From the NCBI GenBank assembly GCA_025964255.1, contig JAOPZF010000212.1, positions 1-43,229 of the forward strand: 43,229 bases of DNA, written 5' to 3'. The DNA is from Solirubrobacterales bacterium (GTDB lineage Bacteria > Actinomycetota > Thermoleophilia > Solirubrobacterales > 70-9). Shown piece after piece: positions 1-43,229 of the stretch (position 1 is the first letter of the stretch; each line of letters begins with the position of its first letter). Below the pieces are notes generated by a model, which was given only the letters and a program-made list of their open reading frames with translations, was not told the DNA's origin and made no database searches. The position numbers and the translations under genes are program-made.

Positions 1-554
1 ACCCTGGTGCGGCAAATCTTGGCTTCGGCGTGGTCCGTGTGGACGGCAACCGCATGGTCGCGCTCGACGGCGGCGTCGTCGCGACCGGGCCGGAGATGCC
101 GATGGAGCGGCGGCTGGAGCGGATCCACGCCGCCGTCGGTGAACTGATGTCGGCGCACCAGCCGCGCGCGCTGGCGATCGAGCAGGTCTACTTCGGGCGC
201 AACGTCGGCTCGGCGATGATGGTCGGGCAGGCGAGCGGCGTCGCGATGCTGGCCGCCGCCCAGCGCGGCATCGCCTGCTTCGCCTATACGCCGCAGGCGA
301 TCAAGATGGCCGTCTGCGGATCCGGCGCGGCGGGCAAGGCGCAGGTCCAGCGAATGGTCGGCACGCTGCTCGGGCTGCCCGAGCCGCCGACGCCCGACCA
401 CGCCGCCGACGCCCTCGCCGTAGCGATCTGCCACGGCGGCGGCGAAGGGCGCCGCGAGGCCGTCGCCCGCAGTGGCGCCGCGGCTGCCCTCGCCGCCGGC
501 ATCCCCGTCCAGGGAGTCCCTCGGCCGAGCTTCACCGCACGGGTGCCCGGATGA
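1..554 (+). CDS. ruvC: RuvC Holliday junction resolvase (5' end missing)
   Basis: RuvC cuts Holliday junctions symmetrically in the RuvABC complex during recombinational repair. The reading frame is open from base 3 and its first residues read PGAANLGFGVV, the family's N-terminal strand just after the first catalytic Asp. The real start therefore lies a few codons before the window, and the GTG at 30 is not the start. The second catalytic acid is seen in AIEQVYFGRN, and the C-terminal acidic pair in the DHAADALAVAICH segment. The tail after about residue 160 is Ala-rich and looks poorly conserved. The stop overlaps the ruvA start as ATGA, so the two are probably translated in a coupled way. 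Identity is secure. Confidence 0.95.
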   Translation, partial: PGAANLGFGVVRVDGNRMVALDGGVVATGPEMPMERRLERIHAAVGELMSAHQPRALAIEQVYFGRNVGSAMMVGQASGVAMLAAAQRGIACFAYTPQAIKMAVCGSGAAGKAQVQRMVGTLLGLPEPPTPDHAADALAVAICHGGGEGRREAVARSGAAAALAAGIPVQGVPRPSFTARVPG

Positions 555-1141
555 TCGCCGCCGTCCGCGGCGAGGTCCTGGTCCGCCGCCCCGACCACGT
601 CGTCATCGACGCCCACGGCGTCGGCTACCGGCTCGCGGTCTCGGCCGAGACCCTGAAGTCGGTACCCGCCGCCGGCTCGCAAACCTTCCTGCACGCCGAG
701 CTGATCGCCCGCGAGGACTCGCTCACCCTCTACGGCTTCGCCTCCGAAGACGAGCGCGACCTCTTCCGCATGCTGATCTCGGTCAGCGGCGTCGGACCCA
801 AAATGGCGATCGCGGCGCTCTCCGGCGGCAGCTCGCGTGAGCTCCTGCGGGCGATCGCCGCGGGTGACGCCAAACGCTTCCAGGCGGTGCCGGGAATCGG
901 CAAACGGACGGCCGAGCGCATCCTCGTCGAGCTCCGCGACAAAGTCACGGGCGCGCTCGAATCGACCTCCGGCGCGGTCGTCGCCGCCGAGGAAGGCGAC
1001 GCCCGATCGCTGGCCCGCGACGGCCTCGTCAACCTCGGCTACCAGCCGCTCGAGGCCGAGCAACTGCTCGACGGCCTCGAGGGAGACGACGCCGAGGCGC
1101 TCCTCGCCGGCGCCCTGCGCAAAGCCGGGAGCAGCAGATGA
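551..1141 (+). CDS. ruvA: RuvA Holliday junction DNA-binding subunit
   Basis: RuvA binds the four-way junction and loads the RuvB motor. The 196-residue length matches the family. The N-terminal OB domain begins [10 protein letters not shown] and contains [10 protein letters not shown]. The helix-hairpin-helix DNA-binding motifs follow as [14 protein letters not shown] and [16 protein letters not shown], around residues 75-130. The C-terminal three-helix domain that contacts RuvB is present ([17 protein letters not shown]). The start overlaps the ruvC stop by ATGA and the stop overlaps the ruvB start the same way, giving a coupled ruvCAB operon. Any promoter or LexA site for the operon would lie upstream of the window. 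Confidence 0.96.
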
Positions 1142-2241
1142 GCAGCGACTTCGATCCCACCGGCGACGACCCGATCGCCGCCAACCGCATCCGCACGCCA
1201 GGCATCGACGACGACCCGATCCCGGTCGACGCCGAGGTGCGCGTGCACGACGCCCGGGCCGAGGTCGAGGACCTCGACAAGTCCCTCCGTCCGCCGACCC
1301 TCGCCGACTTCGTCAACCAAGTCCAGGTCACCGAGCAACTGGGGATCTTCATCGAGGCCGCCCGCCGCCGCGGCGAGCCGCTCGACCACGTCCTACTCGC
1401 CGGCCCGCCGGGGCTCGGCAAGACCTCGCTCGCCAACATCGTCGCCGCCGAGCTTGGCGTGCCGCTGGTCCAAACCGCGGGCCCGGCGCTTGAGCGCAAG
1501 GCCGACGTCGCCTCCTTCCTCACCGCGCTGGAGCCCGGCAGCGTCTTCTTCATCGATGAGATCCACCGCCTCGGCCGCGCCGTCGAGGAGACGCTTTACC
1601 CGGCGATGGAGGACGGCGAGCTGCCGGTGGTGCTCGGCCAGGGCGCCGGCGCCCGCACCGTCACCCTGCCGCTGCCGCCGTTCACGCTGATCGGCGCGAC
1701 CACCCGCGCCGGACTGTTGACGACGCCGCTGAGGGACCGCTTCGGCGTCAGCCACCGCCTCGAGCATTACGCGCCCGAGCACCTCGCCCTGATCGTCGAG
1801 CGTTCCGCCGGGATCCTCGAAGTCGAGATCGACGCCGCCGGCGCGCACACGATCGCCTCGCGCTCACGCGGCACCCCGCGCGTCGCCAACCGGCTGCTGA
1901 AACGGGTCCGGGATTACTCGGAGGTGCGGGGGACGGGGACGATCGACGCCTCCCTGGCGGCCGAGGCGCTGGCGATGCTCGAGGTCGACGAGGCCGGTCT
2001 CGACCGCGCCGACCGCGCCCTCCTCGACGCCGTCGCGACCAAATTCGGCGGCGGGCCGGTCGGCCTTTCGACCCTTGCAATCGCCGTCGGCGAGGAGGCG
2101 GATACGATCGAGGACGTGCTCGAGCCCTACTTGCTTCAACAAGGCCTGCTCAAACGGACCCCGCGCGGACGGGTGCTCACCCAGCGCGCCTACGATCACC
2201 TCGGCTTGGCCGCTCCGGAAGGCGCCGCGAGCCTCTTTTAG
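1138..2241 (+). CDS. ruvB: RuvB branch-migration ATPase
   Basis: RuvB is the AAA+ hexameric motor that drives Holliday junction branch migration. The Walker A motif GPPGLGKTS carries Lys95, Walker B is FFIDEIHRL, and sensor 1 is in [20 protein letters not shown], which also holds the arginine-finger region. The C-terminal winged helix ends with the usual [15 protein letters not shown]. At 367 residues it is slightly longer than the common 330-350 because of an acidic N-terminal stretch of about 40 residues before the conserved [10 protein letters not shown]. It overlaps ruvA by ATGA. Confidence 0.97.
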
Positions 2242-2281
2242 AGCACTCGCACGCCTTAAGCCGCCGCATAACAGTTTCATC

Positions 2282-2287
2282 TAGTCT
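2282..2287 (+). promoter_or_regulatory. Candidate -10 box (TAGTCT) for the zinc-ribbon/PAS gene
   Basis: TAGTCT ends 9 nt before the ATG at 2297 and there is no Shine-Dalgarno between them. This spacing would start the mRNA at or next to the ATG, as in actinobacterial leaderless genes. No convincing -35 element is seen. The call rests on spacing and on recurrence of the pattern elsewhere in the window. Confidence 0.35.
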
Positions 2288-2296
2288 GAGCTGACT

Positions 2297-2785
2297 ATGC
2301 CGTTTTTCATCTGCCCCAACTGCGGTCACCGCGAGGTCCACGGCTCGCGGACCGAAGGTTTCAGCCGTCGCCCCAAAGGTTGCTCGAAATGTGGGTTCGG
2401 ATTCGTATTCGAACTACTCGACGATTATTATCCGGCTCCGAACGCAGCGTTCTTCGTCTGCGATCAACAGGGGCGGATCATCGATGCGGGCAAAGGGAGC
2501 TACGAGTTGACGGGGTTGACTGACGAGGACGTGATCGGACGACCGGTGCGCGAGGTCCTAGGCCTCGACTGGGTCGACCCCGGCGACGGTGGTCCCGAGG
2601 CCGACACCAACGGCGACGGCAAAACGGATCCGATCGAGACCTCGCTCGAGTGGGGCGTGCGGTCCCTGGGCAAGCGCGTCTCGGTCAACGCCGAGGGCGA
2701 TCTTCCGGCGAAAGCGGTCGCCGACGTCTTCCCCGCCTATGACGACGACGGCGGGCTCTTGCTTGTCCTGACCCCGGAGGGCTAG
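2297..2785 (+). CDS. Zinc-ribbon/PAS-domain protein with EF-hand-like loop
   Basis: This 162-residue soluble protein begins with a zinc ribbon of the CPNC...CSKC type (Cys6, Cys9, Cys29, Cys32). A PAS-like sensory fold follows: residues 48-90 read as NAAFFVCDQQGRIIDAGKGS followed by YELTGLTDEDVIGRPVREVLG. Residues 103-114 (DTNGDGKTDPIE) match an EF-hand or dockerin calcium loop, with Asp1, Asn3, Asp5, Gly6, Asp9 and Glu12 all in place. There is no kinase, cyclase or helix-turn-helix output domain. It sits between ruvB and secDF, where many actinobacteria carry yajC. The secDF Shine-Dalgarno lies in its last codons, which suggests co-translation. A small sensor or adaptor is plausible, but the function is unknown. 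Confidence 0.8.
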   Translation: MPFFICPNCGHREVHGSRTEGFSRRPKGCSKCGFGFVFELLDDYYPAPNAAFFVCDQQGRIIDAGKGSYELTGLTDEDVIGRPVREVLGLDWVDPGDGGPEADTNGDGKTDPIETSLEWGVRSLGKRVSVNAEGDLPAKAVADVFPAYDDDGGLLLVLTPEG

Positions 2786-2791
2786 GCAGCG

Positions 2792-5779
2792 ATGGGTTCA
2801 AGGCGGCAGCACCTCTTCGTCCTGCTCTTCGTGCTCGCGCTCGTCGCGGTCTCGGCGGTGATCATCGCGAGCAAGGAAACGAAGCTCGGGCTCGAACTCC
2901 AGGGCGGCCTGCAGCTGGTCTACGAAGGCCAGCCGACCGGCACCAACACCGAAGTCTCCGGTGAAGACATCGAAGACTCGATCAACATCATCGAAAAGCG
3001 CATCAACAGCCTTGGCGTGTCCGAGGCCGAAGTCGCGCGACTCGGTGAAAGGAACATCACCGTCGGCCTGCCGGGCGTCACCGACGCCAACCGAGCGGCC
3101 GAACAGGTCGGGACGACGGCGCAGCTCTACTTCTTCGACTGGGAGCCGAACCTGATCGGCCAGGAGCGCACGATCGGCGGCCACCCCGGCCAGCAGGCGC
3201 CTCCCGCCGCGGTCAAAAAACTCGAAAAAGAATGGAAAGCTGCGGGGCGGAACCCGGAAAGCTTCGAGAACGGCTCGTTGATCGCCTCGGGCGCCTTCCC
3301 GAATGCCTACTCGGCTGCGCTGCTCGCCGCCGAACAGGAACCGAACGAAGACTGCGAAAAATGCTCGAGCGGCAAGACGCAGTACTACCTCTTCGAAAAG
3401 GCAGCACCCCACAAACTGCTCGCCGGCCCCGAGCAGTCCAAGGAAGACCTCTACGAAAGCCCGACCGGTGAAACGCTGCCGAAAGACGGCATCGTCATCG
3501 AAGTCCCGCCCGGCACCATCCTCGTCTCCGAACTGCCGACGGACCAAACGGGCAAGCTCGATGAAACCGCGCAGCCGGGCTGGTTCGCGCTGAAAGACAA
3601 CCCGTCTCTCTCCGGCTCGGAAATCACCGAACCGAAGCAGGAATACGCGCAAGGCTCGGGCGAACCGAACGTCTCGTTCAAATTCACCAATGAAGGACGT
3701 GACAACTTCCAGCAGGTCACGCGGGAAATCGCTCTGCGCGGCGCGGCCTCGGCGATCGGCCCGGTCAACGCCGAACAGGCGGCGGCCCTCTCCGGCCACT
3801 TCGCGGTCATCCTCGACGACGAAGTCCAGAGCCGGCCGATCATCAACTTCAACGAAAACCCGGACGGGATCGACGGCCGCGAAGGCGCCCAGATATCCGG
3901 CGGATTCAACGGCGAACACGGCCTCCAGACCGCGCAGGAACTGGCGACGACGCTGCAGATCGGCGCGCTGCCGATCAACCTGCACCTGATCTCCGAGACG
4001 CAGGTCTCGGCGACGCTCGGCTCGCAGGCGCTCCACGACGGGATCAAGGCCGGGATCATCGGCCTCGCCCTCGTCGTCCTCTTCCTGCTCCTCTACTACC
4101 GCATCCTCGGTGTGATCGCGGTGATCGGGCTCGCCGCCTACGGAACGATCTTCTTCGCCCTGATCAAACTGATCCCGATCACCCTGACGCTGCCGGGGAT
4201 CGCGGGGCTCGTCTTAACCATCGGCGTCGCCGCCGACGCCAACATCGTCATCTTCGAGCGAATAAAGGAGGAGGTGCGCGCCGGGAGAGGTATGTCCAGC
4301 GCGATCGCCGCCGGCTACAAACGCGGGATCTCGACGATCGTCGACGCGAACGTCGTCACGATCCTGACCGCCTTCATCCTCTTCGTCCTGGCGACGGCCG
4401 GAGTCAAGGGTTTCGCCTTCACGCTCGGGGTCGGCACGATCACCTCGCTGCTGACCGCGGTCGTCTTCACCCAGGCGCTGCTCGGCACGATGAGCAACTC
4501 GAAACTACTGCGCTCGGCGAGTGCGCTCGGCGCCGGCGGCGAGGGCCGCAAATGGCACTTCGACTTCATGGGCGCCAGTCGCTGGTTCTTCACCCTGTCC
4601 GGGGTGATCCTCCTGATCGGGGCGGTCGCGCTCTCGACCAAGGATCTGAACTTCGGCATCGACTTCAAGTCCGGCACGCGGATCACCGCAGCGCTGGAAA
4701 AGCCTGCGGACGAGGGTGAAGTCCGCGAAACCCTGGAAGAAGTTGGTGTCAACAACGCCGAGATTCAGCAGGTGACCGTCCCGCACTTCGGCAGCAACGT
4801 GTTCCAGATCGAGTCGACCCAGCTGCAACCGGGCGAGGTCCACCAGACCGAAGCAGCGCTGAACAAGAAGTACGGAGTCGACAAGGAAGGCTTCGAAAGC
4901 ACCAGCGTCGGGCCGACGTTCGGCAAGCAGGTCGCCGAATCGGCGGTCAAGGCACTGATCTTCTCGCTGCTCGTGATCCTGGTCTACGTGGCCTTGCGAT
5001 TCGAGCCGAAATTCGCGGTGCCGGTGCTGATCGCGCTGTTCCACGACATCCTGATCACCGGCGGCGTCTACGCGTTGACGGGCAAAGAAGTGTCGAGCGG
5101 GACGGTGGCCGCCTTCTTAACCATCTTGGGGTACTCGTTATACGACACGATCATCGTGTTCGACCGAATACGAGAGAACGTGCCGCGCATGCCGCGCGCG
5201 GCTTTCTCGCAGATCGTCAACCGCTCGATGAGCGAGGTCCTGACGCGGTCGTTGGCGACCAGCTTCACGACGCTCCTAGCGGTGCTCTCGCTGCTCATCT
5301 TCGGCAGCTCGACGCTGCAGGACTTCGCCTTCGCGATGCTGATCGGGATCGCCTCCGGTACGTACTCGTCGATCTTCATCGCCTCGCCCGTGCTGACTGC
5401 CTGGAAGGAACGCGAGCCGGGCTTCATCCGCCGACGCCAGCGGATCGCCGAGGTCGAGGGTGGCCTCGTGCCCGCCTACGCCGACAGCGTTCAGGTGGCG
5501 AAGCTGGCCGACGACGACGAGACCGAAGTCGAGATCGCCGCCGACATCGAGGCCGAAGCGCCCGCCTACGAGGCGGTCCCGCCGAAGGGCATCGAGGCGC
5601 CGGAGCCCGAGAGCGCGCCCGAGGCGCAGAGCGCGCCGGAAGCCCAGGAGAAGGCTCCCGCACGGGCCGCCAGGACCGAAAACGGTGACAGCGCCAATCC
5701 GGAGTCGGTCGAGCGACGCAAACGGAACGACGAGCGCCGCGAAAAACGCGCGCAGCGGCGTAAAGGGCGGCGGCGATGA
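2792..5779 (+). CDS. secDF: SecDF fused protein-export subunit
   Basis: SecD and SecF are membrane RND-type proteins that use the proton motive force to pull exported proteins through SecYEG. Here both are one 995-residue chain, whereas actinobacteria usually have two genes. Residues 7-26 form TM1, followed by LGLELQGGLQLVYE and a large outer P1 domain to about residue 410. A five-helix cluster follows, with VAADANIVIFERIKEE near residue 480. The SecF half starts near 590 (FDFMGASRWFF) and contains SLYDTIIVFDRIREN near 782. About 110 C-terminal residues form an acidic then Arg/Lys-rich cytosolic tail (ERRKRNDERREKRAQRRKGRRR split over the end). GGAGG near 2776 supports the ATG at 2792. The P1 region uses GAA for nearly every Glu, unlike the tail. 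Confidence 0.95.
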   Translation: MGSRRQHLFVLLFVLALVAVSAVIIASKETKLGLELQGGLQLVYEGQPTGTNTEVSGEDIEDSINIIEKRINSLGVSEAEVARLGERNITVGLPGVTDANRAAEQVGTTAQLYFFDWEPNLIGQERTIGGHPGQQAPPAAVKKLEKEWKAAGRNPESFENGSLIASGAFPNAYSAALLAAEQEPNEDCEKCSSGKTQYYLFEKAAPHKLLAGPEQSKEDLYESPTGETLPKDGIVIEVPPGTILVSELPTDQTGKLDETAQPGWFALKDNPSLSGSEITEPKQEYAQGSGEPNVSFKFTNEGRDNFQQVTREIALRGAASAIGPVNAEQAAALSGHFAVILDDEVQSRPIINFNENPDGIDGREGAQISGGFNGEHGLQTAQELATTLQIGALPINLHLISETQVSATLGSQALHDGIKAGIIGLALVVLFLLLYYRILGVIAVIGLAAYGTIFFALIKLIPITLTLPGIAGLVLTIGVAADANIVIFERIKEEVRAGRGMSSAIAAGYKRGISTIVDANVVTILTAFILFVLATAGVKGFAFTLGVGTITSLLTAVVFTQALLGTMSNSKLLRSASALGAGGEGRKWHFDFMGASRWFFTLSGVILLIGAVALSTKDLNFGIDFKSGTRITAALEKPADEGEVRETLEEVGVNNAEIQQVTVPHFGSNVFQIESTQLQPGEVHQTEAALNKKYGVDKEGFESTSVGPTFGKQVAESAVKALIFSLLVILVYVALRFEPKFAVPVLIALFHDILITGGVYALTGKEVSSGTVAAFLTILGYSLYDTIIVFDRIRENVPRMPRAAFSQIVNRSMSEVLTRSLATSFTTLLAVLSLLIFGSSTLQDFAFAMLIGIASGTYSSIFIASPVLTAWKEREPGFIRRRQRIAEVEGGLVPAYADSVQVAKLADDDETEVEIAADIEAEAPAYEAVPPKGIEAPEPESAPEAQSAPEAQEKAPARAARTENGDSANPESVERRKRNDERREKRAQRRKGRRR

Positions 5780-5795
5780 GCGAGGGGTGTGACTG

Positions 5796-6059
5796 ATGGC
5801 TTTCCTGGTCTTCGTGACGATGGGCATCGCCCTCTGGCACTTCACCGTCTTCCTGCCGGACCGCTTCTGGCAGGGAATCGTCGGCGCCTTCCTCGGTGCC
5901 GTGATCGGCGCCCTCGCCTTCGGCACGATCATCCTGCTGATCGACGGCCAGAGCGTCGGCAACACGACGATCGGCACCGCCCTCTCGGCGATCCCCGGCG
6001 TCGCGCTCGGCCTCGGCGTCATCTGGCTGCTCGGCCTTCGCGAACCGCACTTCGACTGA
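5796..6059 (+). CDS. Small integral membrane protein, function unknown
   Basis: This 87-residue protein is mostly hydrophobic, with three likely membrane segments: residues 2-18, about 26-50 (IVGAFLGAVIGALAFGTIILLI) and about 63-80 (ALSAIPGVALGLGVIWLLG). Glycines in the second and third helices could support close packing. It follows secDF by 16 nt, with GAGGGGTG just before the ATG, so it is probably co-transcribed. I do not recognise a named family. A role as a small partner or regulator of SecDF is only a guess from position. It ends in a short polar tail, LREPHFD. Confidence 0.7.
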   Translation: MAFLVFVTMGIALWHFTVFLPDRFWQGIVGAFLGAVIGALAFGTIILLIDGQSVGNTTIGTALSAIPGVALGLGVIWLLGLREPHFD

Positions 6060-6088
6060 CGCGCTTCCAGGCATTTTGGGCACATAAG

Positions 6089-6107
6089 GCCGGCGGTTTG
6101 CCGCCGG
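6089..6107 (+). repeat. Short GC-rich inverted repeat upstream of recJ
   Basis: CCGGCGG and CCGCCGG are separated by TTTG and could form a 7-bp hairpin. No U-tract follows, so it is not a typical intrinsic terminator. It lies between the small membrane protein gene and the recJ -10 box and could weakly insulate the two units. Confidence 0.3.
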
Positions 6108-6116
6108 ATGTCCGCC

Positions 6117-6122
6117 TAGCCT
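6117..6122 (+). promoter_or_regulatory. Candidate -10 box (TAGCCT) for recJ
   Basis: TAGCCT ends 7 nt before the GTG start at 6130 and no Shine-Dalgarno intervenes. The spacing fits a leaderless transcript that starts on the GTG. No clear -35 is seen. Confidence 0.4.
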
Positions 6123-6129
6123 GAGAGAC

Positions 6130-8877
6130 GTGCCGAAATCCGCCAAGGCGTTCGCCGCCTACCCCTATGACTTCGCCGAGGCTCGCGCCGTCGCCGAGGC
6201 ACTTGGCCTGAGTCAACCCGTCGCCGTGACCCTGGTTCGTCGCGGCTACCGGACCCCCGACGCGGCCCGCGCCTTCCTCGCCGCCGACGAATCGCACCCG
6301 CCCGCGGCGTTCGAGGGGATGCACGAGGTCGCCGGGCTGGTGTGGGCGGCGGTCGAGGCCGGCGAGCGGATCACCGTCCACGGCGACTTCGACGTCGACG
6401 GGGTGAGCGCGACGGCGCTGATGATCTCGACCCTCCGCGACCTCGGCGCCGACTGCGACTGGCTGATCCCCGACCGGATCGCCGACGGCTACGGGCTGAG
6501 CGACGAGAACGTGAGGACGCTGGCCGAGCGCGGGACCGGCCTGATGATCACGGTCGATTGCGGGATCACCGCGGTGGAGCAGGTGGCGTTGGCGCAGGAG
6601 CTGGGGATGGAAGTGGTGGTGACCGACCACCATCAGGCGGGCGAGGAGCTGCCGGGCTGCCTGATCTTGCACCCGGAAATCTCGAACTACCCGTTCACCT
6701 CGTTGTGCGGGACGGCCGTCGCCTGGAAGCTCGCGTGTGCCTTGCGTGAAGAGGCCGGAGTCGACGGGGCGGCCGCCGCCGCGGAAAAGGACCTGGACCT
6801 CGTCGCCCTGGCGACCGTCGCCGATGTCGTGCCCCTCGTGGGCGAGAACAGGTCATTGGTGAAGCGCGGACTGGCCGAGATGAGGCGGACGAAGCGGGCG
6901 GGCCTCAAGGCCTTGATGGAGGCCTCGAAATGCGACCCGAGTCGACTCGATGAGGGGGACCTGGCGTTCCGGCTCGCGCCGCGGATCAATGCGGCGGGTC
7001 GTCTGTACCGGGCCGACGCCGGCGTCGAGCTGCTGCTCACGGAGGACGAAGCCCGCGCCAAGGAGATCGCCGAAGAGCTGGGACGGGCAAACTCCGAGCG
7101 ACGGGCCACCGAGCGCGAGGTCGATGGCGCGGCGGAGACGGCGCGACGGGAGTTGCCCGACGACCTGAAGGAGGCCAACGGGCTCGTCGTCGCGGGCGAG
7201 GGATGGCACCCCGGCGTCGTCGGCATCGTCGCTTCACGGATGGTCGAGCGGCACCACCGGCCGGTGGTCGTGATTTCGCTCGACGAGGAGGGGGGAGGCC
7301 GCGGCTCCGGTCGCAGCATCCCCGGCTTCGATCTGCACGCGGCGCTCGAGGCCTGCTCCGCGCACCTCGAGACCTTCGGTGGGCACAAAGCTGCCGCCGG
7401 GCTCTCGATCAAGGCCGAGAACCTCGACGCGTTCCGGGCCGCCTTCGCCGCTCACGCCAACGAGGTGCTGAGCGAAGAGGACCTGAGGCGGACCGAGCGG
7501 ATCGACGCGATGGTCGGTGGGGTGGGGCTCGGCCTCGACCTCGCCGAAGAGCTTGGGCAGCTGGCTCCATTCGGGATGGGCAACCCCGGGGTGCGGCTGA
7601 TGGTTCCTTCGGCCCGGGTGACGGATGTGCGGACGATGGGCGAGGAGGGCAAACACTCGCGCTTCAGCCTCCACAGCGGCTCCCACCGCGCCCTGGGCGT
7701 GGCATTCGGCCGCACGAGCTTCGGCGTCGGTGACGACGACGTGCTCGACGCCGCGGTGCGACTCGAGGTCAACCACTGGAACGGCGCGGTCGAGCCCCGC
7801 GTCGTGCTCCGCGAGGTTTACCCGCTCGACGAGGCCCCCGACGCCGTCTCGGCCCACCCCTGCGCCGGTGACGAAGCCGAATGGTGGGCGCGCTTCGAGG
7901 CCGAGCTCGATCGCGACCTGACCGTTCAAGGGAATGCTGTGAAGAGAAAGTTGCCTATAGAGCCACCTTCTCTTCACGGCGAAACCGGAGGGTCACGGCG
8001 CATGGTCGAAAGCCACGGCTCGAGCCCCACCGCGACGATCGCGGAGCTCGTCTCGAGCGGCGCGGGCGTGCTCGCGGTCGCCGCCGATGCCTCGCGCCGT
8101 GCGGCGCTCGCGAACGGGGCCACCGGGCTTGCCCGCTTCAACGGAGGCGCGGCGCTGATCGCTTGCCACCGCTGCAGCGCCGAGGCGGTCGCCGGGCTGG
8201 CGGCGCGTGCTTCGGGCGGGCTGGCGCTCGTCGACTACGCGGCGCTCGCGATGGCTCCGGATCTCGCCGCGAGGTTCGAGCACGTCGTCCTCGTCGACGC
8301 TCCGCGCACCCCGCTCGACGTCGAGCGGGTGACGATGCCCTTCGGCTCGGCGGGACCCTCGCTCGACGGCGCGGTCCCCGCCGAGCCTCGCTCCACCGCC
8401 AAACCCGACAAGGCCGCTCTGCTGGAGATCGCACGCACGGCGATCCTCTCGGTCACCGACCCCTCGGTCGCTCCTCCCACCGCCGCCGAGCCGGCCGGCA
8501 CCGGCTTCGTCCACCCGCTCTACTCCGACGCCGGGCGGAAATTCTCGCTCGCGGTCCTCGACCGCCAGGCACCCTCGCGGGAGACGATCGCCGGGGTGTT
8601 CCGCGCGCTCCGTGACGTGGGGCAGGCATCTGGCCCGGAGCTGCGCGAGGCGCTCGCCGGACCGGGCCCGCACCCGCTCGATCCCGAGACCTCCGCGCGG
8701 GCCTTCCGCGTGCTGCGAGACCTGGAGCTCGTTGCGGGTGATACGAGCCTCGGCACCGGTGTCGTCGGCGTCGTATCCTCTGCAGGGACGGATCTGGAGC
8801 GGTCGGCGGCGTTCCGCGTCTACAGCAAAGAGTTTTCGGAGGCACAGTCATTTCTGCACAGCCCAAAATTTCCGTAG
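6130..8877 (+). CDS. recJ: RecJ single-strand-specific 5'-3' exonuclease
   Basis: RecJ degrades single-stranded DNA from the 5' end in recombination and mismatch repair. The DHH core is clear: HGDFDVDGVSATALMI near residue 80, and the signature VTDHHQAGEELP near 165. The DHHA1 domain carries GEGWHPGVVGIVASR and GGHKAAAGLSI, followed by an OB fold. The protein is 915 residues, much longer than the 577-residue E. coli enzyme. About 330 residues after the OB fold form an extra region that resembles the C-terminal domain of long Gram-positive RecJ proteins and ends in a winged-helix-like segment. A 16-nt imperfect inverted repeat (7936-7980) is translated in frame between the OB fold and this extension. 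The 3' end overlaps the probable rel start. Confidence 0.93.
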   Translation: MPKSAKAFAAYPYDFAEARAVAEALGLSQPVAVTLVRRGYRTPDAARAFLAADESHPPAAFEGMHEVAGLVWAAVEAGERITVHGDFDVDGVSATALMISTLRDLGADCDWLIPDRIADGYGLSDENVRTLAERGTGLMITVDCGITAVEQVALAQELGMEVVVTDHHQAGEELPGCLILHPEISNYPFTSLCGTAVAWKLACALREEAGVDGAAAAAEKDLDLVALATVADVVPLVGENRSLVKRGLAEMRRTKRAGLKALMEASKCDPSRLDEGDLAFRLAPRINAAGRLYRADAGVELLLTEDEARAKEIAEELGRANSERRATEREVDGAAETARRELPDDLKEANGLVVAGEGWHPGVVGIVASRMVERHHRPVVVISLDEEGGGRGSGRSIPGFDLHAALEACSAHLETFGGHKAAAGLSIKAENLDAFRAAFAAHANEVLSEEDLRRTERIDAMVGGVGLGLDLAEELGQLAPFGMGNPGVRLMVPSARVTDVRTMGEEGKHSRFSLHSGSHRALGVAFGRTSFGVGDDDVLDAAVRLEVNHWNGAVEPRVVLREVYPLDEAPDAVSAHPCAGDEAEWWARFEAELDRDLTVQGNAVKRKLPIEPPSLHGETGGSRRMVESHGSSPTATIAELVSSGAGVLAVAADASRRAALANGATGLARFNGGAALIACHRCSAEAVAGLAARASGGLALVDYAALAMAPDLAARFEHVVLVDAPRTPLDVERVTMPFGSAGPSLDGAVPAEPRSTAKPDKAALLEIARTAILSVTDPSVAPPTAAEPAGTGFVHPLYSDAGRKFSLAVLDRQAPSRETIAGVFRALRDVGQASGPELREALAGPGPHPLDPETSARAFRVLRDLELVAGDTSLGTGVVGVVSSAGTDLERSAAFRVYSKEFSEAQSFLHSPKFP
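7936..7980. repeat. In-frame palindromic element inside recJ
   Basis: Two 16-nt arms (7936-7951 and 7965-7980) match in 14 of 16 positions when one is reverse complemented. They include a perfect 10-nt core, GTGAAGAGAA / TTCTCTTCAC. The 13-nt loop (7952-7964) contains CTATAGAGCC. The element is less GC-rich than its surroundings and is translated as NAVKRKLPIEPPSLHGE, which looks like an insertion. Its loop resembles that of the palindrome at 19914-19962. Confidence 0.8.
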
Positions 8878-11102
8878 AGCACCAGGAGCTGCTCGGCGAC
8901 CTGTTCTCGGTGATCGAGGAGTTCGACTCCGTGCACGAGGAACAGCACCCGGCGCTGGCCGGCACCTTGGTGGCGGTGGCGACGATCGACCGCGCCGAGG
9001 TCGCGCGCGCCTTCGAGTTCGCCTGCGCTCATCACGGCGACCAGAAGCGCTACAGCGGTGACGAATTCATCACCCACCCGGTGGGGGTCGCGCAGATCTG
9101 CGCCGGGATGCGGCTCGATACCGACACGCTGTGCGCGGCGCTGCTTCACGACACGGTCGAGGACACCAGCGCGACGCTGGACGAGGTCCGCGAGGAGTTC
9201 GGCGAGGAGATCGCCGCACTGGTCGACGGCGTCACCAAGTTGACCGGGATGAACTTCGAGAGCCGCGACGAGCGGCAGGCCGAGAACTACCGCAAGATGA
9301 TGGTGGCGATGGCCACCGATGTCAGGGTGATCCTGATCAAGCTGGCCGACCGTCTCCACAACATGCGCACGCTCGGCGCGCTGCCGAAGCAGAAACAAAC
9401 GCTGAAGTCGCACGAGACGCTGGAGATCTACGCGCCGCTCGCGCACCGTCTCGGGATCCACGCGATCAAGTGGGAGCTCGAGGACCTCGCCTTCGCGACG
9501 CTCCACCCGCGCAAGTACGCGGAAATCAAACAGCTGGTCGCCCAGCAGCGCGACGAGCGCGAGTCCTACGTGACCGAGGCCGGCGCATTCCTCGCCGAAG
9601 AGCTGGAGGAGGTCGGCATCGACGCCGAGATCTCCGGCCGCGCCAAGCACTTCTACTCGATCTACACGAAGATGGCGAAGAAGGGCCGTGAGTTCAACGA
9701 GATCTTCGACCTCACCGCGATGCGCGTGATCGTCGGCTCGGTGAAGGACTGTTACGGAGCGATCGGCGTCATCCACTCGCTCTGGAAGCCGCTGCCCGGT
9801 CGCTTCAAGGACTTCGTCGCGATGCCGAAGGCCAACATGTACCAGGCGCTCCACACGACGGTGATCGGACCCGAGGGCAAGCCGCTCGAGATCCAGATCC
9901 GCACCGAGGAGATGCACAAACTCGCCGAGTACGGGATCGCCGCCCACGTCGCCTACAAAGAGGGCGGCCGCGGCGACCCGCAGCGCGAGAAGATGACCTG
10001 GCTGCGTCAGCTGGTCGAGGCCGAGGGCGAACAGGACCCGACCGAGTTCCTCGAATCGCTGAAGGTCGACCTCTTCGAGGACGAGGTCTTCGTCTTCACG
10101 CCGAAGGGCGAAGTGAAGAACCTCTCGGCGGGCTCGACCCCGCTCGACTTCGCCTACGCGGTCCACACCGACGTCGGCCACAGCTGCGTCGGCGCCAAGG
10201 TCAACGGCGCGATCGTGCCGCTGCACTACCAACTGCGTTCCGGCGACATCGTCGAGGTGCTGACCGCGAAGCAGAAACGGGCGCCGTCGCTCGACTGGCT
10301 GAAACTGGTCCGCACCAACCGCGCCCGCAACAAGATCCGCGCCTGGTTCAAAGAGGAGCGCCGCGAGGACGCCGAGCGCGACGGCCGCGAGGGCCTCGAC
10401 GAGGCGCTGCGCAAGCGCGGCGTGCCGATGCAGAAGATGGCCGGCTCACCGCTGCTCGCCGACGTGATCCGCGAGATGGGCTTCCGCAAAGGGACCGAGT
10501 TCTACATCGCCCTCGGCCAAGGCAAAATCTCGACCAAGACCGTCGTCAACAAAATCCTGCAGCGGCTGAAAACTGGCGAGGCGGTCGATGCCGACGATCT
10601 GCGGCCGGCGACCGAGCACTCCGATCGCGCCCGCCGCACCAAGGACGCCTCCAACTACGGGATCGTGGTGAAGGGCGTCGAGGACGTCGCGGTGCGGCTC
10701 GCCAAGTGCTGCCGCCCGGTCCCTGGCGACGAGATCGCGGGTTACGTCAGCCTCGGCCGCGGGATCACCATCCACCGCGCCGACTGCAAGAACGTGAAGG
10801 CGCTGAAACGGGCGCCGGAGCGCTTCGTCGACGTCGGCTGGGAGGGCGACAACGAGGCCTCCTACAGGGTCGAAATCCAGATCGACGCCTACGATCGCAC
10901 TCGCCTTCTCGAGGATCTATCGCGCACGTTCTCCGAGGGCGGCATCAACATCATCGGCGCCGCCTGCACGACCAACCCGCCGATGGTGAAGAACAAGTTC
11001 GTGATCGAGGTCGGCGACACCGAGCAGCTCAAACACTGCATCACCCGCCTGCGCAACGTCGAGTCGGTCTTCGACGCTTACCGCATAACGCCGACCGCCT
11101 AG
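8850..11102 (+). CDS. rel: Bifunctional (p)ppGpp synthetase/hydrolase (Rel)
   Basis: Rel makes and degrades the stringent-response alarmone. The HD hydrolase domain is intact (HHGDQKRYSGDEFITHP near residue 60, LLHDTVEDT near 97). The synthetase domain has HFYSIYTKM, then the RFKD motif near residue 317 that marks bifunctional enzymes, and EIQIRTEEMHKLAEYGIAAH. The TGS domain (VFVFTPKGEVKNLSAGSTPLDFAYAVH) and a C-terminal ACT domain complete about 750 residues. The start is debatable. The first conventional start in the frame is the GTG at 8910, which has no Shine-Dalgarno. GGAGG at 8838-8842 sits 7 nt before an ATT at 8850 that would begin MSAQPKISVEHQELL. I chose ATT, which overlaps recJ by 28 nt. 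Identity is secure; the start is moderate. Confidence 0.9.
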   Translation: MSAQPKISVEHQELLGDLFSVIEEFDSVHEEQHPALAGTLVAVATIDRAEVARAFEFACAHHGDQKRYSGDEFITHPVGVAQICAGMRLDTDTLCAALLHDTVEDTSATLDEVREEFGEEIAALVDGVTKLTGMNFESRDERQAENYRKMMVAMATDVRVILIKLADRLHNMRTLGALPKQKQTLKSHETLEIYAPLAHRLGIHAIKWELEDLAFATLHPRKYAEIKQLVAQQRDERESYVTEAGAFLAEELEEVGIDAEISGRAKHFYSIYTKMAKKGREFNEIFDLTAMRVIVGSVKDCYGAIGVIHSLWKPLPGRFKDFVAMPKANMYQALHTTVIGPEGKPLEIQIRTEEMHKLAEYGIAAHVAYKEGGRGDPQREKMTWLRQLVEAEGEQDPTEFLESLKVDLFEDEVFVFTPKGEVKNLSAGSTPLDFAYAVHTDVGHSCVGAKVNGAIVPLHYQLRSGDIVEVLTAKQKRAPSLDWLKLVRTNRARNKIRAWFKEERREDAERDGREGLDEALRKRGVPMQKMAGSPLLADVIREMGFRKGTEFYIALGQGKISTKTVVNKILQRLKTGEAVDADDLRPATEHSDRARRTKDASNYGIVVKGVEDVAVRLAKCCRPVPGDEIAGYVSLGRGITIHRADCKNVKALKRAPERFVDVGWEGDNEASYRVEIQIDAYDRTRLLEDLSRTFSEGGINIIGAACTTNPPMVKNKFVIEVGDTEQLKHCITRLRNVESVFDAYRITPTA

Positions 11103-11105
11103 CGC

Positions 11106-12083
11106 TCAGGCGATGATCGTCAATGCGCCCGGGTCGATACCCAGGGTGACGCTGGTGCGCTCTCCGATGTAGTCGCCGTCGACCTGCAGCTGGAAGCTGC
11201 GCGGGGCGCCGGAGCGGTCCTCGGAGATCGATTCGATCGTCGCCAGGGTGACGCCCTCGTAGCCGATGATCTGGCGGTGGCGGACGGCCGGCTTGCTCTG
11301 CTTGAAGAGGCGGGGGAGGAGGGTCGGCATGTCGCGCTGTGCCGCTCGCTTCAGCACCGCCATCGAGAGGGTGCCGTTGTCGATCGCTATGCCCTCGTTG
11401 ACGTAGACCGGTTTGGTCGAGAAGTAGGTGAAAGGGTCGGAGTTCTGGGTGATCGCGGTGACGCCCTCGACCGGCGACTGATCACCGACCTTCACCCGCA
11501 GCCGCACCGGGTTCACCAGGTAGTTGCGGTAGAAGGCCGAGACGCCGCACCAGCTGTAGAACCAGGGGCCGAGGCGCGCCTTCAGTTTCGGATGCGCGTC
11601 GACCCGCTTGACCACGGTCGCGTCGATCCCGGCGCCGCAGGCGAAGACGAAGCGGCGCTCATCGGCCCGGCCGAGGTCGATCTTGCGCGGCTCCCAAGCG
11701 TCGGCGAGCGAGAGCAGGTGCTCGGTCGCGTCGACGACGTCGTTGGGGATACCGAGGCTGCGGGCGACGACGTTTGCCGAACCGCCGGGCAGGATCGCCA
11801 TCGGCACGTCGGTCCCGGCGAGCCCGTTGGCGACCTCGTTCAGGGTCCCGTCGCCGCCGAAGGAGACGACCACATCGTATCCGCCGTCGCGCGCCTCGCG
11901 GCCGATCTCGGTGGCGTGGTTCTGCGCCTCGGTCGCCACCGCCTCGACGTCGTATCTCCCCTGCAGCGCGTAGACAACCAGGTTCCGCAGCCGGTCCGAC
12001 ACCGTCGTCGCGTACGGGTTGACGATGATCAACATCCGTTTCTTTGCGGGTTTACCCGACCGCCGGGCGCCGAACGAGACCAT
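11106..12083 (-). CDS. Diacylglycerol kinase-family lipid kinase
   Basis: This family (DagK/YegS) phosphorylates lipids such as diacylglycerol using ATP. The nucleotide-binding GGDGT motif is at residues 76-80 in SFGGDGTLNEVANG, preceded by MLIIVNPYA at about residue 17 and followed by the ILPGGSANVVARSLG loop. The length of 325 residues fits. The C-terminal half reads as the family's beta-sandwich, including VDGDYIGE. The ATG at 12083 adds a basic lead of 16 residues; the internal ATG before LIIVNPYA is an alternative start. It converges on rel with only 3 nt between the stops. The actual lipid substrate cannot be told from sequence. Confidence 0.88.
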   Translation of the reverse strand: MVSFGARRSGKPAKKRMLIIVNPYATTVSDRLRNLVVYALQGRYDVEAVATEAQNHATEIGREARDGGYDVVVSFGGDGTLNEVANGLAGTDVPMAILPGGSANVVARSLGIPNDVVDATEHLLSLADAWEPRKIDLGRADERRFVFACGAGIDATVVKRVDAHPKLKARLGPWFYSWCGVSAFYRNYLVNPVRLRVKVGDQSPVEGVTAITQNSDPFTYFSTKPVYVNEGIAIDNGTLSMAVLKRAAQRDMPTLLPRLFKQSKPAVRHRQIIGYEGVTLATIESISEDRSGAPRSFQLQVDGDYIGERTSVTLGIDPGALTIIA

Positions 12084-12238
12084 CTGGCCGTGCAGCGTAT
12101 TGCGCCTATGGCCGACAGTGCGGCACGCCCATCCCGCGCATCGGCAAAACGGGTGGAAAATCGCAAATAGCGACGATTGAGTACCAAAAAAGGCGGTGCT
12201 GCCGGTATTCGAAGGTTTCGCGGGGTATCAGCACGTTC

Positions 12239-12285
12239 CCAGATCAGGTTTCGTCCGTCCGGGATTTCGTCCGTCCAGATCAGGT
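12239..12285. repeat. Nested direct repeats (A-B-B-A order) before the surface-protein gene
   Basis: CCAGATCAGGT occurs at 12239-12249 and again at 12275-12285. Between them TTTCGTCCGTCC occurs at 12249-12260 and 12265-12276, separated by GGGA. All copies are in direct orientation. The block lies 28 nt before the ATG at 12313 and could be an operator or a leader RNA element. No known binding site was recognised. Confidence 0.7.
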
Positions 12286-12312
12286 CCTCTCCGGGACATG
12301 GGAGTTGCTCCG

Positions 12313-13398
12313 ATGCCCAAGATCGGAAGTAGTCGCGTCAGCCGCCTCGCCGTTCTTCTCTGCGGCGCGCTTGCGGTCGGATCGGCTTCTTCCAACGTGT
12401 CGGCCGCGGATGCCGGTCCGCTCGAAACCCTGCCCGGTCAGGTACGTGAAGCGACGAAAGTGGTCGAAGAAGTCGCGAAGAGCGTTGCCCCGACCGTCCA
12501 GGAAGTGACCGAAGCCGTTCCTCCACCGGTCACCGAAGTCACCGAAACCGTCACCCCGCCGGTGGTCGAAACGACCGAAGCCGTCGTCCCGCCGCCGAAG
12601 GAAGCGGTCGAAACGGTGACGAAGGCGACTCAGGAAGTGACCGCCAAGGTCCCCTCGCTCCCGACCACGGCACCGCCCAGGACGCCCGCCACTCCGGCAA
12701 CCGAATCGTCGAGCGGCACGAAGGCCGTGAATCAGGCTGCGCAGACGCTGACGCACGATGTCGAAGGCGCGGTGGGAGAGGTGACGGGCACCGCAGGCTC
12801 CGGTCGATCTTCGGCCGCCCCCCACACGGCACGGGTCACCAACCCATCTTCGGGTGATGCCGCGGTGGCCGCGGCGGGCTCGACCGGCGGCGCGCCGGCT
12901 GCGGCTGAAGCCCCCGGAGCATCGCCGCGGACGGACGCCGCTGCCGGCGCGACGACGATGCGGACGACCGGCCGCGACGGGCTACGCGATGACAAATTCG
13001 CCACACCCTCATCGGACGGGTCGATCCGTGCGCCGCTGCCGAAATGGATGGCCTACGTGTGGCCTGCGATCGCCCTGGCCTGGCCTGAACTCGCCGTCTT
13101 TCTCGACCGCTGGGAGTGGGACGGCGCGAGCCTCCTGCTCGCGAGCGAGGGCGCGGGCGGCCCGAGCGGGAGCCATGGCGTCGCCGGGGTCCACGCCTCC
13201 CACGACGCACTGTCCGACGCCTCGGCCTCGGGCTCCTCATCCTCGCCGTTCGCCCCGATTCCCGCGGCGATCGGCGGCTTCACGTCTCACGTCCCCGGGG
13301 AGGCGCTCGCTTACCTCGCGATCGTCGGGATCCTCGTGGTCGCCGTCTTCGTCGCCGTCAAATTAGAACTCGCCCACCGGGGACGCGGGTCAAGCTAG
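12313..13398 (+). CDS. Secreted, membrane-anchored Pro/Thr/Glu-rich protein
   Basis: The ATG at 12313 has GGAG 8 nt upstream and opens a clear signal peptide: basic start (PKIGSSRVSR), hydrophobic core (LAVLLCGALAVGSAS) and a probable cleavage after NVSA. Mature residues up to about 115 are low complexity, with recurring VTE and VPPP units (EVTEAVPPPVTEVTETVTPP) that suggest an extended stalk. A Ser/Ala/Gly-rich region follows, then a Trp-rich segment (WMAYVWPAIALAWPELAVFLDRW). One C-terminal membrane helix (LAIVGILVVAVFVAVKLEL) is followed by a short basic tail. It looks like a cell-envelope spacer or anchor. No enzyme motif or named family is seen. All 13 Glu codons in the stalk are GAA. 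Confidence 0.7.
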   Translation: MPKIGSSRVSRLAVLLCGALAVGSASSNVSAADAGPLETLPGQVREATKVVEEVAKSVAPTVQEVTEAVPPPVTEVTETVTPPVVETTEAVVPPPKEAVETVTKATQEVTAKVPSLPTTAPPRTPATPATESSSGTKAVNQAAQTLTHDVEGAVGEVTGTAGSGRSSAAPHTARVTNPSSGDAAVAAAGSTGGAPAAAEAPGASPRTDAAAGATTMRTTGRDGLRDDKFATPSSDGSIRAPLPKWMAYVWPAIALAWPELAVFLDRWEWDGASLLLASEGAGGPSGSHGVAGVHASHDALSDASASGSSSSPFAPIPAAIGGFTSHVPGEALAYLAIVGILVVAVFVAVKLELAHRGRGSS

Positions 13399-13424
13399 CG
13401 GCCGATGGCCTCGAGGCGGCCCGG

Positions 13425-14432
13425 CTAATCCACCGCTTCGAAGCGGATCACGCTGCCGTCGTCGACGACGCGGACGCGGCCTTCGGCTTCGAGCAGGTCC
13501 ATGTGGCCGATCACCTCGGAGAGGGTGAGGAAGGCCTGGGTGACGGCGATGTTGCCCCACATCGACTGGGCCAGCTCGTAGCCCGAGCGGGGGCCGTCGG
13601 CGAGCAGGCGCAGGAGTTTCTCCTTGCGCCGGTCGGTCGAGGCGAAGCGGGTGTCGATCAGTGCGCGGTGATCGTCGACCGGCTCGCCGTGGCCGCCGAA
13701 GAGGAGGCTGCCGTCGGGCAGTTCGCGGGTCTTCGCCATCGAGTCGAGGTAGGCGGTCAGCGAGCGGGTGCGCCCGGGGGAGCCGTCGAGAGGACGGCTG
13801 ATCAGCGGGTTCGAGGAGATGTGGGGGAGGAGGTGGTCGCCGACGAAGCCGAACTGGCGCTCGGCGTCCCAGAAGACCGTGTCCATGACGCTGTGGCCGG
13901 GTCGGAACTGGACTTCGAGGCGGTGGTTCGCAAGCTCGACGACCTCGCCGTCGGCGAGCGGCCGGGTCACGTCGACCGCGGCGCCCCAACCTCGATAGGA
14001 GCTGGAGACGCTCTGCAAGGCGAGCGCGATGTCCTCGGGGATGCCGCTGCGGAGCATCAATTCGACCGCGAACTCGTCATCGAGTTGCGCTTCGGCGTCG
14101 TAGTTGGCGAGCCGCTCCGCGGCGATGCCGAGCGCTCCCACCTCGGCACCGGAGTGCTCGACGACGATCTGCGCCAGCCCCAGGTGATCGGTGTGGTTGT
14201 GGGTGAGGAGGATGAGACCGATGTCCTCGATCGAGTAGCCGTGGGCCGCGATCGACTCGCTGAGGACGTCGAGCCCGCTTCCGTAGTTGGGCCCGCCGTC
14301 GATCAGGGTCAGCGGGTCGTCCTCGATCAGGTAGGCGTTGACCTTGCCGACCGCGAAGGGGGTGGGGACGGCGAGACGATGTACGCCGGCCAGCGCGGCC
14401 TGCTCAAACGCCTCCTCGGGGGTCGTCGTCAT
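13425..14432 (-). CDS. Metallo-beta-lactamase-fold hydrolase with C-terminal helical domain
   Basis: The N-terminal domain carries the metal-binding signature LLTHNHTDHLG. Further ligand regions are seen in QFRPGHSVMDTVFW, GFVGDHLLPH and LLFGGHGEPVDDH. Residues from about 255 to the end (RKEKLLRLLADGPRSGYELAQ) resemble the winged-helix tail found in LACTB2-like and related hydrolases. At 335 residues it fits this group. The ATG overlaps the stop of the phosphohexomutase gene by ATGA, so it is the last gene of a minus-strand run. The substrate is not identifiable; thioester hydrolases and RNases both occur in this fold. Confidence 0.85.
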   Translation of the reverse strand: MTTTPEEAFEQAALAGVHRLAVPTPFAVGKVNAYLIEDDPLTLIDGGPNYGSGLDVLSESIAAHGYSIEDIGLILLTHNHTDHLGLAQIVVEHSGAEVGALGIAAERLANYDAEAQLDDEFAVELMLRSGIPEDIALALQSVSSSYRGWGAAVDVTRPLADGEVVELANHRLEVQFRPGHSVMDTVFWDAERQFGFVGDHLLPHISSNPLISRPLDGSPGRTRSLTAYLDSMAKTRELPDGSLLFGGHGEPVDDHRALIDTRFASTDRRKEKLLRLLADGPRSGYELAQSMWGNIAVTQAFLTLSEVIGHMDLLEAEGRVRVVDDGSVIRFEAVD

Positions 14433-15796
14433 CCGCGGATCAGTCCCAGCACCTCGTCGCGGCGGCGCTCCATGTCCTCACGCGAGACCAGCGACTCGAG
14501 GTTCAGCCGCAAGAGCGGCTCGGTGTTCGAGGGCCGGACGTTGAAGTGCCACTCCGGGTAGTCGACCGAGACGCCGTCGAGTTCGGTTATCTCGCCGTCG
14601 GCGTAGCGCTCGCGGATCTCGTCGAGTTTGCCCACCTGGTCGGCGACCTCCGAGTTGATCTCACCGGAGATGAAGTATTTGGAGCGGAACTCGGACATCA
14701 GCTCGCCGATCGTGCGCCCGTCTTTCGAGAGCAGCTCCAGCATCAGCAGCGCCGGGATCGTCCCCGAGTCCGCGTTCCAGAAGTCGCGGAAGTAGTAGTG
14801 GCCGGAGACCTCGCCGCCGAACGCGGCGTGCTCCTCGCGCATCCGTGCCTTGAAGAAGGCGTGGCCGACCCTTGAGAGGCCGGAGCGACCGCCGTCGGCG
14901 GCGATCAGGTCGGGCACGGCGCGGCTCGAGCGGGGGTCGTAGAGGATCATCGAGCCCGGGTTCTTGGCGAGGATCGAGCGGGCGAGCAGCGCGCAGACGA
15001 AATCGCCGTCGCAGAACTCGCCCGAGGCGTCGATGAAGAAGCAGCGGTCGGCGTCGCCGTCCCAGGCGATGCCGAGGTCGGCGCCGGTCGAGCGCACCCG
15101 ATCGATGATCAGCCGCCGGTTCTCCTCCAGCAGCGGATTCGGTTCGTGGTCGGGGAACTCGCCGTCGGGGACGAAGTACATCTTCTCCAGCTCGAGCGGC
15201 AGCTTTTCGAGGATCGGCCCGACCATCGGCCCGCCCATCCCGTTGCCGCCGTCGACGACGACCTTCATCGGCTTGACCTGGTCGGGATCGATGAAGCCGA
15301 GCGCGTGGTCGCGGTATTCGTCCCAGATGTCGACCTCTTCGAGTGAGCCACCGCCGGGCGAGTCGCCGAGCCCGGCCTCGATCGTCGCCCGGACTTCGGC
15401 GATGCCGGCGTCGCCGGAGAGCGGCAGCGCGCCCTCGCGGACGAGCTTCACGCCGGTGTAGGCCTTCGGGTTGTGCGAGGCGGTCACCATCGCGCCGCCG
15501 TCGAGGTCCCGCGAGCCGACCAGGTGGTAGAGCATCTCGGTGGCGACCATCCCGGCGTCGACCACCTTGACACCCTCGGCGATCATCCCGTCGCGCAGCT
15601 CCGCCGCCATCTTCGGCGCGGTCAGGCGCATGTCGCGACCGAGGCCGATGCGCAATTCGCGCGCTTGTTTATCGCGCAACAGCGCCAGCACGCGCACGAA
15701 AGAGCGGCCGACGTCGTACGCCGTGCCCTCGTCGAGCTCCTCGCCGTAGATGCCGCGGATGTCGTAGGCCTTGAAGATGGCCGGGTTCAGCTCCAC
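14429..15796 (-). CDS. manB: Phosphomannomutase/phosphoglucomutase
   Basis: The enzyme moves phosphate between C1 and C6 of hexose phosphates and supplies precursors for NDP-sugars. The catalytic phosphoserine loop TASHNP has Ser107, the metal-binding loop is DGDADRC, and the sugar-binding segment is GGEVSGHYYFRDF. The C-terminal phosphate loop is RPSNTEPLLRLNLES. The length of 455 residues is usual. The GTG start overlaps the upstream HIT gene by 10 nt and follows a GGGAGG Shine-Dalgarno. It could feed the nucleotidyltransferase at 19206, which is on the other strand. Preference for mannose or glucose cannot be decided from the sequence. Confidence 0.92.
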   Translation of the reverse strand: MELNPAIFKAYDIRGIYGEELDEGTAYDVGRSFVRVLALLRDKQARELRIGLGRDMRLTAPKMAAELRDGMIAEGVKVVDAGMVATEMLYHLVGSRDLDGGAMVTASHNPKAYTGVKLVREGALPLSGDAGIAEVRATIEAGLGDSPGGGSLEEVDIWDEYRDHALGFIDPDQVKPMKVVVDGGNGMGGPMVGPILEKLPLELEKMYFVPDGEFPDHEPNPLLEENRRLIIDRVRSTGADLGIAWDGDADRCFFIDASGEFCDGDFVCALLARSILAKNPGSMILYDPRSSRAVPDLIAADGGRSGLSRVGHAFFKARMREEHAAFGGEVSGHYYFRDFWNADSGTIPALLMLELLSKDGRTIGELMSEFRSKYFISGEINSEVADQVGKLDEIRERYADGEITELDGVSVDYPEWHFNVRPSNTEPLLRLNLESLVSREDMERRRDEVLGLIRG

Positions 15797-16281
15797 GTTC
15801 CTCCCTTCAACACCGAGTAGCTCTGCTCGATCGTCTGCGGCATCACTTTCGTGTCCGCGATCACCGGCATGAAGTTGTTGTCGCCCGACCAGCGCGGCAC
15901 CACGTGCATGTGGATGTGGTGCTCGACCCCGGCGCCGGCGATCCGCCCCTGGTTGAAGCCGACGTTGAAGCCGTGCGGCGCATAAACGTCCCCCAATCGG
16001 CGGATCGCCGACTGGGCGAGCGCCATCATCTCCGCGGTGGTCTCGGCGGGGATCTCCTGGATCGCTCCGATGTGGTCGTAAGGCGCGACCATCAGATGCC
16101 CGTTCGTATACGGGTAGAGGTTGAGGATCACGAAGGCGCGCTCGCCACGGTGGACGATCAGGTTGCCCTCGTCATCATCCTGCGCGGGCTTCGCGCAGAA
16201 GATGCACTCCTCCTCTTTGTCCTTGGCTGCGTCAGACACGTAAGCGAGGCGCCAGGGCGCCCAGATCCTGAAATTGGCCAC
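15787..16281 (-). CDS. HIT-family nucleotide hydrolase/transferase
   Basis: HIT proteins act on nucleoside phosphates through a histidine triad, seen here in GVEHHIHMHVVPRW. The N-terminal region has the CIFC pair common in the Ap4A-type branch, and the NLYPYTNGHLMVAPYDHIG segment is characteristic. I start at GTG 16281 (ANFRIWAPWRLAYV follows), because the upstream extension to 16329 is weakly family-like and overlaps corA. A TAGGCT box lies 7 nt upstream of this GTG, which would make it leaderless. A TTG start at 16329 remains possible. It overlaps manB by 10 nt. Confidence 0.87.
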   Translation of the reverse strand: MANFRIWAPWRLAYVSDAAKDKEEECIFCAKPAQDDDEGNLIVHRGERAFVILNLYPYTNGHLMVAPYDHIGAIQEIPAETTAEMMALAQSAIRRLGDVYAPHGFNVGFNQGRIAGAGVEHHIHMHVVPRWSGDNNFMPVIADTKVMPQTIEQSYSVLKGGTWS

Positions 16282-16288
16282 TGCGGTG

Positions 16289-16294
16289 AGCCTA
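16289..16294 (-). promoter_or_regulatory. Candidate -10 box (TAGGCT) for the HIT gene
   Basis: On the minus strand TAGGCT ends 7 nt before the GTG at 16281, the spacing of a leaderless start. It lies 25 nt past the corA stop, so the HIT-manB-hydrolase group may have its own promoter besides read-through from corA. Confidence 0.35.
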
Positions 16295-16319
16295 TGCGTT
16301 CCGGTACCCGGAAGCGCTC

Positions 16320-17324
16320 CTACAGCCAACCGCGTCGTTTGAACCAGATGACCATGCCGACGAGGATCACGAGCATGCCGCCGATCACGAAGAAGAAGGC
16401 GGCGAGGCTGTCCTGCCCGGGCACCTTGGAGTTCATCCCCCAGACGCTGGCGATCAGGGTCAGCGGCAGGATCACGACGCTGATCGAGGTCAGCACGCGG
16501 AGGATGTCGTTGAGGCGATGCGAGATCACCGACTCGTTGGTCTCCTCGAGCGCCTCGATCACCTCCTTGTAGTTCTCCAGCATGTCCCAGATCCGCTCGT
16601 GCGCGTCGACGATGTCGTCGAAGTAGATCTCGAGGTCGAAGTCGGGGGAGAGGTAGCGCGATTTCACTTTCTCCAGGTCGCGCAGGACCGGACGCTGCGG
16701 ACGGATCACCTTGCGGAAATTGATGATCTCCTGCTTGGCGTTGGAAATGTCGCGGACGATGTCCTCGGAGCGGCCCTCGAAGATGTCGTCCTCGAGCGCG
16801 TCGAGCTTGTTGCCGATCTTGCGCAGCATCGGGAAGCAGTAGTCGAAGCAGTCGTCGACGAGGCGGTACAGCAGATACCCCGAGCCGCGCGAGAAGAGCT
16901 GCTCGCGGAGCTCCTCTTTCTGGCGGCAGCGCTCGAACAGGTACTCGACCGGCTGCAGCGGCTGGTTCGGGATCGTGACGAGGAAGTCAGGGCCGACGAA
17001 GAGGTCGAGCTCGCCCGCGCCGAGGCGCTTGGCGGTGCGGTCGAAGACGGGCAGGTTCAGGATGCTGAACAGGTACTCGTCGTAGATGTCGATCTTCGGC
17101 CGCTGATTGCGCGAGAGGACGTCCTCGAGGTCGAGCGCGTGGAAGTCGAAGTGCTCCTCGAGCCAGGCGCGCTCCAGAGCCCCGGGGTGCTCGATGTTGA
17201 CCCAGCGCAAGCCGCCCCACTCGACCTGCTCGACCCGCGGTGCCTGGGGCTCAGCGACCTCGGTCGGTCCGACGAGCCCGCCGCGACGACTCCGTCGCAG
17301 CCGTGGTTTCGGGAGGTTCGGCAT
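16320..17324 (-). CDS. corA: CorA-family divalent metal ion channel
   Basis: CorA proteins form pentameric Mg2+/Co2+ channels in the inner membrane. The C-terminal pair of membrane helices is clear. TM1 (LTSISVVILPLTLIASVW) runs into the GMN selectivity motif near residue 298, then the short loop NSKVPGQDS, and TM2 (AAFFFVIGGMLVILVGMVIWF) ends in KRRGW. The long N-terminal cytosolic funnel includes the helical DIVDAHERIWDMLENYKEVIEALEET segment. The length of 334 residues is typical. The ATG at 17324 has GGGAG upstream. It is divergent from the riboswitch-controlled thrC unit. Confidence 0.93.
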   Translation of the reverse strand: MPNLPKPRLRRSRRGGLVGPTEVAEPQAPRVEQVEWGGLRWVNIEHPGALERAWLEEHFDFHALDLEDVLSRNQRPKIDIYDEYLFSILNLPVFDRTAKRLGAGELDLFVGPDFLVTIPNQPLQPVEYLFERCRQKEELREQLFSRGSGYLLYRLVDDCFDYCFPMLRKIGNKLDALEDDIFEGRSEDIVRDISNAKQEIINFRKVIRPQRPVLRDLEKVKSRYLSPDFDLEIYFDDIVDAHERIWDMLENYKEVIEALEETNESVISHRLNDILRVLTSISVVILPLTLIASVWGMNSKVPGQDSLAAFFFVIGGMLVILVGMVIWFKRRGWL

Positions 17325-17440
17325 CCGCCGCTCCCTTCAGCTCGTCATGGCCGAGAATCGAGATCACACGCGTAGATTAGCCAGGTAGGTGGCATTCAAA
17401 CCATTCAGCCCATGCGTCGATAGATCGCCTGCACGCGTGG

Positions 17441-17446
17441 TAAAGT
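17441..17446 (+). promoter_or_regulatory. Candidate -10 box (TAAAGT) for the S-box transcript
   Basis: TAAAGT lies 18 nt upstream of the riboswitch P1 stem, so transcription would begin a few bases before the aptamer. No strong -35 is visible. The remainder of the corA-thrC gap (17325-17440) shows nothing else I can support. Confidence 0.3.
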
Positions 17447-17463
17447 CCCCCAGCACATAAGCG

Positions 17464-17580
17464 CCACATCTAGAGGGGTGGAGGGACTGGCCCAGTGAAG
17501 CCCCGGCAACCATTTCGGACCTAGCGGTCCGAGGCAGGTGCCAACTCCAGCAGATCGAGAAATCGATTTGACAGATGTGG
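17464..17580 (+). ncRNA. S-box (SAM-I) riboswitch aptamer
   Basis: The conserved SAM-I core is present: AGAGGGGTGGAGGGACTGGC and then GAAGCCCCGGCAACC, with the later GGTGCCAACTCCAGCAG. P1 is an 8-bp stem, CCACATCT (17464-17471) with AGATGTGG (17573-17580). P3 is a hairpin CGGACC-TAGC-GGTCCG, and P4 is ATCGA-GAAA-TCGAT. The downstream expression platform fits SAM-triggered transcription termination before the threonine-synthase-type gene at 17665. Confidence 0.93.
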
Positions 17581-17611
17581 GGGATGTCCGATCCGGACCT
17601 CTGCCCCACGT
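17575..17611 (+). promoter_or_regulatory. Antiterminator pairing of the S-box
   Basis: ATGTGGGG (17575-17582) can pair with CCCCACGT (17604-17611) with one G-U. The first segment is part of the 3' strand of P1, and the second covers part of the terminator's left arm and loop. SAM-stabilised P1 and this antiterminator are therefore mutually exclusive. Confidence 0.8.
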
Positions 17612-17627
17612 GGCGGAGGTCTTTTTT
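17596..17627 (+). terminator. Riboswitch-controlled intrinsic terminator
   Basis: GACCTCTGCC (17596-17605) pairs with GGCGGAGGTC (17612-17621) over ten base pairs including one G-U, with a 6-nt loop. Six T residues follow at 17622-17627. It lies 38 nt before the thrC start and completes the off-switch. Confidence 0.92.
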
Positions 17628-17664
17628 CGTTTTGCGGTTTCACGTACGGCAAAGGAAGGTTCGG

Positions 17665-18897
17665 ATGTCAGTCCAAAGTTTGAAGTGCAAGGAGTGCGCG
17701 AGCGAGTACGAACTCGGCGCCACCTATTTCTGCGAACGGTGCTTCGGCCCGCTCGAGGTGAAGTACGACCACTCGGACCTAGACGCCGAGACGGCGAAAC
17801 GGCGGATTCAGGCCGGTTCGCGGGGGATCTGGCGCTACGCCGACTTCCTCCCGTTCTCGGGCCGCCCGAGCGACCCGCTGGAGCCCGGCCTGACGCCGCT
17901 GCTGAAGGCGGATCGGCTGGCCGACCGGCTCGGGACCGACGCCGAGATCTGGATCAAGAACGACGCCGCCAACCCGACCCACTCGTTCAAGGACCGGGTG
18001 GTCGCGGTGGCGATCGCGAAGGCCCAGGAGCTCGGCTTCGACACCGTCGCCTGCGCCTCGACCGGCAACCTCGCCAACGCGGTCGCCGCTCACGCCGCCG
18101 CCGCGGGCCTTGACTCATACGTCTTCGTGCCCTCCAACCTGGAGGAACAGAAGCTGCTCGCGACCGGCGTCTACGGGACCAACCTGGTCGGCGTCCGCGG
18201 CAACTACGACGACGTCAACCGGCTCTGCACGCAGCTCGCCGAGGAGTACCCGTGGGCGTTCGTCAACGTCAACCTGCGGCCGTATTACGCCGAGGGGTCG
18301 AAGACGCTCGCCTTCGAGACGGTCGAGCAGCTCGGCTGGGCGCTGCCGGACCGGATCGTCAGCCCGATCGCCTCCGGGTCGCTGTTCACCAAACTGGGCC
18401 GTGGCTTCCAGGAATGGATCGACATCGGCCTGGTCGAGGGCGGGCAGCCGAAGTTCAACGGCGCCCAGGCGCAGGGCTGCAGCCCGGTGGCGACGGCGTT
18501 CGCCGAAGGTTGGGACGTCTGCAAGCCGCAAAAGCCCGACACGATCGCCAAAAGCCTCGCGATCGGCGATCCGGCCGACGGGCCCTACGCGGTCGAGCAC
18601 GCCCGCAAGACCGGCGGGGGCATCGACATGGTCACCGACCCGGAGATCCGCGAAGCGATCAAGCTGCTCGCCGAGACGACCGGGATCTTCACCGAGACCG
18701 CGGGCGGCGTGACGATCGGCGTCCTCCGCAAGCTCGCCGAACGGGGCGAGCTGCAGAGCGGCGAAAAAGTCGTCGCCTACATCACCGGCGAGGGGCTGAA
18801 GACCCTCGACGCGACCCGCGATACGTTCTCCATGCACGAGATCGATCCCACCCTCGACAGCTTCGACACCGAGTTCGCCCAGGAGGTTTCCGTCTGA
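17665..18897 (+). CDS. thrC: Threonine synthase-type PLP enzyme
   Basis: The family converts O-phosphohomoserine to threonine with PLP. The ATG at 17665 has AAAGGAAGG upstream, so the longer frame from 17575, which would overlap the terminator, is rejected. Residues 8-26 form a zinc ribbon (CKEC and CERC). Lys109 in NPTHSFKDR is the PLP lysine, followed by ACASTGNLANAVAAHAA and the conserved SGSLFTKLGRGFQEW and FTETAGGVTIGVL segments. The length is 410 residues. It is preceded by an S-box riboswitch and its stop overlaps the start of a MoaD/ThiS-like gene (TGATG). That context hints at a sulfur-transfer reaction on the same substrate, such as homocysteine formation, but the sequence alone supports only the ThrC family. 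Confidence 0.88.
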   Translation: MSVQSLKCKECASEYELGATYFCERCFGPLEVKYDHSDLDAETAKRRIQAGSRGIWRYADFLPFSGRPSDPLEPGLTPLLKADRLADRLGTDAEIWIKNDAANPTHSFKDRVVAVAIAKAQELGFDTVACASTGNLANAVAAHAAAAGLDSYVFVPSNLEEQKLLATGVYGTNLVGVRGNYDDVNRLCTQLAEEYPWAFVNVNLRPYYAEGSKTLAFETVEQLGWALPDRIVSPIASGSLFTKLGRGFQEWIDIGLVEGGQPKFNGAQAQGCSPVATAFAEGWDVCKPQKPDTIAKSLAIGDPADGPYAVEHARKTGGGIDMVTDPEIREAIKLLAETTGIFTETAGGVTIGVLRKLAERGELQSGEKVVAYITGEGLKTLDATRDTFSMHEIDPTLDSFDTEFAQEVSV

Positions 18898-19169
18898 TGA
18901 GCGTCACCGTCAAGATCCCGACCCAGCTGCGCGCCGCCACCGGCGGACAGGCGGAAGTCGAAGTGGATGGGTCCAACGTCGGCGAGGCCCTCGACGCTGT
19001 CTTCGCCGCCTACGGCGACCTGCGCGAGCGGATCACCGAGGACGGCACCCTCCGCCGCTTCGTCAACGTCTACGTCTCCGGCGAGGACATCCGCTTCCAG
19101 CAGGGCCTCGAGACTTCGATCAAGTCAGGCGACGAGGTCACCATTCTTCCCGCAGTAGCCGGAGGCTGA
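18897..19169 (+). CDS. MoaD/ThiS-family sulfur carrier protein
   Basis: This 90-residue beta-grasp protein ends in Gly89-Gly90 (LPAVAGG), the C-terminal diglycine that is adenylated and thiocarboxylated in MoaD, ThiS and CysO. The body matches the family: VTVKIPTQLR at the start, VGEALDAVFAAYGDLRERI in the middle and LETSIKSGDEVTILPAVAGG at the end. AGGAGG lies upstream and the ATG overlaps the thrC stop. No activating E1-like enzyme or metalloprotease of the CysO type is nearby. Its tie to thrC suggests it carries sulfide for that PLP enzyme, by analogy with CysO-CysM. A role in molybdopterin or thiamine synthesis is less likely, because no such genes are nearby. Confidence 0.87.
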   Translation: MSVTVKIPTQLRAATGGQAEVEVDGSNVGEALDAVFAAYGDLRERITEDGTLRRFVNVYVSGEDIRFQQGLETSIKSGDEVTILPAVAGG

Positions 19170-19205
19170 GCCTCCCGCTCGGTACGCCGCTGTAAGGATG
19201 GCGGC

Positions 19206-19994
19206 GTGAAACCACCGGTGGTGATCCTCTGCGGCGGGCGTGGAACGCGGCTGAGGGAGAAGACGGAGTCCGTGCCGAAGCCGCTGGTCGAGATCGGCGG
19301 GCGGCCGATCCTCTGGCACGTGATCGGGATCTACGCGGCGCAAGGCTTCGATCGCTTCCTCCTCGCGACCGGCTATCTCGGCGACCAGATCGAGCGGTTC
19401 GTCTCCGAGGAGCGCTGGCCGACGCCGGTCTCGGTCGAGTGCGTCGACACCGGGGTCGACACGCCGACCGGCGGCCGGATCGTGGCGCTCGGTGAGCGGC
19501 TCGGCGATGGGACCTTCTGCGCGACCTACGCCGACGGGGTCGCCGACGTCGATCTGGGAGCGCTGATCGACGAGCACCGCGCGGGCGGGGCGCTGGCGAC
19601 CGTGACCGTGGTGCGCCCGCACCTCCAGTGGGGTGTCGCCGAGCTCGACGGCGACGAGGTCACCGGCTTCGTCGAGAAGCCTCGCTCCGAGCACTGGATC
19701 AACGGCGGCTTCTTCTGCTTCGAGCCCGGCGCGCTCGACCACATCGCACCCGACTCGGTGCTCGAGCGCGAGCCGCTCGAAGCGCTTGCCGCCGGCGGCC
19801 GGCTGCGCGCCTACCGTCACGAGGGCTTCTGGGACTGCATGGACACCTACAAGGACGCCGTCCTCCTCGACGACCTCTGGCGCGCCGGTGACGCCCCATG
19901 GCACCCCTGGAATGTTGATGGGCCGAAAAGCACTGATATAGAGCGCTTTTCGGCCCATCAACGACGTGGCTCGGCGGGGGTGGCGCGTGGCTAG
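19206..19994 (+). CDS. rfbF: Glucose-1-phosphate cytidylyltransferase-like enzyme
   Basis: The family makes CDP-glucose from CTP and glucose-1-phosphate. Residues 8-27 give the nucleotide-binding loop GGRGTRLREKTESVPKPLVE, followed by IGGRPILWHVI. TYADGVADVD is the metal-binding segment, WINGGFFCFEP the sugar-binding one, and FWDCMDTYKD the near-terminal signature. In this family the chain usually ends shortly after the GDAPW motif. Here about 28 more residues follow, most of them encoded by a perfect 18-nt inverted repeat at 19914-19962. The GTG start lies 7 nt after a TAAGGA box. The downstream epimerase-like gene overlaps it. Confidence 0.85.
   Translation: MKPPVVILCGGRGTRLREKTESVPKPLVEIGGRPILWHVIGIYAAQGFDRFLLATGYLGDQIERFVSEERWPTPVSVECVDTGVDTPTGGRIVALGERLGDGTFCATYADGVADVDLGALIDEHRAGGALATVTVVRPHLQWGVAELDGDEVTGFVEKPRSEHWINGGFFCFEPGALDHIAPDSVLEREPLEALAAGGRLRAYRHEGFWDCMDTYKDAVLLDDLWRAGDAPWHPWNVDGPKSTDIERFSAHQRRGSAGVARG
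19914..19962. repeat. Perfect 18-nt inverted repeat at the 3' end of the rfbF-like gene
   Basis: GTTGATGGGCCGAAAAGC (19914-19931) is exactly reverse complemented at 19945-19962. The 13-nt loop is ACTGATATAGAGC. No T-tract follows. The element starts where the protein family normally ends and adds a non-conserved tail (VDGPKSTDIERFSAHQ). The loop shares TATAGAGC with the element inside recJ, while the stems are unrelated. Confidence 0.92.
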
Positions 19995-20964
19995 GGCGCT
20001 CGTCACCGGGGGGCACGGGTTCGTCGGCTCGCACCTCGCGGCGGGGCTGCTCGCGGCAGGGACGGAGGTGCGGGTGCTCGACCGGCCGGCGCCGCGCCAG
20101 ACCGACCTCGGCGGCCCGCGCACCTCGGGGCTCGACCTGCTCGGGATCCGCGACGAGGTCGAGCTGGTCGAGGCAGACCTGCTCGACGCCGCGGGCGTCG
20201 CCGGCGCGGTCGCGGGCTGCGACTCCGTCTTCCACCTCGCCGCCCAGACGATCGTCGGCGTCGCCCGCCGTTCACCTCACGAGACGGTCGACGTCAACGT
20301 GCGCGGCTCGTGGAACGTCTTCGTCGCCAGCCGCGAGGCAGGGGTCGGGAAGGTCGTCTTCGCCTCCTCCGACAAGGCCTACGGGACCGCGCCGGAGCTG
20401 CCCTACCGCGAGGACTTCCCGCTGCGCGCCGACCATCCCTACGACTCCTCGAAGGCGGCCGCCGACGTGATGGCGCGCGGGCTGGCGCGGGAGTGGGGGC
20501 TGCCGCTCGCGGTCAGCCGCTTCGCCAACGTCTACGGCGGCGGGGACCTCAACTTCACCCGGCTGGTGCCGGAGACGGCGATCGCGGTCGCCGACCGGCG
20601 GGCGCCGGTGATCCGCTCTGACGGGGCGCCGCGGCGCGACTTCCTTCACGTCGACGACGCGGTCTCCGCGTACTTCGCGATCGCGGGCGCGCTCGACCGA
20701 GGCGACGCGGCGGGCGAAGCCTTCAACGCGGGCGGCGACCAGCCGCACTCGGTTCGCGAGGTCGTCGACCTCACCGCCGAAGTGGGCGGGGGAGAGGTCG
20801 CGCCCCAATACGGACCGGGACTGCCGCCGGGGGAGATCCTCGATCAGTACCTTGACTCGACCAAGCTGCGGGAGCTGACCGGCTGGGCGCCGGGCGTCGA
20901 CCTGCGGACCGGGCTGGGGCGTACGGTTGAGTGGTACCGCGAGCATGAGGAGGTGCGTCCCTGA
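19987..20964 (+). CDS. CDP-glucose 4,6-dehydratase-like SDR
   Basis: This extended short-chain dehydrogenase has the NAD-binding Rossmann motif GGHGFVGSHLA near its start, then FHLAAQTIVG. The catalytic region is FASSDKAYG, where Asp-Lys rather than Asp-Glu matches CDP-glucose dehydratases, and HPYDSSKAAAD gives the Tyr-x-x-x-Lys pair. SRFANVYGGGD and RDFLHVDDAV are the usual sugar-side motifs. I start at GTG 19987 (MARALVTGG), which follows a G-rich Shine-Dalgarno and overlaps the rfbF-like stop. The start at 19966 would sit within the preceding gene. Together with the upstream enzyme it would give CDP-4-keto-6-deoxyglucose. Epimerase activity is not excluded. Confidence 0.82.
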   Translation: MARALVTGGHGFVGSHLAAGLLAAGTEVRVLDRPAPRQTDLGGPRTSGLDLLGIRDEVELVEADLLDAAGVAGAVAGCDSVFHLAAQTIVGVARRSPHETVDVNVRGSWNVFVASREAGVGKVVFASSDKAYGTAPELPYREDFPLRADHPYDSSKAAADVMARGLAREWGLPLAVSRFANVYGGGDLNFTRLVPETAIAVADRRAPVIRSDGAPRRDFLHVDDAVSAYFAIAGALDRGDAAGEAFNAGGDQPHSVREVVDLTAEVGGGEVAPQYGPGLPPGEILDQYLDSTKLRELTGWAPGVDLRTGLGRTVEWYREHEEVRP

Positions 20965-21791
20965 TGTGTGGACGCTTCACTGTCACCACCAAGGACACGA
21001 AGTCGATCGCCGACCGCTTCCAGGTCGAACTGGAGAAAGCGCTCTCGAAGAGTCACGAAGGCGGCACGCCCGCGGCCAAAGAGTCGTCCAAGGACAACGG
21101 CGCCGAGGCGAAAGAGAAGTCACCTCCCGGCATGGGCCGCTTCAACGTCGCGCCGACGCAGGAAATCCTCGTCGTCCGCTCCTCACCCGACGAGGCCGAG
21201 GCCGCGCAAGGCGAGCGTGAGGCGCGGTTGATGCGTTGGGGGCTCGTCCCGGTCTGGGCCAAGGACCTCAAGGTCGGCTACCGGATGATCAACGCGAAAA
21301 CCGAGAACCTGGAGACGAGCAAGGCCTACGGGCCACTGGTCGGCAAGTTCCGCCACCGCTGCCTGATCGTCGCCGACGGTTTCTACGAGTGGCTGAAGGC
21401 CGAGGACCCGAAGCAGCCGCGACAGCCGTGGCGCTTCACGGTCGACGGCGGCGAGCCGTTCGCCTTCGCCGGGCTCTGCACGCGCAAGGAGTGGGACGAC
21501 CCCGAGGAGCGGGGCGTCGACCCGGCTGGCTACCTCTACAGCGCGACGATCATCACGACGACGCCGAACGCCGTGGTCCGGCCGGTCCACGACCGGATGC
21601 CCGCGATCCTCTCCGGCCCGGAAGCCGAGGCCGCCTGGCTCGACCCGCGGCTCTCGACCGAGGAGGCGATCGCGATGTGCGGCCCGCTCGACGCGTCCCG
21701 CATGGCAGGCGCCCCCGCCAACCCGGCGCTCAACAAGGTGGGCAAAGGGATGGCCGAAGGGCCGGAGCTGCTGGTCGCGCCCACGTCCTGA
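20964..21791 (+). CDS. SRAP (YedK/HMCES) abasic-site-binding protein
   Basis: SRAP proteins crosslink covalently to abasic sites in single-stranded DNA through Cys2, which is present as MCGRFT. Other active-site residues are Asn110 (RMINAKTE), Glu142 (DGFYEW) and His209 (PVHDRMP). FNVAPTQ and RWGLVP are further family marks. Compared with the usual 220-240 residues it is longer (275), mainly because a charged, low-complexity stretch (about residues 26-56) separates the first helix from the FNVAPTQ strand. The ATG overlaps the dehydratase stop by one base, so it is co-translated with a sugar gene, an unexplained pairing. Confidence 0.92.
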   Translation: MCGRFTVTTKDTKSIADRFQVELEKALSKSHEGGTPAAKESSKDNGAEAKEKSPPGMGRFNVAPTQEILVVRSSPDEAEAAQGEREARLMRWGLVPVWAKDLKVGYRMINAKTENLETSKAYGPLVGKFRHRCLIVADGFYEWLKAEDPKQPRQPWRFTVDGGEPFAFAGLCTRKEWDDPEERGVDPAGYLYSATIITTTPNAVVRPVHDRMPAILSGPEAEAAWLDPRLSTEEAIAMCGPLDASRMAGAPANPALNKVGKGMAEGPELLVAPTS

Positions 21792-21812
21792 GGACACGCC
21801 GGCGCAAGAGGC

Positions 21813-22658
21813 CTATTCCGATTCTTCTTCGGATTCGCCCGAAGCTTCTTCGGCTTCTTCGCGTTCTTCCTGCTTTTCTTCTTCGGCTTCTTCGTTGATC
21901 GGCGGCGAGATGTTCGCCAGTGAGCCTTCGGTTTCCACCGTCGCTTTGCCGAGGTTGGTTTCGAGGGTGCAGGCGATCTGGGCGGCCGCTGCTTTCTTGG
22001 TTTTCCAGATCGTGTAGAAGGGCAGTTCGACCGTCGTCTTGGCTTTCCCGTGCGGTAGGTGGTAGAGGATCCGCTCGGTGCCTTCCTCGTATTTAGGCCA
22101 GCCCACCTTGACGCCCTGGATCGTCGTGAAGAATTCCGGCATGTCTTCGGTGACTCCTTCGAGCACCGCCAGCAAGTGGCTGTGGGAAGCGAATCTCGCG
22201 ACCACGGTTTCCGGTTTCAGGCCGGAGATACCGTCTTCGGAAGAGCGCGGATAGGTCATCCGCAGGCCGCCGGAGCTCTGGGCGATCAGCGTGCCCGTGC
22301 GCTGCGCGTGGGTCGAGCAGAGAAGTTCACCGCCGATCCGCGCGCCGGCGTCGATCTTCGCGATCGAGACGACCCGGAAGAGCTCGTAGCCCGCGACGTT
22401 CGTCCCGGTCGCCTCGATCACTCCGTCGACCAGCTGCATCTTCGCCGTCTTGCTGCCGGGGACGGCGACGGCCTTGGAGTCGGGGATCTTCGCCTTCTGG
22501 ACGAATTCGAGATACGCCGCTTCGCCGCTCCCGCCGCCGCCGGTGAGGACCGCCGCCGCGATGGTGGCGATCAGACCGACGACGACCACGGCCATCGCGC
22601 CGCGCGGGATGCGTTCACCGGCGGGGAGGCCGGATCGCTTGATCGAAGGGAGCTTCAC
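21813..22658 (-). CDS. Membrane-anchored protein with acidic tail, DUF4230-like
   Basis: This 281-residue protein has one N-terminal membrane helix (residues 20-42, AMAVVVVGLIATIAAAVLTG) after a basic start, so the rest is probably outside the membrane. The middle part (LQLVDGVIEATGTNVAGYEL region, AKIDAGARIGG, KTTVELPFYTIW) resembles DUF4230-type proteins, a tentative match. The C-terminus from about residue 255 is a run of Glu with few other residues, and all 16 Glu codons there are GAA. The start is GTG 22658 with an AATACT box 11 nt upstream. It converges with the SRAP gene, and there is no clear terminator between them. Confidence 0.65.
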   Translation of the reverse strand: MKLPSIKRSGLPAGERIPRGAMAVVVVGLIATIAAAVLTGGGGSGEAAYLEFVQKAKIPDSKAVAVPGSKTAKMQLVDGVIEATGTNVAGYELFRVVSIAKIDAGARIGGELLCSTHAQRTGTLIAQSSGGLRMTYPRSSEDGISGLKPETVVARFASHSHLLAVLEGVTEDMPEFFTTIQGVKVGWPKYEEGTERILYHLPHGKAKTTVELPFYTIWKTKKAAAAQIACTLETNLGKATVETEGSLANISPPINEEAEEEKQEEREEAEEASGESEEESE

Positions 22659-22728
22659 TGCCGCGCGACAGTATTGAAAAGGGCCGACGGGGTGTCACGT
22701 CCGCCGCGCGGTGGGGTACCAATTGACC

Positions 22729-23637
22729 ATGCCATCGATCGATGCAAGCTTCTCGACCGCTCAGACGGTTTCCGTCCATGGCCGCAGGGTCAGTTTCCTG
22801 AAAGCGGGGGAGGGGCCGCTGCTGCTGCTCATCCACGGCATGGCGGGGACGGCCCACAATTGGGAGCCGGTGATCGAGCCGTTGGCGCTCCATAACACCG
22901 TCGTCGCGCCCGATTTTCCCGGTCACGGCGAGTCGGAGCCGGGCGGCGGCGACTACAGCCTCGGCAGCCTGGCGAGCGGGCTGCGCGACCTGATGATCTC
23001 GCTCGGCCACGAGCGGGCGACGCTGGTCGGCCACAGCCTCGGCGGCGGCGTCGCGCTCCAGTTCACCTACCAGTTCCCGGAGATGGTCGAAAGGCTGGTA
23101 CTGGTCTCGAGCGGTGGGCTCGGGCCCGAGGTCGGCGCGATCCTCCGCGCCGCCGCCCTGCCCGGCGCCGACCTCTTCATCCGCGCCACCTCCCGCCCCG
23201 GCGCGATCGCGGGCGGGCTGATCTCCAACGCCGCCGGCAAGATCGGTCTTCGGCCCAACGCCGACCTCGCCGAGGTCGGCCGCGCCTACGCCTCGCTCTC
23301 GGACGCCGACCGCCGCAAGGCCTTCCTCTCGACCCTCCACGCGGTCGTCGACACCGACGGTCAGCGGGTCGCCGCCCTCGATCGCCTCTACCTCGCCGAG
23401 GACCTCCCGGTCCTCATCGTCTGGGGCGAGCGCGACCCGATCATCCCGGTCGGCCACGGCCGCGCCGCCCACGCCCAACTCCCCGGCAGCCACCTCGAGG
23501 TCTTCCCCGACGTCGGCCACGTGCCGATGATGGAGAGCCCCGGCCGCTTCGCCGCCGTCCTCCAGCGCTTCCTCGACGACACCGAGCCAGCCGAGTTCGA
23601 CGGCGCCCAATGGCGCGCCCGCTTCAGCGCCAAGTGA
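22729..23637 (+). CDS. Alpha/beta-hydrolase fold protein
   Basis: The catalytic nucleophile is Ser103 in VGHSLGGGVALQ, the acid lies in WGERDPIIP and the histidine in VGHVPMME. The oxyanion region is LLIHGMAGTAHNW, followed by PDFPGHGESEP. The length of 302 residues and the order of motifs fit C-C bond hydrolases, esterases or epoxide-hydrolase relatives. The exact substrate is not visible. I chose ATG 22729 (MPSIDASFS) over the GTG at 22711. Convergent tRNA-Arg follows 11 nt after the stop. No partner genes point to a pathway. Confidence 0.88.
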   Translation: MPSIDASFSTAQTVSVHGRRVSFLKAGEGPLLLLIHGMAGTAHNWEPVIEPLALHNTVVAPDFPGHGESEPGGGDYSLGSLASGLRDLMISLGHERATLVGHSLGGGVALQFTYQFPEMVERLVLVSSGGLGPEVGAILRAAALPGADLFIRATSRPGAIAGGLISNAAGKIGLRPNADLAEVGRAYASLSDADRRKAFLSTLHAVVDTDGQRVAALDRLYLAEDLPVLIVWGERDPIIPVGHGRAAHAQLPGSHLEVFPDVGHVPMMESPGRFAAVLQRFLDDTEPAEFDGAQWRARFSAK

Positions 23638-23648
23638 CCAACCGCGAA

Positions 23649-23722
23649 TGCGCCCGACTGGATTCGAACCAGTGGCCTCGTCCTCCGGAGGGACGCGCTC
23701 TATCCAGCTGAGCTACGGGCGC
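23649..23722 (-). tRNA. tRNA-Arg (anticodon CCG)
   Basis: The minus strand folds as a full cloverleaf: acceptor GCGCCCG/CGGGCGC, D arm GCTC/GAGC, anticodon arm CGTCC-CTCCGGA-GGACG with CCG at positions 34-36, a five-base variable loop, and T arm ACTGG-TTCGAAT-CCAGT. The discriminator is A and CCA is not encoded. It reads the Arg codon CGG. Confidence 0.97.
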
Positions 23723-23761
23723 TCGCGGAGGAGCTTAGCCGTATTCGGCTGACGGCCGATA

Positions 23762-23775
23762 CGAACGTATGTTCT
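23762..23775. promoter_or_regulatory. Putative LexA (SOS) box
   Basis: CGAACGTATGTTCT matches the actinobacterial/Bacillus-type SOS consensus CGAAC-N4-GTTCG at 9 of 10 fixed positions, with a perfect GAAC-N4-GTTC core. It lies 27 nt before the nuclease ATG and 15 nt before a TAAGTT box, so it would cover the -35 region. Confidence 0.6.
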
Positions 23776-23790
23776 GTCCGCGTCGGACCA

Positions 23791-23796
23791 TAAGTT
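23791..23796 (+). promoter_or_regulatory. Candidate -10 box (TAAGTT) for the nuclease gene
   Basis: TAAGTT ends 6 nt before the ATG at 23803, without a Shine-Dalgarno, which fits a leaderless mRNA. The LexA-like box sits just upstream in the -35 zone. Confidence 0.35.
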
Positions 23797-23802
23797 CCAA
23801 GC

Positions 23803-24255
23803 ATGGGTTCCGCGTCGAGAGGCAATGCCGCTGAGGCGGCGGTGCTCCACGCGCTGGTGAAGCGCGGATTGGACGTTTTCGTCCCTTTCGGGTCGGGGCA
23901 TCCTTTCGATCTCGCGATGTATGTCCCCGACACGGGATTCCTCCGCGTCCAATGCAAGCGAGGCTGGGCGCTGAGGGGGTGCATAGTCTTCAACGCTTAC
24001 AGCACCGACCACGGCAGCGGCCCGCGCGGATACGCCGGGTTGGCCGACCTTTTCGGTATCTATTTCCCGCCGTCGGAGGAGGTTTTCCTCACGCCGATCG
24101 ATGCCGTCGCCTCGTCCGAGGGGCGCCTCCGCTTCGAGCCGCCACAGAACAACCAGCGGAAGCGAATTCGGATGGCCGCCGAGTTCGAGATCAGTGCTTG
24201 GACCGATGAGCGACTGGCCAGTCTCGCCGCGGCAACGCACGCGCCGGCCGCGTAG
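23803..24255 (+). CDS. Small PD-(D/E)XK nuclease, PDDEXK_5-like
   Basis: The 150-residue protein matches the group-I-intron-associated PD-(D/E)XK endonuclease type. It has an N-terminal helix with Glu11 (GNAAEAAVLHALVKRG), Asp36 in HPFDLAMY, and the QxK form of the motif at Gln50 and Lys52 (LRVQCKRG). A conserved segment ending in YAGLADLFGIYFPPSEEVFLTPI follows, then the RLRFEPPQNNQRKRIRMAAEF region. No intron or homing site is seen around it. It is divergent from tRNA-Arg, 80 nt away, and a LexA-like box precedes it, so a DNA-repair or resolvase role is possible. The family call is from motif recall. Confidence 0.75.
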   Translation: MGSASRGNAAEAAVLHALVKRGLDVFVPFGSGHPFDLAMYVPDTGFLRVQCKRGWALRGCIVFNAYSTDHGSGPRGYAGLADLFGIYFPPSEEVFLTPIDAVASSEGRLRFEPPQNNQRKRIRMAAEFEISAWTDERLASLAAATHAPAA

Positions 24256-24258
24256 GCT
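24253..24258 (+). promoter_or_regulatory. Candidate -10 box (TAGGCT) for rnz
   Basis: TAGGCT ends 8 nt before the rnz ATG and overlaps the stop codon of the nuclease gene. No Shine-Dalgarno is visible, so a leaderless rnz mRNA is plausible. Confidence 0.35.
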
Positions 24259-24266
24259 CGCCGGTC

Positions 24267-25292
24267 ATGGATCTTGAGGTCACCTTTCTTGGGACGGGGG
24301 CGTCGGCGCCTTCGGCGCGGCGGTCGACGGCGGCGGTGCTCGTCGCTCGGGGTGGGGAGCGGCTGCTCTTCGACTGCGGCGAAGGCACGCAGCGGCAGAT
24401 GCAGAAGTCGATCGGGCTGACGCAGGTCGACGAGATCTACCTGACGCACTTCCACGCCGACCACATGATGGGGCTGCCGGGGCTGCTGAAAACGTATGAA
24501 CTGACCGACCGGGAGAGGCCGCTCAAGGTTTTCGGGCCGCCGGGTCTGAAAGAGCTCTTCACCGTGCTGCGACCGCTGATCGGGCGGCTGCGGTATCCGC
24601 TCGAACTGGGGGAGATGAAAGCCGGGGAGCGGGTCGACCATGACGAATACGCGGTCGAGGCGTTCGAAGCCGCCCACAACGTGCGGGCCTTCGGCTGGGC
24701 GCTGGTCGAGGACGATCGGCCCGGGCGCTTCGACCCGGAGGTGGCGAAAGGGCTCGGAGTGCGCGAAGGCCCCGACTTCGCCCGGCTGCAGCGGGGAGAG
24801 GAGGTCGAGGGATCGAAGGGGACGGTGAAGCCCGACCAGGTGATGGGCGAGACCCGCGAAGGTCGGATCATCGTCATCACCGGCGACACCGCGCCCTCAC
24901 CGCAGACCGTCGCGGCAGCGGCCGACGCCGACCTGCTGATCCACGACGCGACCTTCACCGAGGAGGACGTCCAGCGAGCGGCCGAAACCGGCCATTCGAC
25001 GCTCGGCCAAGCCGCCGCGGTGGCCGCTGAGGCGCACGTCCGCCTGCTCGCCCTGGTCCACATTTCCGCCCGCTACCACGTCGGCAAAGTGCTTGACGAG
25101 GCCCGCGAGGTCTTCCCGAAATGCGTCGCCCCCCGGGACTTCGACCAGATCGTCGTCCCCTTCCCAGAGCGCGGCGCCCCCGAGCTGATCCAAGACGGCG
25201 CCCGCAAGCGAGCCGTGCCCGCAGCGCAAGGCGTGCCAGATGAGCAAGGCGGGTCAGCTGATGTCCTGAACGAACCTCCCCGCAGTTCGTGA
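24267..25292 (+). CDS. rnz: Ribonuclease Z (tRNA 3' processing endonuclease)
   Basis: RNase Z cuts the 3' trailer from tRNA precursors lacking encoded CCA, which suits the adjacent tRNA-Arg. The metallo-beta-lactamase signature is His61-x-His63-x-Asp65-His66 (THFHADHMMGLPGLL), with CGEGTQRQMQ before it. Later ligands are in AAHNVRAFGW, ITGDTAPS and LVHISARY. The length is 341 residues against about 305-310 for typical bacterial enzymes. The last 33 or so residues after VVPFPERG are not family-like, and their final part is encoded by a 20-nt inverted repeat at 25248-25316. Confidence 0.93.
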   Translation: MDLEVTFLGTGASAPSARRSTAAVLVARGGERLLFDCGEGTQRQMQKSIGLTQVDEIYLTHFHADHMMGLPGLLKTYELTDRERPLKVFGPPGLKELFTVLRPLIGRLRYPLELGEMKAGERVDHDEYAVEAFEAAHNVRAFGWALVEDDRPGRFDPEVAKGLGVREGPDFARLQRGEEVEGSKGTVKPDQVMGETREGRIIVITGDTAPSPQTVAAAADADLLIHDATFTEEDVQRAAETGHSTLGQAAAVAAEAHVRLLALVHISARYHVGKVLDEAREVFPKCVAPRDFDQIVVPFPERGAPELIQDGARKRAVPAAQGVPDEQGGSADVLNEPPRSS

Positions 25293-25316
25293 GAGAAGGA
25301 CATCATCTGACCCGCC
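25248..25316. repeat. Nested inverted repeat overlapping the rnz stop codon
   Basis: The 20-nt arms at 25248-25267 and 25297-25316 are reverse complements with one mismatch. Inside the 29-nt loop a second stem, ACGAAC (25270-25275) with GTTCGT (25285-25290), can form. No T-tract follows. The rnz stop codon (25290-25292) lies within the loop. It could slow or end rnz transcription before the pyr operon. Confidence 0.85.
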
Positions 25317-25356
25317 GCCCGGGTACCGCCTGAACCCTTGCTACATTCAGAGCCGT

Positions 25357-25387
25357 CCTTTAACCCGGTCCCGAGAGGCCAGGAAGG
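25357..25387 (+). promoter_or_regulatory. PyrR-binding RNA loop over the pyrR Shine-Dalgarno
   Basis: GGTCCCGAGAGGCC forms an upper stem GGUC/GGCC with the PyrR-type loop sequence CCGAGA. The lower stem pairs CCTT (25357-25360) with AAGG of the Shine-Dalgarno AGGAAGG (25381-25387). The ATG follows at 25396. UMP-bound PyrR would stabilise the loop and hide the ribosome site, as described for mycobacterial pyr leaders. No terminator is present, so control is probably translational. Confidence 0.78.
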
Positions 25388-25395
25388 CAGCGAAA

Positions 25396-25959
25396 ATGCG
25401 TGAGAAGGTCGTGCTTGAGCACGACGATCTGAGGCGAACCCTGCGACGGATCGCCCATGAGATCGCCGAGAAGAACCCTGAGCCCGCGCGGCTCGCCGTT
25501 GTCGGCATCCACACTCGCGGCGCCGTCCTGGCCCGCCGCCTCCACACTTTCCTCGGCGAGCTGACCGGAACCGACCTGCCGATCGGCGACATCGACATCA
25601 GCTTCTACCGCGACGACGTCGGCGCCTCCGGCCACCGCCTCTCCCAGCCGGTCGTCCACGACTCGCACATCGACTTCGACCTCGCCGAGCGCACCCTCGT
25701 CCTCGTCGACGACGTTCTCTTCACCGGCCGCACCACCCGCGCCGCGATCGACGCGCTCTTCGATTACGGCCGCCCCGACCGCATCCAACTTGCCGTTCTC
25801 GTCGATCGCGGCCACCGCGAGCTCCCGTTTCGCCCCGACTACGTCGGTAAGAACCTGCCGACGTCGCGTGAGGAGCGGGTGAACGTGCGGCTCGAGGAGA
25901 CCGACGGGATCGACCAGGTGACGATCTCCGAGCCGCAACCGGTGAAGGCACTGGCATGA
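25396..25959 (+). CDS. pyrR: PyrR regulator / uracil phosphoribosyltransferase
   Basis: PyrR binds the pyr mRNA leader when UMP is high and usually also makes UMP from uracil and PRPP. The PRPP motif is LVLVDDVLFTGRTTRAAIDAL, and VVGIHTRGAVLARRL and DIDISFYRDDV are family segments. RGHRELPFRPDYVGKNLPT is the C-terminal signature. The length of 187 residues is normal. It is the first gene of the operon and its own leader carries the matching RNA loop. The stop overlaps pyrB by ATGA. Confidence 0.96.
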   Translation: MREKVVLEHDDLRRTLRRIAHEIAEKNPEPARLAVVGIHTRGAVLARRLHTFLGELTGTDLPIGDIDISFYRDDVGASGHRLSQPVVHDSHIDFDLAERTLVLVDDVLFTGRTTRAAIDALFDYGRPDRIQLAVLVDRGHRELPFRPDYVGKNLPTSREERVNVRLEETDGIDQVTISEPQPVKALA

Positions 25960-26927
25960 AGAATCTGCTCAGCATCGAGGAAGTCGACCGCGGCGGGATC
26001 GAGGCGATCCTCGACCGCGCCCAGAGCTTCGCCGAGGTCGGCCGCCGCGATATCAAAAAGGTGCCGACCCTGCGCGGCCGCACCGTCGTCACCCTCTTCT
26101 ACGAGTCGAGCACCCGCACCTCGAGCTCCTTCGAGCTCGCAGCGAAGCGCCTCTCCGCCGACCTCGTCTCGGTCAAGGCGGCCGGCTCCTCGGTCGACAA
26201 GGGCGAGTCGCTGAAGGACACGGTCGCGACGCTCTCCGCCTATGACCCCGCCGCGATCGTCATCCGCCACCCCTACGCGGGCGCCGCGCAGCTGATCGCC
26301 GACTGGACCCCGGCCGCGGTCGTCAACGCCGGCGACGGCAAGCACGAGCACCCGAGCCAGGCGCTGCTCGACGTCTACACGCTGCGCCGCCGGCTCGGCA
26401 CACTCGAGGGCAAGCGGATCTGGATCGTCGGCGACGTCCTCCACAGCCGCGTCGCCCGCTCCAACCTGATCGCCTTCAAGCGGATGGGCGCCGAGGTGAC
26501 CCTGTGCGGCCCGCCGACCCTGATCCCACGGGGGATCGAGGAGCTCGGCTGCGACGTCACCTACTCGCTCGACGGGCTCGAGGAGGCCGACGTCGTCTAC
26601 GCGCTGCGGATGCAGCTCGAGCGGATGAACGACAAGTTCGTTCCCAGCCTCGCCGAGTACGCGGCCAACTTCCAGATCGACACCCGCCGGCTCCACCCGC
26701 GCCAGTTGCTGATGCACCCCGGCCCGGTCAACCGCGGGGTCGAGGTCTCCGGCGAGGCGATCGACTCGCCGCAGTCGCTGGTCACCGAGCAGGTCGCCGC
26801 CGGCCTGGTGGTGCGGATGGCGATCCTCTACGAGCTGCTCGCCGGCCGCCCCGAGCGCCCGACCTCGATCGGCGACGGCCCGGTCGCCGCCGAAGCCGCC
26901 GCGCCGACGATCGGCCAGCCGGCGTGA
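25956..26927 (+). CDS. pyrB: Aspartate carbamoyltransferase catalytic chain
   Basis: The enzyme joins carbamoyl phosphate and aspartate to carbamoylaspartate. The carbamoyl-phosphate loop is YESSTRTSSSFE, with Ser-Thr-Arg-Thr followed by Ser where many enzymes have Arg. HPSQALLDVYTL, the SSVDKGESLKDT loop and HPGPVNRGVE are the other family marks. The length is 323 residues, with a short Ala-rich tail after LLAGR. No pyrI regulatory chain is present. It overlaps pyrR by ATGA and pyrC by GTGA. Confidence 0.96.
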   Translation: MKNLLSIEEVDRGGIEAILDRAQSFAEVGRRDIKKVPTLRGRTVVTLFYESSTRTSSSFELAAKRLSADLVSVKAAGSSVDKGESLKDTVATLSAYDPAAIVIRHPYAGAAQLIADWTPAAVVNAGDGKHEHPSQALLDVYTLRRRLGTLEGKRIWIVGDVLHSRVARSNLIAFKRMGAEVTLCGPPTLIPRGIEELGCDVTYSLDGLEEADVVYALRMQLERMNDKFVPSLAEYAANFQIDTRRLHPRQLLMHPGPVNRGVEVSGEAIDSPQSLVTEQVAAGLVVRMAILYELLAGRPERPTSIGDGPVAAEAAAPTIGQPA

Positions 26928-28285
26928 GCGGCGCCATCAACCTCACCGACGTCCTCGACGTCCGGGCTGGCGAGCCCGCTGACCTCGTCCTCCGTCGCGC
27001 CACGCTGCTCGACCCGGTCGCCGGGATCGACGGCGTCCATGACCTCGTCATCCGCGACGGCCGGATCGCCGAGCTCGCGCCCCCCGGCGGGGCCGACGCG
27101 ACCGACGTCGAGGAGGTAGACGCAGAAGGCCTGCACGCCTTCCCCGCCTTCTTCGACCCGCACGTCCACCTGCGGACGCCCGGCCAGGAGCACAAGGAGG
27201 ACGTCGAGACCGGCACCCGCTCCGCCGCCGCGGGTGGCTACTGCGGGATCATCGCGATGGCCAACACGGCGCCGCCGGTCGACGACGTCTCGGCCGTCAC
27301 CGCCCTGCGGGAGCAGGCGCGCGCCCAGGCCTCGGTCCCGGTCGGCTTCGCCGCCACGGTGACGGTCGGGATGAAGGGCGAGGATCTGACCGAGATGGTC
27401 GAACTTCGCGACGCCGGCGCGGTCGCCTTCACCGACGACGGGCTGCCGATCGCGAGCGCCCGGATCATGCGCCGCGCGCTCCAGTACCAGAAGCTCGCGG
27501 GCCTCAACATCGCCCTCCACGAGCAGGATCCAGACCTCTCCGCCGGCGGCGTGATGCACGAAGGCGCGGTCTCGGCGGCCCTCGGCCTCGGCGGCTGGCC
27601 CTCGGTCGCGGAGTCGACGATGATCGCCCGCGACTGCGCCCTCGCCGCCTACGAGGACGCCCGCATCCACGTCCAGCACCTCTCCGCGGTCGAGTCGATC
27701 GACGTCGTCCGCGCCGCCAAGGCCGCCGGCGTCCTGGTCAGCGCGGAGGCGTCCCCGCACCACCTCTGCCTCACCGACGAGGAGGTCCGCAGCCTCGACC
27801 CGAGCCGCTTCAAGATGAACCCGCCGCTGCGCCACGAGACCGATCGCCAGGCGCTGATCGCGGCGCTCCGCGACGGCACGATCGAGTGCATCGCCACCGA
27901 CCACGCGCCGCACCACGCCGACGAAAAGGAAGTCCCCTTCGAGCAGGCCGCCTTCGGCGTCACCGGGCTCGAGACCGCCTTCGCCGCGCTCCACACCTGG
28001 CTGGTGATGCCCGGGGTGATCGGCCTCGGCCTGCTGGTCGAGCGCCTCTCCGGCGGCGCCGCGCCCTTCGACCTACCGCGGCCGACGCTGGCGCCGGGCT
28101 CGGAGGCCAACGTCGCCCTCTGCGACCTGTCGGCCGAGTGGACGGTCGGCGAGGACGGGTACGAGAGCCGCTCCTCGAACTCCTGGTGCGAGGGCAAGAC
28201 GCTGACCGGCCGCGTCCTCGTCACCGTCGCCGGCGGCCAGGTCGCCTACAGACTTCGTTCCTTCTCCCTGGGAGTAGCCCAATGA
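26924..28285 (+). CDS. pyrC: Dihydroorotase (type I)
   Basis: The enzyme cyclises carbamoylaspartate to dihydroorotate. The metal site includes His80 and His82 in FDPHVHLRTPGQEHKED. IAMANTAPPVDD, SAEASPHHL and ECIATDHAPHH are the other type I signatures. I start at GTG 26924 (MSGAINLTDV), which overlaps the pyrB stop as GTGA, giving 453 residues; the open frame further upstream runs inside pyrB. The stop overlaps carA by ATGA. Confidence 0.95.
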   Translation: MSGAINLTDVLDVRAGEPADLVLRRATLLDPVAGIDGVHDLVIRDGRIAELAPPGGADATDVEEVDAEGLHAFPAFFDPHVHLRTPGQEHKEDVETGTRSAAAGGYCGIIAMANTAPPVDDVSAVTALREQARAQASVPVGFAATVTVGMKGEDLTEMVELRDAGAVAFTDDGLPIASARIMRRALQYQKLAGLNIALHEQDPDLSAGGVMHEGAVSAALGLGGWPSVAESTMIARDCALAAYEDARIHVQHLSAVESIDVVRAAKAAGVLVSAEASPHHLCLTDEEVRSLDPSRFKMNPPLRHETDRQALIAALRDGTIECIATDHAPHHADEKEVPFEQAAFGVTGLETAFAALHTWLVMPGVIGLGLLVERLSGGAAPFDLPRPTLAPGSEANVALCDLSAEWTVGEDGYESRSSNSWCEGKTLTGRVLVTVAGGQVAYRLRSFSLGVAQ

Positions 28286-29420
28286 CCACCCCTGTCCCGT
28301 CCGCCTACCTGCTGCTCGAGGACGGCCTCCGCTTCGACGGCGACCTCGTCGGCCACCCCGACGCGACCGTCGGCGAGGTCGTCTTCAACACCGCGATGAC
28401 CGGCTACCAGGAGGCCGTCACCGATCCCTCCTACGCGGGCCAGATCATCGTCTTCACCTACCCGCTGATCGGCAACTACGGGGTCAGCGGAGCGGCGATG
28501 GAGTCCGAAGCGGTGCACGCTCGCGGGGTCGTCATGCGCGACGCCAAGAACCGCGAGGACGTCGCCACCGCCGAGGGCGGCTGGCTCGACTGGCTCGACA
28601 TGACCGGCACGCCGGGGATCAGCGGCATCGACACCCGCGCCCTGGTCCGCCACCTGCGCGACCGCGGCGCGATGCGCGGCGGCATCTTCCCGGCGAGCGT
28701 CCCCGAGGCCGAGGCGCGCGAGCGGATCGCCGCCGAGCCGTCGATGGCGGGTGCCGACTTCGCCCGCCAGGTGACCCCGCCGGAAATCGTCCGCTTCGAC
28801 GGCGACGGCCCGCACGTGGTCGGCATCGACACCGGGGTGAAGCTCTCGATCGTCCGCCAGCTGCGCGAGCACGGCGCCAAGGTGACGCTGCTGCCCTGCA
28901 CCTCGAGCGCCGAGGAGGTGCTCGCCGAGGACCCCGACATCGTCTTCCTCGCCAACGGCCCCGGTGACCCGGCGGCGCTCGACTACGTCGTCGACACCGT
29001 CCGCGGGGTGATCGGCAAGCGCCCGGTCTTCGGCATCTGCCTCGGCCACCAGCTGCTCTGCCGCGCGGTCGGCCTCGAGACCTACAAGCTGCCCTTCGGC
29101 CACCGCGGCGCCAACCACCCGGTCAAGGACCTGGAGACGGGCCGCATCGACATCACCTCGCAGAACCACGGCTTCGCGGTCGCGGGCCCCGGCGGCGAGC
29201 CGCGGATCGAGGGCGACGAACCGGTCCGCTGGGACACCGACTTCGGCGTCGCCGAGCTGAGCCAACTGAACTTGTACGACAGAACGGTGGAGGGACTGAT
29301 CTTGAAGGACGTTGCCGGAGCAACGGTGCAGTACCACCCGGAGGCCGGGCCGGGTCCGCACGATGCCCGCCACCTCTTCGACCGCTTCCTCGCCCTCGCC
29401 GAGCAGGGAAACCCCGCCTG

Positions 29421-29421
<1 letters not shown>
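28282..29421 (+). CDS. carA: Carbamoyl-phosphate synthase small subunit
   Basis: The subunit hydrolyses glutamine and passes ammonia to CarB. The N-terminal domain has the typical [20 protein letters not shown]. The class I glutaminase domain has Cys253 in [10 protein letters not shown], the [10 protein letters not shown] loop, [10 protein letters not shown], and the catalytic His-x-Glu in [12 protein letters not shown]. The ATG at 28282 has GGGAG 7 nt upstream and overlaps the pyrC stop, giving 379 residues. The stop overlaps carB as TGATG. Confidence 0.96.
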
Positions 29422-32536
<3,115 letters not shown>

Positions 32537-32540
<4 letters not shown>

Positions 32541-33388
32541 GCACGCCCTTCGGCCGCCGGCTCTGCGAGGTCGCCTCGAACCGTGATTCGGGCGGCTACC
32601 GCGTCGTGGCGCTGATCGATCGCGACGGTCCGGAGCCCGAGCCGGGGCAGTTCTACATGCTCGCCGCGGCCCGAGGCTGGGACTCGCGCGACGGACGCGC
32701 CTTCCTACCGCGGGCGATCTCGGTCGCCGATGTCAATCCCGCGGCGGGCGGCGGGGTCAAGCTCGACTTCCTGCTCGACGCGGTCGGTCCGGGGACGGGG
32801 CGGCTCTGCGACCTCGGCGAAGGGGAGGGGGTCTGGATCACCGGCCCGCTCGGCAACTCCTTCGCCTCACCGCGCGAGGTCTCGCCGGTGGCGGCCGGGG
32901 CGGTCCTGGTCGGCGGCGGGGTCGGGACGGCCCCGCTGGCGCTGCTGCGCCGACGCTTCAGTGAGCGCGCGGTCCCGCACCGCGTCCTGCTCGGCTTCCG
33001 CGACCGCGCCCACACCGGCGGCCTCGACCTCTTCTGCGGCTCCTCCGGGGCGCTCTGCCCCGAGGTGAGGATGACCACCGAGGATGGCCACGCGGGCGTC
33101 CAGGGGCGGGTCACGGACCTCCTGCTGCCGATCCTGGCCGGGGACGACGCGAGCTCCGCGGTCGTCTACTCCTGCGGCCCGCCGGCGATGCTGGAGGCGA
33201 TCCGCGCGCTCTGCACCGAGCACGGCGTGCCCTGCGAGCTGGCGCTCGAGTCGCCGATGGCCTGCGGCTTCGGCGCCTGCTTCGGCTGCGCGGTGCCCAA
33301 ACCCGGCGGCGGCTACCTCAGACTTTGCATCGACGGCCCGGTGCTCCGCGGAGACCAGGTCGAGGAGGTGAGCCACGCGTATGCCTGA
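32537..33388 (+). CDS. pyrK: Dihydroorotate dehydrogenase electron-transfer subunit
   Basis: PyrK passes electrons from the class 1B PyrD to NAD+ through FAD and a 2Fe-2S cluster. The FAD region is [10 protein letters not shown], and [18 protein letters not shown] is the NAD-binding glycine loop. The cluster cysteines are in [14 protein letters not shown] with a fourth in LRLCIDGPV. The ATG at 32537 overlaps the carB stop, giving 283 residues. It overlaps pyrD by 8 nt. Its presence shows that the pathway here is NAD-linked rather than quinone-linked. Confidence 0.94.
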
Positions 33389-34277
33389 GATTTGCGGGAT
33401 CGAGCTGGACCACCCGGTGATCAACGCCTCGGGGACCTACGACGCGATCGCCGCCCAGGCCGTCTTCGGCGACGCCGTGCTGGCCGACTTCCCCTTCAGC
33501 GCTTTCGTCTCGAAGACGATCACCCCAGAGCCGCGCGCCGGCAACGCGCCGCGGCGGATCTGGGAGACGCCGAGCGGGATGCTCAACTCGATCGGGCTGC
33601 CGAACAAGGGGCTCGAGGGCTTCCTCGCCGAGGACCTGCCGAAGCTGCGCGAGCTCCCGGTCCCGCTGATCGTCTCGATCATGGCGACGACGCGCGAGGA
33701 CTTCGCCCACTGCGTCGAGCGGATCGCGAGGCGCCGCGAGGTGGCGGCGATCGAGCTCAACGTCTCCTGCCCGAACGTGCACTCGGGGCTGATCGTCGGT
33801 GAGAACCCGAGTGAGACCGAGGCGCTGCTCGAGGTGCTCCGCCCGGTGACCGAGAAGCCGCTGATCGTGAAGCTGACGCCGAACGTCGCCGACGCCGCGG
33901 CGGTCGCGGCTGGGGGTGAGCGCGGCGGAGCCGACGCGATCTCGCTGATCAACACGCTGAAGGGAACCGCGGTCGACCCGGCGACCGGCGGCCCCGCGCT
34001 CGGCAACGGCTACGGCGGCCTCTCGGGACCGGCGGTGCGACCCGTCGCGCTCGAGCAGGTGCGTTCGGTGCGAGCCGCGGTCAGCCTCCCGATCGTCGGC
34101 ATGGGAGGAATCTCGAACGGCGCCGACGCGGCCGAGTTCCTCGCCCTCGGGGCGAGCATCGTCGCCGTCGGCACCGAGAACTTCCGCGACCCCAGAGCCG
34201 GCGCGCGGGTCGCCGCGGAACTGGAGTCGACGCTCCGCCTTGAGCGCTCTGCGACGCTTGCGCTTGACCTCGACTAG
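33381..34277 (+). CDS. pyrD: Dihydroorotate dehydrogenase, class 1B catalytic subunit
   Basis: PyrD oxidises dihydroorotate to orotate with FMN. The start of the barrel is VINASGTYD, the catalytic cysteine is in IELNVSCPNV, and SLINTLKGTAVD, LSGPAVRPVALEQV and GMGGISNGADAAEFLALGAS form the FMN and phosphate sites. The length is 298 residues. The Cys base together with pyrK places it in class 1B. It ends the operon; pyrE and pyrF are not in the window. The gene overlaps the pyrK stop. Confidence 0.96.
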   Translation: MPEICGIELDHPVINASGTYDAIAAQAVFGDAVLADFPFSAFVSKTITPEPRAGNAPRRIWETPSGMLNSIGLPNKGLEGFLAEDLPKLRELPVPLIVSIMATTREDFAHCVERIARRREVAAIELNVSCPNVHSGLIVGENPSETEALLEVLRPVTEKPLIVKLTPNVADAAAVAAGGERGGADAISLINTLKGTAVDPATGGPALGNGYGGLSGPAVRPVALEQVRSVRAAVSLPIVGMGGISNGADAAEFLALGASIVAVGTENFRDPRAGARVAAELESTLRLERSATLALDLD

Positions 34278-34316
34278 AGGTTGAGATGAATTTACGCGCA
34301 AATGGGTGAGGTCGGC

Positions 34317-34344
34317 TTGCGTGCACCCGATGCCGGGCTATACT
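34317..34344 (+). promoter_or_regulatory. Promoter for mihF
   Basis: TTGCGT (34317-34322) and TATACT (34339-34344) are separated by 16 nt. The predicted transcription start is within a few bases of the GTG at 34354, which has no Shine-Dalgarno. This is one of the two best promoters in the window and indicates a leaderless or nearly leaderless mRNA. Confidence 0.65.
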
Positions 34345-34353
34345 CGCCGCCGC

Positions 34354-34686
34354 GTGGCGACCTCGACCAAAACCTCTCTCGCGGCTCCGGAAAGGTCCCT
34401 CGATCAGAGGATGGAGGCGCTCAAACGGGCCAACGACATTCGTACCGCCCGGGCCAAACTGAAGAAGGACCTGAAGGCCGGTCGTACCAACATCCACGGG
34501 ATGCTTCTCGACCCGCCCGAGTACGTGATGACCGCCAAGGTCTTCGACATGCTCCTCGCCGTCCCCAAGTACGGCCGGGTGAAGACGAACCGGATCTTGA
34601 ACCAGTGCCGGATCTCACCGTCGAAGACGATCGGCGGCCTCAGCGAGCGTCAGCGCACCGAGCTCGTCTCGCTCCTCCACCGCTAG
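34354..34686 (+). CDS. mihF: Actinobacterial integration host factor (mIHF)
   Basis: mIHF is a small DNA-bending nucleoid protein of Actinobacteria, unrelated to the HU-like IHF of proteobacteria. The core matches: AALKRAN-like EALKRANDIRTARAKLKKDLK, then VFDMLLAVPKYGRVKTNRIL and the helix-two-turn-helix end IGGLSERQRTELVSLL. I start at GTG 34354, giving 110 residues, because the TATACT box lies just ahead; the ATG at 34306 would put the promoter inside the gene. gmk and rpoZ follow, the usual actinobacterial order. Confidence 0.9.
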   Translation: MATSTKTSLAAPERSLDQRMEALKRANDIRTARAKLKKDLKAGRTNIHGMLLDPPEYVMTAKVFDMLLAVPKYGRVKTNRILNQCRISPSKTIGGLSERQRTELVSLLHR

Positions 34687-34786
34687 CGGCGGCTGCAAAC
34701 CGGCGCATCTCGGCCGGCTCGGTCGCTCGCGTGCGGAGCACGCCACGCTCCCTGCGTCCGGCCGACCTGCTTGGTTTTCGCTCGCC

Positions 34787-35362
34787 GTGACTGATCCATC
34801 TGCAAAGGTTTTCGTCATCACCGGCCCCTCAGGAGTGGGGAAGGGCACGCTGATCAAGAAGCTGCTCGAACGCGTACCTGACCTGGCTCTATCCGTCTCG
34901 GCGACGACCCGCGCACCTCGCGAGGGTGAGAAGCATGGTCGCGATTACCATTTCCTCACCGAGGAGCAGTTCCAGGAGAGGATCGCCGCCAAGGACTTTC
35001 TGGAGTTCGCCTCCTACAGCGGCAACCACTACGGGACTCTGAACTCGGAGCTCGACCGTTGCCTCGAAAAGGGACGCTCGGTCGTCCTCGAGATCGAGGT
35101 CCAGGGAGCCACCCAGGTCCGCGCCGCACGGCCCGATTCGGTCCAGATCTTCATCGCCCCACCCGACCCGGCGGTCCTCCGCGAGCGACTCCGCGGCCGC
35201 GGCACCGACTCCGCCGAGGCGATCGACAAACGCCTCCAGGTCGCCGAGCAGGAGCTGGGCGCCCAAGACGACTTCGACTTCCTCATCGTCAACGACGATC
35301 TCGACCAAGCGAGCGACGAGCTCGAGTCGATCGTCCGCCGGTCGATCGGTCTCGATTCGTAA
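34787..35362 (+). CDS. gmk: Guanylate kinase
   Basis: The enzyme phosphorylates GMP to GDP with ATP. The P-loop GPSGVGKGT is at residues 13-21, the GMP-binding segment includes SVSATTRAPREGEKHGRDYHF and FLEFASYSGNHYGT, and the lid region is RLRGRGTDSAEAIDKRL. The length of 191 residues is typical. It begins with GTG about 100 nt after mihF; the gap contains nothing recognisable. A 287-nt structured gap separates it from rpoZ. Confidence 0.96.
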   Translation: MTDPSAKVFVITGPSGVGKGTLIKKLLERVPDLALSVSATTRAPREGEKHGRDYHFLTEEQFQERIAAKDFLEFASYSGNHYGTLNSELDRCLEKGRSVVLEIEVQGATQVRAARPDSVQIFIAPPDPAVLRERLRGRGTDSAEAIDKRLQVAEQELGAQDDFDFLIVNDDLDQASDELESIVRRSIGLDS

Positions 35363-35385
35363 AAGCTCGGGGGCGGGCTGACGGC

Positions 35386-35424
35386 GTTCGCACTTTCCCG
35401 CGCATACCGCGGGTTTCTGCGAAC
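35386..35424. repeat. Two-tier inverted repeat after gmk
   Basis: GTTCGCA (35386-35392) pairs with TGCGAAC (35418-35424), and inside it CCCGCG (35397-35402) pairs with CGCGGG (35408-35413). A symmetric CTTT/TTTC internal loop lies between the two stems. No T-tract follows, so it may end gmk transcription in a U-less way or act as an RNA stability element. Confidence 0.7.
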
Positions 35425-35479
35425 TCACCTGGGCGGGGTGCCACGGCTCCGTGCCGGGGGTCAGACGGAGCGCTGTCGA

Positions 35480-35584
35480 AGGGCCATCGGGTGTCCCTCG
35501 AATGAAGCTCAGGGCCACGGTCTCGAACCCACGCGGCCATTCCAGCTGCGCGACGGCTTCAGGCGAGGGACACCCGATTGCCCT
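35480..35584. repeat. Long inverted repeat between gmk and rpoZ
   Basis: Arms of 21 nt at 35480-35500 and 35564-35584 are reverse complements with one mismatch. Just inside them TGAAGC (35503-35508) pairs with GCTTCA (35556-35561). The 63-nt centre holds no recognisable gene. The element ends 51 nt before the rpoZ -10 box. Confidence 0.85.
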
Positions 35585-35634
35585 CCCCGCCGAGACACGA
35601 ACCCTTGCGCCCGATGTCCGCCGCCCCGCTCGTC

Positions 35635-35640
35635 TACACT
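35635..35640 (+). promoter_or_regulatory. Candidate -10 box (TACACT) for rpoZ
   Basis: TACACT ends 9 nt before the rpoZ ATG, again without a Shine-Dalgarno. A TTGCGC lies 24 nt further up, too far for a standard -35. Confidence 0.4.
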
Positions 35641-35649
35641 GCTCCGTCC

Positions 35650-35883
35650 ATGGTTAAACCACGCGTAGACAAGCTTCTGGACCACGCTGACTCCAATTAC
35701 GCCGCCGTTGTCGTATCGGCGAAGCGGGCACGTCAGATCAACAGCTACTTCCACAACCTCGGTGAGGGCGGCTTCGGCGAGTATCCGCCCCCGATGGTGG
35801 AAACGAACGCCGAGGGCAACTACCTCACGATGGCACTCGAAGAGCTCGCCGAGGGCAAGCTCAAATACGAGTACCGCAGCTAG
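35650..35883 (+). CDS. rpoZ: RNA polymerase omega subunit
   Basis: Omega helps assemble RNA polymerase by binding beta-prime. This 77-residue protein has the family order VDKLLDHADSNYAAVVVSAKRARQINSYFHNLG, and ends with NYLTMALEELAEGKLKYE. I start at ATG 35650 (MVKPRVDKLL), since the upstream extension from 35578 runs through the inverted repeat and is not conserved-looking. It follows gmk and precedes coaBC, a common bacterial order. Confidence 0.92.
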   Translation: MVKPRVDKLLDHADSNYAAVVVSAKRARQINSYFHNLGEGGFGEYPPPMVETNAEGNYLTMALEELAEGKLKYEYRS

Positions 35884-35916
35884 GCGCTTAGCGCCCAGCT
35901 CCTGAGGAGCTCAAAG

Positions 35917-37302
35917 ATGGCCCGGTTGTTGCTGGGTGTCAGCGGAGGGATAGCGGCCTACAAGGCGCTCGAGTTCGCGCGCCTGGCAACGCTGGCCGGC
36001 CACGGCGTCCGGGTCCTGATGACCGAGAACGCCCAGCGCTTCGTCGGCGCCGCCTCATTCGAAGGGATCGTCGGCGCCCCCGTGCTCACCTCCGAGTTCG
36101 AGCGCGACCCGATGCGCGGCGCCTTTCCCGGCGAACCCGGGGAGGAAGGCCACGATCCGATCGGCCACCTCGAGCTGGCCGCGGGCTGCGACGCCTTCCT
36201 CGTCGCGCCCGCCTCGGCCAACACCCTCGCCAAGCTGGCGGGCGGCTTCGCCGATTCGATGCTGGCGACCTCATTCCTCGCCTGCACGGCGCCGCGGCTC
36301 GTCGCCCCGGCGATGAACGACCGCATGTACGCCGACGCCGCGACCCAGGCCAACCTGGCGACCCTGCGCGAGCGCGGGGTGGAGGTGATCGAGCCCGGCG
36401 AGGGCCTGCTCGCCTCGCGCGGCGAGCGCGGCCGGGGCCGACTCCCTGATCCGGAAGAGCTTCTGGCGCGGGTCGAAGCGGTACTGGCGAGCGGCGAGCG
36501 GTCGGCTCCGGCCATCGAAACGGTCCTCCTCGGCGAAGAGCGAGCGACCTCCGCCGCCGAAACCGCGTTGCTCGACGGCGGGGGAACTGCCGCCGGGGTC
36601 GTTGACGAGGCACCCGCCGGGGAGCCTGGACCGTGGACCGGCCTGCGGGTTCTGGTGACGGCGGGCGGCACCCGTGAGCCGATCGACTCGGTGCGTTTCA
36701 TCGGCAACCGCTCGAGCGGGCGGATGGGCATGGCGCTCGCCGCCGCTGCGGCGAGGCGCGGAGCCGAGGTGACGGTGGTCGCGGCGAACGTGTCCCTGCC
36801 CGAGCCGGGCGGCGTCAAACGGATCGACGTCGAGACCACGGCCGAGCTCTCCTACGAGACGGTCGAACGGTTCGAGACCCAGCACGTGCTGCTGATGGCC
36901 GCCGCGCCGGCCGACTTCCGCACCGAGCCGATCACCGGCAAGATCAAGCGCCAGGACAGCCTCAATCTGAACCTGCAGCCGACCGAGGACATCCTCGCCC
37001 TGGTCGCGGCCGATCGCGGTGAGGGTCAGACCGTGGTCGGGTTCGCCGCCGAGCACGGGGGCGAAGCCGTCGCCCGCGCCCGCGCCAAGCTGGCCCGCAA
37101 GGGCGCCGACCTGATCGTCCTCAACGACGTCTCCGACCCGACGATCGGCTTCGACAGCACCGAGAACGAGGTCCTCCTGGTCACCGCCACCGACGAGGAG
37201 GAGGTCCCGAAGGCCTCCAAGGACGCCGTCGCCGACGCTATCCTCGACCGCATCGACCGTCTCCGCGCCGCCGGCGCCAAGCCCGCCCAAGCGGCGGGCT
37301 GA
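35917..37302 (+). CDS. coaBC: CoaBC, phosphopantothenoylcysteine synthase/decarboxylase
   Basis: This bifunctional enzyme performs two steps of coenzyme A synthesis. The N-terminal CoaC flavodomain begins LLLGVSGGIAAYKALEF, has the histidine region GHLELA near residue 82 and the PAMNDRMY substrate motif. The CoaB domain starts near residue 245 with VLVTAGGTREPIDSVRFIGNRSSGRMG and includes AAPADFRTEPITGKIKR and LNDVSDPTIGFDS. The interdomain linker (about residues 190-242) is rich in Ala, Glu and Gly and seems longer than usual. GAGGAGC lies before the ATG. It is the last gene before the nusA operon promoter. Confidence 0.95.
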   Translation: MARLLLGVSGGIAAYKALEFARLATLAGHGVRVLMTENAQRFVGAASFEGIVGAPVLTSEFERDPMRGAFPGEPGEEGHDPIGHLELAAGCDAFLVAPASANTLAKLAGGFADSMLATSFLACTAPRLVAPAMNDRMYADAATQANLATLRERGVEVIEPGEGLLASRGERGRGRLPDPEELLARVEAVLASGERSAPAIETVLLGEERATSAAETALLDGGGTAAGVVDEAPAGEPGPWTGLRVLVTAGGTREPIDSVRFIGNRSSGRMGMALAAAAARRGAEVTVVAANVSLPEPGGVKRIDVETTAELSYETVERFETQHVLLMAAAPADFRTEPITGKIKRQDSLNLNLQPTEDILALVAADRGEGQTVVGFAAEHGGEAVARARAKLARKGADLIVLNDVSDPTIGFDSTENEVLLVTATDEEEVPKASKDAVADAILDRIDRLRAAGAKPAQAAG

Positions 37303-37340
37303 CCGCACCGGAATCGCAATCTAGCCCGCAAACAGGGGCT

Positions 37341-37369
37341 TTCGGTCGAGCGCGCAGGCAAGCTATACT
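37341..37369 (+). promoter_or_regulatory. Promoter of the rimP-nusA-infB operon
   Basis: TTCGGT (37341-37346) and TATACT (37364-37369) are separated by 17 nt. The start would be near 37376, giving a leader of about 110 nt before rimP that contains the terminator hairpin at 37412-37436. Confidence 0.65.
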
Positions 37370-37411
37370 GGGTCCAAGCTTTTCTGTCCCTATCTGTATC
37401 GCGCAGTCGAG

Positions 37412-37436
37412 AAGTGGGCCTGGCCCACTTTTTTTA
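37412..37436 (+). terminator. Intrinsic terminator in the rimP leader
   Basis: AAGTGGG and CCCACTT form a 7-bp stem around CCTGG, followed directly by a run of Ts (seven including the stem end). It lies downstream of the promoter and upstream of rimP, so it is an attenuator rather than the end of coaBC. A similar GTGGGCC/GGCCCAC leader hairpin is found before rimP in other bacteria. Confidence 0.88.
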
Positions 37437-37487
37437 CGGCCCAAACCGGGCATCTACCGGAGTGAGAGAGCAACCGAGGCACCCCCC

Positions 37488-37754
37488 ATGAACGACCTTC
37501 AAACCGACATCCAGAGCCGCCTGAGCGAGCTCGACCCGGACATCGAGCTGCTCGCCATCGAGCAGCCGGGCGGGGATGCGTTGCGGTTGTTCGTCGATCA
37601 CCCTGGCGGGGTCGACCTGGCGCTCTGCGAACGGATAACCCACCACCTGAACGACCTTCGCGTCGACTACGCGCTCGAGGTCAGCTCGCCCGGGGACAAG
37701 TACCGTCGGCAGAGCGCGTCCACCAGTTCCGAGAAAGAGGAGTCTTCCCAGTGA
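37488..37754 (+). CDS. rimP: Short RimP-like ribosome maturation factor (N-terminal domain only)
   Basis: RimP helps assemble the 30S subunit. The 88 residues match only the N-terminal half: ELDPDIELLAIEQPGGDALRLFVDHPGGVDLALCERITHHLN, followed by DYALEVSSPG, the usual end of the first domain. Normal RimP is about 150 residues with a second SH3-like domain. Here a Ser/Glu-rich tail ([14 protein letters not shown]) and the stop come right after, and the stop overlaps nusA as GTGA, so no space remains for the missing domain. The identity rests on sequence and position before nusA. Confidence 0.82.
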   Translation: MNDLQTDIQSRLSELDPDIELLAIEQPGGDALRLFVDHPGGVDLALCERITHHLNDLRVDYALEVSSPGDKYRRQSASTSSEKEESSQ

Positions 37755-39346
37755 GTAAAGAGATCGTCGACGCAGTCAAAGCGCTCGAGCAGGAGAAGGG
37801 AATCTCCGCCGACAAGTTGATGGACGCTCTCGAGGACGCCCTGCTCTCGGCCTACAAGAAGACCCCTGGCGCGGCCAAATACGCGCGGGTCGACCTAGAC
37901 CACGAGACCGGCGACTTCCTCGTCTTCGAACTGATCCTGCCGCCCGAGCTGGAGGAGAAACTCCTGGCCGAAGCGGTCGAGCAGCAGGACGAGCCGGAAG
38001 TCGACCCGGAGACCGGCGAACTGAAAGAGCCGGAGGACCCCGAGCTCGACCCGGAGATGATCGCTCCTTATGAGGACCAGATCACGACCCGCGACGTCAC
38101 CCCGGAAGATTTCGGCCGGATCGCCGCGCAGACCGCCAAGCAGGTGATCCTTCAGCGGATCCGCGAGGCCGAGCGGCAGATGATGTACGACGAGTACCAG
38201 GACCGGGTCGGCGAGCTGATCACCGGGATCATCCAGCAGTCGGACAAGCGCTACACGCTGGTCCAGCTGCGTGAGCGGGTCGAGGCGCTGCTGCCGAAGT
38301 CCGAGCAGGTCTACAACGAGCGCTACGACCACGGGATGCGGGTCAAGGCCGTCATCACCGACGTCTCCGACTCGACCAAAGGCCCGGCGATCGTCGTCTC
38401 GCGCCGCAGCCCGGAGCTGATCAAAAGCCTGTTCGAGCTCGAGGTGCCCGAGATCGCCGACCGCCTGGTCGAGATCGTCGGCGTCGCCCGCGAGCCCGGT
38501 TATCGCTCGAAGATCGCGGTCGTCTCGCACGCCGAAGGGGTCGACCCCGTCGGTGCCTGCGTCGGCCCGCGTGGCTCGCGCGTCCGCATGGTCGTCTCCG
38601 AGCTGCGCGGCGAGAAGATCGACATCATTCCTTACAACGAGGAGCCCGCTCGGTTCGTCGCCAAGGCGCTCTCCCCGGCCCGCGTCCGCGAGGTCATCGT
38701 CGACGACGAGGAGCGCCAGGCGACGGTGATCGTGCCCGACGACCAGCTCTCGCTGGCGATCGGCCGCGACGGCCAGAACGCCCGCCTCGCCGCCCGCCTG
38801 ACCGGCTGGCGCGTCGACATCAAATCGGAGACCGAGTTCTCCTCGGAGGAATCCGACGTCGAGTACGAGGGCGAAGAAACCTTCGACGGGCGCTGCATGG
38901 CGCTGCTGTCGAACGGCCGCCGCTGCCCGAACGCGGCGATCCCCAGTTCCACCTACTGCGGCCTGCCGCAGCACCAGGCGCTCTCGCGCTTCGACACCAG
39001 CCAGGTGGCGATCCTCGGTGACCTCTCCGACGCCGAGGTGGCGATCCTCGCCGACCCGGATGGCGATCAGGGCCAGGTCGACGAGATCGTCGCCCGCGCC
39101 GCCGCCAACTTCGTCGAGGAAGCCGAGGAGGTGGCCGCCGAGGAGTCGGTGATCGATGAGATCGTCGATGAGGCGATCGCCGAGGAGGAGGCCGAGGAGG
39201 CCGTCGAGGACCCGGTCGAAGCGGAGCTTGCCGAGGAGGTCGCCGACGAGGTCGCGACCGAGGCCGAAGGAGCGAACAACGCCGCCGAGAACGGGGCAAC
39301 GGAGGACGCCGGCGAGCCGGTGGCCGAGGAGGCTGAGCAAGCCTAG
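37751..39346 (+). CDS. nusA: NusA transcription factor with added Cys/His finger and acidic tail
   Basis: NusA binds RNA polymerase and RNA to set pausing, termination and antitermination. The N-terminal domain (to about 135) ends in [22 protein letters not shown]. The S1 domain, then KH1 ([19 protein letters not shown]) and KH2 ([19 protein letters not shown]), reach about residue 360. Residues 379-407 add [27 protein letters not shown], a Cys-Cys-Cys-His pattern like small zinc fingers of the DUF5763 type. About 120 residues of Glu/Ala-rich tail follow. At 531 residues it is much longer than mycobacterial NusA. The start is GTG overlapping rimP. The usual ylxR gene between nusA and infB is missing. 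Confidence 0.93.
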
Positions 39347-41823
39347 TGGCAAAAAAGCGGGTTCACGAGATCGCGAAAGCACAAGGCGTCAGCTCGAAAG
39401 AGCTGCTCGCCGCCCTGAAAGCAGCGGGCATCGAAGCGAAAGCTGCCGCCTCGAGCGTCGAGGAGGCCGACGCGCTGCGCGCGATCGGCGCTTCGAACGG
39501 GGGCGGCACCGCCACCCAGGCGCCGCCGAAGCCGAAAGAGGCTCCGGCCAAACCCGCACCCGCGCCGAAAGCAGAGCCCGCGGCGCCGAAAGCCGCGGCT
39601 CCGGCCGAGGCCAAACCCGCTCAGGCACCGCCCGCACCCGCTCCGAAAGAGGAGCCCAAACGGCCCCCCGGGCCGAGGATCATCAGCGAGGCCCCGCCGA
39701 AGAGGGATCCCAATCGGCCCCCGGGCCCGCGGATCATCAGCGAGGCTCCGCCCAAGAGGGACCCCAACCGGCCCCCGGGTCCCCGCATCATCAGTGAGGC
39801 TCCGAAACCCGCGCCGGGAGCCCCGGCCAAAAAACCGGGCACCTCGAATAAACCCGTGCGCCCCGGCGGCCCCGCCGCCGGTGGTGGCGGTGGCAACGGC
39901 AATGCGGCCGGCAAAAAACGTCGCGTCGTGATCGACTCGCAGGCCGCCCGCCGCGACCAGATGGGCGCGCCACCGCCGCAGCGCCCGCCGCGCCGTCGCG
40001 GTGGCCGTCGCCGCAGGCCGCTGCTCGAGGAGCCGCCGATGGGTCCGCAGACCCCGGTCGAGCCCGAGGCGACGAAAATCAACTCCGGCGCCACCGTCCG
40101 TGAGCTGGCCGAGATGATCGACCTGGCCCCGGCCGAGGTGATCAAAAAACTGATGATGATGGGCGAGATGGCGACGCTCACCCAGACGCTCACCGATGAG
40201 TCGGTCCGGGCGATCGCCGACGAGTACGACCGCAAGATCGAAATCGTCACCGCCGCCGACGAGGAGCCCGAGGAACCGGAATTCGCCGACGCCGACGCCG
40301 ACCTCGTCGCCCGCCCGCCGGTGGTCACGATCATGGGCCACGTCGACCACGGCAAGACCTCGCTGCTGGACGCGATCCGGGAGACCGAGGTCGCCGCGGG
40401 TGAGGCCGGTGGCATCACCCAGCACATCGGCGCCTACCAGGTGAACCACGATGGCCACACGATCACCTTCCTCGACACCCCGGGCCACGCCGCCTTCACG
40501 GCGATGCGTGCCCGCGGCGCCAAAGTCACCGACGTGGTCGTAGTGGTCGTCGCCGCCGACGACGGCGTCATGCCGCAGACCAAAGAGGCGATCGACCATG
40601 CCCGCGCCGCCGACGTGCCGATGCTGATCGCGGTCAACAAGGTCGACAAAGAGGGCGCCAACCCCGAACGGGTCCGCACCGAGCTGACCCAGGAGGGGAT
40701 CCAGCCCGAGGAGTGGGGCGGCGAGACGATCTTCTGCGACGTCTCGGCGAAGACCCGCCAGGGGCTCGACAACCTGCTCGAGAACATCCTGCTGGTCACC
40801 GAGCTCGAGGAGCTGTCGGCCAACCCCGACGCGCCCGCCTCGGGCAACGTGATCGAGTCCCAGCTCGACCCGGGCCGTGGCCCGGTCGTCACCGTGCTGG
40901 TCGCCCGCGGAACGCTCCGCGTCGGCGACTCGCTGGTCGCCGGCCCGCAGTGGGGCCGCGTCCGCGCGATGCACGACTTCCGCGGCCAGGTGGTCCAGGA
41001 GGCGGTGCCGGGGATGCCGGTCGAGGTGCTCGGCTTCGACGGCGTCTCCGACGCCGGCGAATTCGTCCAGGCCGTCGACAACGACCGCGAAGCCCGCCGG
41101 CTCGCCCAGGAGCGGGCAGATCGCCTGCAGCGCGAGCAGCTCGCCCGCCGCAACGCCCGCAAGCTCAGCCTCGACGAGGTCTTCTCGCGCGCCCAGTCCG
41201 GCGACATCAAGGAGCTCAACATCGTCCTCAAGGCCGACGTGGCCGGATCGCTCGAGGCGCTCCAGGACGAGCTCGCGAAAGTCCCGCAGGAACGAGTCTC
41301 GATCAACATCATCCACTCGCAGGCCGGTGGCATCAACGAGTCCGACGTGATGCTCGCGTCGGCCTCCGAAGCGATCATCATCGGCTTCAACGTGAGGCCG
41401 CTGGCGGACGCCCGCCGGGCCGCCAACCGCGAGGGCGTCGACATCCGGACGTACTCGGTCATCTACAAAATCACCGAAGACCTGCGCAACGCGATGGAGG
41501 GCCTGCTCGACTCCCTGGAGGTCGAGGAGACGGTCGGCGAGGTTGTCGTCAAAGAAACCTTCAAAGCCTCGAAAGTCGGCCGGATCGCCGGTTGTCAGGT
41601 CGCCGAGGGCAAGGCGGTCAAAGCCGCCAGCGTCCGCCTGCTGCGCGACGGCACCGTCGTCTGGACCGGAAAACTCGCCTCGCTGCGACGCTTCAAAGAC
41701 GACGTCGCCGAAGTCGACGAGGGCCAGGAGTGCGGGATCGTGCTCGACGGGTACGCCGACATCAAAGAGGGCGACGTGCTCGAGTTCTTCCAGACCAAAC
41801 AGGTCGAGCAGACGCTCGAGTAG
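39346..41823 (+). CDS. infB: Translation initiation factor IF-2
   Basis: IF-2 is the GTPase that places initiator tRNA on the ribosome. The GTG at 39346 shares one base with the nusA stop. [24 protein letters not shown] is the N-terminal helical subdomain. A Pro/Ala/Lys-rich linker runs to about residue 240 and includes three 18-residue repeats. The G domain has GHVDHGKTS (about 331), [25 protein letters not shown] and SAKTRQGL. C-terminal domains follow with [11 protein letters not shown] and GIINESD-like [14 protein letters not shown], ending at EGDVLEFFQ. The length is 825 residues. Confidence 0.97.
39661..39810 (+). repeat. Three 54-bp tandem repeats in infB
   Basis: The unit encodes [18 protein letters not shown]. 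Copies start at 39661, 39715 and 39769; the third breaks off after RIISEAPK. The copies differ at synonymous positions, so they are not recent identical duplicates. They lie in the flexible linker ahead of the G domain. Confidence 0.92.
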
Positions 41824-41829
41824 TGCGAG

Positions 41830-42180
41830 ATGGCCGGCGCGCGCATGCGGCGGATCGACGAGGCGTTGCGGGAGGTCGTCGCCGCGGCGGTCTCTGAGCT
41901 CGCCGATCCAAGGCTCGGATTCGTCACCGTGACGGGGGTCGAAACCAGCTCCGACCTGCGCTCGGCGCGGGTCTACGTCAGCGTGCTCGGAGATGAAGCC
42001 GAGCGCGACGCTACGCTGGAGGCCTTGCGTTCCTCCCACGGTGTGATCCAGTCGCGCATCGCCTCCGAGCAGCGGATGAAACGGACGCCGACCTTGACCT
42101 TCCATTACGACGACACGATCGAGAAAGGGGTGCGGATCTCGCGCCTGCTCGACGGCGCGGAGAGCGAGCAAGATGACTGA
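41830..42180 (+). CDS. rbfA: Ribosome-binding factor A
   Basis: RbfA binds 16S rRNA in late 30S assembly. The 116-residue protein has the KH-like fold order: MRRIDEALREVVAAAVSEL, then DPRLGFVTVTGVETSSDLRSARVYVSV, and RIASEQRMKRTPTLTFHYDDTIEKG. The ATG follows the infB stop by 6 nt. The end overlaps the next gene by 8 nt (ATGACTGA). Confidence 0.95.
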   Translation: MAGARMRRIDEALREVVAAAVSELADPRLGFVTVTGVETSSDLRSARVYVSVLGDEAERDATLEALRSSHGVIQSRIASEQRMKRTPTLTFHYDDTIEKGVRISRLLDGAESEQDD

Positions 42181-43229
42181 GATCACGACCACCTCCGCCG
42201 CCGAGGTCGCGGCCGAAACCGCCGAGTTCAGCGCCGCGAACGGCACGGTCGGCAGTGACTTCGAGCGCATGATCGAGGAGATCCGCGCCCACGACCGCTT
42301 CCTGTTGACCGCCCACGAGGGGCCGGACGGCGACGCGCTCGGCTCGCTGCTCGGCATGCACCACCTGCTGACCAAGCTCGGCAAGGACTCGGTGATGTTC
42401 CTCGCCGCGAAGGAGTTCCCGCTGCCGATCGAGTACCGCTTCCTGCCGCTCGAGAACGTCTTTCACGAGGCGCCTGCCGACATGGCCGACCGGGTGATCA
42501 TGTTCCTCGACTGCGGCAATATCGACCGCATGCCGGTTCCCTTCCTCACCGAGGGTCAGAACCGCAGGCTCAACATCGATCACCACCACGACAACACCCG
42601 CTTCGGCGACGTCAACCTGGTGGCGCCGAAGGCCTCGTGCACCGCCGAGATCGTCTACGACATCGCCCACGTCCTGGGAGTGCCGATCGACGCCGAGATG
42701 GCGATGCCGCTGTACGTCGGGCTGATCACCGACACCGGCAAATTCATGTACGAGAACACCAACGCCCACACCCATCGGGTGGCGGCCGAGCTGATCGACG
42801 CCGGCGTGAGCGTCGACGACACTTACCGTCGGCTGTACGAGCACGTGCCGATCGAGAAGCTGAGGCTGGTCGCGCGAGCGATGGACGGGATCCAGATCCA
42901 CTGCGGCGGGCGCCTCGCGATCAGCTACATCACCGCCGAGGACTACGCCGTGACCGGCTCCGGCGAGGAGATGACCGAGGGCGTGATCGATCACCTGCGC
43001 TCGATCGACGGGATCAAGGTGGCGGCCGTGATCCGCGACCTCGGCAACCGCGGTCGCGCCGCCCGCAAGGCCAGCCTGCGCTCCAGTGAGGGCGATGTCG
43101 ATGTCTCCGCGATCGCCCGCAAGCAGGGGGGAGGCGGCCACAAACGCGCCGCCGGCTTCTCCACCGACGACGACCTGCCCGCGCTCGTCGAGTTCCTCTG
43201 CGGCGAGGTCACCGCCCAGCTCGGCGACT
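42173..43229 (+). CDS. nrnA: DHH-family oligoribonuclease/pAp phosphatase (3' end missing)
   Basis: NrnA-type enzymes degrade short RNA oligomers and 3'-phosphoadenosine 5'-phosphate. The DHH domain starts LLTAHEGPDGDALGSLLG, continues with FLDCGNIDR and has the motif LNIDHHHDNTRFGD. GLITDTGKFMYENT is the fourth metal motif. The DHHA1 domain ends with KQGGGGHKRAAGFS. The ATG at 42173 overlaps rbfA by 8 nt, and a non-conserved stretch of about 35 residues precedes the domain. The frame is open to the window edge after 352 codons, near the expected C-terminus. The rbfA-nrnA order is typical of this operon. Confidence 0.93.
   Translation, partial: MTEITTTSAAEVAAETAEFSAANGTVGSDFERMIEEIRAHDRFLLTAHEGPDGDALGSLLGMHHLLTKLGKDSVMFLAAKEFPLPIEYRFLPLENVFHEAPADMADRVIMFLDCGNIDRMPVPFLTEGQNRRLNIDHHHDNTRFGDVNLVAPKASCTAEIVYDIAHVLGVPIDAEMAMPLYVGLITDTGKFMYENTNAHTHRVAAELIDAGVSVDDTYRRLYEHVPIEKLRLVARAMDGIQIHCGGRLAISYITAEDYAVTGSGEEMTEGVIDHLRSIDGIKVAAVIRDLGNRGRAARKASLRSSEGDVDVSAIARKQGGGGHKRAAGFSTDDDLPALVEFLCGEVTAQLGD

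What the first reader, a model, noticed from the sequence alone, without database searches (positions are those of the whole stretch)
17665..19169. ThrC-like enzyme coupled to a diglycine sulfur carrier: candidate homocysteine-forming pair
The thrC stop overlaps the start of a MoaD/ThiS-like protein ending in GG, and both lie under one SAM riboswitch. By analogy with CysM-CysO (PLP enzyme plus thiocarboxylated carrier) and carrier-dependent homocysteine synthesis, the pair could move sulfide onto O-phosphohomoserine to give homocysteine, which would explain the SAM control. No activating E1 or trimming protease is in the window.
Basis: inference. Interest (0 to 1): 0.78.

Follow-up and report, generated by a model that had tools for sequence, protein, structure and literature searches.

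The report
Carrier-fed homocysteine synthase pair (MetM-MetO)
An actinobacterium appears to make methionine by taking an intermediate of threonine synthesis and adding sulfur from a small carrier protein, a route described in Streptomyces in 2024 that seems to be the only one in this genome.

Summary
A ThrC-like PLP enzyme (17665-18897) and a 90-aa MoaD/ThiS-type carrier ending in GG (18897-19169) share one base (TGATG). They lie behind the only SAM riboswitch reported in the genome (17463-17581, 83 bits) and a terminator-like hairpin (17595-17622).

I could read only passages of a citing paper.

The genome fits. It has hom and a separate thrC with thrB nearby, another ThrC-like gene and a MetH-like gene, but no PF01053 protein over cut-off, no MetA, no credible MetX and no HcyBio. 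An E1 beside a second carrier, and a cysteine-synthase-family gene beside a JAMM-like gene, lie on two other contigs. Of 61 genomes (this one and 60 relatives) MetM is in 59, MetO adjoins it in 57 of those, and 38 lack a full PF01053 protein, including 12 of 12 of the genus. The riboswitch precedes 29 of 29 relative loci scanned. The enzyme's active-site motifs differ from five solved ThrCs.

Verdict: new member of a known kind, apparently the sole homocysteine route here. Substrate, carrier dependence and release are inferred; nothing was assayed.

The parts
17463..17581 (+). SAM riboswitch aptamer (RF00162, S box)
   Evidence: 83.1 bits, full model 1-108; the only one reported in the genome
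17595..17622 (+). Intrinsic-terminator-like hairpin plus T run, presumed expression platform of the riboswitch
   Evidence: its role is inferred from position and fold
17665..18897 (+). metM: ThrC-like PLP enzyme (410 aa) with an N-terminal four-cysteine ribbon; predicted O-phosphohomoserine:carrier homocysteine synthase
   Evidence: motifs RPYYAEGSKT, ASGS, ETAGGV; tree
18881..18886 (+). AGGAGG, likely ribosome-binding site of metO inside the end of metM
   Evidence: Read directly from the sequence
18897..19169 (+). metO: 90-aa beta-grasp sulfur carrier ending in GG
   Evidence: best solved relatives 4n6e_B and 3dwg_C

Best explanation
This is a MetM-MetO pair. When SAM is low the riboswitch lets transcription through. 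An E1 of MoeB/MoeZ type with a rhodanese-like domain, encoded on another contig, adenylates and thiocarboxylates the C-terminal glycine of MetO. MetM binds O-phospho-L-homoserine, made by Hom and ThrB for threonine, loses phosphate through PLP chemistry, and takes sulfur from MetO-COSH at the gamma carbon. Homocysteine leaves directly or as a MetO-homocysteine adduct cut by a JAMM (Mec-like) protease, and a MetH-like enzyme methylates it to methionine. Threonine itself is made by another ThrC. Shown here: gene order, riboswitch, family signatures, presence of the partner genes, absence of the classical enzymes from this assembly and its genus, conservation in relatives. Inferred: substrate, carrier dependence, charging by this E1, mode of release.
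For: SAM riboswitch before the pair and before 29 of 29 relative loci scanned, L093-L121. MetM in 59 of 61 genomes, this one included, MetO next to it in 57 of those 59 (coordinates compared by hand). No PF01053 over cut-off in the genome while 14 of 14 controls have it. Full-length PF01053 (E<1e-40) in 23 of 61 and 0 of 12 of the genus. MetX at E<1e-100 in 9 of 61, 0 of 12 of the genus. MetA and HcyBio: no match in this genome. hom, thrC and thrB on C138; S-methyl_trans domain in a 1198-aa frame, MetH-like. E1 with a second carrier on C217; cysteine-synthase-family gene and JAMM-like protein on C270. Same layout in Nonomuraea gerenzanensis and two Kitasatospora of Streptomycetaceae (L074, L090). 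Published MetM of S. albulus with SAM riboswitch, said to prevent methionine auxotrophy, as described in PMC12172450 (passages).
Against: No assay. The same paper reports that a Microcystis homologue (51.6% to MetM, beside a metO-like gene, no SAM riboswitch) acts as threonine synthase and threonine deaminase, raised no methionine in the cells, and gave only an unidentified peak near methionine with O-phosphohomoserine; homology alone does not settle activity. The general thrC model TIGR00260 is passed with room to spare. Some MetM loci have no adjacent metO (7 of 80, one of them cut by the contig end, and 1 of 29). The assembly is 90.9% complete with 6.5% contamination, so the absences lean on the genus; MetA and HcyBio were searched in this genome only. 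The E1 fails the curated MoeZ model (377.8 bits, cut-off 647) and the JAMM-like protein fails the desampylase cut-off (80.6 against 130). The Hasebe paper itself is not held.
Confidence: 0.88

Rival explanations
1. MetM makes homocysteine from O-phosphohomoserine but with free sulfide as the main donor; MetO is an accessory or serves another sulfur transfer.
For: 7 of 80 MetM loci have no metO-like frame within 500 bases (one, L084, has only 104 bases of contig left), among them three with a SAM riboswitch from actinobacteria (L069, L087, L091; two titled Pseudonocardiales) that form one supported clade; relatives G034 and G043 likewise lack an adjacent metO.
Against: metO is adjacent in 73 of 80 and 28 of 29 loci; in 67 of the 73 the gap is under 50 bases or negative. 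Most of the genomes hold a second, CysO-like carrier as well, so MetO is not the general-purpose one.
Confidence: 0.15
2. The enzyme is an ordinary threonine synthase that happens to be under SAM control, to hold the threonine branch in step with methionine; the carrier belongs to another pathway.
For: Passes TIGR00260 thrC; the Microcystis homologue made threonine in vitro.
Against: Separate thrC beside hom with thrB nearby; 0 of 109 MetM loci (103 distinct) match the ThrC substrate-segment pattern that the five solved ThrCs and the local ThrC keep; none of the homocysteine routes searched for was found in the genome.
Confidence: 0.06
3. Bifunctional branch-point enzyme: makes homocysteine when charged MetO is present and threonine (water as nucleophile) when it is not.
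For: The Microcystis paper reports threonine synthase activity in a homologue next to a metO-like gene; the same first half-reaction would serve both products (ThrC chemistry, recalled).
Against: A separate ThrC exists in this genome; the changed active-site segment.
Confidence: 0.2

Closest known systems
MetM-MetO of Streptomyces albulus (Hasebe et al. 2024, Appl Environ Microbiol 90:e01247-24; known here through passages of PMC12172450)
   Same: ThrC-homologous PLP enzyme, neighbouring sulfur carrier gene, SAM riboswitch upstream; Kitasatospora (L074, L090) and Nonomuraea (L009) loci show the same layout.
   Different: About 54-58% identical to the Kitasatospora and Nonomuraea enzymes; the S. 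albulus sequence itself was not compared. In this genome no classical enzyme was found beside it, and a second carrier is present.
CysM-CysO-MoeZ-Mec cysteine synthesis of Mycobacterium tuberculosis (PMC3227635, passages)
   Same: PLP enzyme taking a phosphorylated amino acid and a thiocarboxylated GG carrier; among the carrier's closest solved relatives is 3dwg_C, CysO by recall.
   Different: Product is cysteine from O-phosphoserine; this genome has a candidate set for that on C217 and C270, so metMO is a parallel system.
HcyS-dependent methionine synthesis of Wolinella succinogenes (Krishnamoorthy and Begley 2011; reference entry seen in PMC5764234, content recalled)
   Same: Protein thiocarboxylate as sulfur donor for methionine.
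   Different: Uses a MetY-type (PF01053) enzyme and O-acetylhomoserine (recalled); here no PF01053 protein is over cut-off.
Threonine synthase ThrC
   Same: PALP-family PLP enzyme; 278 bits on TIGR00260; ThrC acts on O-phosphohomoserine.
   Different: RPYYAEGSKT where the five solved ThrCs have N-x-x-R-(L/I)-EGQKT, ASGS where the four short ones have GNAG, ETAGGV where three of them have EPASAA.

Membership tests
MetM-MetO | ThrC-homologous PLP enzyme | tested here: met
MetM-MetO | Adjacent sulfur carrier with C-terminal GG | tested here: met
MetM-MetO | SAM riboswitch upstream (reported for S. albulus; said to be missing in Microcystis) | tested here: met
   report
MetM-MetO | Groups with enzymes of Streptomycetaceae carrying the same operon, apart from ThrC | tested here: inconclusive
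   the Nonomuraea/Kitasatospora clade falls in the same 34-row set as the window at support 91/90, below the starred level; L003 and two haloarchaeal ThrCs fall outside (99/98). L002 falls inside on a very long branch whose join the program flags as unsure. The S. albulus sequence was not held
MetM-MetO | Homocysteine from O-phosphohomoserine plus carrier thiocarboxylate | not testable with these tools
   Needs an assay
MetM-MetO | Absence of classical homocysteine genes in the host (recalled from the Streptomyces work) | tested here: met
   assembly 90.9% complete; genus-wide 0 of 12 for full-length PF01053 and for MetX. Not a strict feature: 22 of the 59 genomes with MetM also hold a full-length PF01053 protein
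Threonine synthase (ThrC) | Passes the curated thrC model | tested here: met
   278 bits against 167.1
Threonine synthase (ThrC) | N-x-x-R-(L/I)-EGQKT segment shared by five solved ThrCs | tested here: not met
   0 of 109 MetM loci by pattern. Two haloarchaeal genes annotated thrC also lack it (NPFQVEGKRT), so it does not define every ThrC
CysM-CysO | O-phosphoserine/O-acetylserine sulfhydrylase sequence family (TIGR01138, NF008735) | tested here: not met
   CysM models reach 41 bits against cut-offs of 394 and 413
HcyS-MetY (Wolinella type) | PF01053 enzyme (recalled) | tested here: not met
   none over cut-off in the genome

The most novel reading that the evidence does not exclude
In this genus, and probably in much of its order, both sulfur amino acids are built only on protein thiocarboxylates: MetO feeds homocysteine and a separate CysO-like carrier feeds cysteine, both charged by one E1, and the SAM riboswitch on metM is the main methionine control at the threonine/methionine branch. 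Free-sulfide homocysteine synthesis would then be lost.
Probability: 0.35. Interest if true: 0.55.

Novelty: new member of a known kind. Interest (0 to 1): 0.36.

Why it matters
It gives a methionine route to a clade where annotation by the classical enzymes would show a methionine gap and extra thrC genes. It suggests that genes named thrC that lie behind a SAM riboswitch with a MoaD-like neighbour should be renamed; metM with metO also recurs, mostly without the riboswitch outside actinobacteria, in records titled Nitrospirota, Aquificaceae, Chloroflexi and others. Lineages with riboswitch and metM but no adjacent metO make the question of carrier dependence directly testable.

Tried and rejected
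Ordinary ThrC under SAM control: set aside because a separate ThrC sits beside hom with thrB nearby and because of the motif differences.

Hidden classical route: PF01053, MetX, MetA and HcyBio were searched. This genome's two PF01053 matches (20.6 and 20.2 bits) and two MetX matches (25.2 and 23.1 bits) are short pieces. In the 61 genomes the tool's own PF01053 tally is 38 over cut-off; 15 of those, among them G004 and G007 of the genus, have only partial stretches of about 27-38 bits, and I counted only E<1e-40 (23 of 61); the best E-values leave a gap from 2.5e-47 to 5.2e-10. No control genome passes the MetX cut-off of 500 bits (9 of 14 show some match), so I used the gap between 389 and 37 bits. 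The MetA search finds 8 of 14 controls, 6 over cut-off; HcyBio 3 of 14.

Naming the second carrier CysO by sequence: not settled. It scores 84.9 bits on 3dwg_C and 80.5 on 4n6e_B, MetO 82.7 and 87.5; the label rests on its E1 neighbour. Promoter scan: none found.

Paper searches for prior art; of what they list only PMC12172450 bears directly on the pair. PMC2948915, PMC12452182 and PMC7311316 were seen in passages and did not help. No structure prediction was run.

The 80 and the 29 loci overlap: six proteins occur in both, leaving 103 distinct of 109. Two of the 27 loci without a riboswitch (L055, L092) have under 100 bases upstream, too little to hold one. 'Adjacent' means within 500 bases on the same strand. 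The adjacency count in 61 genomes was read by hand; G033 and G004 match only part of MetM.

Full report
Observation. The window holds, on the + strand, a SAM riboswitch aptamer at 17463-17581, a terminator-like hairpin at 17595-17622, a 410-aa ThrC-like gene at 17665-18897 and a 90-aa MoaD/ThiS-like gene at 18897-19169 ending in GG. Stop and start share one base, and AGGAGG lies ten bases before the second start. Aptamer and hairpin fold together at -79.5 kcal/mol, z -3.1; hairpins of this kind also turn up in shuffles (1.3 on average). No other RF00162 match was reported in the genome (150 of 271 first-look candidates were scored). The first protein passes the curated thrC model, the second the SAMP1 and MoaD-family models.

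Genome. The window is contig C88 of a 4.0-Mb assembly in 277 contigs, 90.9% complete, 6.5% contamination. The closest named relatives of the enzyme are MAGs titled Actinomycetota, Thermoleophilia and Solirubrobacterales, up to 91% identical. Besides MetM there are ThrC-like genes on C138 (41%) and C135 (44%); both pass TIGR00260. C138 reads homoserine dehydrogenase, thrC, an unrelated frame, thrB. C217 carries an E1 (509.9 bits on NF006444 MoeB, cut-off 449; 377.8 on the MoeZ model, cut-off 647) with an N-terminal rhodanese-like part that stays under the rhodanese cut-offs, followed by a second carrier 53% identical to the window's. C270 carries a CysK/CysM-family gene (337.1 bits on TIGR01136, just under its cut-off of 344.15) followed by a JAMM-like protein (80.6 bits on desampylase, cut-off 130; related to solved JAMM1). 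An S-methyl_trans domain in a 1198-aa frame on C72 is MetH-like (that it is MetH is inferred from length). No relative of the E1 or JAMM-like protein was found in the window itself.

Missing classical enzymes. PF01053, the family of MetB, MetC, MetY and MetZ, has no match over cut-off in the genome; 14 of 14 controls do. MetA: none. MetX: only 25-bit and 23-bit pieces. HcyBio/DUF39: none. Because the assembly is incomplete I looked at 61 genomes including this one. Full-length PF01053 (E<1e-40) occurs in 23 of 61 and in 0 of 12 of the genus (the tool's looser tally is 38 of 61, with two genus members over cut-off on partial stretches). MetX (E<1e-100) occurs in 9 of 61 and 0 of 12 of the genus. 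MetM (E<=1e-100) occurs in 59 of 61 and 12 of 12 of the genus. A metO neighbours metM in 57 of those 59; the exceptions are G034 and G043, the latter with MetX and a PF01053 protein. 53 of 61 genomes have two or more carrier matches. The routes are not exclusive: 22 of the 59 MetM genomes also hold a full-length PF01053 protein.

Relatives. In 80 loci from named records (the best 80 of 585), metO is adjacent in 73 and RF00162 lies upstream in 53: 20 of 20, 14 of 20, 9 of 20 and 10 of 20 in the four batches. In 29 loci of unnamed relatives (L093-L121) the figures are 28 of 29 and 29 of 29. Six proteins are shared by the two sets. Of the 27 loci without a riboswitch, 24 form one supported clade of Nitrospirota, Nitrospinota, Aquificota, Elusimicrobiota and one Nitrosospira record (100/99); the others are L082, L088 and L092, and L055 and L092 are cut too close to hold one. 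Seven of 80 lack an adjacent metO: L068, L069, L070, L079, L084 (104 bases of room), L087, L091; of these L068, L069, L087 and L091 have the riboswitch. Of 101 adjacent carriers, 34 do not end at GG in the script's reading, one of them a shifted frame; the window's does.

Enzyme signature. Against five solved ThrCs the window protein has RPYYAEGSKT where they have N-x-x-R-(L/I)-EGQKT, ASGS where the four short ones have GNAG, and ETAGGV where three of them have EPASAA. The local ThrC of C138 keeps the ThrC forms; two haloarchaeal genes annotated thrC have yet another form. Of 109 loci (103 distinct), 103 match the RPYY pattern, 102 ASGS, 107 ETAGG, 106 the cysteine ribbon with CFGPL, and none the ThrC pattern. 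I recall, without a call, that the arginine of the ThrC segment helps bind the substrate phosphate in the Thermus enzyme; how MetM binds it is open.

Tree. In an 86-row tree the window sits among Thermoleophilia rows (26 rows, 100/99). That group joins a Nonomuraea/Kitasatospora-containing group at 91/90, below the starred level. The C138 ThrC and the haloarchaeal ones lie outside (99/98). The C135 gene falls inside on a very long branch that the program flags as unsure.

Literature. PMC12172450 (passages) states that Hasebe et al. 2024 identified MetM as a novel homocysteine synthase in Streptomyces, converting O-phosphohomoserine; that metM of S. albulus has an upstream SAM riboswitch; that homologues occur in cyanobacteria; and that a Microcystis gene similar to metO is annotated as a sulfur carrier. 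Against a simple reading it reports that the Microcystis homologue acts as threonine synthase and deaminase and raised no methionine. The Hasebe paper is not held; that MetO is thiocarboxylated and donates the sulfur is recalled. PMC3227635 (abstract and passages) gives the CysO-CysM-MoeZ-Mec scheme used as analogy.

Conclusion. The window pair is most likely a MetM-MetO operon that replaces the phosphate of O-phosphohomoserine by sulfur from MetO thiocarboxylate, with an E1 as charger and a Mec-like protease possibly releasing the product. Gene content supports the pathway strongly; the chemistry is inferred from the published relative. It is a new member of a known kind; what this case adds is a genus in which it appears to be the only homocysteine route.

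Noticed in passing
L069, L087, L091 (and L068): MetM-type genes behind a SAM riboswitch but with no metO-like frame next to them; three of them form one supported clade beside the Nonomuraea/Kitasatospora group (join 95/72, weak). Their sulfur donor is unknown.
   Followed up: partly
G000 C135:31908-33101 (L002:1450-2757): A second cysteine-ribbon ThrC-like enzyme, 44% to MetM, with SYKDR, RPFYAEGAKT and EPAGGTT motifs, no Rfam match in its locus and no carrier beside it; it passes the thrC model, function unclear.
   Followed up: partly
window 19914-19962: An inverted repeat (21-nt arms, 95%, 7-nt loop) inside the 3' part of the sugar-nucleotidyltransferase frame after metO; among 127 loci its exact 16-base core is in the window's own copies (L001, L007) and one close relative (L093) only.
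   Followed up: partly
L039, L044, L052, L053, L056, L067 and others: About a third of the adjacent carriers carry one to five residues after GG (such as AHG, SHD, SR), which would need trimming before charging.
   Followed up: no
G000 C217 (L008:929-1204): The CysO-like carrier beside the E1 ends GGA, with one residue after GG, unlike MetO; the E1's rhodanese-like part is N-terminal, while MoeZR of mycobacteria is described with a C-terminal one.
   Followed up: no
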